Shown: one piece after another, positions 1 through 43,328 of the stretch | How the letters are laid out: the number at the start of each line of letters is the position of its first letter | How positions within the stretch are numbered: the first letter of the stretch is position 1 | Virus record (IMG/VR): IMGVR_UViG_3300044631_001009 | Span: 1 to 43,328 of that record | Length of the DNA: 43,328 nucleotides | Source of the DNA: a virus | Reading direction: 5' to 3' (one strand) | The notes under the pieces: generated by a model | Database searches by the model: none | Seen by the model: only the letters and a program-made list of their open reading frames with translations | What the model was told of the DNA's origin: nothing | Program-made: the position numbers and the translations under genes

Positions 1-127
1 AAAAAACCGACTCCGCTGCTACTTCACAAAAACAACTGACTTTCGGGAGTCTGTTTGCGGGAATCGGTGGATTCGATCTTGGATTCGAGCGGGCTGGGAT
101 GGTCTGCAAATGGCAGGTGGAAATTGA
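1..127. repeat. Terminal direct repeat, left copy
   Basis: The first 127 bases are identical to bases 43202-43328. An exact terminal overlap of this size is what a de Bruijn assembler leaves when it closes a circle, and 127 is a common largest k-mer. I read it as an assembly overlap of a circular or circularly permuted genome of 43,201 bp, not as a biological terminal repeat. The methyltransferase reading frame continues through it. Confidence 0.93.
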
Positions 128-737
128 CGACTACGCGACGAAGATCCTCAAAAAACATTGGCCTAACGTTCATCGAGAACGTGACGTGCGGACAGTCGGA
201 CGAGACAACCTTGAACAAGTTGACATCGTCTGCGGTGGCTTTCCCTGCCAAGATATCAGCAAAGCCCGCCAGGGAGAACGAAGAGGCATCGACGGAGAAA
301 AGAGCGGTTTGTGGGGCGAGTTCAGGAGGATCGTTTCCGTTCTACGACCGCGATTCGTCGTCATGGAAAACTCAGCAGAACTCATTATTCGGGGGCTTAA
401 TCGAATTGCCGGAGAAATGGTCGAGCTCGGGTATGATTCGGAATGGAAGATACATGCCGCTTGCGATGCAGGAGCGAAGCACATACGGGAACGATGCTAC
501 GTGCTTTCCTACCCCATTGGCTTCGGAGACAGGCTGGAGAAAAAAACCATTTGCTCAGGGTGGGAAAAGCCTGAGCACAGTTCTTGGTGGGATTCCGAAT
601 CCGGAGTGGGTCGAGTGGCTGATGGGGTTTCCAGTAGGGTGGACCGATTGCGATGTCTCGGAAACGCAGTCGTGCCGCAAGTCGCAGAATGGATCGGCCG
701 GCGGATAGTGGAATCAATTTCGAATCAACAGAGGTAA
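1..737 (+). CDS. DNA cytosine-5 methyltransferase (part after the circle join)
   Basis: This is the body of a C5-cytosine DNA methyltransferase whose start codon lies at 43198, across the circular join; the full protein is 246 residues. Counting from that start, motif I (FGSLFAGIGG) is at 16-25, the catalytic PCQ with Cys84 at 83-85, motif VI (MEN, Glu124-Asn125) at 123-125, motif VIII (RERCYVLSY) follows, and motif X (LGNAVVPQVA) is near the C-terminus. It would transfer a methyl group from SAM to cytosine in a short target, probably shielding phage DNA from host restriction. The order of motifs is canonical, but the segment between VIII and X that reads the target is very short, and the protein is clearly shorter than typical members of about 320 or more residues. 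It is the first gene of the left operon. No matching restriction gene is visible. Confidence 0.93.
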   Translation, partial: KTDSAATSQKQLTFGSLFAGIGGFDLGFERAGMVCKWQVEIDDYATKILKKHWPNVHRERDVRTVGRDNLEQVDIVCGGFPCQDISKARQGERRGIDGEKSGLWGEFRRIVSVLRPRFVVMENSAELIIRGLNRIAGEMVELGYDSEWKIHAACDAGAKHIRERCYVLSYPIGFGDRLEKKTICSGWEKPEHSSWWDSESGVGRVADGVSSRVDRLRCLGNAVVPQVAEWIGRRIVESISNQQR

Positions 738-741
738 TTGC

Positions 742-760
742 ATCCGCTAGGCGCGCGGAT
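742..760 (+). promoter_or_regulatory. Leader hairpin of the first small gene
   Basis: ATCCGC at 742-747 and GCGGAT at 755-760 form a perfect 6-bp stem with a 7-nt loop just after the methyltransferase stop. The stretch TCCGCTAGGCGC is shared with the leader at 3691-3702, so this looks like a variant of the repeated leader family seen from 2325 onward. A GGAG ribosome-binding site follows, ahead of the ATG at 784. Confidence 0.5.
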
Positions 761-783
761 ACTCGAAAACATTGGAGTTATTT

Positions 784-984
784 ATGATCGCAAGACTGCA
801 CAACAATGGCGTGGAGGTTCGAGTAGACCTCGGAAACACTGGCGAGAACTGGCCACACTGCCAGCAGTCTCAGAAGGGATTCCCGTGGCTGAACTTTGGC
901 GTCGCGGCGTGGCAACACGCTGAGGACTTCGCACGGGCAAACGGGGCAACGGAAATCATCAAGACTGGATTAAGGACGGAGTGA
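784..984 (+). CDS. Small hypothetical protein, 66 aa
   Basis: I do not recognise this protein. The ATG at 784 is preceded by GGAG at 775-778; a TTG at 772 in the same frame is a weaker alternative. The sequence is soluble and mixed in composition, with a tryptophan-rich middle (ENWPHCQQ, PWLNFGVAAW) and a short C-terminal helix. It follows the methyltransferase after a hairpin leader and ends two bases before the next ATG, so it is probably expressed in the same operon. Confidence 0.7.
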   Translation: MIARLHNNGVEVRVDLGNTGENWPHCQQSQKGFPWLNFGVAAWQHAEDFARANGATEIIKTGLRTE

Positions 985-985
985 G

Positions 986-1246
986 ATGGCTATCCCAGAG
1001 AAAGAACGATGGCGAATATCAAAATACAGTTGTGTAGGCCAGCCTGTTATCTACAAGGAAGGTGAAAGCGAAACACATGCAATTCCGGTTTGCATCGTGG
1101 CACAACGCAGTTTGCACCCAATGGAGTTGCATCCGGAGACAGACAGGCTTGCGAAAATGATTTTGCAGGCCCCGGCGATGCTTTCGGCCCTGTCGCGTGC
1201 CTTAGATTGGATCGATCGAGACGAGCGAACGCATGGTCGGGAATGA
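986..1246 (+). CDS. Small hypothetical phage protein, 86 aa
   Basis: The ATG at 986 lies directly after the stop of the preceding gene, with an AAGGACGGA ribosome-binding region. The C-terminal half (DRLAKMILQAPAMLSAL) resembles the 'AxLIxxAPxLLxAL' helix found in many small phage proteins of unknown function. The N-terminal half contains beta-like segments and two cysteines. No catalytic motif is visible and I assign no function. Confidence 0.72.
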   Translation: MAIPEKERWRISKYSCVGQPVIYKEGESETHAIPVCIVAQRSLHPMELHPETDRLAKMILQAPAMLSALSRALDWIDRDERTHGRE

Positions 1247-1358
1247 AATTCGAGATGTGATTGAACTCGCGACCGGAGTTCGCCCGGAATCAGTTGGCCA
1301 TGCGTTCATTCAAGACTACGACCGTGGCGACGGCGTTTTTATTGAGGCTGCGATCTAA
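1233..1358 (+). CDS. Putative micro-ORF, 41 aa
   Basis: An ATG at 1233 opens a 41-residue frame (begins MVGNEIRDVI, ends FIEAAI) that overlaps the preceding gene by 14 nt and ends in TAATG, sharing one base with the next start. Tight coupling at both ends and ordinary amino-acid composition argue that it is translated. No function can be given, and it could be chance. Confidence 0.45.
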   Translation: MVGNEIRDVIELATGVRPESVGHAFIQDYDRGDGVFIEAAI

Positions 1359-1441
1359 TGGACAAGAACCCCGGCGTTCTCGTTGTGTTCTGGACAGAAA
1401 TTGCGTGGAAGAAATTGGAGCAACAAAATGCACGAAGTTGA
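1358..1441 (+). CDS. Putative micro-ORF, 27 aa
   Basis: This 27-residue frame (MDKNPGVLVVFWTEIAWKKL...) starts on the TAATG junction at 1358 and overlaps the next gene by 14 nt. It could be a translated small amphipathic peptide or a translational coupler for the 193-aa protein. The evidence is only its junction geometry. Confidence 0.35.
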   Translation: MDKNPGVLVVFWTEIAWKKLEQQNARS

Positions 1442-2009
1442 AGCCGCAACAATCACCAGTGACAAACTGGCAGGACAAGAGGACGTGTCAAAATGTCTTC
1501 CTGGCTGGATCAAGACAATGTGTGACGCATTTGCGCAAGGCAAAGGATACACGCTCAGTCACTCAGCGGTCAGTGCTTTGGCCCACACGCTTATCTGTGC
1601 CAGAGTGAGAGCGGAAAGGCTTGTCCGTGAGCGTGACGAGGCACGGGAGAAGAACTGGGCGGACCACTATTTCCGGCAATGGCAGGAAGCGCAGGAGCAA
1701 ATTAAGCAACTGCTGTCGGGGGTAGATTATTGGTCGTATGCCACTGAGTTGGGAATGCGAGCGTCAGGCCCAGAAAAGGCTGAGGAGCTGAGAGACTTCC
1801 TTAGTCGATGCGCTGCGTTGCAAGAGATCCAGAAGACAGTGATGGCTCGCGGGACTCAGATTGTCTTCATTCGAGCGAGCGTGCACGCTAATGCGAGTGA
1901 TCGAGGAATCGTTATGAAACACGAAAACGGGCACACATATCTTGTTCAGCGTAATAATCGGCCTGAGTTTTTCAAAGCGGATCACGGCGTTGATTTCATT
2001 GCTGCCTGA
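1428..2009 (+). CDS. Hypothetical protein, 193 aa, helical
   Basis: The ATG at 1428 has GGAG at 1416-1419 at good spacing. The protein is mostly helical: a charged, probably coiled-coil stretch at roughly residues 60-105 (RAERLVRERDEAREKNW onward) is followed by further helices and a small beta-rich C-terminal domain (TYLVQRNNRPEFFKAD). The N-terminal part resembles small phage proteins near early genes, but I recognise no family. It is the largest gene in the left small-gene region. Confidence 0.72.
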   Translation: MHEVEAATITSDKLAGQEDVSKCLPGWIKTMCDAFAQGKGYTLSHSAVSALAHTLICARVRAERLVRERDEAREKNWADHYFRQWQEAQEQIKQLLSGVDYWSYATELGMRASGPEKAEELRDFLSRCAALQEIQKTVMARGTQIVFIRASVHANASDRGIVMKHENGHTYLVQRNNRPEFFKADHGVDFIAA

Positions 2010-2027
2010 CAGTCTCCAAGGGATTTT

Positions 2028-2321
2028 ATGAAACAGTCAGTTGGTGAGTATCGTGAAGTGTCAGTCTGTGCCGTTCCGCATCGCATGATGATTGTGGACG
2101 GCGGCGTTTTGTTCAGCAACAAATCAGGTTTCTACGGCGTTTCGTCTCGGTACATGTTCAGTTACCGATCTTCGCTGTGGTATCTCGACAGTAGTGAATC
2201 AACGTTCGGGAAAATACCAGTCGTGCATCTGGTCAAAATGCACAAACTGCTGTGCGAGTATATCGGTGGGGATCATACTGAGGCTGATGGCACTTCGTTT
2301 AGTCTGACATTCAAAAAGTAG
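2028..2321 (+). CDS. Hypothetical protein, 97 aa
   Basis: The ATG at 2028 follows AAGGGATTTT. The protein is aromatic-rich and beta-like (VLFSNKSGFYGVSSRYMFSY), without transmembrane segments or a known motif. It ends just before the first complete copy of the repeated leader hairpin and the first tRNA-like element. Confidence 0.68.
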   Translation: MKQSVGEYREVSVCAVPHRMMIVDGGVLFSNKSGFYGVSSRYMFSYRSSLWYLDSSESTFGKIPVVHLVKMHKLLCEYIGGDHTEADGTSFSLTFKK

Positions 2322-2324
2322 TAG

Positions 2325-2339
2325 CGGAACTTGTATTCG
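2325..2339 (+). repeat. Leader element, copy at 2325
   Basis: CGGA, 7 nt, TTCG, beginning three bases after the stop codon of the 97-aa gene. It precedes the tRNA-like element at 2360 instead of an ORF. The other exact copies (CGGA or CGGT, 7 nt, TCCG, TTCG or TCCT) start at 2486, 3167, 3429, 3680, 3980, 4250, 4524, 4886, 5369 and 9037; versions with an 8-nt loop start at 2707, 3000 and 43146 (CGAA), and a looser one at 23001. Confidence 0.6.
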
Positions 2340-2359
2340 GTGAGTAGTGTGTTCTTTGG

Positions 2360-2472
2360 GGCCGGGCGGCGAAAAAACCTCGGGGCACTGAGGTAAGTAT
2401 CGATGGAGTCCTGATCTTGTGGCCAGTTGATCGCGGCTGCGAGAAATGCTGGTTCAATTCCAGCCCCGGCCA
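2360..2472 (+). ncRNA. tRNA-like element 1 (acceptor and T arm intact)
   Basis: GGCCGGG at 2360-2366 pairs perfectly with CCCGGCC at 2465-2471, followed by A2472 as discriminator. Immediately inside it, GCTGG (2448-2452), loop TTCAATT and CCAGC (2460-2464) make a canonical T arm. The 81 nt between acceptor strand and T stem do not fold as a normal D plus anticodon arm. They contain a possible ACCTC/GAGGT hairpin (2377-2394) and a TCGC/GCGA hairpin (2431-2442). At 113 nt it is much longer than a tRNA, and CCA is not encoded. It may be a tRNA-like structure, a tRNA with an insertion, or a decayed tRNA. Confidence 0.55.
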
Positions 2473-2485
2473 TTTTGGTAAGCAG

Positions 2486-2500
2486 CGGAATTCCGTTCCG
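2486..2500 (+). repeat. Leader element, copy at 2486
   Basis: CGGA, ATTCCGT, TCCG, located between the tRNA-like element 1 and the ATG at 2518. It includes the palindrome CGGAATTCCG and has the invariant 7-nt gap. Confidence 0.6.
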
Positions 2501-2517
2501 ATAACAGGGTGTAGACA

Positions 2518-2703
2518 ATGGCACTGGAAGAAAAACCAAAGCGGCTGAAAAAAGTGTACTGCCTTCGCGTACGTCCTGATGATGATGCGGAGTGGTCGGA
2601 ACCGGAGGTTTACACCTCAAAAAAACGGCGAGACGAGGACGCAGCCGGGGCGAGGATTATTGCAGGTTATCGTACGCATTCATTTGAACGGTACGAAAAG
2701 TAA
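2518..2703 (+). CDS. Small basic hypothetical protein, 61 aa
   Basis: The ATG at 2518 follows an AGGGTG ribosome-binding region after leader copy 2486. The protein is lysine- and arginine-rich with a beta-like start (KKVYCLRVRPDDD) and has no known motif. It forms a leader-plus-ORF unit like its neighbours. Confidence 0.66.
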   Translation: MALEEKPKRLKKVYCLRVRPDDDAEWSEPEVYTSKKRRDEDAAGARIIAGYRTHSFERYEK

Positions 2704-2706
2704 CAG

Positions 2707-2722
2707 CGGATGTCGATGTCCG
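2707..2722 (+). repeat. Leader element, 8-nt-loop variant at 2707
   Basis: CGGA, 8 nt, TCCG, starting three bases after the stop codon of the preceding gene, followed by a strong GGGGG ribosome-binding run and the ATG at 2744. Confidence 0.55.
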
Positions 2723-2743
2723 ATCGTTTTCTGGGGGTGTGTT

Positions 2744-2995
2744 ATGGCAACAATTTCAAGGCTGAAGCCGGGGCAAACGCTTTGGCAAATTCGTCGGCAG
2801 AAGTGTGGCAATACTACAGTGCGGATGAACTGCCTGTTTCCTGTTTTAGTCATTTCGATCGCAGAAGACGGGAAATCAATCCTCGCATCGTGGAACACTA
2901 ATCCAGCACGAAAAATGACTGCTGCTGATGTCGCAAAACTGAAAGTAAAGAAGCCCGAGCCAAAGGGCAAAGTGCTGGGCATGGACTCGTATTGA
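2744..2995 (+). CDS. Hypothetical protein, 83 aa
   Basis: The ATG at 2744 sits behind CTGGGGGTGTGTT. The protein starts MATISRLKPGQTLW, has a hydrophobic beta-like middle (CLFPVLVISIAEDGKSILAS) that fits a small barrel better than a membrane span, and ends in a basic tail. The function is unknown. A competing frame from 2710 lacks a ribosome-binding site and was not used. Confidence 0.7.
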   Translation: MATISRLKPGQTLWQIRRQKCGNTTVRMNCLFPVLVISIAEDGKSILASWNTNPARKMTAADVAKLKVKKPEPKGKVLGMDSY

Positions 2996-2999
2996 GCAG

Positions 3000-3015
3000 C
3001 GGTGTGTGGTGTTCG
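3000..3015 (+). repeat. Leader element, 8-nt-loop variant at 3000
   Basis: CGGT, 8 nt, TTCG, four bases after the stop at 2995. It stands 10 bases upstream of the second tRNA-like element, repeating the arrangement seen at 2325-2360. Confidence 0.5.
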
Positions 3016-3025
3016 ATAGTGAATT

Positions 3026-3157
3026 GGGAGTGTGGCGGAACTGGCAGACGCGCTGGCTAGTAGGCTTTGACCCGACCGTATCGGCAGCCGAGGACTGGTG
3101 TCTGAGAATGTATCACGGCATTCAAAAGGCGTGCAGGTTCGAATCCTGCCTCTCCCA
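3026..3157 (+). ncRNA. tRNA-like element 2 (leucine-tRNA-like ends)
   Basis: GGGAGTG at 3026-3032 pairs with CTCTCCC at 3150-3156 (six of seven pairs), with A3157 as discriminator. A leucine-type D arm (GCG, loop GAACTGGCAGA, CGC at 3035-3051) and a perfect T arm (GCAGG, TTCGAAT, CCTGC at 3133-3149) are present. The 81 nt between them are about twice what an anticodon arm and long variable arm need. The expected anticodon stem partner of CTGG is missing, and the extra sequence holds other small stems (for example GAATG with CATTC at 3106-3123). At 132 nt it is either an interrupted or rearranged leucine tRNA or a deliberate mimic. No CCA is encoded. Confidence 0.58.
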
Positions 3158-3166
3158 TTTGAGCAT

Positions 3167-3181
3167 CGGTATGTTGGTCCG
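3167..3181 (+). repeat. Leader element, copy at 3167
   Basis: CGGT, 7 nt, TCCG, placed after the tRNA-like element 2 and before a GGAG ribosome-binding site and the GTG start at 3203. Confidence 0.58.
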
Positions 3182-3202
3182 CGTTTGATGTGGAGATGAG
3201 TT

Positions 3203-3424
3203 GTGACAATAGATGAAATGATTGACCGTTTGATTGAGCTTCGTGACGTTGTTCCCGAGGGTGGCTCGACACCTGTTGTGATTCGTGACATTGGCGACTT
3301 GTACGAAAGAGCGATGGCCGATGTGATGTCGGTCGTCATCAGAGCTAACGACGATGACGATGTCCCATCAGTTTGGGAGAACAAGGACAACGGAAACACC
3401 CACAAGGTGATCAGAGTGTTTTGA
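3203..3424 (+). CDS. Hypothetical protein, 73 aa, paralogue of the 4021 gene
   Basis: GTG start at 3203 with GGAG at 3192-3195. The product (begins MTIDEMIDRLIELRDVVPEG, ends NTHKVIRVF) matches the 74-aa product of 4021-4245 over its full length: an amphipathic N-terminal helix, a 'GGxTPxVIRDxG' beta turn and a 'GNTHxVxRVF' tail. The helix-then-strand layout suggests a small soluble alpha/beta protein. Function unknown; the duplication inside the small-gene region is informative. Confidence 0.78.
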   Translation: MTIDEMIDRLIELRDVVPEGGSTPVVIRDIGDLYERAMADVMSVVIRANDDDDVPSVWENKDNGNTHKVIRVF

Positions 3425-3428
3425 GGAT

Positions 3429-3443
3429 CGGTCTTGTAGTTCG
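3429..3443 (+). repeat. Leader element, copy at 3429
   Basis: CGGT, 7 nt, TTCG, beginning four bases after the stop at 3424; followed by GAGGTGG and the ATG at 3464. Confidence 0.58.
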
Positions 3444-3463
3444 ATGGTCTTTGAGGTGGAAAC

Positions 3464-3676
3464 ATGACAGAAGAACAACGGTCGGAATTGATGGCGATAG
3501 CTGCACAGATGGCGTTATGTCAGAACATGCCACCGCATTGCATAGGAGACTGGGACATTCCACCGGCGACCTCGGCAAAAGCATGTCGTGAGATTACTCG
3601 TGTTTCTGAGGCGGCCCATGAGCAGTGCAAGGCATGGTCAAAGCGAATCGTGGCACTTGTCGATGGTGCAAAGTAG
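3464..3676 (+). CDS. Hypothetical protein, 70 aa, helical
   Basis: ATG at 3464 with GAGGTGG upstream. The protein is probably all-helical with three cysteines (MALCQNMPPHC, KACREI, HEQCKAW). There is no known motif or membrane span. It forms one leader-plus-ORF unit. Confidence 0.68.
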   Translation: MTEEQRSELMAIAAQMALCQNMPPHCIGDWDIPPATSAKACREITRVSEAAHEQCKAWSKRIVALVDGAK

Positions 3677-3679
3677 GAT

Positions 3680-3694
3680 CGGATCTGCACTCCG
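3680..3694 (+). repeat. Leader element, copy at 3680
   Basis: CGGA, 7 nt, TCCG, starting three bases after the stop at 3676. It shares TCCGCTAGGCGC with the leader at 743-754, and its first bases TAGGATCGGATC are identical to those of the copy at 9031-9042. Confidence 0.62.
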
Positions 3695-3718
3695 CTAGGC
3701 GCATGGAAAGGGCTTGAG

Positions 3719-3976
3719 ATGTCGTCGTTTAATTGTGAAAAATGCGGTGCGATGCTGACCGATACGGAATTCGGCTACGTGACTGGGTGTGATCATTGCC
3801 CAGTCAGGCAGAAGGACGTAAATAAGTATCTGCTGAAGCAGTTGTGCCTGCTCGATAACTCGCTGCCGTTCTTGGCTCGCGTGGCGTCTGAGAGTGGCCA
3901 TTTTACTGCGGAGCCACTCAAGCGGTGGTCGCAGGATCTGAAGACGACAATTGGCATTATGTTGGGTGGAAAGTAA
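3719..3976 (+). CDS. Small zinc-ribbon-like protein, 85 aa
   Basis: ATG at 3719 after AAAGGG. Two Cys pairs near the N-terminus (CEKCG at 6-10 and CDHC at 24-27) form a plausible Zn-binding ribbon. The rest is helical (VNKYLLKQLCLLDNSLPF onward). It could be a nucleic-acid- or protein-binding accessory factor; that is inference from the Cys spacing alone. Confidence 0.7.
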   Translation: MSSFNCEKCGAMLTDTEFGYVTGCDHCPVRQKDVNKYLLKQLCLLDNSLPFLARVASESGHFTAEPLKRWSQDLKTTIGIMLGGK

Positions 3977-3979
3977 ACG

Positions 3980-3994
3980 CGGAGCACACTTCCG
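3980..3994 (+). repeat. Leader element, copy at 3980
   Basis: CGGA, 7 nt, TCCG, three bases after the stop at 3976. The downstream GATGCTC is shared with the copy at 4250, and the CTGAAAACATTGAGG that follows resembles the leaders near 771 and 43185. Confidence 0.6.
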
Positions 3995-4020
3995 ATGCTC
4001 CTGAAAACATTGAGGAAACT

Positions 4021-4245
4021 ATGACGACAATAGATCAAATGATTGAGAGACTGCAGGAACTTCGCGAACTTGCTCCGGAGGGTGGCGAGACTCCGATGGT
4101 GATCAGGGATCTTGGAAACATCTATGAGCAAGCATGTGCAGACTTGATGCCAGTTACTGTTTATATGACTGGCGAGGGTGGCGTTCCGGTGAATTGGGAA
4201 AACCGAGATGAAGGCAACACACATCAGGTCGTCAGGGTATTTTGA
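4021..4245 (+). CDS. Hypothetical protein, 74 aa, paralogue of the 3203 gene
   Basis: ATG at 4021 behind GAGGAAACT. It aligns end to end with the 73-aa product of 3203-3424 (shared elements: MTTIDQMIERLQELRE, VIRDLG, WENRDEGNTHQVVRVF). The copies differ most in the acidic middle loop. Two diverged copies separated by two other leader-plus-ORF units point to duplication with subsequent divergence. Function unknown. Confidence 0.78.
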   Translation: MTTIDQMIERLQELRELAPEGGETPMVIRDLGNIYEQACADLMPVTVYMTGEGGVPVNWENRDEGNTHQVVRVF

Positions 4246-4249
4246 CTAT

Positions 4250-4264
4250 CGGTTGAGCGTTCCG
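4250..4264 (+). repeat. Leader element, copy at 4250
   Basis: CGGT, 7 nt, TCCG, five bases after the stop at 4245, followed by an AAAGG ribosome-binding site and the ATG at 4291. Confidence 0.58.
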
Positions 4265-4290
4265 ATGCTCATTTCAAAAGGAATGTGAAA

Positions 4291-4515
4291 ATGATGTACT
4301 GCGTGAACTGTGAGTATCCGGTAACAAGGCCCGAGGTGGACAATCGGAAGTGTGGAACCTGCGGAAAAGATCCGGCACATGAGTCCAAAAAGGCTGCTTG
4401 TGGACGCTGTGATGGCGACGGCAAAGCACACGGAAGCGACAGGCCGTTTGAGCACAGTGGACCTGATTCATATCCGGGGAAGTGCCCGGTTTGTAAAGGG
4501 TCCGGAACGGTTTGA
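4291..4515 (+). CDS. Double zinc-ribbon protein, 74 aa
   Basis: ATG at 4291 with AAAGG at good spacing; a GTG at 4285 in frame is less likely. Four Cys pairs are visible: CVNC, CGTC, then CGRCDGDG and CPVCKGSG. The last two follow the CxxCxGxG pattern of DnaJ-type zinc centres. A small zinc-dependent binding protein is likely; its partner is unknown. Confidence 0.75.
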   Translation: MMYCVNCEYPVTRPEVDNRKCGTCGKDPAHESKKAACGRCDGDGKAHGSDRPFEHSGPDSYPGKCPVCKGSGTV

Positions 4516-4523
4516 AAGAGTAT

Positions 4524-4538
4524 CGGAATCGTGTTCCT
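4524..4538 (+). repeat. Leader element, copy at 4524
   Basis: CGGA, 7 nt, TCCT (last base differs), eight bases after the stop at 4515, followed by GGTGGAG and the ATG at 4562. Confidence 0.55.
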
Positions 4539-4561
4539 CTGTTGGTGGTGGAGTCTCTGAA

Positions 4562-4882
4562 ATGGCTGAAGTTTGCGAAGTCTGCAATGGGAAAGGCGGT
4601 CACAGTGATGCTGATACGGACCAATGGTATTGGTGCCAGCATTGCGATGCTCATCAGAGATTCATGGAGGCCCAGCAGACGGCACTGACGATGTCCAGTT
4701 GTCAGCGACGAGACTTAGAGCGAATCGCAAAAACATGGAAGCATATTGGGCCGCACGACTATGGAAAGCACGACGTGATCGAGTTTCTGGCTCATCGAAA
4801 CGGATGGAATCCGCTGGTTATTGGTGAGTCGATGAGTGTGGGAATTGGTTCGAGGCGGTACGAGATTAAACGAGTCGAGTAA
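4562..4882 (+). CDS. Zinc-finger-containing hypothetical protein, 106 aa
   Basis: ATG at 4562 with GGTGGAG upstream. The N-terminus carries CEVCNGKGG and CQHCDAH, a likely Zn-binding pair, followed by a helical region and a beta-like C-terminus (GSRRYEIKRVE). The shared CxxCxGxGG motif relates it to the protein encoded immediately upstream. Confidence 0.72.
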   Translation: MAEVCEVCNGKGGHSDADTDQWYWCQHCDAHQRFMEAQQTALTMSSCQRRDLERIAKTWKHIGPHDYGKHDVIEFLAHRNGWNPLVIGESMSVGIGSRRYEIKRVE

Positions 4883-4885
4883 ACG

Positions 4886-4900
4886 CGGATCGTGGTTCCT
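4886..4900 (+). repeat. Leader element, copy at 4886
   Basis: CGGA, 7 nt, TCCT, three bases after the stop at 4882. The stop context TAAACGCGGA is identical to that at 3974-3983. Confidence 0.58.
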
Positions 4901-4931
4901 CTGTCCCTGAAAATGCAGGAGTTATTGAGAA

Positions 4932-5132
4932 ATGAACAGTAATCCGGGATTGATGTTGTTCGCGGCGATGGCGGCGATTGGTGGAATGGATTCCGGAGAG
5001 CGTGGGATTCGTCGGCATCGCACTGGGACGCCAAACGACAGGCGAAAGCCGAGAAGAAAAAACAGCGACAAAACAAGAAAAGGAATCGACGATGACCAGA
5101 GCAGAAGAATTGAATCTCGATGTGACCTCTGA
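4932..5132 (+). CDS. Small protein with basic C-terminus, 66 aa
   Basis: ATG at 4932, with CAGGAG 13-18 bases upstream. A short hydrophobic N-terminal stretch (PGLMLFAAMAAIGGM) is followed by a very arginine- and lysine-rich tail. It could be a small membrane-anchored or nucleic-acid-binding peptide. It overlaps the next gene by 41 nt in another frame, so either its extent or its reality is less certain than its neighbours. Confidence 0.5.
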   Translation: MNSNPGLMLFAAMAAIGGMDSGERGIRRHRTGTPNDRRKPRRKNSDKTRKGIDDDQSRRIESRCDL

Positions 5133-5364
5133 AGGTGCCATGGCGCTGCATCGAGTCGTCCGGGCTATGCACGACGGCCATTGTCCATCCTGTGGATACC
5201 TAGGACCGGCAGATAAGTTCTGGCGTGAAGAGTCTCACCAGTGCCCTGTCTGCTTATTTACAGTGACTGAGGAAGAGGCAAGGGCCGCATTGATGGCCTT
5301 CAAGCCACACTTTGGGAAGTCGCTCGAAGTGTTCGAGCAATGGCGGTCGGGTAAGGCAGTGTGA
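5092..5364 (+). CDS. Zinc-ribbon hypothetical protein, 90 aa
   Basis: I chose the ATG at 5092 (AAAAGGAATCGACG ahead of it) over an in-frame ATG at 4978 that would overlap the previous gene almost entirely. The middle has CPSCGYLG and CPVC, a classic Zn ribbon of four cysteines 18 residues apart. The ends are helical. Probably a small binding protein of unknown target. Confidence 0.72.
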   Translation: MTRAEELNLDVTSEGAMALHRVVRAMHDGHCPSCGYLGPADKFWREESHQCPVCLFTVTEEEARAALMAFKPHFGKSLEVFEQWRSGKAV

Positions 5365-5368
5365 GCAG

Positions 5369-5383
5369 CGGTCTGGTACTCCG
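5369..5383 (+). repeat. Leader element, copy at 5369
   Basis: CGGT, 7 nt, TCCG, preceded by TGAGCAG, followed by TTTTGAAAGG, which recurs after the looser copy near 23001. Confidence 0.58.
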
Positions 5384-5407
5384 GTCGTCTTTTGAAAGGT
5401 CGAAATT

Positions 5408-5692
5408 GTGACAGAACGGCACGAATGGATGACGGACGGGATTAGTCTCGATGCCTCAGAACGCATTCTCGCGGAGTACGAAACAGAGGGATGGCAGGTC
5501 GTCAGCCTGTCATGGGATTCCACGGCTGGTGTATTCATGGGAGTCTGGAAGCGGCCAGTCACTCACAGTGAATCAGTGTGTGATGTCGTCAGCCGGTTGC
5601 GGTCGTGGATTAGGGATTACGGCGACCAGAAGCAGCCGTACTTTATCGCGGATTTGAAGACGGTTTTGGGTGTGATTTCAACAGAGGAGTGA
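5408..5692 (+). CDS. Hypothetical protein, 94 aa
   Basis: GTG start at 5408 with AAAGG upstream. An alpha/beta N-terminal part (LAEYETEGWQVVSLSWDSTA) resembles small 'DUF4177-like' folds in shape only. The C-terminus is helical. It has no catalytic motif that I can see. Confidence 0.7.
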   Translation: MTERHEWMTDGISLDASERILAEYETEGWQVVSLSWDSTAGVFMGVWKRPVTHSESVCDVVSRLRSWIRDYGDQKQPYFIADLKTVLGVISTEE

Positions 5693-5725
5693 CGCTACCT
5701 CTGTTGCCTCGGAAAGGTTGGAACG

Positions 5726-5953
5726 ATGCTGGATAAATCATTTCAAACGATCGCGGTGGAGGTGGATACAACCATCGAGCGGAAGTGTGAAACGTGCGTT
5801 CTCTGGCAACCTGACGTGGTCAATCCGTGGAACCCGGAGCGTCGTCGCTGCATGTGTGTGGTTCCGGCATCGGTGCAGAGAGGCACAAGATATTCAGGAT
5901 ACACGCGGTCATCGGATGGATCGCATTGTTTGTTTTGGAATCCAAAGAAGTAA
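5726..5953 (+). CDS. Cysteine-containing hypothetical protein, 75 aa
   Basis: ATG at 5726 after GGAAAGG. Four or five cysteines (CETC, RRCMC, HCLFW) suggest a metal site or disulfides. It is the last small gene before the promoter at 5986, so it closes the left operon. Confidence 0.7.
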   Translation: MLDKSFQTIAVEVDTTIERKCETCVLWQPDVVNPWNPERRRCMCVVPASVQRGTRYSGYTRSSDGSHCLFWNPKK

Positions 5954-6097
5954 CAGCGGTTAACCATAGCTCTGCTCAAATTGCATTGACATTTGGCCGC
6001 GTTCCTGGCATGATGTCTCTACCGCTGGTGTTATGACGACTCTTGACTGTCCCGCGCACAGGTTTTGCGCGTTCGCAGCGTCATGGAGTGCGTGAAG
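5954..6097 (+). other. Intergenic segment between early and lysis regions
   Basis: This 144-nt gap contains a degenerate leader element (TAACAGCGGT at 5951-5960), the promoter described at 5986, and a perfect CGCGCA/TGCGCG hairpin at 6053-6071 without a following U-run. No ORF in it is convincing. Confidence 0.55.
5986..6014 (+). promoter_or_regulatory. Sigma70-like promoter ahead of the lysis region
   Basis: A perfect -35 box TTGACA at 5986-5991 is followed after 17 bp by CATGAT at 6009-6014 (four of six matches to TATAAT). Transcription would start near 6021 and read the lysis-region genes from 6098. It is the best -35 match I noticed in the window. Confidence 0.6.
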
Positions 6098-6286
6098 ATG
6101 TGGAAGCTAATCGGGGAAATCCTGACCAGCAAAAAAGCCATCGCGACGATGGCGGGCGTGTTGATTGTGGCCAGTAACAAAATTGGCCTGCAACTTCCCG
6201 AAGAAGCCATTACGCAGATCATCGGCGCGATTGCGGCGTATGTCGTGAGCCAAGGTCTTGCAGACTTTGGTAAGGCGGCAAAGTAA
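6098..6286 (+). CDS. Small membrane protein, holin-like candidate, 62 aa
   Basis: ATG at 6098 with GGAG at 6085-6088. The protein has two hydrophobic stretches (about residues 14-26 and 41-52) separated by a short polar turn, and charged ends (MWKLIGEILTSKK; DFGKAAK). Size, two-helix topology and position just upstream of a lysis-type enzyme fit a class II holin or holin-like protein that would permeabilise the inner membrane. Such short proteins also occur as non-lysis membrane proteins, so the role is inferred. The stop overlaps the next start (TAATG). Confidence 0.6.
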   Translation: MWKLIGEILTSKKAIATMAGVLIVASNKIGLQLPEEAITQIIGAIAAYVVSQGLADFGKAAK

Positions 6287-6738
6287 TGGCCAAAAAAGCC
6301 CCCGCAAAGAAGGCACCAGCAAAGCGAAAGCCAGCGGCGAAAAAAGCCCCTGCCATCGCTGTCTCGCCATCGAAGTCAATCGCGTGGCGGTCTTGGCTAG
6401 TCAGTGGGGCCAAGGCTGCTGCGTGGATTGTTTGCGGTGCAGTGGCTGGCGTTTATGCGGCGGGCGGCATTGAGGTTGGGCCGGGGCCGGTTATCCGCAA
6501 TGACGTGCTTCAGCAGTCATACGACGCGGACAGGATCACGCAGGCTGCCGTGCTTCGAGACTACGCCGCAAAGGGATTTGCCAACGACGACGCAGGCAGA
6601 GAGGCCGCAACGAAATGGTTCAATGAAAACCGTTTCCGCAATCGCGGGCCTGACTTTCGGCCATACACGTCAGCAGTCACAGATCATTTTGCAGCCGGAA
6701 CGCTTGCAAAGTTTGCTGATGAACTGGAGGGCAAATGA
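6286..6738 (+). CDS. Membrane protein with histone-H1-like N-terminal tail, 150 aa
   Basis: The first 25 residues are an Ala/Lys/Pro repeat (KKAPAKKAPAKRKPAAKK) like the tails of histone H1-like proteins. One transmembrane segment follows at about 36-60 (AKAAAWIVCGAVAGVYAAGG), then a soluble domain of about 90 residues with charged helices. The basic tail would stay cytoplasmic and could touch DNA or the membrane surface, with the C-terminal domain outside. It may belong to lysis or envelope interaction. The start shares a base with the upstream stop. Confidence 0.62.
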   Translation: MAKKAPAKKAPAKRKPAAKKAPAIAVSPSKSIAWRSWLVSGAKAAAWIVCGAVAGVYAAGGIEVGPGPVIRNDVLQQSYDADRITQAAVLRDYAAKGFANDDAGREAATKWFNENRFRNRGPDFRPYTSAVTDHFAAGTLAKFADELEGK

Positions 6739-7559
6739 GCGGTTTCATCGGCGGATGGTTGCAGACTGAAGAGGATCGCGATTTCCTTGACGCATTGCCT
6801 GGGGAATCGTCCGTGTTGGCCATGCGTGGCAGTTACAGCGAAGTCAAGGTTGACCCTCGCAAGGTGATGAAGATTGAGCAACAGGGCAGCGTTGGAAGTT
6901 GCCAAGGGCACGCACTGAGTAGCGTTTGCGAGCTATGCTATTACATTGCGACTGGTGATCTGTCTTTGCAGTTGTCAAGGGCCGCGGCTTATTACGAGAC
7001 ACAGCGAATTGATGGAATCATGTCTGATCGCGGCTCGACAATTAGCGGCGGGATTAAGCTTGCTACGACAAAGGGCATCTGCCGCGAAGAACTCTGGAAA
7101 TACTCAGGCCGGTACGACGCTCGCAGACCATCGAATTGGGCCGAGATCGAAGCAGACGCGGCTCAGCACAAGATTGGCCAATCGTACCGCATGGAATCCT
7201 ATGACGGTGTGCGAACGTTTCTGGGCAGCGGTCAGGGCGGGATATCGATTGGCATTTCGTGGGGCGGTGAAGTTGACCGGCCAATCGTCAATTCATTTTC
7301 TGGGGCTGGCGGTGGCGGCCATGCGATCGCGTTGCTTGGCCTATCTGAGCGGCTGGATTTCACTGGTCGGCCATTTGTCTTCATGCTCAACAGTTGGGGC
7401 GCAAACTGGGGCAATGGTGGCTGGGCCGAATGGGCACCAAATGCCGTGGAGCAAATGCTGCGGCATCGGCACACGGCCTGCTTCGGGTTGTCCGACATGC
7501 CAAACGTAAAGCCTCGAGAATTCACCTTGGAAGACATGCGGAAAGGGCTGGAAATATGA
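6735..7559 (+). CDS. Papain-like (C1-type) cysteine protease, 274 aa
   Basis: The papain catalytic set is complete and in order: Gln50 and Cys56 in QQGSVGSCQGHA, His196 in GGGGHAIALLG, and Asn219 in LNSWGANWGNGGW. It would cleave peptide bonds through a Cys-His-Asn mechanism. No signal peptide or obvious pro-region precedes the domain, so it is made as a cytosolic enzyme. It lies between small membrane proteins and a lipoprotein where a tailed phage usually carries its endolysin, and no muramidase or amidase is visible in the window. A protease acting on the cell envelope at lysis, or one used in virion maturation or entry, both fit. ATGA overlaps link it to both neighbours. Confidence 0.85.
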   Translation: MSGFIGGWLQTEEDRDFLDALPGESSVLAMRGSYSEVKVDPRKVMKIEQQGSVGSCQGHALSSVCELCYYIATGDLSLQLSRAAAYYETQRIDGIMSDRGSTISGGIKLATTKGICREELWKYSGRYDARRPSNWAEIEADAAQHKIGQSYRMESYDGVRTFLGSGQGGISIGISWGGEVDRPIVNSFSGAGGGGHAIALLGLSERLDFTGRPFVFMLNSWGANWGNGGWAEWAPNAVEQMLRHRHTACFGLSDMPNVKPREFTLEDMRKGLEI

Positions 7560-8158
7560 AACGATTTCTGTTTCTGATCATGCTAACTGGATGCGGTGAT
7601 TCTGGTGAACTTGCGGCGATGCGGACAGCATTTGAAAACGCAAAAGAGACTGTCGTTTCTGAACAGAAAGCGACATCAGAAAAGACAACCGAGGCTGTTG
7701 TGATCCTGAAGGAAAACACAGCGGCACTCGTTCGCATAGAAACAAAACTGGAAGCAAGTTTGTCGTCTCCAAAGTCCAACGGAACGGAGGTGATCAAGTC
7801 TGCCCCAAATCCCCCGGCAAAGGCGAACGACACCCAAACCTCTCCCAAAGTCGCTACGCCGGGGGATTTCTCACGCATTGCATCGGACGGCACGCGAATG
7901 CGGTGGGATGTCAACGGTAACTGGAATCCAACGCTTCTGGAAACGTCAGCACATTTGGCGACACATGGCATCGACACGAACGGCATGACTCACCAAGAGA
8001 TGGCTGACATTCATGCGTCGATTCATGATGGCAAACAGATTCCAGTTTCAGCAGTCAGGGTTAAAAATGCGGGTGCGGTTTCGAATTGTCCCGGAGGGAT
8101 GTGTCCGACAAATCGAACACAGCGACGACGAGGACTTTTCGGAGGCTTGTTTCGATGA
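7556..8158 (+). CDS. Lipoprotein with coiled coil, possible outer spanin, 200 aa
   Basis: ATG at 7556 overlaps the protease stop (ATGA). A signal peptide with a lipobox (MLTGC, Cys13) is followed by a long helical, probably coiled-coil region (residues about 20-70), a Pro-rich linker, and a small C-terminal domain with WNPTLLETSAHLATHGI and a NCPGGMCP motif near the end, then an Arg-rich tail. A lipoprotein in a lysis cassette recalls outer spanins (Rz1), although 200 residues is long for one. The paired cysteines at the C-terminus could bind metal. Confidence 0.65.
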   Translation: MKRFLFLIMLTGCGDSGELAAMRTAFENAKETVVSEQKATSEKTTEAVVILKENTAALVRIETKLEASLSSPKSNGTEVIKSAPNPPAKANDTQTSPKVATPGDFSRIASDGTRMRWDVNGNWNPTLLETSAHLATHGIDTNGMTHQEMADIHASIHDGKQIPVSAVRVKNAGAVSNCPGGMCPTNRTQRRRGLFGGLFR

Positions 8159-8427
8159 ACTTGATCAAGCCAGTCGATCTGCGACACCTAAATATCCGCG
8201 AGGCAATCCAAGCGGTAATCAGCGGACGTATCGAGCGAATCGAATGGTCAGAGACGGTAAATTTGAGGCTGAAGCATGATGGCGAACAGGCAGTGTTGAC
8301 AGTGACAGACGGGACGGTTGAGATTGATATTCCGGGGCCGATAAGTCCGGATGTGTTGCGGGTGACAGCTTACGAGGATCATGCCTTGGTGGATCTGAGG
8401 TTGAGTCAGGTAAGGATCAATTACTGA
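8155..8427 (+). CDS. Hypothetical beta-rich protein, 90 aa
   Basis: ATG at 8155 overlaps the lipoprotein stop by four bases. The sequence starts with a short helix (NIREAIQAVISG) and continues with regularly spaced beta strands (VNLRLKHDG, AVLTVTDG, VEIDIPG). No motif is recognisable. Its tight coupling suggests co-expression with the lysis-region proteins. Confidence 0.7.
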   Translation: MNLIKPVDLRHLNIREAIQAVISGRIERIEWSETVNLRLKHDGEQAVLTVTDGTVEIDIPGPISPDVLRVTAYEDHALVDLRLSQVRINY

Positions 8428-8723
8428 TGAGCCGCGATGACACAATCATGACCAGCCTGCTCTACGAGCGAGCCGCGCAATGTGGATCATGGGCAGGGGA
8501 CTTGGCAGTAAGCAAAGAGGGTGAGACAATCGACTTTTATGGTCGGCGGATGTTGAGACTGGAAAAGAAAAAGCGGATCAAATCGACGGACACAGACGAG
8601 GAAATTGCAAGGGCGATAACTCCAATCATGGCGTGGCTGTTCTGGCAGATCGCTCCGGAACTGTTGTTATGGATTGTCGCAGCGATCAGAAAACGAATTT
8701 GGCAACAGGAGCCGCAACATTGA
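8427..8723 (+). CDS. Small protein with one C-terminal membrane segment, 98 aa
   Basis: The start shares one base with the upstream stop (TGATG). A charged N-terminal domain contains two cysteines or one pair (QCGSW), and a hydrophobic span at about residues 65-88 (MAWLFWQIAPELLLWIVAAI) is followed by a basic end. This is a tail-anchored topology. A role in lysis as a pinholin- or antiholin-like protein is possible but unproven. Confidence 0.65.
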   Translation: MSRDDTIMTSLLYERAAQCGSWAGDLAVSKEGETIDFYGRRMLRLEKKKRIKSTDTDEEIARAITPIMAWLFWQIAPELLLWIVAAIRKRIWQQEPQH

Positions 8724-8941
8724 ACATTTCGGCAGAAGTTATTTTGGGAGTGATTACAGCACTTGGAGCGGTTCTTAGTGGTGCTGTTGGGAAAATGTGG
8801 ATTTGGTTTACTGCCGAACTTCGCGAGTGCAAAGACGACCGCAAATCGTTGAACGAACGAGTAGAGCAGATGCACCAAAATATCGCCGAGATCAGCACAA
8901 CAGTAGGACGGCTCGAAGGCCGATTGAGTGACGACAAATGA
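8720..8941 (+). CDS. N-terminal membrane anchor plus coiled coil, possible inner spanin, 73 aa
   Basis: The TTG at 8720 overlaps the previous stop (TTGA) and gives MNISAEVILGVITALG. A single transmembrane helix (about 6-30) precedes a heptad-rich helix to the end (SLNERVEQMHQNIAEISTTV). Type II topology with a periplasmic coiled coil is the layout of inner spanins (Rz), and a lipoprotein is encoded two genes upstream. The same layout also occurs in XhlA-like proteins. No upstream ATG in frame fits. Confidence 0.62.
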   Translation: MNISAEVILGVITALGAVLSGAVGKMWIWFTAELRECKDDRKSLNERVEQMHQNIAEISTTVGRLEGRLSDDK

Positions 8942-9033
8942 CGGCGGTTATCAATGTTGTAGCATTTTTGTTGTCAATGATTTGGGACGCAACGGGCGGG
9001 CTGATTTATTCAGTTTGGAAGCAGTTGCAATAG
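8938..9033 (+). CDS. 31-aa hydrophobic peptide
   Basis: An ATG overlapping the previous stop (ATGA at 8938-8941) opens MTAVINVVAFLLSMIW..., one predicted membrane helix with a short polar end (SVWKQLQ). The four-base overlap and the fact that it is followed directly by a leader element support translation. It could be a small lysis effector or regulator. Confidence 0.6.
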   Translation: MTAVINVVAFLLSMIWDATGGLIYSVWKQLQ

Positions 9034-9036
9034 GAT

Positions 9037-9051
9037 CGGATCGTTGATCCG
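9037..9051 (+). repeat. Leader element, copy at 9037
   Basis: CGGA, 7 nt, TCCG, extended here to a perfect CGGATC/GATCCG stem with a 3-nt loop, three bases after a stop codon. It introduces the fibre-gene operon; GAGGG precedes the ATG at 9077. Confidence 0.62.
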
Positions 9052-9076
9052 CTGCTCATAGAAAATCGAGGGAAAC

Positions 9077-9475
9077 ATGGATCTTGCAGCACTGAAAACA
9101 GAACTCACGACAGATCCGGTGGCTATTGGCTACGCGGGGAAGTCGCATGAGGCAATGGCGGTCCTAATCAATCGACCACAGCGAACTGTCAACCGTGAGC
9201 AGTTCAGCGGTGCGGATCTGGCTTCGTGCATCGATCCTGTTGAGTTTGCAGCACTGTCTGCGGTACAGCGGACGTGGATTCAGACACTGACTTCGGCCTA
9301 TGGCTCGCTGACGCTTTACGCTTCGTTGCGACAAGACATTCGAGCGGTACTAGCGACGGCCACGAAGTCGCTTCAGAAGTTCAATCAGACGATCAATCGG
9401 TCAGGGTCACGGGCGGAAGAATTGGGCCTCGGAACAGTAACCACATCAGACATAGCAGACGCTTTAAGGAGCTAA
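9077..9475 (+). CDS. Phage structural-region protein, 132 aa, related to next gene
   Basis: ATG at 9077 after GAGGG. The N-terminal motif MDLAALKTELTTDPVAIGYAG recurs in modified form at the start of the following gene, and both contain an 'EFAALS...QRTWIQTL' type helix and end in 'TxSDIAxAxR'. The protein is mainly helical. It heads the fibre-like operon, which suggests a virion or assembly role. Confidence 0.72.
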   Translation: MDLAALKTELTTDPVAIGYAGKSHEAMAVLINRPQRTVNREQFSGADLASCIDPVEFAALSAVQRTWIQTLTSAYGSLTLYASLRQDIRAVLATATKSLQKFNQTINRSGSRAEELGLGTVTTSDIADALRS

Positions 9476-9478
9476 ATT

Positions 9479-9895
9479 GTGGACAACGCAGAACTACTGA
9501 TCATCAAATCAGAACTCACGAGCGATCCGCAATCGCTCGGGCTGACAGTATCGCCAGCAGACGACGAGGCGAACGCGAATCTGCTGAATGAGATCCGCGA
9601 AGATATCCGGGTCTATCGGGCTTCTGTCGCGTCGGATGAGATCCATGTTTCTCCGTCTGAATGGGCTGCGTTGTCAGCCGGTCAGCAGAGTTGGTGGAAC
9701 AACCAGACGCTTGATGGGACTGTAAAGCCTGCTGTGATTGCTGACGGGTTTTACGAGCTGTTCGGAGCAAACACAGCAGCCCGGGCGTCATTTGATGCAG
9801 TCTCAACGGAGCCAGCATCACGGGCACGTCAATTGCTGGACCGTTACGTGAGCTTGACTCCATCAGACATTGCGAACGCGAGAAACGCGACATGA
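9479..9895 (+). CDS. Phage structural-region protein, 138 aa, related to preceding gene
   Basis: GTG start at 9479, three bases after the previous stop. Shares with its neighbour the start (IIKSELTSDPQSLGL), a 'WAALSAGQQSWWNNQ' helix and the end 'LTPSDIANARN'. The tandem pair looks like an old duplication. Function unknown, location among fibre genes. Confidence 0.72.
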   Translation: MDNAELLIIKSELTSDPQSLGLTVSPADDEANANLLNEIREDIRVYRASVASDEIHVSPSEWAALSAGQQSWWNNQTLDGTVKPAVIADGFYELFGANTAARASFDAVSTEPASRARQLLDRYVSLTPSDIANARNAT

Positions 9896-10650
9896 TAACA
9901 GACTCCGAACTGCTGCAACTGCGGCGAGATATCTACCTCGCTCTTGTTGCAAAATCCGGGGTCAGGGAGTGGGAACAACCAGAGGTCAATCAGACCATCT
10001 GGATTGCTGCACTAGATGCAGCAGACGGGCTTTTGGGAATTACAGGAACTGATGACATGGCAACCAGCATTGCACTGCGAAAAGAACTGAACGGCACACC
10101 GAAGCAAATTGTATTTGCTGATCATGCTGGAGACTTCAGCCCTACATCTGCAAATGACCTGCGAAAAACAACGGACGGTTCGCAGGAGCTGGATGTGCAG
10201 TTTTCGTTGGCTAGCGTTGCGAATGCCGCATATCGCCAGTCAGCAAAATTTGACTTCGGGGCACTGTATGCGGATGAATACGACATTCGCGGAGCAATCG
10301 AGCACGCTGCAACGCCTACCGCTGGCAATGCCTGGGACTTATATCTCGCATACTCAACCTCTGCAACAGCAGGCACAGGAAATTCTGGAGCGGCGTCTGG
10401 CTCTGATGCGGCTTACACAGGGTACAGCAGCAATGCGGCAGCGGCGGTAAAGCAACTGCACTACATCGGCTCTTTGATTTGCACGTCTCAGGCTACAGGG
10501 ACCGTGCAAGTGATAGAGTCGCAGAACAGCTTTTCGCCGAAAGCTCGTTATGCGTCGCTAATCATCCTCAATGGTAGCGGGGCTGCGGTGCACAGCGACG
10601 ACGTCGAGTGCAATATCGTATTCAATCCTGTCGTGCTGGAAAATCAGTAA
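9892..10650 (+). CDS. Putative virion or tail surface protein, 252 aa
   Basis: ATG overlaps the previous stop (ATGA). A helical N-terminal part (about 1-55) leads into an Ala/Gly/Ser/Thr-rich beta region (for example TAGTGNSGAASGSDAAYTGY at about 160-180) typical of phage surface proteins. An aromatic-poor, Asn-rich C-terminal end follows. I assign structural role by composition and context; no named family. Confidence 0.65.
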   Translation: MITDSELLQLRRDIYLALVAKSGVREWEQPEVNQTIWIAALDAADGLLGITGTDDMATSIALRKELNGTPKQIVFADHAGDFSPTSANDLRKTTDGSQELDVQFSLASVANAAYRQSAKFDFGALYADEYDIRGAIEHAATPTAGNAWDLYLAYSTSATAGTGNSGAASGSDAAYTGYSSNAAAAVKQLHYIGSLICTSQATGTVQVIESQNSFSPKARYASLIILNGSGAAVHSDDVECNIVFNPVVLENQ

Positions 10651-11399
10651 TGACGAGCCGCAACAAAATAGCGACGCATGATCAAACGAAACACCAATCG
10701 CTTTGGCGTGGTTGCGTCGGTGCGTGGGCACCATGCCTCGGGCCGACTGGGCTAACGCTGCGTGATTGGTCTGGGCGAGCGAATCACGGCACGCTGACGA
10801 ACATGGATGCGGCTGGTGATTGGGCAGTCAGCGGTGGTCGATACGCTTTGGATTTCGATGGTGTTGACGATCACGTTGTGTGTCCGACAATTTCTATCGC
10901 ACGTTCTCTCTCAATTTCTGCGTGGATAAATCTGCGGTCAACAAGTGCAGTCGTTATAATCGAAAAACGACCGACCAACGGACAATGGATACTGTTAGTG
11001 CAAGGTAGCGAATTGATTTTGCGAGGAGGTAGCGCAGCACAGATCAGCGTCGCATTCACGACTGCAAATAAATGGGTGCATATTTGTGGCACGATTCTTG
11101 ACACCACTGCGACTCTGTCTGTCGATGGAAATCAAGTGCAGACCGGGACTGTTGCCGCAATACTAAATGGCACGCAAGCGATCACTATAGGGAAATACAT
11201 GGATTTCGGCGGTGGCAATTTTCTAAATGGCCAAATCGATGATCTGCGGCTTTACAGTCGTATTCTGTCGGCTCAAGAGATTCGCTTGCTTGCTTCACGT
11301 CGCGGCATCGCTTACGAGATGGCCCCACGTCGCAGGTCATCAGTGCAGGTTGCAGCGTTTAATCGTCGTCGTCGTTTACTGATAGGAGCAGGATCATAA
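10650..11399 (+). CDS. LamG/concanavalin-like fold protein, 249 aa
   Basis: The start shares a base with the previous stop (TAATG). The sequence has the signature of a LamG-like jelly roll: ALDFDGVDDHVVCP, LSISAWINLRS, WVHICGTI, GQIDDLRLYSRILSAQEI. Such domains in phages usually sit on tail fibres or capsid decorations and bind glycans. The C-terminal 40 residues are strongly basic (RRRSSVQ, NRRRRLLIG), which is unusual for a fibre tip. Confidence 0.8.
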   Translation: MTSRNKIATHDQTKHQSLWRGCVGAWAPCLGPTGLTLRDWSGRANHGTLTNMDAAGDWAVSGGRYALDFDGVDDHVVCPTISIARSLSISAWINLRSTSAVVIIEKRPTNGQWILLVQGSELILRGGSAAQISVAFTTANKWVHICGTILDTTATLSVDGNQVQTGTVAAILNGTQAITIGKYMDFGGGNFLNGQIDDLRLYSRILSAQEIRLLASRRGIAYEMAPRRRSSVQVAAFNRRRRLLIGAGS

Positions 11400-11950
11400 T
11401 GTGGGCTAAGCAGAGCACAGCAGCGACATTGATCGTTGGACCGATTCTGGATTCAACCGGGGCCGAGTACAACACATCCGCCGTGATCGGGGATCTGAGC
11501 ATATCAAAGAATGGGGGTACGCTTACTGCTCTTGCGAGTGCAGCTACACTGACGTTCATTGCCAATGGGTTTTACACGCTGGTGCTGCGAACGACGGATG
11601 TTGATACACTTGGAAGGTTGCAAATCTCGTGCAATAAAGCAACCTACCAGATGCCGCCAGTGAACCTGATGGTCGTCCCTGCGATGGTGTTTGATTCGAT
11701 GATTTTAGGGACGGACGTTTTGGCGGCTGAACTCGACACCGCAAGCATCGACGCAATCCTGTCACGCAACGTGTCGAACGTCGAAACGACAATGCCGGAG
11801 CACTGCTTAGGGACCATCATCCTGGCGATGCTGGAGCACTCCATCAGTGGATCGACACTTACAATCAAAGGCACTGACGGCAGCACAAGCCGGTTTACCA
11901 AAACACTGACAACTAACGCATCGGCTGACCCGATCACAGGAATACAATAA
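11399..11950 (+). CDS. Putative tail or baseplate protein, 183 aa
   Basis: The ATG at 11399 shares a base with the stop of the LamG gene. The N-terminal half is beta-rich (IGDLSISKNGGTLTALASAA, GFYTLVLRTTDVDTLGRLQI) in the manner of BppU-like or fibre-stem proteins, followed by a helical segment (AELDTASIDAILSRN). Located in the fibre cluster; role inferred from context. Confidence 0.68.
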   Translation: MWAKQSTAATLIVGPILDSTGAEYNTSAVIGDLSISKNGGTLTALASAATLTFIANGFYTLVLRTTDVDTLGRLQISCNKATYQMPPVNLMVVPAMVFDSMILGTDVLAAELDTASIDAILSRNVSNVETTMPEHCLGTIILAMLEHSISGSTLTIKGTDGSTSRFTKTLTTNASADPITGIQ

Positions 11951-13476
11951 TGGCTGATAATGTAGGATATACGCCGGGGACGGGAGCGACGATCGCGACC
12001 GATGACATCGGCGGCGTGCAGTTTCAACGCATCAAGGTTACAACCGGGGGCGACGGTGTGGCTACGGATGTGTCAGCATCCGCACCTATGCCGACCTATC
12101 AGCGAGACGATGCGGCGACGACCTCGTTTAGTGCGGTAACAACAGCAAGCACGGTGCTGTTCACAGCTTTGGAAATGAGCGATGAAAAAACCGTTGTGAT
12201 GCAACTGACCGGAAACTGGTCAGGAGCCGTGATGCTCCAGCAATCCAACGACAGCAGCAACTGGGCAGACGTACTTGGATCAAGCCAAAGCAACGCTACT
12301 GGGCTTGAATCGTATGTGCGTGGTCCTGATGTGGTCGTCGTGCAGGTTTCGGCCCGATATTTTCGAGCGGTGACAAGTCCCGATTTTGTCGGTTCGGTCA
12401 GCGGTACGTATGTCGCTCGCAGAGTTGAGTTAAGCCCTTCGCAAGTCAACGCATCACTTGTCGAAACCGAGGCAGAGCTTCGATTCCGAGCATTCGCGAT
12501 GACTCCGCAAGGTCACGCGATGGGGCTGAGAGTCGATGATCTCGGTGGCCTAATTCTTGCGGACAATCAATCAGCAACGGGTTCGCTCAATAGGATTGGA
12601 GCAGTCGTTAGACTTGAAACAACCGGCTACAACTCAGTCAGCGTACAGGTTGTTCCGGGGCCGGTTGCGTTTTCTGGCACGATCACGTTCCAAGCATCTA
12701 ACGACGGCACAACGTGGAACTCGGTGCTTGCTTGGCCGGTGGCCGGTGGCACTGCTCCAGTGACTTCAACGACGGCTTCCGGTCAGTGGTTGATTCCATC
12801 GGTCGGACGATTCTTCCGTGCTCAGGTCACAGCCTACACAAGCGGCATTGCTGTTGTTGTAGCAGTGCTGAAAAATCAAAACGCTTGGCAACCTCAATCA
12901 ACTCCGAGCGTGACGATTGCATCGAACAGCGCGATCAACGTTTCGCAAATTGGCGGCACTACTCCAGTGACTGCCGGTGTCGCTGGGATGCTCGCGGTTG
13001 GTGGCAACATCGCGGAAGATACTGCCGCAACATCCAACCCTCTCATCTGTGGTGGAGTGGTCCGCACCGCGCTGCCTGCCTCGACGGTGGTTGCTGGTGA
13101 TGCGATCCGCGGAACGTACAGCCAAAGTGGACAGCTTGTCACAAAAGAAAATGCTCCCGGTGACCTTGATTTTTATGTCAACGCAACGGTCACAACTAAT
13201 GCGCAAACCGCACTCCGGGCAGCCCAAGCATCTCCGATTCGGCAGAATGTGACAGGCTTGACATTCCAAAACACCAACGCAACCGCTACCACACTAACAA
13301 TACAAGACGGCTCGACAACGCTTGTGACGTTTAGTGTCCCGGCCAGTATGACGCTGCCTGTTCAATTAAATTTTCCGACACCACTTCGCGGTACAGCAGC
13401 AACCGCACTTAACTATACCGCAGGCACAACGGGTGCAAACATCCTGCTTAATGTCATTGGCTTTAACTCGTATTAG
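11950..13476 (+). CDS. Large putative tail fibre/surface protein, 508 aa
   Basis: ATG shares a base with the upstream stop (TAATG). The protein is Ser/Thr/Val/Ala-rich and beta-dominated, with two copies of a unit of the type 'VVMQLTGNWSGAVMLQQSND / TWNSVLAWP' around residues 75-135 and 220-300, each reading like a beta-sandwich (SNDSSNWADV and SNDGTTWNSV are near-repeats). No signal peptide or enzyme motif. Probable tail fibre or virion surface protein. Confidence 0.72.
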   Translation: MADNVGYTPGTGATIATDDIGGVQFQRIKVTTGGDGVATDVSASAPMPTYQRDDAATTSFSAVTTASTVLFTALEMSDEKTVVMQLTGNWSGAVMLQQSNDSSNWADVLGSSQSNATGLESYVRGPDVVVVQVSARYFRAVTSPDFVGSVSGTYVARRVELSPSQVNASLVETEAELRFRAFAMTPQGHAMGLRVDDLGGLILADNQSATGSLNRIGAVVRLETTGYNSVSVQVVPGPVAFSGTITFQASNDGTTWNSVLAWPVAGGTAPVTSTTASGQWLIPSVGRFFRAQVTAYTSGIAVVVAVLKNQNAWQPQSTPSVTIASNSAINVSQIGGTTPVTAGVAGMLAVGGNIAEDTAATSNPLICGGVVRTALPASTVVAGDAIRGTYSQSGQLVTKENAPGDLDFYVNATVTTNAQTALRAAQASPIRQNVTGLTFQNTNATATTLTIQDGSTTLVTFSVPASMTLPVQLNFPTPLRGTAATALNYTAGTTGANILLNVIGFNSY

Positions 13477-13485
13477 GAGATACAT

Positions 13486-14124
13486 GTGATTAACCAAAAC
13501 ATTGTTGGGCAACCAGCATCAGCATCAAACAACGCAATCCTTAATAGCCGTTCCGGTCAACTGGGAGACGCGATCGTCAGTGAGTTGCATGGTCGATATT
13601 ATGAAACCACGTACCGCAGCAATTCATTCCTGCTGTCGGTTTCGACAGCCGCGGCGGTGACGGCGTTCTCCGGTGGTGCTGCGGGTACGCCAATGCTGGC
13701 ACTGTTCAACCCTGCGGGATCGGGGAAAAACGCAGTGCTGAATAAGGTGTCGGTCGGCAATGTGGTTGCCGCCTCGGGTGCCGGAACTGTTTCGTTCGCG
13801 TTGTGGTTCGGGGCTACTGCGACCATCACGCAAGCGACAACCGTGACACCGTGGAACATGGCAACACAGTTGCAGAGCGGGTCGGTTGTTACAGGCTTTC
13901 GAAACGTCGCGCTAACATCAAGCACTGCGGCAACTAACGCGATTGCTTTGGCGAGTTATTATTGGGCGACCGCTGCGGGTGTCGGTCTTGTTTCCAATGG
14001 TGTCTTTGATCTTGAGGGTGCGGTAATCATTCCTCCCGGCTCGTACTGTGCGTTAGGCGGTTCTGCCGCATTGACCTCCGCTACGTGGATCGGCTCGATG
14101 CAGTGGGAAGAGGTTCCAGTCTAA
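13486..14124 (+). CDS. Putative virion surface protein, 212 aa
   Basis: GTG start at 13486 with TAGGAG upstream; the ATG at 13484 would stop at once. The protein is small-residue-rich and beta-like (SFLLSVSTAAAVTAFSGGAA; GTVSFALWFGATATITQATT), ending in IGSMQWEEVPV. It continues the fibre operon. Confidence 0.7.
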   Translation: MINQNIVGQPASASNNAILNSRSGQLGDAIVSELHGRYYETTYRSNSFLLSVSTAAAVTAFSGGAAGTPMLALFNPAGSGKNAVLNKVSVGNVVAASGAGTVSFALWFGATATITQATTVTPWNMATQLQSGSVVTGFRNVALTSSTAATNAIALASYYWATAAGVGLVSNGVFDLEGAVIIPPGSYCALGGSAALTSATWIGSMQWEEVPV

Positions 14125-14127
14125 ACC

Positions 14128-14283
14128 ATGTTGCTAACACTCCTGCAATCTCCAGCGGTCACACAAGCAGGCTATTACAGCCTGTTCGTGTGGCATTACG
14201 GAGGTGCAGGAGCATTTACTGTGACTGTGCAGCCAGCGGCATTTGCATCGCGATCAATCGTAGTAGGTGTCGGAGTTTACTGA
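14128..14283 (+). CDS. Small structural-region protein, 51 aa
   Basis: An ATG at 14128, four bases after the previous stop, gives MLLTLLQSPAVTQAGYYSLF and a beta-like remainder ending VVGVGVY; its TGA shares one base with the next ATG (TGATG). It fills what would otherwise be a 158-nt gap in a tightly packed operon, so I think it is real. Function unknown. Confidence 0.62.
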   Translation: MLLTLLQSPAVTQAGYYSLFVWHYGGAGAFTVTVQPAAFASRSIVVGVGVY

Positions 14284-15197
14284 TGTATCGAAAAAACACT
14301 GCGAGCCAATACATTTACTTTTGCTTGGTCAACGCGACGACGGGAGCGGCGTTGACTGGTGCAACGGTGACAGCGTATCGAGCACTAGACAACGGCTCGC
14401 AGGCTGCAGCAACAGGAACGACGACTGAACTGGCAAATGGCCAGTATCGCTTTAATCTGTCACAAGCAGATACGAACGCAGAGAACGCATCGTATCTGTT
14501 TGTTGCGACCAGTGCAGTGCCGGTTGAAAAGACGGTGGTGTTCACCTCAGCAAATCCAAGCGACGCGACAGCATTCGGTTTAAGCCGATTGGATGCAGAC
14601 GTAACCAGTCGAATGGCTTCATACACGCAGCCGACTGGATTTCTCGCAGCAACTTTCCCGGCAACTGTTTCGAGCTATGCTGGCGGGGCTGTGGCAAGTG
14701 TTACGGCAGGTGTGACACTAGACTCAAGTGAAAGAAACACGTTGGTAGACCTTGTCTGGGATGAGGCGATGAGCGGACACACTACATCGGGCACATATGG
14801 TGGTCGAATTGTCAGGGCAACGAACACTAACGTGGAAGTGCAGATCAGTGGGAGCAATCATATCGCTGCGAACGTGCATGATTTTCAAGCAGGAGTTATT
14901 GCGGCAGGTGCTTTTGCGGCCAATTCCATAACGGCTTCAGCTCTTGCAACAGATGCAGTGGCCGAAATCCAGAGTGGGTTGGCGACAAGTGCTGCATTGG
15001 CCGCGGAGTCAAGTAAGATCACGAACATCGAAAACGCATCGGGCTATCTGCTGGCTGTTCTAGCCGGGGCGTGTGCAGATCCGCAGACAGCCAGTGAGAC
15101 TTACGCAATCACGGTGTTTGGCAGCACGTTTACGGTTGACATGGCTGGTCAGACAAGCACTGGAACAAGGACAGCTCCAACGCTGACTAAGACATGA
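14283..15197 (+). CDS. Putative tail fibre protein with BppU-like N-terminus, 304 aa
   Basis: I start at the ATG at 14283 (TGATG junction) and not at upstream in-frame codons, which lie inside the 212-aa gene. The first 80 residues are a beta-domain of the kind found in phage baseplate/fibre proteins (LVNATTGAALTGATVTAYRA, ANGQYRFNLSQADTN). A helical/coiled middle (SALATDAVAEIQSGLATSAA) and a short beta C-terminus follow. Confidence 0.72.
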   Translation: MYRKNTASQYIYFCLVNATTGAALTGATVTAYRALDNGSQAAATGTTTELANGQYRFNLSQADTNAENASYLFVATSAVPVEKTVVFTSANPSDATAFGLSRLDADVTSRMASYTQPTGFLAATFPATVSSYAGGAVASVTAGVTLDSSERNTLVDLVWDEAMSGHTTSGTYGGRIVRATNTNVEVQISGSNHIAANVHDFQAGVIAAGAFAANSITASALATDAVAEIQSGLATSAALAAESSKITNIENASGYLLAVLAGACADPQTASETYAITVFGSTFTVDMAGQTSTGTRTAPTLTKT

Positions 15198-15424
15198 GCC
15201 AAGGAAGATACTCACAACGGGGGTTTGCGTTTCAGGGCTTTGCGTTTCGGACGTGGGGGCTGGCTGGCGCGGATGCGGAAACGAATGTGGCAATCGTCAC
15301 TACTCGACTGTCTCTGGTCGGCATTTCACGCCAGCGAGTAAGCATTGAGGGCACGTCGATGGAACGCATGGCGACGGTTGGGACATCACAAAAACGATTG
15401 ATTCTTGAGGGGGCAAGCCCATGA
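15194..15424 (+). CDS. Small hypothetical structural-region protein, 76 aa
   Basis: ATG at 15194 overlaps the fibre stop (ATGA). An aromatic/Gly start (RGFAFQGFAFRTWGL) is followed by a repetitive beta pattern (RLSLVGISRQRVSIEGTSM, RMATVGTSQKRLILEG) with a period of about 11-14 residues, consistent with short beta repeats. Confidence 0.68.
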   Translation: MSQGRYSQRGFAFQGFAFRTWGLAGADAETNVAIVTTRLSLVGISRQRVSIEGTSMERMATVGTSQKRLILEGASP

Positions 15425-15813
15425 CACAACAAATCCACAGGCGACGTGTTGGTGATTTGAGGACGGTTTTGCCGGTGACGTTGCAGCAGCCAGATTCAAG
15501 CGGAACGTTAGCGGCTATCAACCTAACAGGGCTGACGGTGACGTTCAAAATGATCAATGCTGCCACTGGAGCGACAAAGATTGCAGCTACATCAACGGGC
15601 GTCACCGTGTTGACTGCTGCGAGTGGTACGGTCAACTACGACTTTAGCAGCACTGGTGTTGATGCTGCTGGTGTCTATTGGGGCACGTTCCTTGTGACCG
15701 AATCAGGCCAAACGGATGCTGTTCCAGTGCGTCAAAAGGATCTGAAAATAATCATTGACAGCGATACGCAGACGGGTGAAGAGGCGTATGCGGCAGCATT
15801 GGCAGCAGAATGA
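15421..15813 (+). CDS. BppU-like baseplate/fibre protein, 130 aa
   Basis: ATG at 15421 overlaps the previous stop. The pattern 'GDLRTVLPVTLQ...NLTGLTVTFKMINAATGATK' and the later 'GTVNYDFSSTGVDAAGVYWG' match the N-terminal BppU-type immunoglobulin-like domain used to attach receptor-binding proteins to baseplates. It is the last gene before the packaging module. Confidence 0.7.
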   Translation: MTQQIHRRRVGDLRTVLPVTLQQPDSSGTLAAINLTGLTVTFKMINAATGATKIAATSTGVTVLTAASGTVNYDFSSTGVDAAGVYWGTFLVTESGQTDAVPVRQKDLKIIIDSDTQTGEEAYAAALAAE

Positions 15814-16013
15814 TTCTCATATCGTAGACGAGCATATAACCGCGCCATATGGGCAAAGTTATATGGAGTGCAGGAAAATGCAATGAAGCATAGCCAAAAA
15901 CTTTTTCGATGGGTCCTTCCGGCGACTTAAATGCCCCATACGATCAAAAAAGCCCCGGATTCTCAACAGAAAGTTAGTGCGTTCTCGCCGGTTGTTTCGG
16001 GGTAGGGGGCGGA
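15814..16013 (+). promoter_or_regulatory. Intergenic region with inverted repeat before terS
   Basis: This 200-nt gap holds no convincing ORF. CATATAAC at 15833-15840 and GTTATATG at 15858-15865 are perfect inverted arms, with the palindrome CCATATGG at 15845-15852 between them. TATAAC at 15835-15840 could serve as a -10 box but has no good -35. It is the one large gap in the structural half, so a late promoter or operator is plausible. A GGGGG run precedes the terS ATG. Confidence 0.45.
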
Positions 16014-16340
16014 ATGCCACTGAAAACAATTGCAGACGTAAAGTTGACGGGGAGAGCACTTGTGAGCGGATGGCTGGATAAATGCGATGCCCGCAAGAGT
16101 CAAGCCGTTCATGATCTGTTCGACGTGATCGAAAACTCTGCCGACGATGAAATGAAGGTGAAGGCGTTTGATGCACTGGTTCGGGCAGATAAGGCCGATG
16201 TGAAACGTGAAGAACTCGCCCTGAAAAAACAGGCTCTTGATGATCAGCGACGATTACAATTACTTGCAATCATTAAGCACCTCCCAACTGGAGAGCTGGC
16301 TAAGATCGCATCCGATCACAAAGCCACTGCTGCAGAATGA
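16014..16340 (+). CDS. terS: Terminase small subunit (putative), 108 aa
   Basis: A small, highly charged helical protein (KSQAVHDLFDVIENSADDEM, VRADKADVKREELALKKQAL) immediately upstream of the large terminase and overlapping nothing else. Small terminases recognise the packaging site and load the large subunit. The call rests on gene order, size and helical/coiled-coil character, because small terminases share little sequence. Confidence 0.7.
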   Translation: MPLKTIADVKLTGRALVSGWLDKCDARKSQAVHDLFDVIENSADDEMKVKAFDALVRADKADVKREELALKKQALDDQRRLQLLAIIKHLPTGELAKIASDHKATAAE

Positions 16341-16365
16341 TGAGCGGTCGAAGCAAAGCGAGCGA

Positions 16366-18474
16366 ATGGCCAAAAAGCGGGCCTCCGATCGCGATATCAA
16401 AATACCGATTCCCAAATACCCAATTCGCAGGCGTGACGCTTTACAGGATGGAGAACTGTTCCTGACGACGTACTTTCCGGAAGTGTTCTTCGAGCCATTT
16501 ACCGCTGACCGTCGCGACATGCACGATTCAATTGTCAGGGCTGCAATGTACGGCGGCGACCAAGCTATCGCGGGGACTCGCGGAGAGGGTAAGACCAAGC
16601 TCGCCATTTACACGGCATTGTATCTGACTCTAACCGGCCTTGCGGTGTTTCCAATCGTTATTGGTAAAAACCAACGAAAGAGCGAATCTGAGCTGCGGAC
16701 TGTCCGCGAGAAACTCCAGCAATCAGAACTGCTTCTGCAGGACTTCCCAGAGATTTGCCAGCCGTTTAAGGCTGTTGGCGGATGGTCAAGCCGGGCGAGG
16801 ATGCAAACGGTCGCTGGTGAGTTCAGCCGTCTAGAACTGGCAGCCGATCACCTAATCTATCCGACCATTGGCCGCCATCAACTGCCTGATGATTGGCCGG
16901 AAGATATTGAGCCAGTCAGCCGGGGCCAAATCCTGGCATCGATTGGGATTGACGGCGGGATTCGCGGAACAAACTATCGCGACATCCGGCCTGATATCGC
17001 GATAATTGACGACATCGAAGACCGCCAAGCAGCCGAATCGGACGCGGTTATAGAAAAAAACGAAGACATCATCGAAAAGGATATTGCCGGGCTTGCATCG
17101 TCAGCACGTCGCGTTGCCCGCGTGTTTCTTTGCACCATCCAGAATCGCAAGTGCATAGCGTTCAAGTTCACCGACCCAAAGAAAAAACCGTCTTGGAAGG
17201 GCAAGCGATATCGGAAAATGATAAAGCGGCCCGACCGCATGGACTTGGTTCAGGAATACATGACCAAACGAATCGAGCGGGCTGATGATGACCCGGACGC
17301 ACGGGAGGCGTTTCGGTTCTGGCGTGACAATCGAGCAGAAATTGAGCGTGATTGCGTTGTCAGCAATGCGTCATCGTTTGATGGCACGATTCACGAAGAC
17401 GGTGAACCGCTTGAGCTTTCCGCGATTCAGTCTTATTTCAACAAGGTTGCCGACTGGGGCGAGGAAGCGGTCGCGACGGAAATCGACAACGATCCACCGG
17501 AGGAAGTTGGGCCACAGGGCAGCGGTCTATCGTGGCAAATGGTGGCAGGTCGATTAAGCGGGTTGGATCGCGGCCAGTTGCCAGCCAATGCCTCATGTGT
17601 GACGGCAGCGATTGACCTCGGAAAGTATCTTTGTCACTGGGTGGTCATTGCATGGTGGAAGGGTGCTGGCGGGTGCGTGGTTGATTATGGACGGGCTGAA
17701 GTGGTCGGCACGGACAAGGGCATGGACAACCAGGCGAGTGAACCGCAGATCTATAAGGCGTTGCTGAACTGGCGTGATGAGATCTTAGGAAAAAAATATG
17801 TCGACGCGGCTGGATCGGCTCGCAAGGTCGATGCGGTGTTCGTGGACTCAGGAACATTTACGGACGCGGCATATCAGTTCGTGCGAGACGTCGGCGGAAC
17901 TCCATTCTATGTCTCCAAAGGTATCGGCAACTATCGCGACAAAACCACCGAAACGGACAAAATAAAGCCCGGCAATCATTTTCACGCAGCCTATCAGGAA
18001 ACGCAGGGTCTTTGGCTGTACGAACTCAATACAGACTACTGGAAGCAGTTCATTCACGAACGGTTTCTGACGCCCACGTTTGACGAACAGAACTTTCTAC
18101 GGCGCGGTGCGTTGTCGCTATTCAATCAGCCGGGCGACAAAAAACACACGTCGTACGCTCAGCACATCGTTGCTGAAGAACTTGTCAGCGAGTTTAAGGA
18201 AGGCAAGGGCCTCAAGACATATTGGAACGTGGTAAGCGATAACAACCACTGGCTTGATGCCACATACAACGCAGCGGCCGCGGCAAGTGCTCGCGGCATT
18301 TATCTTCTTTCCCCGACTCCGGATACACCGAATGGTCAGTCAGTTACTCCAAGACCGAAAGCCCCAAATGAGCAAGCACAACAAAAACCGCCAGCCGGAA
18401 AGCCTGCAGGCCAACGTCATGGAACCCCAAAGAAACGAGCAGGCGGATGGGTCAACAGTCTCAGAAGACGTTAA
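16366..18474 (+). CDS. terL: Terminase large subunit, 702 aa
   Basis: The DNA-packaging motor. From the ATG at 16366, the Walker A-like GTRGEGKT is at 70-77 and Walker B IAIIDDIED at 211-219 in the ATPase half. The nuclease half has likely metal ligands Asp417 (AAIDLGKY), Asp494 (VFVDSGTF) and His628/Asp631 (NNHWLDATYN). An in-frame ATG at 16237 would add 43 residues but lies inside terS in another frame and lacks a ribosome-binding site. The C-terminal 50 residues are a Pro/Lys-rich tail (PRPKAPNEQAQQKPPAGKP). Length is within the large-terminase range, toward the long end. Confidence 0.93.
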   Translation: MAKKRASDRDIKIPIPKYPIRRRDALQDGELFLTTYFPEVFFEPFTADRRDMHDSIVRAAMYGGDQAIAGTRGEGKTKLAIYTALYLTLTGLAVFPIVIGKNQRKSESELRTVREKLQQSELLLQDFPEICQPFKAVGGWSSRARMQTVAGEFSRLELAADHLIYPTIGRHQLPDDWPEDIEPVSRGQILASIGIDGGIRGTNYRDIRPDIAIIDDIEDRQAAESDAVIEKNEDIIEKDIAGLASSARRVARVFLCTIQNRKCIAFKFTDPKKKPSWKGKRYRKMIKRPDRMDLVQEYMTKRIERADDDPDAREAFRFWRDNRAEIERDCVVSNASSFDGTIHEDGEPLELSAIQSYFNKVADWGEEAVATEIDNDPPEEVGPQGSGLSWQMVAGRLSGLDRGQLPANASCVTAAIDLGKYLCHWVVIAWWKGAGGCVVDYGRAEVVGTDKGMDNQASEPQIYKALLNWRDEILGKKYVDAAGSARKVDAVFVDSGTFTDAAYQFVRDVGGTPFYVSKGIGNYRDKTTETDKIKPGNHFHAAYQETQGLWLYELNTDYWKQFIHERFLTPTFDEQNFLRRGALSLFNQPGDKKHTSYAQHIVAEELVSEFKEGKGLKTYWNVVSDNNHWLDATYNAAAAASARGIYLLSPTPDTPNGQSVTPRPKAPNEQAQQKPPAGKPAGQRHGTPKKRAGGWVNSLRRR

Positions 18475-18649
18475 GCCAAAGCCACGAGTGACCACGTTTG
18501 TGCCAAAAGACTGCGCGTCGTGCCCTGCCTTGCGGGCGGCTAATGAGGAAACTGCGGGAAAGTCGTTTTCTAGAGTCGTCAGCACTCAGGGGCGGACGAG
18601 GTATTGCAAGTGCGGATTTTGTGGGCATACTTGGAAAGAGGTAGAGTAG
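18368..18649 (+). CDS. Zinc-ribbon protein, 93 aa
   Basis: ATG at 18368 overlaps the end of terL by 107 nt; an internal ATG at 18419 (76 aa) is the alternative start. The C-terminal half carries CASCPAL and CKCGFCGHTWKE, a four-to-five-cysteine Zn ribbon ending with a typical 'CGHxW' hook. Small Zn-ribbon proteins beside terminase genes are frequent in phages, but their role is not established. Confidence 0.7.
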   Translation: MSKHNKNRQPESLQANVMEPQRNEQADGSTVSEDVKPKPRVTTFVPKDCASCPALRAANEETAGKSFSRVVSTQGRTRYCKCGFCGHTWKEVE

Positions 18650-18722
18650 CCTTTACACGCCATAGAATCAACACGCCCTCTCGATCTATCACAACGGGCT
18701 ATGCCACGTCAATCATGCGGGC

Positions 18723-18941
18723 ATGGCAACAGCGACCTCACTACTCGCACAGATCGACGCAGCGATTGAAGCACTCCTGACTGGAGGGGCTTCCTCGTAC
18801 TCGATCGGCTCGCGTTCGGTGACGTCTCTTGACTTGCCGACTCTGTTCGAGCAGCGCCGAATGCTTCAGATGGAAGCGGATCGCGAGTCAGGCTCTGGCA
18901 GCATGTTCCGAGTCGCCAAGTTCCAGAGGGCTCGCCAATGA
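18723..18941 (+). CDS. gpW-like head-tail connector, 72 aa
   Basis: ATG at 18723. Size, place between terL and portal, and sequence (LLAQIDAAIEALLTGGASSY, SIGSRSVTSLDLPTLFEQRR) fit the lambda gpW family, which seals the packaged head and joins it to gpFII and the tail. Its stop overlaps the portal start (ATGA). Only a 73-nt gap without clear signals separates it from the zinc-ribbon gene. Confidence 0.78.
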   Translation: MATATSLLAQIDAAIEALLTGGASSYSIGSRSVTSLDLPTLFEQRRMLQMEADRESGSGSMFRVAKFQRARQ

Positions 18942-20752
18942 TCGGCACAGCCCTTGATAAAGTTATTGGCGTGTTTAGTCCTGCTGCTGCAGTGCGACGA
19001 ACGCAGCAACGCAAGACGCTTGAGCGAATGTACGCTGGAGCAGAAGCTAGCCGCCTGACGAACAACAAAAAGCCGAAGAATCAATCAGCCGACAGTGAAC
19101 TGTTGGGGCCATTCGGTGCGGACGCCTTGCGTGCGTGGTCGCGTTCATTGGTACGCGATAACGCCTATGCCTGGGGCGTCGTCGATACGATTGTCAGCTC
19201 TGTGATCGGTACGGGCATCACTGCTCAGTCACAGATCGAAACGCCGGAAGGAACTGACGTTGAAGACCTAAACGAAGTGCGTGATAAGGTTTGGCAGGAA
19301 TGGTGTGAGGTTTGCGACGTCAACGGACGTCTGAACTTTGCGGAGATCCAGCAACTTGCACAGCGTGAAATGGTTGAGGCTGGCGAAGTGCTGATTCACC
19401 TTGTCAACACTCCTTCGAACAAGTATCGCGGCATCTATCGCCCTGTGCCGTTTGCTTTGGAGCTGATCGAAGCCGACCGATTGGCGACCGACAAAGACAC
19501 ATACAAGATTCATAGTCGAGACGGAAACAAGGTCATCAGAGGCGTTGAGCTTGACGACCTCGGAAAACCCCTAGCCTACTGGATTTATCCGGAACATCCG
19601 AACGGACCATACGCGACGCGAGTTCTCCCGATTCGAATCGATGCGTCTGAGATCCTGCATTTGTACCGCGTTGACCGAATCGGACAGACTCGCGGGGTTT
19701 CGTGGTTTGCTCCTGTCCTTGGGTGGCTCAGAGACCTTGGCGTCTATGTCGACAATGAGATTCAAGCGTCTGCGGTTGCTTCGTGCTTTGGCGTGGCGAT
19801 CACGACTAACGGACGCGGCGGCACTGGATTAATGCCATCGACAGATGATGAGTCGAGCGACGTCAACGGCAATCAGTTTGAGTATCTTGAACCAGCGATG
19901 GTCGTTCGTCTTCAGCCGGGGGAATCAGTTGAGTCGATAAATCCGGGACGTCCAAACTCAGCGTCAGAACCGTGGATCAATTTGATGCTTCGCGGCATCT
20001 CGGTCGGCACCGGCCTAAGTTATGAGGTCGTCAGCCGGAACTACAGCGGCACGAGCTACAGCAGCAGCCGTACGAGTATGCTTGAAGATCGTCGTCGTTT
20101 CCGCAGGTGGCAACGCTATGACGTACAGCACATGTGCCAGCCGATTTGGGACCGATTCTGTGATCAGGCGGCGACTGCAGGCGTGGACGGCTTTCCGTCG
20201 ATGTCCGAAATACTTGCCGACCGTCGTTCCGCGACTGCGGTCGAGTGGCAAACTCCCGCATGGGAATGGGTAGACCCACAAAGCGAACAATCAGCGTCTG
20301 ACTCTGCGTTGAACTCATTCCAGAGCACATACCAAGACGAACTCGGTCAGCGTGGGAAGCACTGGAAGAACGTGTTTTATCAGCGAGCCAAAGAAGAAAA
20401 GCTGAAACGTCAACTTGGTCTTGTCACTGCCGACATGGCAAAGGTTGAAGCAACGCAGGCTGAAGGCCAGCAAATGGCGGCAGCGTCTGCCGTTCCGCAA
20501 CCGGGACAACCAGCACCGCCAGCCGGTGAGATGTCTGACATGTCTCGGCTGCAATGGGGCCGCAATCGCAAGGCGATTGAAGACATTCTTGCGGAGTACA
20601 TTGCAGGCACTGCTAGCGAAACGAAATCAAAGGTGTTTCTGCAGTCTCTCGGATTGACCGAAGCGACAGCACAGATGCTTTTGGCGGATGCGTCAGACGG
20701 AACTGTTGACACGGATTTGGATCAGGTTCCGGAGACGGAAAATGCCAAGTAA
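18938..20752 (+). CDS. Portal protein, lambda type, 604 aa
   Basis: Forms the dodecameric DNA channel at one capsid vertex. Recognised as a lambda-type portal by LGPFGADALRAWSRSLVRDN near residue 58, the 'DNAYAWGVVDTIVSSVIGTG' segment, and the conserved 'LSYEVVSRNYSGTSYSSSRT' motif followed by 'EDRRRFRRWQ'. The C-terminal end is helical and Pro/Ala-rich. ATGA links it to gpW, and it overlaps the capsid polyprotein by 11 nt. Confidence 0.93.
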   Translation: MIGTALDKVIGVFSPAAAVRRTQQRKTLERMYAGAEASRLTNNKKPKNQSADSELLGPFGADALRAWSRSLVRDNAYAWGVVDTIVSSVIGTGITAQSQIETPEGTDVEDLNEVRDKVWQEWCEVCDVNGRLNFAEIQQLAQREMVEAGEVLIHLVNTPSNKYRGIYRPVPFALELIEADRLATDKDTYKIHSRDGNKVIRGVELDDLGKPLAYWIYPEHPNGPYATRVLPIRIDASEILHLYRVDRIGQTRGVSWFAPVLGWLRDLGVYVDNEIQASAVASCFGVAITTNGRGGTGLMPSTDDESSDVNGNQFEYLEPAMVVRLQPGESVESINPGRPNSASEPWINLMLRGISVGTGLSYEVVSRNYSGTSYSSSRTSMLEDRRRFRRWQRYDVQHMCQPIWDRFCDQAATAGVDGFPSMSEILADRRSATAVEWQTPAWEWVDPQSEQSASDSALNSFQSTYQDELGQRGKHWKNVFYQRAKEEKLKRQLGLVTADMAKVEATQAEGQQMAAASAVPQPGQPAPPAGEMSDMSRLQWGRNRKAIEDILAEYIAGTASETKSKVFLQSLGLTEATAQMLLADASDGTVDTDLDQVPETENAK

Positions 20753-22934
20753 GAAAGGCAAGCTGCCACCACTGAAAGCCACATGCGTCGTGATGCGCTC
20801 GGTCGGAGTGTCGACTGGCGTTTCCGATGTCGTCATTGCTACGGAGACGCCAGTCAGGCGATACGACGAAGACCGCGGGTACGTCATCAACGAAGTGCTG
20901 TTGATGGATGGCGTCGTTCTCCGCGCCAATCAATCGCAGATTCCAATTGTTGATTCACACGACGACAGAAGCGTCAGAAACATTTTCGGGTCAATTCGCC
21001 AGATGCAAGTCATTGACGGTGAACTTCACGGCGTTCCTGCATTTGCCAGCGATCCGGAATCACAAGTCATCCGCACGCGAATGGATGAAGGGCACATAAC
21101 AGATTTTTCGATTACAGCCGTTCCGATGGAATCGCTCTTTGTGCCGCATGGCCAAAGCTACACGACGAAACGCGGAGCGGTGATCGATGGTCCGGCAGTC
21201 ATCCATGTGCGATGGCAGCCACATAACGCTTCGATTTGTGCCACTGGTGCAGACGAGCACTCTACTGTCCGTAGGTCATATACAGACCTCGAAAGAAAGG
21301 TAACGCGAATGGACGAGGCACTATTGACGCAACTGGCAGCAATGGGGCTCCCCGAAGGCATGACAGACCCAAACCAGATCTTGGCGTGGGTTGTCGGAAA
21401 GCTCGGCACATCTGCACAGACCGAGATGGCAGAGCCAGTGGAAAACATGGACGGCGACATGAAGCCGCCAGAAGAAAAGAAGGTCGAAAACATGGACGGT
21501 GCGACTGACCCAGAAGAAGACAAGAAGAAGGTTGAGGAAGCAATCAGCCGCGCGTTGCGGACTGATGCAAAACGACGCAAGGAGATTCAGGCTCTTTGCA
21601 CTGTTCACAAAATCGAGCGATCAGTTGCCGACAGTCTTTGTGACGACGGCGTTGACCTCAACACAGCCAGAACAAGGATACTGGAGCGAATGGCCAATAA
21701 ACCTGCCGGTCAGTCGACCGAACGTGTCAGCGTCACAGAATCAGCCGATGACAAGCTGTTTGCAGCGGCCCGTGATGGCCTGATCATGCGAACTCTGCGA
21801 GCCAGCGGAATGCGGAACCAGACGCTGGCAAATCCAGCCGCAGGACATCAGGACTTCGTCAGCATGAAGTTGGGCCGCGTTGCCGAAATGTACGCGGAAA
21901 AGATGGGCTGCGACGTTCGACGCATGGCTGCCAAGGATATCGCACTGGTTGCAATGGGACATCCGGGATCAATGAACCGATTCCGAATTCAGCGTGATGC
22001 GTACCACACCACTGGGAGTTTTTCAAATCTTCTGCTTGACGCGGCCAACAAAACGCTTCTGGCAGGATACGAAGAAGCCCCATATACCTGGAACATGTGG
22101 GCACGAGATGCCGGAACGACTGCGGACTTCAAAAACATCAACCGCATTCGATTTAGCGAAATGGGCACTCCTGAAATGGTCCCTGAAGGACAGGAGTACA
22201 AAGACGCGGGAATGTCGGACACAAAGGAAACGTACAAGATCAACAAGTACGGCAACATGTTCACAGTGACATGGGAAACCGTTGTCAATGATGATCTTGA
22301 CGCTATCAGCCGCATTCCAGCAATGCAGGGAGCAGCGTGCCGACGTTTGCAAAATCAGGCCGTCTACGGCGTTCTGACAGCGAATGCCGCAATGGCTGAT
22401 ACTGGCCTGTTGTTCAACGCGACAGCTCAGACGACTGCCGGGGGTCACGCAAACTATGCGACGGGTGCCGGTGCTCCGGCAGTTGGAACGCTGAACACTG
22501 CGTTTATCTCCATGATGACCAAGAAGGGCCTACGGTCGGACGTGATCCTAAACATTCAGCCAGCGTTTTTGATCGTTCCTGCGGCAATTTCTGCGACGGC
22601 ACTGCAGTTACTGGGATCTATTGCAGATCCATCGGTCGGCGGTTCCGCGGCTGGCAACAGCAACACCAAGAACATCTACGGGCCGAACGGTGATCGACCA
22701 CTGAAAGTTATTGTCGAGCCACTGTTGGATGCTAACAGCTCAACGGCTTGGTACCTAGCTGCGAATAACAGCCAAGTTGACACGGTCGAAATTACGTTCC
22801 TCGAAGGCGAACAGTCTCCGGTGCTCGAAAACGAGTGGGACTTCGACAAGGACGTTTACAAGTACAAGGTGCGTCAGACATTTGGCGTGGCCGCCATCGA
22901 CTATCGCGGACTGTACAAGCACAACGGGGCGTAA
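20742..22934 (+). CDS. Prohead protease-major capsid protein fusion, 730 aa
   Basis: One polypeptide carries an HK97-type prohead protease and the major capsid protein. ATG at 20742 follows GGAGACGGAA. In the N-terminal part, His73 (IVDSHDDRS) and Ser123 (ITDFSITAVPME) are the expected catalytic pair. A charged linker (about 200-330, with MDGDMKPPEEKKVENMDG) may act as delta/scaffold domain, and the capsid domain from about 410 on has YHTTGSFSNLLLDAANKTLL and TWETVVNDDLDAISRIP, resembling Mu gpT-like capsid proteins. The protease would cut itself and the scaffold away during head maturation. No separate scaffold gene is seen. A strong terminator follows. Confidence 0.9.
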   Translation: MPSKKGKLPPLKATCVVMRSVGVSTGVSDVVIATETPVRRYDEDRGYVINEVLLMDGVVLRANQSQIPIVDSHDDRSVRNIFGSIRQMQVIDGELHGVPAFASDPESQVIRTRMDEGHITDFSITAVPMESLFVPHGQSYTTKRGAVIDGPAVIHVRWQPHNASICATGADEHSTVRRSYTDLERKVTRMDEALLTQLAAMGLPEGMTDPNQILAWVVGKLGTSAQTEMAEPVENMDGDMKPPEEKKVENMDGATDPEEDKKKVEEAISRALRTDAKRRKEIQALCTVHKIERSVADSLCDDGVDLNTARTRILERMANKPAGQSTERVSVTESADDKLFAAARDGLIMRTLRASGMRNQTLANPAAGHQDFVSMKLGRVAEMYAEKMGCDVRRMAAKDIALVAMGHPGSMNRFRIQRDAYHTTGSFSNLLLDAANKTLLAGYEEAPYTWNMWARDAGTTADFKNINRIRFSEMGTPEMVPEGQEYKDAGMSDTKETYKINKYGNMFTVTWETVVNDDLDAISRIPAMQGAACRRLQNQAVYGVLTANAAMADTGLLFNATAQTTAGGHANYATGAGAPAVGTLNTAFISMMTKKGLRSDVILNIQPAFLIVPAAISATALQLLGSIADPSVGGSAAGNSNTKNIYGPNGDRPLKVIVEPLLDANSSTAWYLAANNSQVDTVEITFLEGEQSPVLENEWDFDKDVYKYKVRQTFGVAAIDYRGLYKHNGA

Positions 22935-22952
22935 TTGCCTGACTGATGAAAC

Positions 22953-22981
22953 ACGGCGGGCCGCGTGGTCCGCCGTTCTTT
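22953..22981 (+). terminator. Rho-independent terminator after the capsid gene
   Basis: ACGGCGGGCC (22953-22962) pairs with GGTCCGCCGT (22967-22976) around the 4-nt loop GCGT, one G-U pair included, and is followed by TCTTT. It stands 18 bases after the capsid stop and should end or attenuate transcription there, raising capsid output relative to the genes downstream. Confidence 0.85.
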
Positions 22982-23000
22982 GAAGCACTCCCAACGGTAG

Positions 23001-23017
23001 CGGAATGCGATGACCCG
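23001..23017 (+). repeat. Looser leader element before the decoration-like gene
   Basis: AGCGGA, 9 nt, CCCG, followed by TTTTGAAAGG and an ATG at 23036. TTTTGAAAGG is identical to the sequence after the leader copy at 5369, which is why I regard it as a relative although the gap length differs. Confidence 0.4.
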
Positions 23018-23035
23018 TTTTGAAAGGTGATTGAA

Positions 23036-23701
23036 ATGGCAGGTCTTCAGGACTTTCAGGAATATGTCGACGACTTCGAAGGCACGACAGTGACCTTCCC
23101 GACGTCAGCAAACATTGGCACGCCGTGGCTCACCGACGTCACAGGAGCTGCACCACCGACGCACGTGCGAAGTGCGGGTGCCGCGATTCTGACATTAACG
23201 GCGGACAACCAGGCACAGATTCTTGGTTTGCATCACAACGACGCGTTGACGTTCGACATCGACGATATTCAGCGTGTCGAGATGCGAGTCAAGCTGGGTG
23301 CAGCGACATTCACAAGCGGATCGATTCTTGTGTTCGGCGTATCGTCAGCCCGTAACGATACGGCTGACAGCGTGGCAGAACATGCTTGGTTTCGCATGGA
23401 AGGAGCCAACAGCACAACTGTCGTCTATTGCGAAAGCGACGACGGCACGACTGACAAGAATGACATTTCCAGCGGTGTGACACTCGGAACGACGTACAAG
23501 CGGTTCGTGATCGACTTCACGGGCGGCAAGTCAAACGTCCGGTTTTACATCGACGGTGTCCGTGTTGCAGCATCTACCACGTTCGATATGTCGGCGTATT
23601 CGTCCGGACTGCAGCCGATCATTCAGTTGCAGAAAGCGGCGAACACAAACGCGGATGTGTGTACGATTGATTACGTCAAGATTCTTGCGAAACGAACATG
23701 A
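23036..23701 (+). CDS. Putative capsid decoration protein, jelly-roll like, 221 aa
   Basis: ATG at 23036 with GAAAGG upstream; a GTG at 23027 in frame is the alternative. Beta-sandwich-like pattern (VEMRVKLGAATFTSGSILVF, KRFVIDFTGGKSNVRFYIDG) as in LamG/concanavalin domains. The place directly after the capsid protein and its terminator is where decoration or stabilising proteins are normally encoded. Confidence 0.7.
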   Translation: MAGLQDFQEYVDDFEGTTVTFPTSANIGTPWLTDVTGAAPPTHVRSAGAAILTLTADNQAQILGLHHNDALTFDIDDIQRVEMRVKLGAATFTSGSILVFGVSSARNDTADSVAEHAWFRMEGANSTTVVYCESDDGTTDKNDISSGVTLGTTYKRFVIDFTGGKSNVRFYIDGVRVAASTTFDMSAYSSGLQPIIQLQKAANTNADVCTIDYVKILAKRT

Positions 23702-24054
23702 GCCTAGCAGATCGGATCGTAACTGATGCGGCTGGCGTGTTTCTTAACAGCGATCACTTCGCTGAAACAGTCACGTACCACCCGCATCGGTTCGGGACGC
23801 CAGCAACGCCAAGAACGATCAAGGCCGTTGTGATTCGCAATCAGGTGTCTACGTTTGGGCCGGACGAACAGATCGTGCCAGAGTTCGAGGTCAGAGTTGC
23901 GAACAATTCCACGACTGGAATCAGCAGCGAAGAACTCAACACAGGTGGCGACATGATTAAGCTGGCCGTGCGAGTCGGAGAAACGCCGACAAAGCGGTCA
24001 GTGCAGTTATTGTCTGAGCATGATTCCGGAATGCTGGTGTTGATATGTCGGTAA
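23698..24054 (+). CDS. Head-tail joining protein (gpFII-like position), 118 aa
   Basis: ATGA overlap with the preceding gene. A small beta-rich protein (TYHPHRFGTPATPRTIKAVV, QIVPEFEVRVANNST, GDMIKLAVRVGETPTKRSV) of the size and composition of gpFII-type joining proteins. It would complete the head-tail interface with the gpW-like protein. It overlaps the next gene by 10 nt. Confidence 0.68.
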   Translation: MSLADRIVTDAAGVFLNSDHFAETVTYHPHRFGTPATPRTIKAVVIRNQVSTFGPDEQIVPEFEVRVANNSTTGISSEELNTGGDMIKLAVRVGETPTKRSVQLLSEHDSGMLVLICR

Positions 24055-24545
24055 CGTTTCAAACTCCTGTTGTCTCACGAATCTCAGATGAGATCTTTGC
24101 GCGGCTTCAGGCGTTGGTTTCTGGCAGTGCTGGGGCGTATGCGTTCACGGATGTCGTCAGGCCGACGAAGCTGGCGACATACACACCGCAACACGGACTG
24201 GTCGTTTTGACTCGTGGAGAAGTTTCTCGACTAACGGAAATCGATTGTCCGGGAAATCCTCCGGCGGTCGGATATCAACAGACGTTTTTGATTCGTGTTC
24301 ATATTGCTCCAAGCGAAAAGGACACGACGCCAGTTGAGGTGTATGAGGATGTTATGGAGGCCGAGATTCACAAGGCCATTGTGGACGATCCGGCAACGTG
24401 GCACACGTTCGGTGATTTGGCAATTTTGGCTGATCTTGGAGCACAACAAACTGCAACATCAGATGGCGGATACGATGGAATCGCCATTCCTCTGACGGTT
24501 ATGTTTCGAGTCAGTGAGGGCGATCTGTACACGGTGCGAGCATGA
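24045..24545 (+). CDS. Putative tail terminator / minor tail protein U-like, 166 aa
   Basis: The product begins MSVTFQTPVVSRISDEIFAR and has alternating helices and strands (QQTFLIRVHIAPSEKD). Its place between joining protein and gpZ-like protein suggests the ring protein that stops tail-tube growth and contacts the head. Confidence 0.65.
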   Translation: MSVTFQTPVVSRISDEIFARLQALVSGSAGAYAFTDVVRPTKLATYTPQHGLVVLTRGEVSRLTEIDCPGNPPAVGYQQTFLIRVHIAPSEKDTTPVEVYEDVMEAEIHKAIVDDPATWHTFGDLAILADLGAQQTATSDGGYDGIAIPLTVMFRVSEGDLYTVRA

Positions 24546-25126
24546 TAGCCATCGACATCGACGCAAAGCAGTTAAAACGGTTGCGTGAGTCGGTCGGTAA
24601 AGCAAAAAAGAAATTCGGGCGAGAACTAGCAGCAGCAATCAACGCGGCTGCAAAGAAAACGAAACTGGACATCGGGCGCGACGTGAGGAGCGTCATTGCG
24701 ATCAAGAAAAAAGAGTCTGAAGCCCCGTTGAAGATTCACGCAAAAGCCACAGCGGACCAGCCAAAGACAACGGTCAGCATCGCAAAAACCAGACGGCTCG
24801 GGCTCAGGCACTTCGGGGCACGTCAGGACAAACGCGGCGTATCGTTCAAGATTTCAAAACAGGGCGGACGGAATCGAGTCGACGGAGCATTCCAAGGCCC
24901 GAAACCCGGTGTGATGAATACCAAATGGAAAGGCAATGCGTTCCGCAGGGTCGGAAAAGAACGTCTGCCAATCATTCATATCCGAGGGGTGTCAGCATTT
25001 GGGGCATACGTGAAAAACAAGTTCACAAAGCCGCAAATCAAGCGAATCAATGACGAGCTGCGAAAGCAGATGGAACGACGAATTAAACTGAACATTCTGC
25101 GAGCTGAAGGGCTCGTGTCAAAATAG
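24542..25126 (+). CDS. gpZ-like minor tail protein, 194 aa
   Basis: ATGA overlap. A strongly basic protein with an initial helix (AKQLKRLRESVGKAKKKFGR, ELAAAINAAAKKTKLDIGRD) and a central 'LPIIHIRGVSAFGAYVKN' motif. This pattern is typical of the prophage minor tail protein Z family (lambda gpZ), needed for head-tail connection. Confidence 0.75.
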   Translation: MIAIDIDAKQLKRLRESVGKAKKKFGRELAAAINAAAKKTKLDIGRDVRSVIAIKKKESEAPLKIHAKATADQPKTTVSIAKTRRLGLRHFGARQDKRGVSFKISKQGGRNRVDGAFQGPKPGVMNTKWKGNAFRRVGKERLPIIHIRGVSAFGAYVKNKFTKPQIKRINDELRKQMERRIKLNILRAEGLVSK

Positions 25127-25135
25127 GAGCCAAGC

Positions 25136-26071
25136 ATGAGCGGACTTTTGAGACGTCGTCGCGTATTTGCTGCCAAGGTCGAGGCAACCGTTGGGACTGC
25201 GGAATCATTGACATCCGCCGAAGCCGCATTTAACGCGGAAGACTTCACCATTCAGCCGAACATCGCACTGACTCGACGAGAAGGACAAGGCGGGTTTAAT
25301 TATCTGCCGGGCATTCCTGAAGGAATGCAGGGCACATGCACGGTTCGTTTTGGTATGAGCTACAACGGCACAACACTGCCTTCATGGGCGTCTGTGCTGT
25401 TGCCTGCGTGCGGCTGGGTCGCCACTTCGCTTGTGTTGTCTCCAGTCACAGAACGCCCAGGCGGATCTGGAGGCGTCAAGACGATCACAATTGGTGAATA
25501 CAAAGACGGCAAGTTATCGATTCTGTCCGGTGCGATGGGAACGTGGAAGATTATCGCGGAAACCGGCAAGCAGGCGATGATTGAATTCACGTTCACGGGC
25601 AAGTATTCAACTAACGAAACGGACATCGCGATTCTGACCCCGACCTATCCGACCGTGTTGCCGATTCGTGTCGCTAACGGTGCCCTGACATTCAATTCCG
25701 TTGCACTGTGTACGGCATCAGTTGAGATCGATTCCGGCAACACGGTGACGATGCGAGAATGCGTCAATGCGAGTGATCGCAGCGGCTACATTTCCGCGAT
25801 TGTCACAGATCGGGCTCCGGTCATCACGGCGAATCCCGAATCTGCATTGGTAGCCACACAGGACCGTGACGCTCTGTGGCTGACAAGTTCCGCTCAGGCG
25901 TTTTCGATGCAGATTGGAGCAACTGGAAATTCGATCACGATTGCAGCCCCCAAAGCTCAAATTGAAAACAAGCAGCAAGGCGACCGCAACGGAATCATGT
26001 CGGACGATTTGACTTGGCTGTGTACTGCGGGCAGTTCCGCAGATACTGAACTCACTATCACTTTTGATTGA
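25136..26071 (+). CDS. Major tail tube protein, 311 aa
   Basis: ATG at 25136 with GGAG. A beta-rich protein (RRVFAAKVEATVGTAESLTS at the start; later KLSILSGAMGTWKIIAETGK and MIEFTFTGKYSTNETD) followed by the tail chaperone and tape measure, the standard place for the tube protein. The 'VEATxGTxExLT' start is common in tube proteins of siphoviruses. Confidence 0.82.
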   Translation: MSGLLRRRRVFAAKVEATVGTAESLTSAEAAFNAEDFTIQPNIALTRREGQGGFNYLPGIPEGMQGTCTVRFGMSYNGTTLPSWASVLLPACGWVATSLVLSPVTERPGGSGGVKTITIGEYKDGKLSILSGAMGTWKIIAETGKQAMIEFTFTGKYSTNETDIAILTPTYPTVLPIRVANGALTFNSVALCTASVEIDSGNTVTMRECVNASDRSGYISAIVTDRAPVITANPESALVATQDRDALWLTSSAQAFSMQIGATGNSITIAAPKAQIENKQQGDRNGIMSDDLTWLCTAGSSADTELTITFD

Positions 26072-26076
26072 TTTAT

Positions 26077-26481
26077 ATGCCTCGAAGTCTTGACCCTTCA
26101 TTGAAGCTCACGATGGTTCTCGCCTGCGACGTCGACAAGACTCCGCAGCCGAAGATTTTTGCGAAAACGCCGACTCTCAACCAGCAGCGAAAGTTGGTCG
26201 CACTGTTGCAAGGCTTGGGCGGTAGTGACATCGCGGCGAGCATGGACGCATTACTTGACGCGGCGGCTATGTGCCTGACTGGATGGGAAAACATACCTGT
26301 TGAGTTCAGCCGCGAAACGATTGGCGATGTGCTGACGCTGGACGAGTTGGTTGAAGTGTTCACGTTCTTGGCGGCATCCACGTCAGCAACTCCAGACGAT
26401 AAAAAAAAATCCGAGTCGCAGCCCTTGTGCGATGTGGTGAACTCTGCAAGTCCTGCGTTGGCCGATGCCGGGAAATCGTAA
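26077..26481 (+). CDS. Tail assembly chaperone, gpG-like, 134 aa
   Basis: The upstream part of the pair of tail assembly chaperones that coats the tape measure. I use the ATG at 26077; a TTG at 26068 overlapping the tube stop (TTGA) is a good alternative. Mostly helical (LNQQRKLVALLQGLGG; LTLDELVEVFTFLAAS). A run of nine A at 26401-26409 lies near the 3' end and allows a -1 shift into the open frame that continues to 26756. Confidence 0.82.
   Translation: MPRSLDPSLKLTMVLACDVDKTPQPKIFAKTPTLNQQRKLVALLQGLGGSDIAASMDALLDAAAMCLTGWENIPVEFSRETIGDVLTLDELVEVFTFLAASTSATPDDKKKSESQPLCDVVNSASPALADAGKS
26401..26409 (+). promoter_or_regulatory. -1 ribosomal frameshift site (A9)
   Basis: Nine consecutive A, read as three AAA lysine codons in the chaperone frame. 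Slipping back one base keeps AAA-AAA pairing and moves ribosomes into the frame that is open from here to 26756. The direction and place match the conserved G/GT shift of siphovirus tail chaperones. Confidence 0.8.
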
Positions 26482-26756
26482 CACCGGAGCAGCCTGCGGA
26501 AATCGAATGTCCAGAATGCGGCGGTGAAGGATGCAAGAATTGTAAGGATGGATGGTTCGAGGTTGGTCAATGCCCCATGAAATTCATTGGGCCGGAACTC
26601 AACAGTGATATTCAGATCGTGACAGCCAGTGAGCATCACCTGCCGGTTGTCGGTGGAATTCTCGATCAGTCAGCGTGGTGGTTTGAACTGAGAAGCATCC
26701 TAAGAAGCGAAGAACATCGGATCGAAAACGAACGAGATAAAAGGCGCAACCTGTGA
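26409..26756 (+). CDS. GT extension of the tail chaperone, in the -1 frame
   Basis: This frame is reached by the -1 shift at 26401-26409 and gives a fusion of about 226 residues (111 from the gpG-like part, 115 new). A GTG at 26427 exists, but no ribosome-binding site precedes it, so frameshifting is the likelier route. The extension starts with two cysteine clusters, CGELCKSCVGRC and CPECGGEGCKNC, the second DnaJ-like, then a helical end. It ends in GTGA overlapping the tape measure start, as expected. Confidence 0.75.
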   Translation: MRVAALVRCGELCKSCVGRCREIVTPEQPAEIECPECGGEGCKNCKDGWFEVGQCPMKFIGPELNSDIQIVTASEHHLPVVGGILDQSAWWFELRSILRSEEHRIENERDKRRNL

Positions 26757-28390
26757 GCAACGGCATTGATTTTGTCATCGGCGGAAAAGACCAGGCAAAG
26801 CCTGCGATGTCCGCTGTGGAAAAATCGCTTCAGCGTCTTGAGCAAAAGACGGAATCCGTAGGTAAGTCTACGCAACGACTGGCAGCCGTTACCGGAACGC
26901 TGACAACCGTCTATGTCGCGGTCAAAGCAGCATTGGCGGCATTGGGTGGTCTGAATCGAATCAACGCGGCCTATGATGCACAAACAGAGTCAGTGAAGAA
27001 ACTGAACTCCGCTCTGCAGATTCGCGGAGACGCAGATGCGACGTCAAAAATGCAGGATGTCGCCAAGTCCATCGAGAAGATGACCGGCGTATCCGACAAT
27101 GCAGCCCTTGCGTTAATGCAGCAAGCGTCGGGAATGGGATTCGCTACGGGCAAGATGGACGATGCAGCCAAGGCCGCTATTGGACTTGGCGCGGCAATGG
27201 GCAAAGACGCGGCGTCTGCTATGGGCGATCTGAAATCAGCCCTTGAAGGCAACTTTGACGCATTTGCGGCGGTCAATCCGCAGATCATGTACATGCGGAC
27301 GAATCAGGAACGACTCGCGGCCGTTATGGCAATCGCCAATCAGGGACTGGCACAGCAAGCGGCGGACATGACGACGGTCGCGGGTTCAGGTCGTCGCGCT
27401 GACTCTGCAATGTCAACGCTGATGGAATCAATCGGGAAAATCATTGCCCCAATTCGCGTGCTGATCAATGCAGGGCTGCAGCAGTTGGCGACGTCCTTTG
27501 ACGCGTTGCTCGTGCCCACCGTTGAATACGCCACGAAGATTCTTGAGAACATCGGGCCGATAATGGACTACGTCAAAGAAAAGGTCGTTCAGGCCATCAA
27601 TGTGATCGTCGGTGCGTTCACGTTTATGGAGGTTATCGTCACGAATCTGGGCAGCGTTTGGGAGATTGCAAAAGCGGCGACTGAACTGGCAATGATCACC
27701 ATTTCCGAGGTCGTCATGCACGCATTCACGCAGACCATTCCGGCTTATGTCGTGTGGTTCGGTGAAAACTTCATCAACCTGATACGCGACGCATTTAACG
27801 GCGTCATCACGATTATAACGAACGCTGGGCGAATCATTGGCGAAACGGTTTACCAGATTTTTGCATTCATAGCCTCGGGCGGTGAAGGCGGAATTGAAGG
27901 GTTGATGAAAGGGCTCGGAGAGGCGGCAAGCATTAGCTTGCTTGATGGCTTTCAATCGCAACTGACATCACTTCCGGAGATTGCAGCCCGCCAGTTGACG
28001 GAACGCGAAAAGGATCTTGCTGAAAAGATTGGGGCAGTTGGCGGGCGTCTCGGTGAAGAGTTTTCAAACAAAATGCGTGACAGAATGCTGGGCGTCGGCT
28101 CAACACTGTCCACTGAAGTGCAAAACGCGGCAAGCAGCATCGATTTGAAGATGAGGCCGTCAGTGTTGACTCAAGGAACTGCAGTCACAGAGGGGCGATT
28201 GCTCACACGCGGTCCGGGAATGCGGCTACCCGATCAGATGCAAGAAATCATTCGACTGCTTAAAGATCCGCCACCACCGAAACCGCCAAAGGCAAAAATT
28301 CTCGTTCAGTTGGATCGAGATCAGATGAAAGTTTGGGACGACGTGCGTCAGAACACTGCCAACACAATGCAGATGGAGGCAATTGTCTAA
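26753..28390 (+). CDS. Tape measure protein, 545 aa
   Basis: GTG at 26753 overlaps the GT stop. Long, largely helical (SAVEKSLQRLEQKTESVGKS) with a hydrophobic N-terminal span near 48-66 and a hydrophobic central zone (FTFMEVIVTNLGSVWEIAKA, AYVVWFGENFINLIRDAF). It sets tail length; at about 1.5 angstrom per residue it predicts a tail of roughly 80 nm. Short for a tape measure, but clearly siphovirus-like in context. The C-terminus is Pro-rich (DPPPPKPPKAK). Confidence 0.88.
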   Translation: MSNGIDFVIGGKDQAKPAMSAVEKSLQRLEQKTESVGKSTQRLAAVTGTLTTVYVAVKAALAALGGLNRINAAYDAQTESVKKLNSALQIRGDADATSKMQDVAKSIEKMTGVSDNAALALMQQASGMGFATGKMDDAAKAAIGLGAAMGKDAASAMGDLKSALEGNFDAFAAVNPQIMYMRTNQERLAAVMAIANQGLAQQAADMTTVAGSGRRADSAMSTLMESIGKIIAPIRVLINAGLQQLATSFDALLVPTVEYATKILENIGPIMDYVKEKVVQAINVIVGAFTFMEVIVTNLGSVWEIAKAATELAMITISEVVMHAFTQTIPAYVVWFGENFINLIRDAFNGVITIITNAGRIIGETVYQIFAFIASGGEGGIEGLMKGLGEAASISLLDGFQSQLTSLPEIAARQLTEREKDLAEKIGAVGGRLGEEFSNKMRDRMLGVGSTLSTEVQNAASSIDLKMRPSVLTQGTAVTEGRLLTRGPGMRLPDQMQEIIRLLKDPPPPKPPKAKILVQLDRDQMKVWDDVRQNTANTMQMEAIV

Positions 28391-29250
28391 TGGCCGTCAT
28401 CGACGCAACGAAAATGTGGTCCCGTGAAGGCGGAAGCAGCACATCAGAAAAGTACGACAATTTCGCGACGACGTACAGCCATTCCGAGGCGTATTTCGTC
28501 ACGCACGCTGTCGACGATAACTCCGAAGTGATCAAGGAAACCGGACTGCTGCCAGCCTATGGATCGCGGCACGTTTCGGGTGTCGATTCGTTCCTTAAAG
28601 TCAAAACCGTTGAAAATGTTGGACCGATATCGTCAATTGTTAGCCTGCAGTATGAGGGCAAGCGATTTGACGCCACGGTTGACATTGAATGGTCGGACTC
28701 AACATCGACAGAACCAATTGACCGCGATTACAACGGCGTTGCGATCGTCACTGCCAACTATGAGCAGGTTGAGGGACTGACGATGGAAATCTCAGACCCG
28801 GTGGCCGTGATTCGTCGCAAGTTCTTTACGTTCAATGCCTACGCATTGGCGGCATATCGACACGCCACGAACTCAGATACGTTTTTGGGATGGCCGCCAG
28901 GAACCGCACGAATCGTTGGCTACTCTGCAAAGAATCAATTCAAGTTCGGGCTGCCATTGGAGCAATGGGACGTGACAGCACGAATTCAGTTTCGCTTGCC
29001 TTTGATGGGTGCGACGTCTTCTCAGGCGTGGTACAAGCGATGGAGGCACGAAGGGCTTCTGATTAACGGTTCGGCAACTCCCGACACTACGGTGGTGCCG
29101 GTGCGGGCGAGAGACCTGAACGGGCAAGAAGTAACAAAGCCGGTCCTGCTAAAACTGAACGGAACGCAGGAATTGGACCCGGACGCAGCCGTCTGGAAGT
29201 ACACGCAGATCTACAACTCGCTTCCTTACGCATCACTGGGGCTCCTGTAA
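28390..29250 (+). CDS. Distal tail protein candidate, 286 aa
   Basis: The start shares a base with the tape measure stop (TAATG). Beta-rich with motifs such as FLKVKTVENVGPISSIVSLQ and FGLPLEQWDVTARIQFRLP. Position immediately after the tape measure is that of distal tail (Dit) or tail-tip proteins. Confidence 0.65.
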   Translation: MAVIDATKMWSREGGSSTSEKYDNFATTYSHSEAYFVTHAVDDNSEVIKETGLLPAYGSRHVSGVDSFLKVKTVENVGPISSIVSLQYEGKRFDATVDIEWSDSTSTEPIDRDYNGVAIVTANYEQVEGLTMEISDPVAVIRRKFFTFNAYALAAYRHATNSDTFLGWPPGTARIVGYSAKNQFKFGLPLEQWDVTARIQFRLPLMGATSSQAWYKRWRHEGLLINGSATPDTTVVPVRARDLNGQEVTKPVLLKLNGTQELDPDAAVWKYTQIYNSLPYASLGLL

Positions 29251-29630
29251 TGGCCAATTCATTCAAGTTCACTTCGCAACTTCAATTCGCTCGTGACAGC
29301 GTTGTGGTCGATAATCCGCCGATGAAAGTGGTTGAAAAGACTACGACGTCCGAACTGAAAACGCAGAACGTTCAAGTCGTTGGAACGACGCACGAGGTCA
29401 TTGCGGCCGGTGATGTGACAGATAGTGCAGCCTGTCGAATCGAGAATCTACACGCCACGGCAATCATTTCGGTCGGCGGTGACGCGGCGGGATCATTTGT
29501 CAAATGGTTCGACGTTCCTCCCGGTGAAGTGGCGTATCTTCCGCGAGTCGGAACGCTGGCGACCACGTATCTTGATTCAGACACGGCATCAACTCCGGTT
29601 CAGGTCACGCTGATCAAGGTGGCGGCATAA
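29250..29630 (+). CDS. Small tail protein, 126 aa
   Basis: TAATG junction with the preceding gene. A beta-rich protein (KFTSQLQFARDSVVVDNPPM; ACRIENLHATAIISVGGDAA) without a known motif; its place between two tail genes and its start with an expected strand pattern suggest a tail-tip component. Confidence 0.65.
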   Translation: MANSFKFTSQLQFARDSVVVDNPPMKVVEKTTTSELKTQNVQVVGTTHEVIAAGDVTDSAACRIENLHATAIISVGGDAAGSFVKWFDVPPGEVAYLPRVGTLATTYLDSDTASTPVQVTLIKVAA

Positions 29631-30448
29631 TGGAGCCAATCGGCGTTCTGTCCGTGGAAAAAATGCGAGACATGTACCAGTGGTACCTGTCGCAGAAGCA
29701 GCTCCCCGCGCAGCAAACGCAGCACTTTCCAAACCGCCGAACGCTCGATGAGCCCTCTCCGCATCGTGTTTTTGTCTACAACACTGGCAGCGAGGTCATT
29801 CCGGCCTATGCGTGTATGAGAGTTACGGGCACGCGGAACATTAACAACGTGACTGCCATCGACGTCGAAAAGCCGACGGCGACAGATGGCGAGTTTCTTT
29901 TCAATTCGCAGTTTCCGATTGCTGTCCCGTCGTCGACAGAAACTGGCGTTGGCTGGGCATTTCGGTTCGGCGTTGTCATCATGACCGGGGCAGATCCGAG
30001 CGAACCCGGAATTGAGTATTTGCCGATTGTTGGGTCATGGGAAGTCGAGGAAGGCTCGGGGCCGTTTGTTGTTTACGGGCATCATCGAGCGAATGAGGAA
30101 TCGGATGACCGGGCGCTGATTGGGAGGTTCGCTGGCGGCGGTTCGGGCGGCGGCCACACAATCTGGTTTACAATCACCGATGTTCTCTGCCCTGGCGTCG
30201 ACTACGTTGACGAAACGACGCTTGTCGTCACTGCAACTTACTACAACCAAAGCTGCACTAGCACGCCACCCGGAGCGGAGTACGGTGGAGAGTATCATGT
30301 CTACGACATCTGCAATTACCTTTACGGATTGACTCCGCAGGACTTGGTTGGAACGACAGGTCGAGCCACCTACATGTACCCGCTAACCGGTGCGTGTACG
30401 CCAAAATGGATCATCGATGATTTATGTGCTCAACCGACTTGCGCATAG
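29630..30448 (+). CDS. Tail-tip protein candidate, 272 aa
   Basis: TAATG junction. An initial helix (VEKMRDMYQWYLSQKQLPAQ) is followed by beta domains, a Gly-rich hinge (RFAGGGSGGGH, about 166-176) and a C-terminal domain with six cysteines. Such a hinge often separates an anchoring domain from a receptor-facing one. The protein may be part of the tail tip. Confidence 0.65.
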   Translation: MEPIGVLSVEKMRDMYQWYLSQKQLPAQQTQHFPNRRTLDEPSPHRVFVYNTGSEVIPAYACMRVTGTRNINNVTAIDVEKPTATDGEFLFNSQFPIAVPSSTETGVGWAFRFGVVIMTGADPSEPGIEYLPIVGSWEVEEGSGPFVVYGHHRANEESDDRALIGRFAGGGSGGGHTIWFTITDVLCPGVDYVDETTLVVTATYYNQSCTSTPPGAEYGGEYHVYDICNYLYGLTPQDLVGTTGRATYMYPLTGACTPKWIIDDLCAQPTCA

Positions 30449-30457
30449 ATATAGTAA

Positions 30458-30486
30458 TTGCACATTAGAGTGTGAGCCGCTACTAT
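30458..30486 (+). promoter_or_regulatory. Possible promoter ahead of the HNH gene
   Basis: In an unusually AT-rich 45-nt gap, TTGCAC (30458-30463) and TACTAT (30481-30486) are 17 bp apart. Both match the sigma70 consensus only moderately. A private promoter is typical for free-standing homing endonucleases inserted in late operons. Confidence 0.4.
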
Positions 30487-30493
30487 CATAAAT

Positions 30494-31156
30494 ATGAAAA
30501 CCATATCGCCAATTCCAAACACTGCTGGGTTTATTGATCTTACCGGGCATAAATATTCCAGATGGCTGGTTTTGTCGTATGCAGGCAAACACGGACGAAC
30601 CCATGTCTGGAATTGCGTTTGCGAATGCGGGAGCGAACGGGTTTGTAGAGGGCCGAATTTAAGGTGCGGCCATTCTCAGTCATGCGGCTGCTATTGTGCC
30701 GACAGGATACGAGAAGAATTTACAACGCACGGAAGGACCAGAACACCGGCATATCGGGCGTGGCTTTCGATGCGAGACAGGTGTCTAAGGGTAAAGTCAT
30801 CGGCATTCGCAGACTATGGCGGGCGAGGAATATCGATTTGCGAAGCGTGGGAAACCTTTCAGGGGTTTTTCGGGGACATGGGCGATCCGCCGAAAGGGTT
30901 GACACTAGAACGAATTGACGTAAATGGAAACTACAACAAGCAGAACTGCCGATGGGCAGACCGAACTGATCAAGCTCGCAATCGTCGCAACTCACGGTTT
31001 ATTAGAATCGACGGCAAGAATGTTCATGCAAAAGATGCCGCCGATATTCTCGGGGTGCAATACAAGACTTTGATGGCGAGAATCAATGCCTACGGATGGA
31101 CGGACGAAGAAATAGTAAGAGGCTATAAGAAATACAACACAAGGAAGGCTTCGTAA
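30494..31156 (+). CDS. HNH-family homing endonuclease, 220 aa
   Basis: N-terminal Zn ribbon with clustered cysteines (NCVCECG at 40-46, SQSCGC at 61-66), then an HNH-type nuclease region at about 85-165 (YGGRGISICEAWETF, GLTLERIDVNGNY, NCRWADRTDQARNRR), and a C-terminal helix-turn-helix-like DNA-binding segment (DAADILGVQYKTLMARI). This is the layout of free-standing phage HNH endonucleases that spread by cutting uninserted alleles. It sits between tail genes with its own AT-rich leader. Confidence 0.88.
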   Translation: MKTISPIPNTAGFIDLTGHKYSRWLVLSYAGKHGRTHVWNCVCECGSERVCRGPNLRCGHSQSCGCYCADRIREEFTTHGRTRTPAYRAWLSMRDRCLRVKSSAFADYGGRGISICEAWETFQGFFGDMGDPPKGLTLERIDVNGNYNKQNCRWADRTDQARNRRNSRFIRIDGKNVHAKDAADILGVQYKTLMARINAYGWTDEEIVRGYKKYNTRKAS

Positions 31157-32358
31157 TGCCTCCGCGTTATCTTCGCAAAGCATCGCCAACGCGACTGAAA
31201 CCCTGTGCAGAATTCACGGTTGAAACTTGCGACAACGCTCCTGCCGACGGTTGCTGCGGAGTCATCCCCTGCAAACTGTGTCTTGAGTGGGAAACCTACG
31301 ACGACGGCATTGCTTACGGTTCTGCGGACTTCGCCGGTTCATCATGGACAGGCACGGTAGGCGGACATTCGTTTGTGTCATATTGGGAGCGAAACGCCTA
31401 CGACGAATGCGAATACATCGTTACGCTCGATGACGAGGAAGTATATCGTGCGACATGCTACGAAGGAGCAAGTTGCCGCAATCCAGCAGGCGAAGTGGCG
31501 GTGTCAACGGCATATCTGGAAGGCGCTTTGCGGTGGTCGAAGTATGAGCCACTCGAACTGCAACTAACGACGGACCCTGACACAGGATGCCGCGACTTTT
31601 TTTGCGGAACCTGTCGTTGCTCCTGCGAATGCGTTTGCGTGACGATTACGGAATCGAACGGGACGACTTTATCTGGCGAGCTTTGCAACATTAGCTACGA
31701 ATGCGACGCGCCGGTTTGGGCTGGCACTGTCGGCTACTATGAACTGTCAATCGCACTTGGCCGCGATCAATACGGCGAGTGCATTATTACCATGTCTGTC
31801 GATGGAGAGGAACAGGAGCCAGTTGCTGCGCCGGGCTGTGCGTCGATGACCGCGACCGTGACGTTGTATGACGGAACGACGATTGCGGTTGCTTGCAAGC
31901 AGTGCTCGTGCGAATCAAGTGGCTGTCCATGCTGTCCCGGTTGGCTTCTTACGGCGTCGGCGTCAGTCGAATACACAACGATTCCAGAAACATCCGATTG
32001 CGGGGCATTTGATCCAGCCGTTGTGACTGGCGATTTTGGGTGCGAGGATACTGGTGATCCGGAGGGCACGGTTTTACGTTTGGACGCTACGTTTCTCAAC
32101 GCCAGAGTTTTTTGCCAAGACAACGGAGACGGCACCTATCGATGGAAAGCTCAGTACCGATCCGCAATTTCAGGCGGAACATTTGAGCCGCCGATATCGG
32201 ACACATGGGCAGACGCGGAAGATTTCGATTTTATTTGCCCAACGTGCGACGATCCAATCGGAGAGTTTTCTTTTATCGCGTATATGGCGTGTGAGACTTC
32301 CGGAGGAGTGGTATCGTATCCCGTGCTAGTTCAGGGCATTGTCACAATTGGATGCTGA
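31156..32358 (+). CDS. Cysteine-rich secreted- or virion-type protein, 400 aa
   Basis: TAATG junction with the HNH gene. Thirty-three cysteines in 400 residues, including a CxxCxCxCxCxC cluster at 150-161 and CKQCSCESSGCPCC at 247-260. Two related units (W64-D92 and W188-D216: 'WxGTVG...Y(D/G)ECxxxxxxD(D/G)EE') show an internal duplication. No signal peptide. Probably a disulfide- or metal-stabilised tail-tip/receptor-binding protein, given its place after tail-tip genes and before sugar-modifying genes. I do not know a named family. Confidence 0.68.
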   Translation: MPPRYLRKASPTRLKPCAEFTVETCDNAPADGCCGVIPCKLCLEWETYDDGIAYGSADFAGSSWTGTVGGHSFVSYWERNAYDECEYIVTLDDEEVYRATCYEGASCRNPAGEVAVSTAYLEGALRWSKYEPLELQLTTDPDTGCRDFFCGTCRCSCECVCVTITESNGTTLSGELCNISYECDAPVWAGTVGYYELSIALGRDQYGECIITMSVDGEEQEPVAAPGCASMTATVTLYDGTTIAVACKQCSCESSGCPCCPGWLLTASASVEYTTIPETSDCGAFDPAVVTGDFGCEDTGDPEGTVLRLDATFLNARVFCQDNGDGTYRWKAQYRSAISGGTFEPPISDTWADAEDFDFICPTCDDPIGEFSFIAYMACETSGGVVSYPVLVQGIVTIGC

Positions 32359-32359
32359 T

Positions 32360-32533
32360 ATGCAGGAAATAATTGCAGTTGCAAAGGTCGTGTTTTGGGC
32401 CGTGTTGCTGTCTCGAATATCGATGGCGATCACAACGGATCTGGAACTACGCAAGAAAAACGAGATAAACCGACAAGCGACGGAAGGAGTTCACCAGATT
32501 ATGCTGGAAAAGGCTGCACGCAATGGGATGTGA
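32360..32533 (+). CDS. Small single-pass membrane protein, 57 aa
   Basis: ATG at 32360, two bases after the previous stop. A hydrophobic helix at residues 5-22 (IAVAKVVFWAVLLSRISM) is followed by a charged amphipathic helix. It overlaps the next gene by 11 nt. Function unknown. Confidence 0.62.
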   Translation: MQEIIAVAKVVFWAVLLSRISMAITTDLELRKKNEINRQATEGVHQIMLEKAARNGM

Positions 32534-33725
32534 GGGCTGCACTTTGAAACTGTGCGTGGTTCGCGGCAAGGCATTGTCGAAAGCGATGCTCACGACATGC
32601 CAACGTGGAAACGGAGCTGCTGTCGACTCGATGTTACAGAAGGTCGAGCAGGCGAGAGCAGCAGTCGCAACAAAACAGCCGGACAGGCACTTACGCAAAG
32701 CCGTAGGTACAGCCAGCCGAAAGCCGTGCCAATCTTGCAACAGCAAACCGAAATCAAAAATCGCCAGAACCGTCGACCGAATCGTTTCGTTAAAAAATGC
32801 AGCCGTCGATTTTATTCAGGACGGAATGGCGGTCGCCACACTAGAGCAGCAGGCGAAACGATCTGCAATCTGTGCCGCGTGTCCGCTCAACAACAACGGA
32901 TGGTGCGACGATTCGAAAGGCGGCTGCGGGTGCAATCTATCGCTGAAGGTCAAGCCTCGTTCGTCGTCGTGTCCATTGGGGAAGTGGTCGGCATATCGAG
33001 ACGAATACAGGCCGCTAGTGAATCCGGCTCGAAGCCTGATGTTTCACCTGTATCCCTTGCGAGGGAAAGAGTGGAACTGGCATTGGCACATTGAGCAGAT
33101 CAGAAAGCATCAGGACAAGTTCAACGGTCGGATTGTCATCGGCGTGGGAGTCGACAAGAACACGGCGACGATGGAAGAAGTGCAGGCGTTGTTCGATGGC
33201 ATTCGCGTCGACCATTGGCTGCGAGCGGATAACAACAAGTTGGCCGAAACTCTGACGCATGTTGAAATGCTGTCGCTGCTTCAAACAGACGATCCAAACG
33301 CCATCATGTTCCGCTACCACACAAAAGGCGTCACTAAAACGCGCGATGCGGTCGAACAGAAGTGGGCTGAAATCATGTGGGACGGCAACATGGATCTGCC
33401 ATCTGTAGAGGATGCCCTGGCGAGTCATCTTGTCTGTGGCGTGATGCGATCGCAGACGCCGCTGGTAAAGAAAAAGCCCGGTGATTTCTTCTATGCAGGT
33501 TCGGCGTACTGGATGCAAGCCAAGGAGGTCTTTGAGCGAGACTGGCAGTGGAAAGAAGCAAACAGGTGGATCGTTGAGTACGTGCCTGCTCATTTGTTTT
33601 CATTCGCTGAATCGGCCTGCATCTTCCATGATCTAGTCCCGTCGTCAGTGCTAAATCATCAATACTTTGCAGAGCATGTTGACGCAGAATGGACGGCGTG
33701 GAAGGCAGCAAGGGGGCTTGAATGA
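32523..33725 (+). CDS. Zn-binding plus glycosyltransferase-like protein, 400 aa
   Basis: ATG at 32523. The first 165 residues hold cysteine clusters (MGCEGCTLKLC, CQSC, CAACPLNNNGWC, GGCGC) likely to bind zinc. The rest (LMFHLYPLRGKEWNWHWHIE, KFNGRIVIGVGVDKNT, MFRYHTKGVT, FFYAGSAYWMQ) resembles glycosyltransferase-associated domains that begin 'HxYP...W' with a later 'HxKG' and 'YxGxxxW' motif. With the GT2 enzyme next door, a role in glycan synthesis or virion glycosylation is likely. The family call is from memory of the pattern. Confidence 0.6.
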   Translation: MGCEGCTLKLCVVRGKALSKAMLTTCQRGNGAAVDSMLQKVEQARAAVATKQPDRHLRKAVGTASRKPCQSCNSKPKSKIARTVDRIVSLKNAAVDFIQDGMAVATLEQQAKRSAICAACPLNNNGWCDDSKGGCGCNLSLKVKPRSSSCPLGKWSAYRDEYRPLVNPARSLMFHLYPLRGKEWNWHWHIEQIRKHQDKFNGRIVIGVGVDKNTATMEEVQALFDGIRVDHWLRADNNKLAETLTHVEMLSLLQTDDPNAIMFRYHTKGVTKTRDAVEQKWAEIMWDGNMDLPSVEDALASHLVCGVMRSQTPLVKKKPGDFFYAGSAYWMQAKEVFERDWQWKEANRWIVEYVPAHLFSFAESACIFHDLVPSSVLNHQYFAEHVDAEWTAWKAARGLE

Positions 33726-34429
33726 TTCCAGTCTACGTCAACACGTTCAATCGCTTACAAACCACGCGCAATCTGTGCGAACAGATCGCGGCACTCGACA
33801 ACGCTGTTCCGGTCATCATCGACAACGCATCGACGTGGGAGCCGTTGCTGGACTGGTATCAGCACTGCCCATTCGAGGTGATTCGATTGTCCGAGAACAT
33901 GGGCCACCATGCCCCGTGGAAGTGCGGAGCGACGGCAAGGCCGAATGATGGGTTCTACTGCGTCACTGACTGCGATATCGACATTGAGGGCGTGCCAGCC
34001 GATCTAATGGACGTACTTCGCAAACCACTTACGTCGTGGAGCAATCCGCCGGTCAAGTCGGGTGTTGCACTTCGTATCGACGATCTTCCTCCGTGGCAGA
34101 CAGTCGTCAGGGGCTGGGAAACAACATTCTGGAACAAGCCCGTGGACGGCTTTCGATACTGGGCACCGATCGATACGACGCTGGCAATGTATCGGGCACA
34201 CACGCCAGTGAGGATTGCCACGAAGGTGGCTGGCATCAGGGCAGTAAGATCAGCAGGCCAGTACACAGCACGCCACATGCCATGGTATCTCGACCCGACG
34301 AATCTGGATGAAGAGAACGCGAACTACTTCGCGACGGCGAACGATAGTAACTCTTGGCGGCCGGATGGGAATAAGCTCACGTCACGATTTTGCAATTCAG
34401 GGAGATGCCATGCACCCCGGCGCGTTTGA
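33722..34429 (+). CDS. GT2-like glycosyltransferase, 235 aa
   Basis: ATGA overlap. GT-A fold signs: start IPVYVNTFNRLQTTRNLCEQ, PVIIDNASTWEPL (UDP-binding strand-turn), a DID motif at 85-87 (TDCDIDIEG), and EVIRLSENMGHHAPW. It would transfer a sugar from a nucleotide-sugar donor. Target unknown: phage tail protein, DNA or host surface glycan. Confidence 0.78.
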   Translation: MIPVYVNTFNRLQTTRNLCEQIAALDNAVPVIIDNASTWEPLLDWYQHCPFEVIRLSENMGHHAPWKCGATARPNDGFYCVTDCDIDIEGVPADLMDVLRKPLTSWSNPPVKSGVALRIDDLPPWQTVVRGWETTFWNKPVDGFRYWAPIDTTLAMYRAHTPVRIATKVAGIRAVRSAGQYTARHMPWYLDPTNLDEENANYFATANDSNSWRPDGNKLTSRFCNSGRCHAPRRV

Positions 34430-34901
34430 ATTTGTTGGGCGGTACGCGACGGCCGACGAAATCTCTGTAATAGAGATCGGCAGCCGCGACATCAACGGCA
34501 GTGTTCGGGCACACTTTCCCGGAGCCACATGGATCGGCCTTGATTTGATTGCAGGCCCAGCGGTCGACGTTGTGTGCGATGCGATGGAATACGATCCGAC
34601 ACAGTTGGTCGACATGGTGATCTGCTGCGAGGTGCTTGAGCACTGCATGACGTGGGACTCGCTGATTTTCCATGCTGCGGGCTGGCTGAAACCGGGCGGA
34701 AAAATCCTGATCACATGCGGCGGTCCCGGCAGAGATCCGCACTCAGCAATTGACGGCGGGGCATTGCAGGTCGACGAACATTACGGAAACATCAGCCAGG
34801 ATGAACTGGCCGAGGAACTGCATTACGCCGGGTTTGTGCAGATCGAAGTCAGCGGCAATGAACACTGGCGAGACACTTACGCGGTGGCGTGGAAATTGTA
34901 G
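34410..34901 (+). CDS. SAM-dependent methyltransferase, 163 aa
   Basis: ATG at 34410 with GGAG at 34401-34404; an in-frame upstream ATG at 34308 lies inside the glycosyltransferase gene. Class I methyltransferase signs: VIEIGSRDINGSV (motif I, 20-32), the acidic end of strand 2 in GLDLIAG, CDAME, and CCEVLEH (post-I). No DNA-methylase NPPY motif is visible, and with a neighbouring glycosyltransferase it may methylate a sugar or protein. Confidence 0.8.
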   Translation: MHPGAFEFVGRYATADEISVIEIGSRDINGSVRAHFPGATWIGLDLIAGPAVDVVCDAMEYDPTQLVDMVICCEVLEHCMTWDSLIFHAAGWLKPGGKILITCGGPGRDPHSAIDGGALQVDEHYGNISQDELAEELHYAGFVQIEVSGNEHWRDTYAVAWKL

Positions 34902-34952
34902 GCAAGACCGTCATAGCCAAGGCAAGCCGAGCGGATAAAAAGCAAGGCAGCC

Positions 34953-35003
34953 AAACGCAGTCTGGGAAGGGGATCACTCGATCGGGTGATCCTCGCTGCG
35001 TTT
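34953..35003 (+). terminator. Nested hairpin at the end of the late genes
   Basis: An inner stem GGATCAC/GTGATCC (34971-34977 with 34986-34992) sits inside an outer stem AAACGCAG/CTGCGTTT (34953-34960 with 34996-35003). The structure ends in GTTT in one direction and begins AAAC in the other, so it could act on both strands. It lies at the border between late genes and the regulatory/replication region. Confidence 0.6.
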
Positions 35004-35058
35004 CCAGATACACGCAAAAACACGGGCAAAACAAAATCTTTCCCGCAATCCCGCAAAA

Positions 35059-35101
35059 TGATATCACCATGCATTGACGCCAATGCCGATAGTGATATCA
35101 T
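35059..35101 (+). promoter_or_regulatory. Sigma70-like promoter with flanking operator repeat
   Basis: TTGACG (35074-35079) and TATCAT (35096-35101), 16 bp apart, match the consensus at five of six positions each. A perfect 9-bp inverted repeat, TGATATCAC (35059-35067) and GTGATATCA (35092-35100), brackets it; the right arm covers most of the -10 box. A repressor or activator bound to the arms would control the regulatory and replication operon that begins at 35142. Confidence 0.72.
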
Positions 35102-35141
35102 GCCCGCACCGAGACGCAAAACACTGGTAAGGAAAAGAACG

Positions 35142-35384
35142 ATGACAAAGTACGATATCGCCGCTAACCTGACACTGGCCGACCTTGACGGATTTAAAGG
35201 AGTTCTTCCAGCAGCAACACAGAAGCAGGTTTTTGGCCGCAACGTCTACGGACGCAAGACCATCAGCATTGACTGCACCGGGCAGGGCCGAGTAGCTGGC
35301 AAGTTCAAAGTTTGCTTTGGGACAGACGGCTCTTTTTTCGATCACTCATTCGACGAGATCGCCACTGGACGCACGAGCTTCTAA
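35142..35384 (+). CDS. Hypothetical protein, 80 aa, first gene of the right operon
   Basis: The ATG at 35142 (AAGGAAAAG upstream) is 41 bases after the promoter's -10 box, so the frame from 34986 that runs through the promoter is not used. A helix-rich start (NLTLADLDGFKGVLPAATQK) and a beta end (GKFKVCFGTDGSFFDHSF). As first gene behind an operator it is a candidate autoregulator, but no DNA-binding motif is evident. Confidence 0.7.
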   Translation: MTKYDIAANLTLADLDGFKGVLPAATQKQVFGRNVYGRKTISIDCTGQGRVAGKFKVCFGTDGSFFDHSFDEIATGRTSF

Positions 35385-35410
35385 GGGACCACGGCAAGCC
35401 CGATAGAACC

Positions 35411-35450
35411 GAGGCGGCTGGACGGGACACAGGTCATCCGCCTCACGTTT
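35411..35450 (+). terminator. Stem-loop after the first right-operon gene
   Basis: GAGGCGG (35411-35417) pairs with CCGCCTC (35438-35444), a 20-nt loop between, followed by ACGTTTT. It could be a weak terminator or attenuator between the 80-aa gene and the micro-gene chain. Confidence 0.5.
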
Positions 35451-35465
35451 TAAGGCTCACCGCAA

Positions 35466-35579
35466 ATGCCAACACTCGCAATAATCCGCAACCTGCAAGC
35501 CCGCATTATCTACGCCCAGCACGACGGCAATACAGCCGAAGTCCTGCGGCTAAAAAAGGAACTGGAGAAGGTGAAGTGA
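35466..35579 (+). CDS. Micro-protein, 37 aa
   Basis: ATG at 35466 opens MPTLAIIRNLQARIIYAQHD...LKKELEKVK, a likely amphipathic helix pair. Its TGA overlaps the GTG of the next gene by four bases, the first link of a coupled chain. Function unknown. Confidence 0.55.
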   Translation: MPTLAIIRNLQARIIYAQHDGNTAEVLRLKKELEKVK

Positions 35580-35731
35580 CAAAGAAACTGAAAGGCAATC
35601 CTCAACTGCTGCTGCGTGTTCCGCCGGAACTGCAAAAGCCATTGGCGGATGAAGCGACAAAGACCGGCGAAAGTCGGCAGGGCGTGTTGTGGCGGATTGC
35701 GGCGAAGTATTTTAAGGGGCGGAAAGCGTGA
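35576..35731 (+). CDS. Ribbon-helix-helix-like DNA-binding protein, 51 aa
   Basis: GTG at 35576 (GTGA overlap). The sequence QLLLRVPPELQKPLADEATK then GESRQGVLWRIAAKYF is the strand-helix-helix pattern of Arc/MetJ-type proteins: a 'LLLRVP' beta strand, helix, 'GxSRxxV' turn, second helix. Such dimers bind short palindromes, so the inverted repeat at 35059-35100 is an attractive target. Confidence 0.72.
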   Translation: MTKKLKGNPQLLLRVPPELQKPLADEATKTGESRQGVLWRIAAKYFKGRKA

Positions 35732-35838
35732 GTGCGGTAACTGATTACATTCGATTCGTTGAAAAGAAATCGCAGTGGCTGATTCAGTTTCGCCGGTCGA
35801 TCATTGTTGAGCCTTTAATGCAGGGGGCCGAACGATGA
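35728..35838 (+). CDS. Micro-protein, 36 aa
   Basis: A GTG at 35728 overlaps the RHH stop (GTGA), and its own TGA overlaps the next ATG (ATGA). The product VSAVTDYIRFVEKKSQWLIQ... is a charged helix with aromatic residues. Double four-base coupling is good evidence of translation even though the frame is so short. Confidence 0.55.
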   Translation: MSAVTDYIRFVEKKSQWLIQFRRSIIVEPLMQGAER

Positions 35839-36455
35839 GCCTGACAACATTCGACGATCTTGATATTGAGTCCCTGGCAGTCATTGCAAACGAAGCAGCA
35901 GAAGAAGTTGAAACAAGTGCTCGCAAGACTGTTGAACATGCTGAACGGTGCGGCAGGGCGTTGATCGCAGCGAAAGATAAGGTTCCGCACGGCAAGTGGC
36001 TCGCATGGTTAGGTGCAAACTGGAATTACAGCCAGCCGACAGCAAGTCGATACATGACGATCGCTTCAAATTATTCATCGATGAATAATTTAAGGGACGC
36101 AAATGACGTAAATGACGCTTTGCGAATGATAGCGGAGAATCCGGAGACGCCAAAACGCGAACGCAAAGCGTCGGTTGAGGTGCTGGAACCAATCGAAGCG
36201 GAAGACACAATCGAAGTAGTCGCTACGCCAGTTGAGCAGCCGCGACAGCCTAAGCCTGCTGGAAATCCTAAAAGCGATTCCATCCCGCGCAGTTCATTGG
36301 CCAGTGAGCCTGAGTTTGACCTTGGCTCCAGTCTCGATGATGACCGAAGCGCGATTCTTGATGCCGCTGCCGACTACATCGCAGCGAAAAAATTGAAGCA
36401 TTTTGTTGTGATGTTGCGCAAGGTCGCCAATGACCTTGAAGTAACGATTGGGTGA
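35835..36455 (+). CDS. DUF3102-like protein, 206 aa
   Basis: ATGA overlap with the micro-gene. Residues 18-75 (ETSARKTVEHAERCGRALIA, HGKWLAWLGANWNYSQPTAS) match the DUF3102 pattern found in phages, plasmids and integrative elements, often near ParB-like and replication genes. An acidic/Pro linker (EAEDTIEVVATPVEQPRQPK) and a helical C-terminal domain follow. Likely DNA-binding or partition-related, inferred from neighbours. Confidence 0.75.
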   Translation: MSLTTFDDLDIESLAVIANEAAEEVETSARKTVEHAERCGRALIAAKDKVPHGKWLAWLGANWNYSQPTASRYMTIASNYSSMNNLRDANDVNDALRMIAENPETPKRERKASVEVLEPIEAEDTIEVVATPVEQPRQPKPAGNPKSDSIPRSSLASEPEFDLGSSLDDDRSAILDAAADYIAAKKLKHFVVMLRKVANDLEVTIG

Positions 36456-36481
36456 GGTTTTTGCCTTGAGAGGGTAAAGCA

Positions 36482-37408
36482 ATGTTGAAATGGGAATTGG
36501 ACAATCCGGCCATAAGCGTGATCGATCGACTTGGCCTTCAAAAAACAATCGAAGAGGTATCGGCAGCCGCGATTGACGTGGCGAAGTCGCGAATAAATAA
36601 GGCGAGGCCGCTACCAATCGACAAGGACACGGTTGAGGACTATGCCGAGTCGATGAAGCGAGGCGATTTGTTTCCTTGCATTGTTCTTCGTCGCATCGGT
36701 CGGAAGTACGTGATTGCTGGCGGCAATCATCGGCATGAGGCTGCCAAGTCAATTGGAGAGACGGCATTCACGGCAATTGTCGTGGTGTGCGATGATGATG
36801 AGTTTGACGTGCTGTGCAAAAAACTGAACCTGTCTGTAGGTCGTAGAGAGCCAAGATCGGTGCGCGTCGATCAGGCCGTTGAGTTGGTTAACACTCGCAG
36901 CATCGACATCGCAGAAGCAGCAAGGGAAATGGAAGTGCCAGAGTCTTCCGTTGCTGACAGATTACGGTCACAAGAGGTGACGCAATCGCTCGTCTCTATT
37001 GGCGTCTACGACAAGGTCCAGCCAACGCACGCACGGCTGATGTATCAGATCAGAAAAGACACGGCCATTCTTCCGCTTGTAGCCGACTTGTCAGCGAAGC
37101 GAAAAGTAAGCATCGAAGAGCTTCGCGGCATCATCAAGGCGGCAAAGGATCTCGGGACAGAAAAGGACCGGATGGAGTTTTTGCGAGCCGAAATTGAAAA
37201 GCGAAAGAGCATTAGAGCCAGCGGTCAAAAGCTTTCTCGAAAGGTGAAGACGGCAATTGTCCGTGGCATCGGTGTTTTAGAGGTCGCAGTGGGCGGAAAG
37301 GAAACGTTATGTCAGATTCAAATGTCAAGAGAAGAGTGTCTCGGCGCAGTAAAACGGCTCACGGAACTGTTGGAGAAAGTCAAAAAAATCGCGCTCACGC
37401 ATGGATAG
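36482..37408 (+). CDS. ParB/sulfiredoxin-fold protein with HTH, 308 aa
   Basis: ATG at 36482 after GAGAGGG. N-terminal ParB/Srx-type domain with GGNHRHEAA at 80-88 (the GxxRxxA nucleotide-binding motif), preceded by 'FPCIVLRRIGRKYVIAG'. A helix-turn-helix region follows at about 140-165 (IDIAEAAREMEVPESSVADR), then long helices. Such proteins bind DNA sites and hydrolyse CTP in true ParBs. No ParA is in the window, so it may serve regulation or replication instead of partition. Confidence 0.82.
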   Translation: MLKWELDNPAISVIDRLGLQKTIEEVSAAAIDVAKSRINKARPLPIDKDTVEDYAESMKRGDLFPCIVLRRIGRKYVIAGGNHRHEAAKSIGETAFTAIVVVCDDDEFDVLCKKLNLSVGRREPRSVRVDQAVELVNTRSIDIAEAAREMEVPESSVADRLRSQEVTQSLVSIGVYDKVQPTHARLMYQIRKDTAILPLVADLSAKRKVSIEELRGIIKAAKDLGTEKDRMEFLRAEIEKRKSIRASGQKLSRKVKTAIVRGIGVLEVAVGGKETLCQIQMSREECLGAVKRLTELLEKVKKIALTHG

Positions 37409-37434
37409 CAAACATTCGCGACAAGGTCGCAGAA

Positions 37435-37848
37435 ATGTGTCCCGTTTCAATCAATGTTGCGGCTGCAGCCTGCATTCCATTGGTTCCATTCCATGTCGTT
37501 CGCGGCAGGAGCAATGTGGCTATGATCGTCCGATACACAATAACGAAACGGCTTGAAAGTCAGTTTCAGATTGCTGGCGAAACTGTTGTCCAGTTGCGCA
37601 ATGACAGGCCGCAGCAGAAAAGCATCATTCGCGATGTAATTCAAAAGATTAAAGCCGGATCATTTAAGACATCGGACAAAATCGACGGAGTCAAAGATGC
37701 GACATTGCGGACCTATATTTCACGATTGAAAACGTTTGGTGCAGTGCGAGTTGATAAGAATGGCACGGTGATTTGGTGCGACGATTCGGTGATCAGTGAT
37801 GCGGTGCGGTTCGGTTCAAAAGGATCTCTTCAGGAGACTAGCACATGA
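37435..37848 (+). CDS. Putative winged-helix protein, 137 aa
   Basis: I use the ATG at 37435 (AAGG eight bases ahead). An in-frame ATG at 37309 has a good AAGGAAACG site but would overlap the ParB-like gene by 100 nt and give a 179-aa product; the start is undecided. The C-terminal half (KSIIRDVIQKIKAGSFKTSD, RTYISRLKTFGAVRVDKNGT) reads like a winged helix with a 'wing' strand. It is probably a DNA-binding regulator. Confidence 0.62.
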   Translation: MCPVSINVAAAACIPLVPFHVVRGRSNVAMIVRYTITKRLESQFQIAGETVVQLRNDRPQQKSIIRDVIQKIKAGSFKTSDKIDGVKDATLRTYISRLKTFGAVRVDKNGTVIWCDDSVISDAVRFGSKGSLQETST

Positions 37849-38180
37849 GTCAACTAACTCTCTTTGACTGCCCCAAAGCCACCGCCCGCATCTCCCGCAA
37901 ATCAGACCCAATAACCAGCCAGAAATCAGCAGTCGAAACAGAGCTGCGAATTAACACGCTACAGAGCTTTGTTTTGCAAGCCATTAAGGACGCACCAAAG
38001 CCAATCACGGCAAACGAAGCTGCACACGAAGCGGCAAAGCAATACGTCGCGAACATCGAAACGTTTCGCAAGCGAGTGCGTGAACTGGTTCGGATGGATC
38101 TCGTAAAAGAATGCGACGATCGCAAGTGCGAAGTCACTGGCAAATCAGCGATGACGTTCACAGCAAAGGGGCAGACATGA
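37845..38180 (+). CDS. Small winged-helix-like protein, 111 aa
   Basis: ATGA overlap. Starts MSQLTLFDCP, then 'SDPITSQKSAVE' and a helix-rich part followed by 'AHEAAKQYVANIETFRKRVR ELVRMDLVKE', resembling small phage helix-turn-helix proteins encoded near replication genes. Likely transcriptional or replication accessory protein. Confidence 0.68.
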   Translation: MSQLTLFDCPKATARISRKSDPITSQKSAVETELRINTLQSFVLQAIKDAPKPITANEAAHEAAKQYVANIETFRKRVRELVRMDLVKECDDRKCEVTGKSAMTFTAKGQT

Positions 38181-38479
38181 CAGCAAACATTGGGCGACCA
38201 CAAAAGCGAACGCCACCGATCCCGCCAGCAGGCTCGCGGCTGACCGTAATCCGCTATATGTTTACAGTCTCGCAATGGGACAACGCAGGCGGCTATCAGG
38301 TTTGGCGTTGTCGATGCTCGTGCGGAGAAATTGTTGACACCCATCGTTCACGCATTCAGAGCGGCGGGACGAAATCGTGCGGATGCTTGCGTCGTGAGAT
38401 GGCTCGGGAACGAATCAAAAAAGCTCAGGACGCTCATGTCGAGGCGGCAAAGCAAAGGAGACTGGCAAATGCTAAATGA
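38177..38479 (+). CDS. Zn-ribbon protein related to HNH endonuclease N-terminus, 100 aa
   Basis: ATGA overlap with the gene before. The core 'VWRCRCSCGEIVDTHRSRIQ SGGTKSCGC' has the same CxCxCG...SCGC layout as residues 40-66 of the HNH protein at 30494, but no nuclease domain follows; only a basic helix (RREMARERIKKAQDAHVEAA). It is either a DNA-binding stand-alone ribbon or what is left of a homing endonuclease. Confidence 0.72.
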   Translation: MTANIGRPQKRTPPIPPAGSRLTVIRYMFTVSQWDNAGGYQVWRCRCSCGEIVDTHRSRIQSGGTKSCGCLRREMARERIKKAQDAHVEAAKQRRLANAK

Positions 38480-38609
38480 GATTATCGCAACAGCTCTGCT
38501 GATCGTCCTGGCGTGGTTTGCAGCCGGATCATCGCAACTGGCTGACGAGCGAAGCCAGATCAAGCGTGGCAACAAGTGGGCGAAAGACAACTACCCACCA
38601 ACATACTAA
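38469..38609 (+). CDS. Small membrane protein, 46 aa
   Basis: ATG at 38469 overlaps the previous gene by 11 nt. One N-terminal helix (LNEIIATALLIVLAWFAAGS) then a polar tail ending NYPPTY. Function unknown. Confidence 0.62.
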   Translation: MLNEIIATALLIVLAWFAAGSSQLADERSQIKRGNKWAKDNYPPTY

Positions 38610-38841
38610 CCGGCGAGAGCAAGGGCTTACCGGATTAAATCGGAACGGGCAGATCGTTTCTGTCCGGCCCGCTGTCAACGGCGGCGGGCGAATCTCCCTC
38701 AGAGCCTGACCGATTGGAGAAGACGCCAACGGTTGGCCCCCGCAAGCCATTATGGCTGGTCAGGCTCTGAATTTGTACTCCTGCGGACGGCTTGCCAGCG
38801 GTGGCGTGGTCAACAGTTCGTCGAAGCCGTTCGCAGGTTTT
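38610..38841 (+). ncRNA. Strongly structured non-coding segment upstream of csrA
   Basis: No convincing ORF lies in this gap of 258 nt before csrA. Stems read by eye: CGGGCAGA/TCTGTCCG (38646-38653 with 38659-38666, one G-U), GCCCGC/GCGGGC (38667-38672 with 38684-38689), a perfect 13-bp stem 38699-38711 with 38758-38770 enclosing GCCAA/TTGGC (38725-38729, 38733-38737) and AGCCA/TGGCT (38745-38749, 38753-38757), and a 13-bp stem with one G-U, 38781-38793 with 38824-38836, enclosing GCCA/TGGC and followed by GTTTT. The last looks like a terminator. It may be a stand-alone small RNA or the csrA leader. Confidence 0.62.
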
Positions 38842-38867
38842 CATTAACTAATCAGACGGAACGAATC

Positions 38868-39047
38868 ATGCTAGTGCTTAGCCGGAAAACTGAAGAAGAC
38901 ATCCTGATCGGTGATTCAATTGTTGTGAAGATAATCGAGATACGAGGCGACAAAGTTCGCCTTGGAATCGAAGCCCCAAAAGATGTTTCCGTTCATCGCA
39001 GGGAAGTTTCGGAGGCGATTGCGAGAGATGGCAAAAAGAAAATCTAA
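38868..39047 (+). CDS. csrA: CsrA-like RNA-binding translational regulator, 59 aa
   Basis: The ATG at 38868 gives [20 protein letters not shown] and [18 protein letters not shown], an end-to-end match to the CsrA/RsmA family. The RNA-contacting residues Leu4, Arg6 and Arg44 are in place. CsrA dimers bind ANGGA motifs, usually in hairpin loops over ribosome-binding sites, and change translation or stability. Its own ribosome-binding region ACGGA (in CAGACGGAACG) is such a motif, so autoregulation is possible. The longer frame from 38733 is the structured leader and is not coding. Confidence 0.93.
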
Positions 39048-39264
39048 GCGGCTACACATGCCAACAGGGCACAAGCCAATGAACAGAGATCCGTCGCTCG
39101 AAGAGATTTGGGGCACTGAAACAACAATGGGGCTGGCGGAATCGATCCGCATGGAACGGCCTGATCTTCCAGAGAACAAAGGCTTGTATCGGCCTTCACA
39201 GATTCGTGAGTGTTCGACGCGAATGCTTCCGAGTGGCAGCGGCTTATTGAGGGGGCAGGGATGA
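39028..39264 (+). CDS. Hypothetical protein, 78 aa
   Basis: ATG at 39028 overlaps csrA by 20 nt; an earlier in-frame start at 38962 would lie inside csrA. Basic N-terminus ([17 protein letters not shown]), then '[20 protein letters not shown]'. No domain recognised. It overlaps rusA by four bases. Confidence 0.65.
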
Positions 39265-39674
39265 GAGAGTTCACGGTGCATCACGAGCCAGTCGGACAGC
39301 CACGACATCGCATATCGACACACGGGAAACATGCCCGCATGTACCTGCCAACAAAGCATCCGGTTCACGCATTTAAGCGGGCAGTCCAGGCAGAGTTCGG
39401 AAAGCGACTGCCATTTCATGAGGCGGTGGAGATTGTCGTCAATGCTTGGTTCCCTCGGCCGAAATCGAAGACGTGGAAGACGCGACCGATGCCATCGTAT
39501 CGGCATATAAAAAAGCCTGATGCTGACAACGTTTTGAAAGCTGTTCTTGACGCCCTGAATGGGCTAGCGTGGGTCGACGATGCCCAAGTGTTTTCCGCGA
39601 CTGTCAGAAAATTTGTGTGCAGTGGTGAGTGTGTTCCAAGGTGTGAAATCGTTATTCGCGGGGTGAGCGAATGA
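39261..39674 (+). CDS. rusA: RusA-family Holliday junction resolvase, 137 aa
   Basis: ATG at 39261 with GAGGGGG upstream; an in-frame ATG at 39210 is less likely. RusA signature KPDADNVLKAVLDALNG (85-101) then AWVDDAQV, giving the metal-binding Asp87, Asp89 and Asp106/107 and the conserved Lys93. It would cut four-way junctions made by recombination or replication, helping to debranch DNA before packaging. Length matches the family (about 120-140). Confidence 0.9.
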   Translation: MREFTVHHEPVGQPRHRISTHGKHARMYLPTKHPVHAFKRAVQAEFGKRLPFHEAVEIVVNAWFPRPKSKTWKTRPMPSYRHIKKPDADNVLKAVLDALNGLAWVDDAQVFSATVRKFVCSGECVPRCEIVIRGVSE

Positions 39675-40069
39675 GTGAAGTCATCTGCATTAGTTTTACG
39701 CCGTCGCACGAATACCGTGAGCACATCAATCGGCGTTACATGAATGATCGCAGTTGCGGAGCGACGGCCGGAGACTCGTATTGGCTCGGGCTTGGAACGT
39801 ATGACGTTGTCGATCCGTTTGCACGATACCGGGAGCACGAAGAATCAAAGCCAATCACCGTTCCAGCGTGGCGTGAGCGGATTGAGAAGGCCAAGAGAGA
39901 CATTGAGAAGCACAAATCAGAACAGCGAGTGCAGTTGCTCGCTGAACAGTTAACCGACGAAACAATCTTTTTAGAAATCGAGGCAATAAGACAATGGGCA
40001 CGATCACTACGACAACCAACACAGTCTCAGACTGGCTCACGCGAATTGACGCAAGCCGGAACGAACTGA
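39671..40069 (+). CDS. Hypothetical protein, 132 aa
   Basis: ATGA overlap with rusA. A possible alpha/beta start (VICISFTPSHEYREHINRRY) and a charged helical C-terminus (ERIEKAKRDIEKHKSEQRVQ). It overlaps the next gene by 76 nt. No family recognised. Confidence 0.65.
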   Translation: MSEVICISFTPSHEYREHINRRYMNDRSCGATAGDSYWLGLGTYDVVDPFARYREHEESKPITVPAWRERIEKAKRDIEKHKSEQRVQLLAEQLTDETIFLEIEAIRQWARSLRQPTQSQTGSRELTQAGTN

Positions 40070-40956
40070 TTGACGCAGCAAAGAATGGATCACGAATCAA
40101 CGCGGCGTTTGCGATGGCAGAGGCTCGCATTCAGTTAATCGAATCGCTGACCGATGAGAACATCAAGGCCCGTCTGCTGCGGATGACGGACCCGAGAATT
40201 AACATGGTTGAACTTGCCAACAATCCAACGGACGAAGATCGAATCAGGGTTTGTGCGATTGCCATCCTGAGTGGCTTCTGTCCTGGGGATGATCAGTTTG
40301 CTGTCTTTGGCGGCAAGGGCGGCGGAAAGCTCTACACGAAGGAAGCAGGCTTTCGCACGCTGTTCGCTCACCTTGGGATCGTGCCAGAGGTTTCCGTTGG
40401 GCATCCTGAGTTTGTGCCGCTTGGAAAGTCAGGAAAGAAAATCTGGCGAGTCGAAGGCAAGGCGTCTTGCTCCTACGGCGGCAAGGAATACGCGGTGGAA
40501 TTCTCTGGGGCGATGGCGTTGGGGCTGCCGGGCTATGAATCAGACAACGTAGCGGGAATTACAGCCAAGGGCCGCAGGCAGCTTCTGAAAGCGTTGTGGA
40601 CGAAGGTTAGCCCGATCCTAAATGATGATCAGGCGGACGAAGTGGAAGTTATCCCGCAGACGATGCTGATTGAGGAGCCTCGACAGCCAGTGGCGGTTGA
40701 GCCTGAGCCATCAGAAACCGAAAAGCACGAACCTTCGCTGGCACGCATCCGCAAGATTCTCGGTGACAATCCGGACCAGTTGACGTTTGTCGAGTCGGTT
40801 TGGAATGAGATTGCCGCGGCAAAGACTCAGGAGAAGCTGGAAGAGGCGGGCAAGGAACTGGCGGCGATGAAAGCCAGCGTGAGTCAGCAAGTGCTGTCGC
40901 TGGTGCGGCCATACTATCAGGCACGGCAGGCAGAATTGAAAGGCGGTGCGGCATGA
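39994..40956 (+). CDS. Conserved-looking replication/recombination-region protein, 320 aa
   Basis: ATG at 39994. A central block (about residues 75-205: RIRVCAIAILSGFCPGDDQF, KEAGFRTLFAHLGIVPEVSV, GKASCSYGGKEYAVEFSGAM) looks like a compact domain, then an acidic/Pro linker and a helical C-terminus. The 'KEAGFRTLF' pattern and the place beside rusA recall phage single-strand-annealing proteins of RecT/Erf type, but I cannot confirm this; treat as unknown with that hypothesis. Confidence 0.62.
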   Translation: MGTITTTTNTVSDWLTRIDASRNELIDAAKNGSRINAAFAMAEARIQLIESLTDENIKARLLRMTDPRINMVELANNPTDEDRIRVCAIAILSGFCPGDDQFAVFGGKGGGKLYTKEAGFRTLFAHLGIVPEVSVGHPEFVPLGKSGKKIWRVEGKASCSYGGKEYAVEFSGAMALGLPGYESDNVAGITAKGRRQLLKALWTKVSPILNDDQADEVEVIPQTMLIEEPRQPVAVEPEPSETEKHEPSLARIRKILGDNPDQLTFVESVWNEIAAAKTQEKLEEAGKELAAMKASVSQQVLSLVRPYYQARQAELKGGAA

Positions 40957-41162
40957 GCGGCATCACCATCGGCCCGGATGGCAACGTGGAGTTATCACAG
41001 CGGACATCAGACAAGCCAGTTGATTACCTGATCGTTCTTCGTGCGTCGCTCAATGCTGCACAGGCTGCAGAATTTGAGGACTGCGAGGAGGTGATTCTGC
41101 GACATCCAAAAGAGCCTGCGTTGCTGCGGGCAAAGGTCAAAGGCGTGGAGGTGATTCGATGA
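40953..41162 (+). CDS. Hypothetical protein, 69 aa
   Basis: ATGA overlaps with both neighbours. Acidic small protein (MSGITIGPDGNVELSQRTSD...HPKEPALLRAKVKGVEVIR). No motif recognised. Confidence 0.66.
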   Translation: MSGITIGPDGNVELSQRTSDKPVDYLIVLRASLNAAQAAEFEDCEEVILRHPKEPALLRAKVKGVEVIR

Positions 41163-41356
41163 CCAAACGCAAAACGCGATTCCACGATGAGTGGTACGCG
41201 GTCTATGGCTATGAAATGCCTGCTCACGTGGAACGATTGCCGATCGGGCAGATTCAGGAAGCGATTGAGTTTGGCAGGACGAAACACAGGCCGGTGAATG
41301 AGACGGCCGGAAATGATGACGATCTCAAGGTCTGGGACGGGCACAAGGAGTTTTGA
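41159..41356 (+). CDS. Hypothetical protein, 65 aa
   Basis: ATGA overlap. Contains an aromatic-rich segment (HDEWYAVYGYEMPAHVERLP) and an acidic end. Its stop TGATG shares a base with the next start. Function unknown. Confidence 0.66.
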   Translation: MTKRKTRFHDEWYAVYGYEMPAHVERLPIGQIQEAIEFGRTKHRPVNETAGNDDDLKVWDGHKEF

Positions 41357-41640
41357 TGAGCCATAACCAGCGACTTTACTGGCTTCGCACGCTCGGCTTT
41401 ACCGCACAAGACCGGGGCATCATCCACGGCACTCTCGGCACTTGCTCGCTTGTCACAGGAGAACGCCAGGGTGAGACAGAGGAATTTTGGCTGGCGGCTC
41501 GCGATGGATCTGCATTGGTCCACACAAGCAGCCTTCCGGTGATGACTTGGGCGGAACTGCAGGCGTGGATCGAGGAAAAGCCTGAGACGAAAAAATCCTT
41601 GTTGAAGGAAAGGAATCTTTTCGGAGACGATCAATGGTAA
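41356..41640 (+). CDS. Hypothetical protein, 94 aa
   Basis: ATG at 41356 with GGAG upstream. Starts MSHNQRLYWLRTLGFTAQDR and has a 'TGERQGETEEFWLAARDGSA' beta turn region and a Lys/Glu-rich C-terminus. Possible small helix-turn-helix content at the start; not assigned. Confidence 0.66.
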   Translation: MSHNQRLYWLRTLGFTAQDRGIIHGTLGTCSLVTGERQGETEEFWLAARDGSALVHTSSLPVMTWAELQAWIEEKPETKKSLLKERNLFGDDQW

Positions 41641-41858
41641 CGCCGGAGCCATTCACCTGCCCCAAATGCGGCGGGCATTACTACGGGTCGATCTGTGAGC
41701 GTCGGCCAGATGGATCGTTTTGGAAGGTCGCGGAAGAGTGCCACGATCAGCACAGTGTTGGGTGCAAATGGGTGGAGCAGAAAGAAGTGATGCTGATTGC
41801 GGGGAAGCACTTCGATCAAGGAACGTGGCAATCGTGCGCGGAAGGGGAATCAAGGTGA
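41634..41858 (+). CDS. Zinc-ribbon protein, 74 aa
   Basis: Overlaps the previous gene by seven bases. FTCPKCGGHYYGSIC followed by HDQHSVGCKW gives a Cys4/His-type ribbon, ending with a beta region. Often such small ribbons accompany replication genes in phages. Confidence 0.68.
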   Translation: MVTPEPFTCPKCGGHYYGSICERRPDGSFWKVAEECHDQHSVGCKWVEQKEVMLIAGKHFDQGTWQSCAEGESR

Positions 41859-42664
41859 GCTGGATTAAAGTTGAGTATTCACTGCTCTCAAAGCCGGAGG
41901 TGATGCAAATGGCCGCACACTTCGACATTTCGGAACATGAGGTTGTCGGCCATCTGGTTGCGTTTTGGTGCTGGGTAGACACTAACGTGTCCCCGGAATG
42001 TCCCGATGTCATCGGGACAAAATCGGGACTGGATCGTGTGTGCGGACGCGAAGGCATGGTCGAAGTGCTAATTGATGTTGGCTGGCTGTCGTTCGACGGT
42101 AAGCGGTTCAGCGTGCCAAATATGGACCGGCATTTGTCAAAGTCGGCAAAGCAGCGAAGCGTGGAAGCTAGAAAGAAGCAAAATCAGAGATCATGTCCCG
42201 ATGTTGTCCCGATGTTGTCCCGCAAATGTCCCGATGCCATCGGGACAAAACCGGGACCAGATAAGATAAGAGAAGATAAGAATAGTAATACAGAAACACA
42301 GGACGCGATTGCGTCTACGGTTTCAGTTGTCGTGAAACAGGATGCGGCTTCGGTCAATGCTCCAAAGAATCGCAGCAAGGCATTCGAGAAACCGACAGTG
42401 CAGCAGATCATCGGCTACGTGCAGGAGATCGGAAGCACAGTCGACGCAAAGAGCTTTTGGGACTACTACGAAAGCAACGGCTGGCGAGTCGGTCGCAATC
42501 CAATGAAGGACTGGCGGGCAACAGTGAGGCAGTGGCAATCACGAAATCATCAGGGGAATGGAAATGGCGGAACGCAACGACTCACAACGTCACAGCATCG
42601 CGAGAACGCAAACGCAAGTGCCTTCAACTCAATCCGGGCCGCGATTGCTGCCAGCGGCGACTAA
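41855..42664 (+). CDS. Replication initiator/replisome organiser-like protein, 269 aa
   Basis: GTG at 41855 overlaps the previous stop (GTGA) behind GGAAGGGG. The N-terminal domain (MSWIKVEYSLLSKPEVMQMA, EVVGHLVAFWCWVDTNV) reads as a winged helix of phage replisome organisers. A low-complexity middle carries the iterons of the origin, and the C-terminus (AFEKPTVQQIIGYVQEIGST, FWDYYESNGWRVGRNPMKDW) resembles DnaD-like helices that contact helicase loaders. Like lambda O, gene and origin coincide. Confidence 0.78.
   Translation: MSWIKVEYSLLSKPEVMQMAAHFDISEHEVVGHLVAFWCWVDTNVSPECPDVIGTKSGLDRVCGREGMVEVLIDVGWLSFDGKRFSVPNMDRHLSKSAKQRSVEARKKQNQRSCPDVVPMLSRKCPDAIGTKPGPDKIREDKNSNTETQDAIASTVSVVVKQDAASVNAPKNRSKAFEKPTVQQIIGYVQEIGSTVDAKSFWDYYESNGWRVGRNPMKDWRATVRQWQSRNHQGNGNGGTQRLTTSQHRENANASAFNSIRAAIAASGD
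41988..42300 (+). repeat. Candidate replication origin with iterons inside the initiator gene
   Basis: TGTCCCGATG occurs at 41999-42008 as one arm of a perfect palindrome (partner CATCGGGACA at 42010-42019). A second cluster has direct copies at 42194, 42205, 42216 (TGTCCCGCAA) and 42227, exactly 11 bp apart, the last again paired with CATCGGGACA (42238-42247). An A-rich, purine-biased stretch (about 42260-42300) follows at once. The 11-bp period, one helical turn and not a multiple of three, shows DNA-level repetition inside a coding sequence. Confidence 0.78.
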
Positions 42665-42962
42665 GGCGGGCCGGTTGATTGGAAGTCTTGAAAGGCTTTG
42701 CTCTGCGAAGGCGACGGTACAGCTCACGAGCCATCAGGCAGAAACGTGGTTGGCTTCTCTCAGCGTTTTTGATCCGAAGATTGTCAACGCGGTCATCCTG
42801 AAGATTGCTCATGGGCCAGATCCATTTCCGGACCTCGGGAAGATTGTCATTGCGTGTGAGTCACTCAGGCGTGAGCGGAACGGAACACCAGCGCAAGGCG
42901 ATGTGAAACTAGGCGCGGCAACATTGAAGGCTTTGGCGGACGCATGGGGGCTGGATGTATGA
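42564..42962 (+). CDS. Hypothetical replication-region protein, possible helicase loader, 132 aa
   Basis: ATG at 42564 with GGGG at good spacing (ATG at 42558 is alternative), overlapping the initiator gene by about 100 nt. The helical region 'SHQAETWLASLSVFDPKIVN AVILKIAHGPDPFPDLGKIV' resembles the small helicase-loader/inhibitor proteins encoded after initiators in siphoviruses. Function inferred from place and pattern. Confidence 0.58.
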   Translation: MAERNDSQRHSIARTQTQVPSTQSGPRLLPAATKAGRLIGSLERLCSAKATVQLTSHQAETWLASLSVFDPKIVNAVILKIAHGPDPFPDLGKIVIACESLRRERNGTPAQGDVKLGAATLKALADAWGLDV

Positions 42963-43141
42963 GCGAAAATAAACCGGAATACGTCGTGGAGTATCGCAGG
43001 GCGTCTGACGTGCTCTGGCGTGAGTCGTTTCGGTCGAAGGATAAGGCCGAAGCCGAGAAGCAACTGGCAAGCGACAGGAATCGGTTTCTGACGTTTCAGT
43101 TGCGGCTGATTCAGGTGAAGGTGATTAAAGAGTTGCGTTAA
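42959..43141 (+). CDS. Hypothetical protein, 60 aa
   Basis: ATGA overlap with the preceding gene. A charged beta/alpha mini-protein (YVVEYRRASDVLWRESFRSK, DKAEAEKQLASD). It ends one base before a leader-like hairpin and the methyltransferase start. Confidence 0.68.
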   Translation: MSENKPEYVVEYRRASDVLWRESFRSKDKAEAEKQLASDRNRFLTFQLRLIQVKVIKELR

Positions 43142-43166
43142 GCAGCGAAGTGGAACATCCGCTGTT
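43141..43166 (+). repeat. Leader-like hairpin before the methyltransferase
   Basis: AGCAGCG (43141-43147) pairs with CGCTGTT (43160-43166), one G-T mismatch pair allowed, followed by GTTTTGAG. It contains CGAA, 8 nt, TCCG (43146-43161), relating it to the leader family of the left region, and could also act as a weak terminator of the replication operon. Confidence 0.5.
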
Positions 43167-43197
43167 GTTTTGAGTTTGTTTGAAAACATTGGCAATC

Positions 43198-43328
43198 ATG
43201 CAAAAAACCGACTCCGCTGCTACTTCACAAAAACAACTGACTTTCGGGAGTCTGTTTGCGGGAATCGGTGGATTCGATCTTGGATTCGAGCGGGCTGGGA
43301 TGGTCTGCAAATGGCAGGTGGAAATTGA
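43198..43328 (+). CDS. DNA cytosine-5 methyltransferase (N-terminal part, continues at base 1)
   Basis: The true start codon is the ATG at 43198, about 7 bases after AACATTGG. The first codons (MQKTDSAATSQKQLTFGSLF) run off the window end and continue in phase at base 3 of the window. Motif I (FGSLFAGIGG) lies in this part. Together with 1-737 it encodes one 246-residue enzyme. Confidence 0.9.
   Translation, partial: MQKTDSAATSQKQLTFGSLFAGIGGFDLGFERAGMVCKWQVEI
43202..43328. repeat. Terminal direct repeat, right copy
   Basis: Exact copy of bases 1-127, closing the circle. See the left copy for interpretation. Confidence 0.93.

Follow-up and report, generated by a model that had tools for sequence, protein, structure and literature searches.

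An anticodon-less tRNA-Leu-like element in a phage genome and its viral relatives suggest an overlooked class of non-decoding RNAs

The sequence analyzed here (the window) comprises the entire 43,328 bases of a virus record that encodes a lambda-type portal, a GpA-type terminase and a phage capsid. At positions 3026-3157 of the plus strand, in an entirely intergenic stretch between two co-directional ORFs (one at 2744-2995, the other starting near 3203), lies a tRNA-like element of the leucine type without an anticodon arm. Its acceptor stem is formed by GGGAGTG (3026-3032) and CTCTCCC (3150-3156), which make six of seven pairs and leave one U.U mismatch as the single acceptor defect. The D arm (3035-3051, with stem GCG(G)/(A)CGC at 3035-3038/3048-3051) carries A14, A15, G18, G19 and A20a in the cmscan alignment and matches the pattern of the family described below; the T arm (GCAGG-TTCGAAT-CCTGC, 3133-3149) has all five stem pairs in both the sequence and the cmscan alignment, and the discriminator A73 stands at 3157, with no CCA encoded. 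The D arm and the T stem are separated by an 81-nt segment (3052-3132) whose final base is U48 and which takes the place of the anticodon and variable arms (roughly 35 nt), about 45 nt beyond the needs of a tRNA-Leu. The six acceptor pairs, D arm, complete T stem, A15, U48 and A73 are all features of tRNA-Leu.

A preliminary description of this DNA had recognized a leucine tRNA in the D and T arms and in six of the seven acceptor pairs, and had proposed an Infernal alignment as a check. That alignment bears the reading out: cmscan reports 3026-3157 (+) as the sole match in the window to the Rfam tRNA model RF00005, with a score of 33.3 bits, above the gathering threshold of 29, and an E-value of 0.0026 when the window is searched against all of Rfam and of 6.2e-7 when the tRNA model is run on the record alone. 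None of 100 window shuffles contained a D arm and a T loop at the spacing of the element. ARAGORN called neither the element nor a tmRNA in the window. The possibility of restoring an anticodon arm was evaluated by removing every contiguous stretch of the 81 nt and seeking a 5-bp anticodon stem, a 7-nt loop and U33. In this exhaustive search the best anticodon stem reached three of five pairs, and no single excision produced, for any anticodon, a 5/5 stem together with U33 and purine 37. The leucine anticodon arm of a functional tRNA-Leu was recovered neither by ARAGORN nor by excision, in agreement with the earlier claim of an arm that cannot be completed and of some 45 extra nucleotides.

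Two further features were observed nearby. A second tRNA-like element at 2360-2472 (+) combines an all-GC acceptor stem with seven of seven pairs (GGCCGGG/CCCGGCC), a 5/5 T arm and a discriminator A; it lacks both a leucine D arm and an Rfam match, its layout resembles that of T4 RNA C, and a comparable 7/7 all-GC acceptor case appeared in 0 of 60 window shuffles. Small paralogous ORFs at about 3203-3424 and 4021-4245 (+), with products containing TIDEMIDRL... and TIDQMIERL..., occupy the same hypervariable region.

The 81-nt insert of the window element is not more stable than its dinucleotide shuffles (z +0.47). Its minimum-energy fold predicts one hairpin at the position of the anticodon arm (3056-3099) and another at that of the variable arm (3100-3130), the latter stopping two bases short of the T stem; this two-hairpin layout was found in 4% of shuffles under a criterion picked after the fold was seen. 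The pseudoknot of the wider family was not detected in it (p 0.73 and 0.80). Searching 392 Planctomycetota genomes with the insert yielded no full-length match, only pieces of 22-32 nt with E-values of 0.003-0.009, and the blastn hits of the element among phages were limited to short stretches of the D or T arm, with no T4-like phage among them. In planctomycete tRNA-Leu genes the insert has no counterpart, whereas the two arms do match; such arms are widely conserved and do not identify the host. Since no close homologue is available, assignment of the window copy to the family rests on its tRNA parts, their spacing and the non-restorable anticodon: it has a leucine D arm and a T arm within the 62-92 nt range, at least six of seven acceptor pairs, U48 and an anticodon arm that excision does not restore.

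We scanned viral contigs for similar elements with two exact-pattern searches, the counts from which are lower bounds because the scans impose exact patterns and count only the matches listed. The first, which imposed a leucine D arm followed after 62-92 nt by a T loop, identified at least 120 viral loci. Among the matches listed there were 107 distinct elements, 87 of them with seven of seven acceptor pairs built from many different acceptor sequences and 100 with 5/5 T stems. The second left the D arm free, fixed only one acceptor and the T arm, and again identified at least 120 loci; among the matches listed, about 100 of 119 distinct elements nonetheless had the leucine D arm, 108 had A73 and 99 had U48. 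The identities of bases 15 and 48 in these listed matches are coupled, A15 occurring with U48 in 96 of 107 elements and G15 with C48 in 5 of 5, and in control scans with other D arms (G15) base 48 was C in 45 of 46 generic type I elements and in 8 of 9 serine-type ones. This tertiary pair therefore varies jointly, as in a folded tRNA, and the acceptor stem also covaries across the family. Leucine, generic and serine scaffolds are all present among the scanned elements, and A73 is absent in about 19% of cluster representatives. Few copies are as GC-rich as that of the window: four loci, of which one is a normal tRNA. A large share of the matches in bacterial genomes consists of tandem tRNAs or artefacts of assembly.

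The inserts, grouped into 146 clusters, have a minimum free energy below that of shuffles (mean z -1.03), and the same holds for the scores of a helix adjacent to the T arm (mean z -0.80) and of a pseudoknot built on that helix (mean z -0.82). In aligned pairs of related inserts, the T-arm-adjacent helix accumulates 54 compensatory double changes where slid controls give 5.2, and for the helix that crosses it the figures are 19 and 4.8; these are to be read as counts and not as probabilities, because pairs within one cluster are not independent. Examples include L007 paired with the isolate Bacteroides phage BS-TP2 (L237; PQ571275, 19552-19657), and L046 with L065. A universal pseudoknot was rejected, since some subfamilies (L023/L114/L258/L320) are nested instead, and so was a universal insert motif, with no motif common to all inserts and only a mild enrichment of CAG(C/T)AA. 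With no motif shared among the inserts, a single function for all of them is not established.

Several individual loci display additional features. In the inserts of L291, L323 and L030, three helices seem to cross (ABCABC) with compensatory changes, although alternative folds are possible. The phage tRNA array L407 contains several long elements (525-663, 1851-1972 and 3467-3588, minus strand), and leucine-type and generic-type scaffolds of this one genome carry a related insert motif. An Rfam freshwater-1 RNA, at L301 1382-1443 (-), lies within a phage tRNA array whose contig also bears a long leucine-type element.

The more than 100 distinct viral relatives suggest that a class of non-decoding tRNA-like RNAs has been overlooked. 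Its members appear to retain a tRNA's acceptor stem, its D and T arms and its elbow contacts, with a variable and usually structured segment replacing the anticodon arm. Sequence comparison across this class shows tRNA-like ends under pairing constraint, the 15-48 tertiary pair and the lack of an anticodon. Escherichia coli LeuRS requires A73, A15-U48, G18G19 and A20a, and charges tRNA-Leu without its anticodon and variable arms (PMC9976931). All of these recognized features are present in the window element, alongside its one U.U acceptor pair. On the basis of known biochemistry, the transcript would be trimmed as a pre-tRNA by RNase P and would then receive CCA, the leucine type would be chargeable by LeuRS, which needs no anticodon arm, and the charged RNA could be bound by elongation factor. 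A stable mimic of this kind might occupy or divert a host factor that recognizes the acceptor or the elbow, and its variable middle may be tuned to each host.

We give even chances to the proposal that the window element belongs to a widespread, unrecognized class of phage tRNA-shaped noncoding RNAs working as tRNA mimics. In its best reading, it may be a noncoding phage RNA that undergoes tRNA maturation, is perhaps charged with leucine and is unable to decode, with a role in the infected cell that we infer. Because the element cannot decode, a mimic or decoy role seems to us most likely, and a tRNA scaffold with a payload comes close behind. We hold more tentatively, at somewhat less than even chances, the broader proposition that anticodon-less tRNA mimics chargeable with leucine form a large class encoded by phages of many environments; their middle, in the place of the anticodon arm, would be fast-evolving and often pseudoknotted, and the mimics would act on the host tRNA-handling machinery during infection. 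A mimic retaining only the parts recognized by elongation factor and tRNA enzymes was one of three readings offered in the preliminary description; it is the one best supported at the family level, its activity being putative.

Under the scaffold-with-payload explanation, the tRNA ends would provide processing and nuclease resistance, charging would be incidental and the middle would be the active part, as an antisense, antitoxin-like or anti-defence RNA. We judge it unlikely, even if it accounts for several properties of the family: the ends are constrained, the middles are structured and differ among phages without a common motif, and the occurrence of leucine, generic and serine scaffolds implies that one amino acid is not required. 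However, the prevalence of the leucine D arm even when it is not imposed, together with A73 in the large majority of the second-scan elements listed, exceeds what a neutral scaffold would need, the middle of the window element is not significantly structured, and the middles have no known target.

Less probable again is that the window copy is a decayed gene, a functionless tRNA-Leu that an insertion or a replacement has disrupted within a hypervariable region. The acceptor mismatch, the unstructured insert without homologues and the planctomycete tRNA-Leu genes that match the arms and not the insert are all compatible with decay, and so is the absence of the element from its close relatives, six viral contigs that share a peptidase with the window but carry other DNA in this region. 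As the nearest relatives carry different DNA there, no comparison is possible and the window copy may have decayed. Against this, the remaining tRNA parts are all intact, U48 and A73 included, a second element, with a T arm and an acceptor whose seven pairs are all GC, is found 550 bases upstream, and the family has been maintained in the long term. The earlier suggestion of a broken tRNA gene may consequently hold for the window copy, but as a general account of decay it conflicts with more than 100 distinct viral elements having an intact acceptor, T arm and tertiary pair.

Splicing provides a further, decidedly improbable explanation, in which the element would be an interrupted tRNA spliced by a novel route, possibly beyond one contiguous excision. 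Group I introns are self-splicing, occupy the anticodon loop and exceed 200 nt. A group I intron was rejected for the window element, as the preliminary description had anticipated from its length, the insert measuring 81 nt and giving no group I match in Rfam. The same description had also entertained a spliced tRNA of unknown type, a reading unsupported here: because no single excision restores the anticodon arm, a simple intron is not supported for the window element. Among leucine-type viral members, one excision restores a leucine anticodon arm in about 4%, versus 1.3% of shuffles, and leaves about 95% unrestored. Generic-type elements are restored perfectly by one excision in 14 of 40 cases, versus 2.75% of shuffles, and these look like a separate group resembling short-intron phage tRNAs. 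Other phages apparently do have spliced tRNA genes with short introns, and Lak megaphages carry tRNA introns (PMC6784885); both speak for this explanation.

The short-intron phage tRNAs were found at L354, L363, L367, L371/L417, L376, L378, L382/L407, L394/L418, L396, L410, L415 and L420. Once about 36-54 nt are excised at these loci, the anticodon arm is perfect (Asn GUU, Pro UGG, Lys UUU and Gln UUG being examples), the insertion is often near position 28/29 and the CAGCAA motif is frequent. Two Planctomycetota MAGs, L142 (149-239, -) and L146 (6082-6172, +), contain tRNA-Leu(CAA) genes whose anticodon loop is interrupted after U33 by about 25 nt, and this inserted hairpin differs between the MAGs while its pairing is kept.

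It is very improbable that the element is an attP remnant, that is, a tRNA segment matching a host tRNA gene for integration, for which Prochlorococcus phage P-SSP7, where a leucine-tRNA 5′ segment directly follows the integrase, offers a precedent, given that the virus record, which may be a fragment, has no match to integrase (PF00589) or resolvase (PF00239) and that the element has both acceptor strands and not one gene end.

Returning to the proposed class of tRNA mimics, we found no description of anticodon-less phage tRNA-like RNAs in the open-licence literature. Since tRNA finders look for an anticodon, such RNAs can go unannotated; ARAGORN called 1 of 144 family members, and at 16 loci searched with permissive Rfam thresholds the elements were matched by the tRNA model only. 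Both results may account for the class having escaped notice. Should it prove real, it would add a common, fast-evolving type of RNA gene to phage genomes, provide a context for T4 RNA C and make possible a direct test of whether phage tRNA-like RNAs are matured and charged yet non-decoding, and of which host factor they reach.

Comparison with known systems situates the window element among several partial analogues. Like tmRNA (ssrA), the class is tRNA-like, lacks an anticodon and includes pseudoknots, but the window element is much shorter and has a full D stem and leucine rather than alanine features; a tmRNA identity was rejected, with none called by ARAGORN and tandem UAA in some inserts without a conserved motif. 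Bacterial tRNA-Leu genes with a group I intron are likewise interrupted, whereas the window element has no Rfam group I match. The attP segment of P-SSP7 also places a leucine D-arm sequence in a phage genome, but it comprises the 5′ part only and sits beside an integrase, whereas the window element has both ends and no integrase was found in its record. The tRNAs of Lak megaphages, which hold "enigmatic" introns, are similarly phage tRNA-like genes longer than normal (PMC6784885); their type and anticodon were assigned after intron removal, which is impossible for the window element and for about 95% of leucine-type viral members.

The closest named RNA is T4 RNA C (species 1 RNA, rnaC), an expressed phage RNA of unknown function (PMC9697503). 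It is encoded in a tRNA cluster and has, like the window element, a T arm and acceptor pairing, as well as a T-arm-adjacent hairpin. In contrast to the window element, it has no canonical D arm or D-loop GG, is not leucine-like and has no sequence in common with it. A homologue in Enterobacter phage SonariX (L340 354-448) is annotated as tRNA-Met. The pseudoknot of the family is not supported for T4 RNA C by its relatives, which show instead a local, T-arm-adjacent hairpin that covaries around a conserved CGUCAA loop. Its acceptor pairing covaries as well among relatives (L122 1409-1547 (-) with L338-L342) and reaches seven of seven pairs in fHe-Yen9-01.
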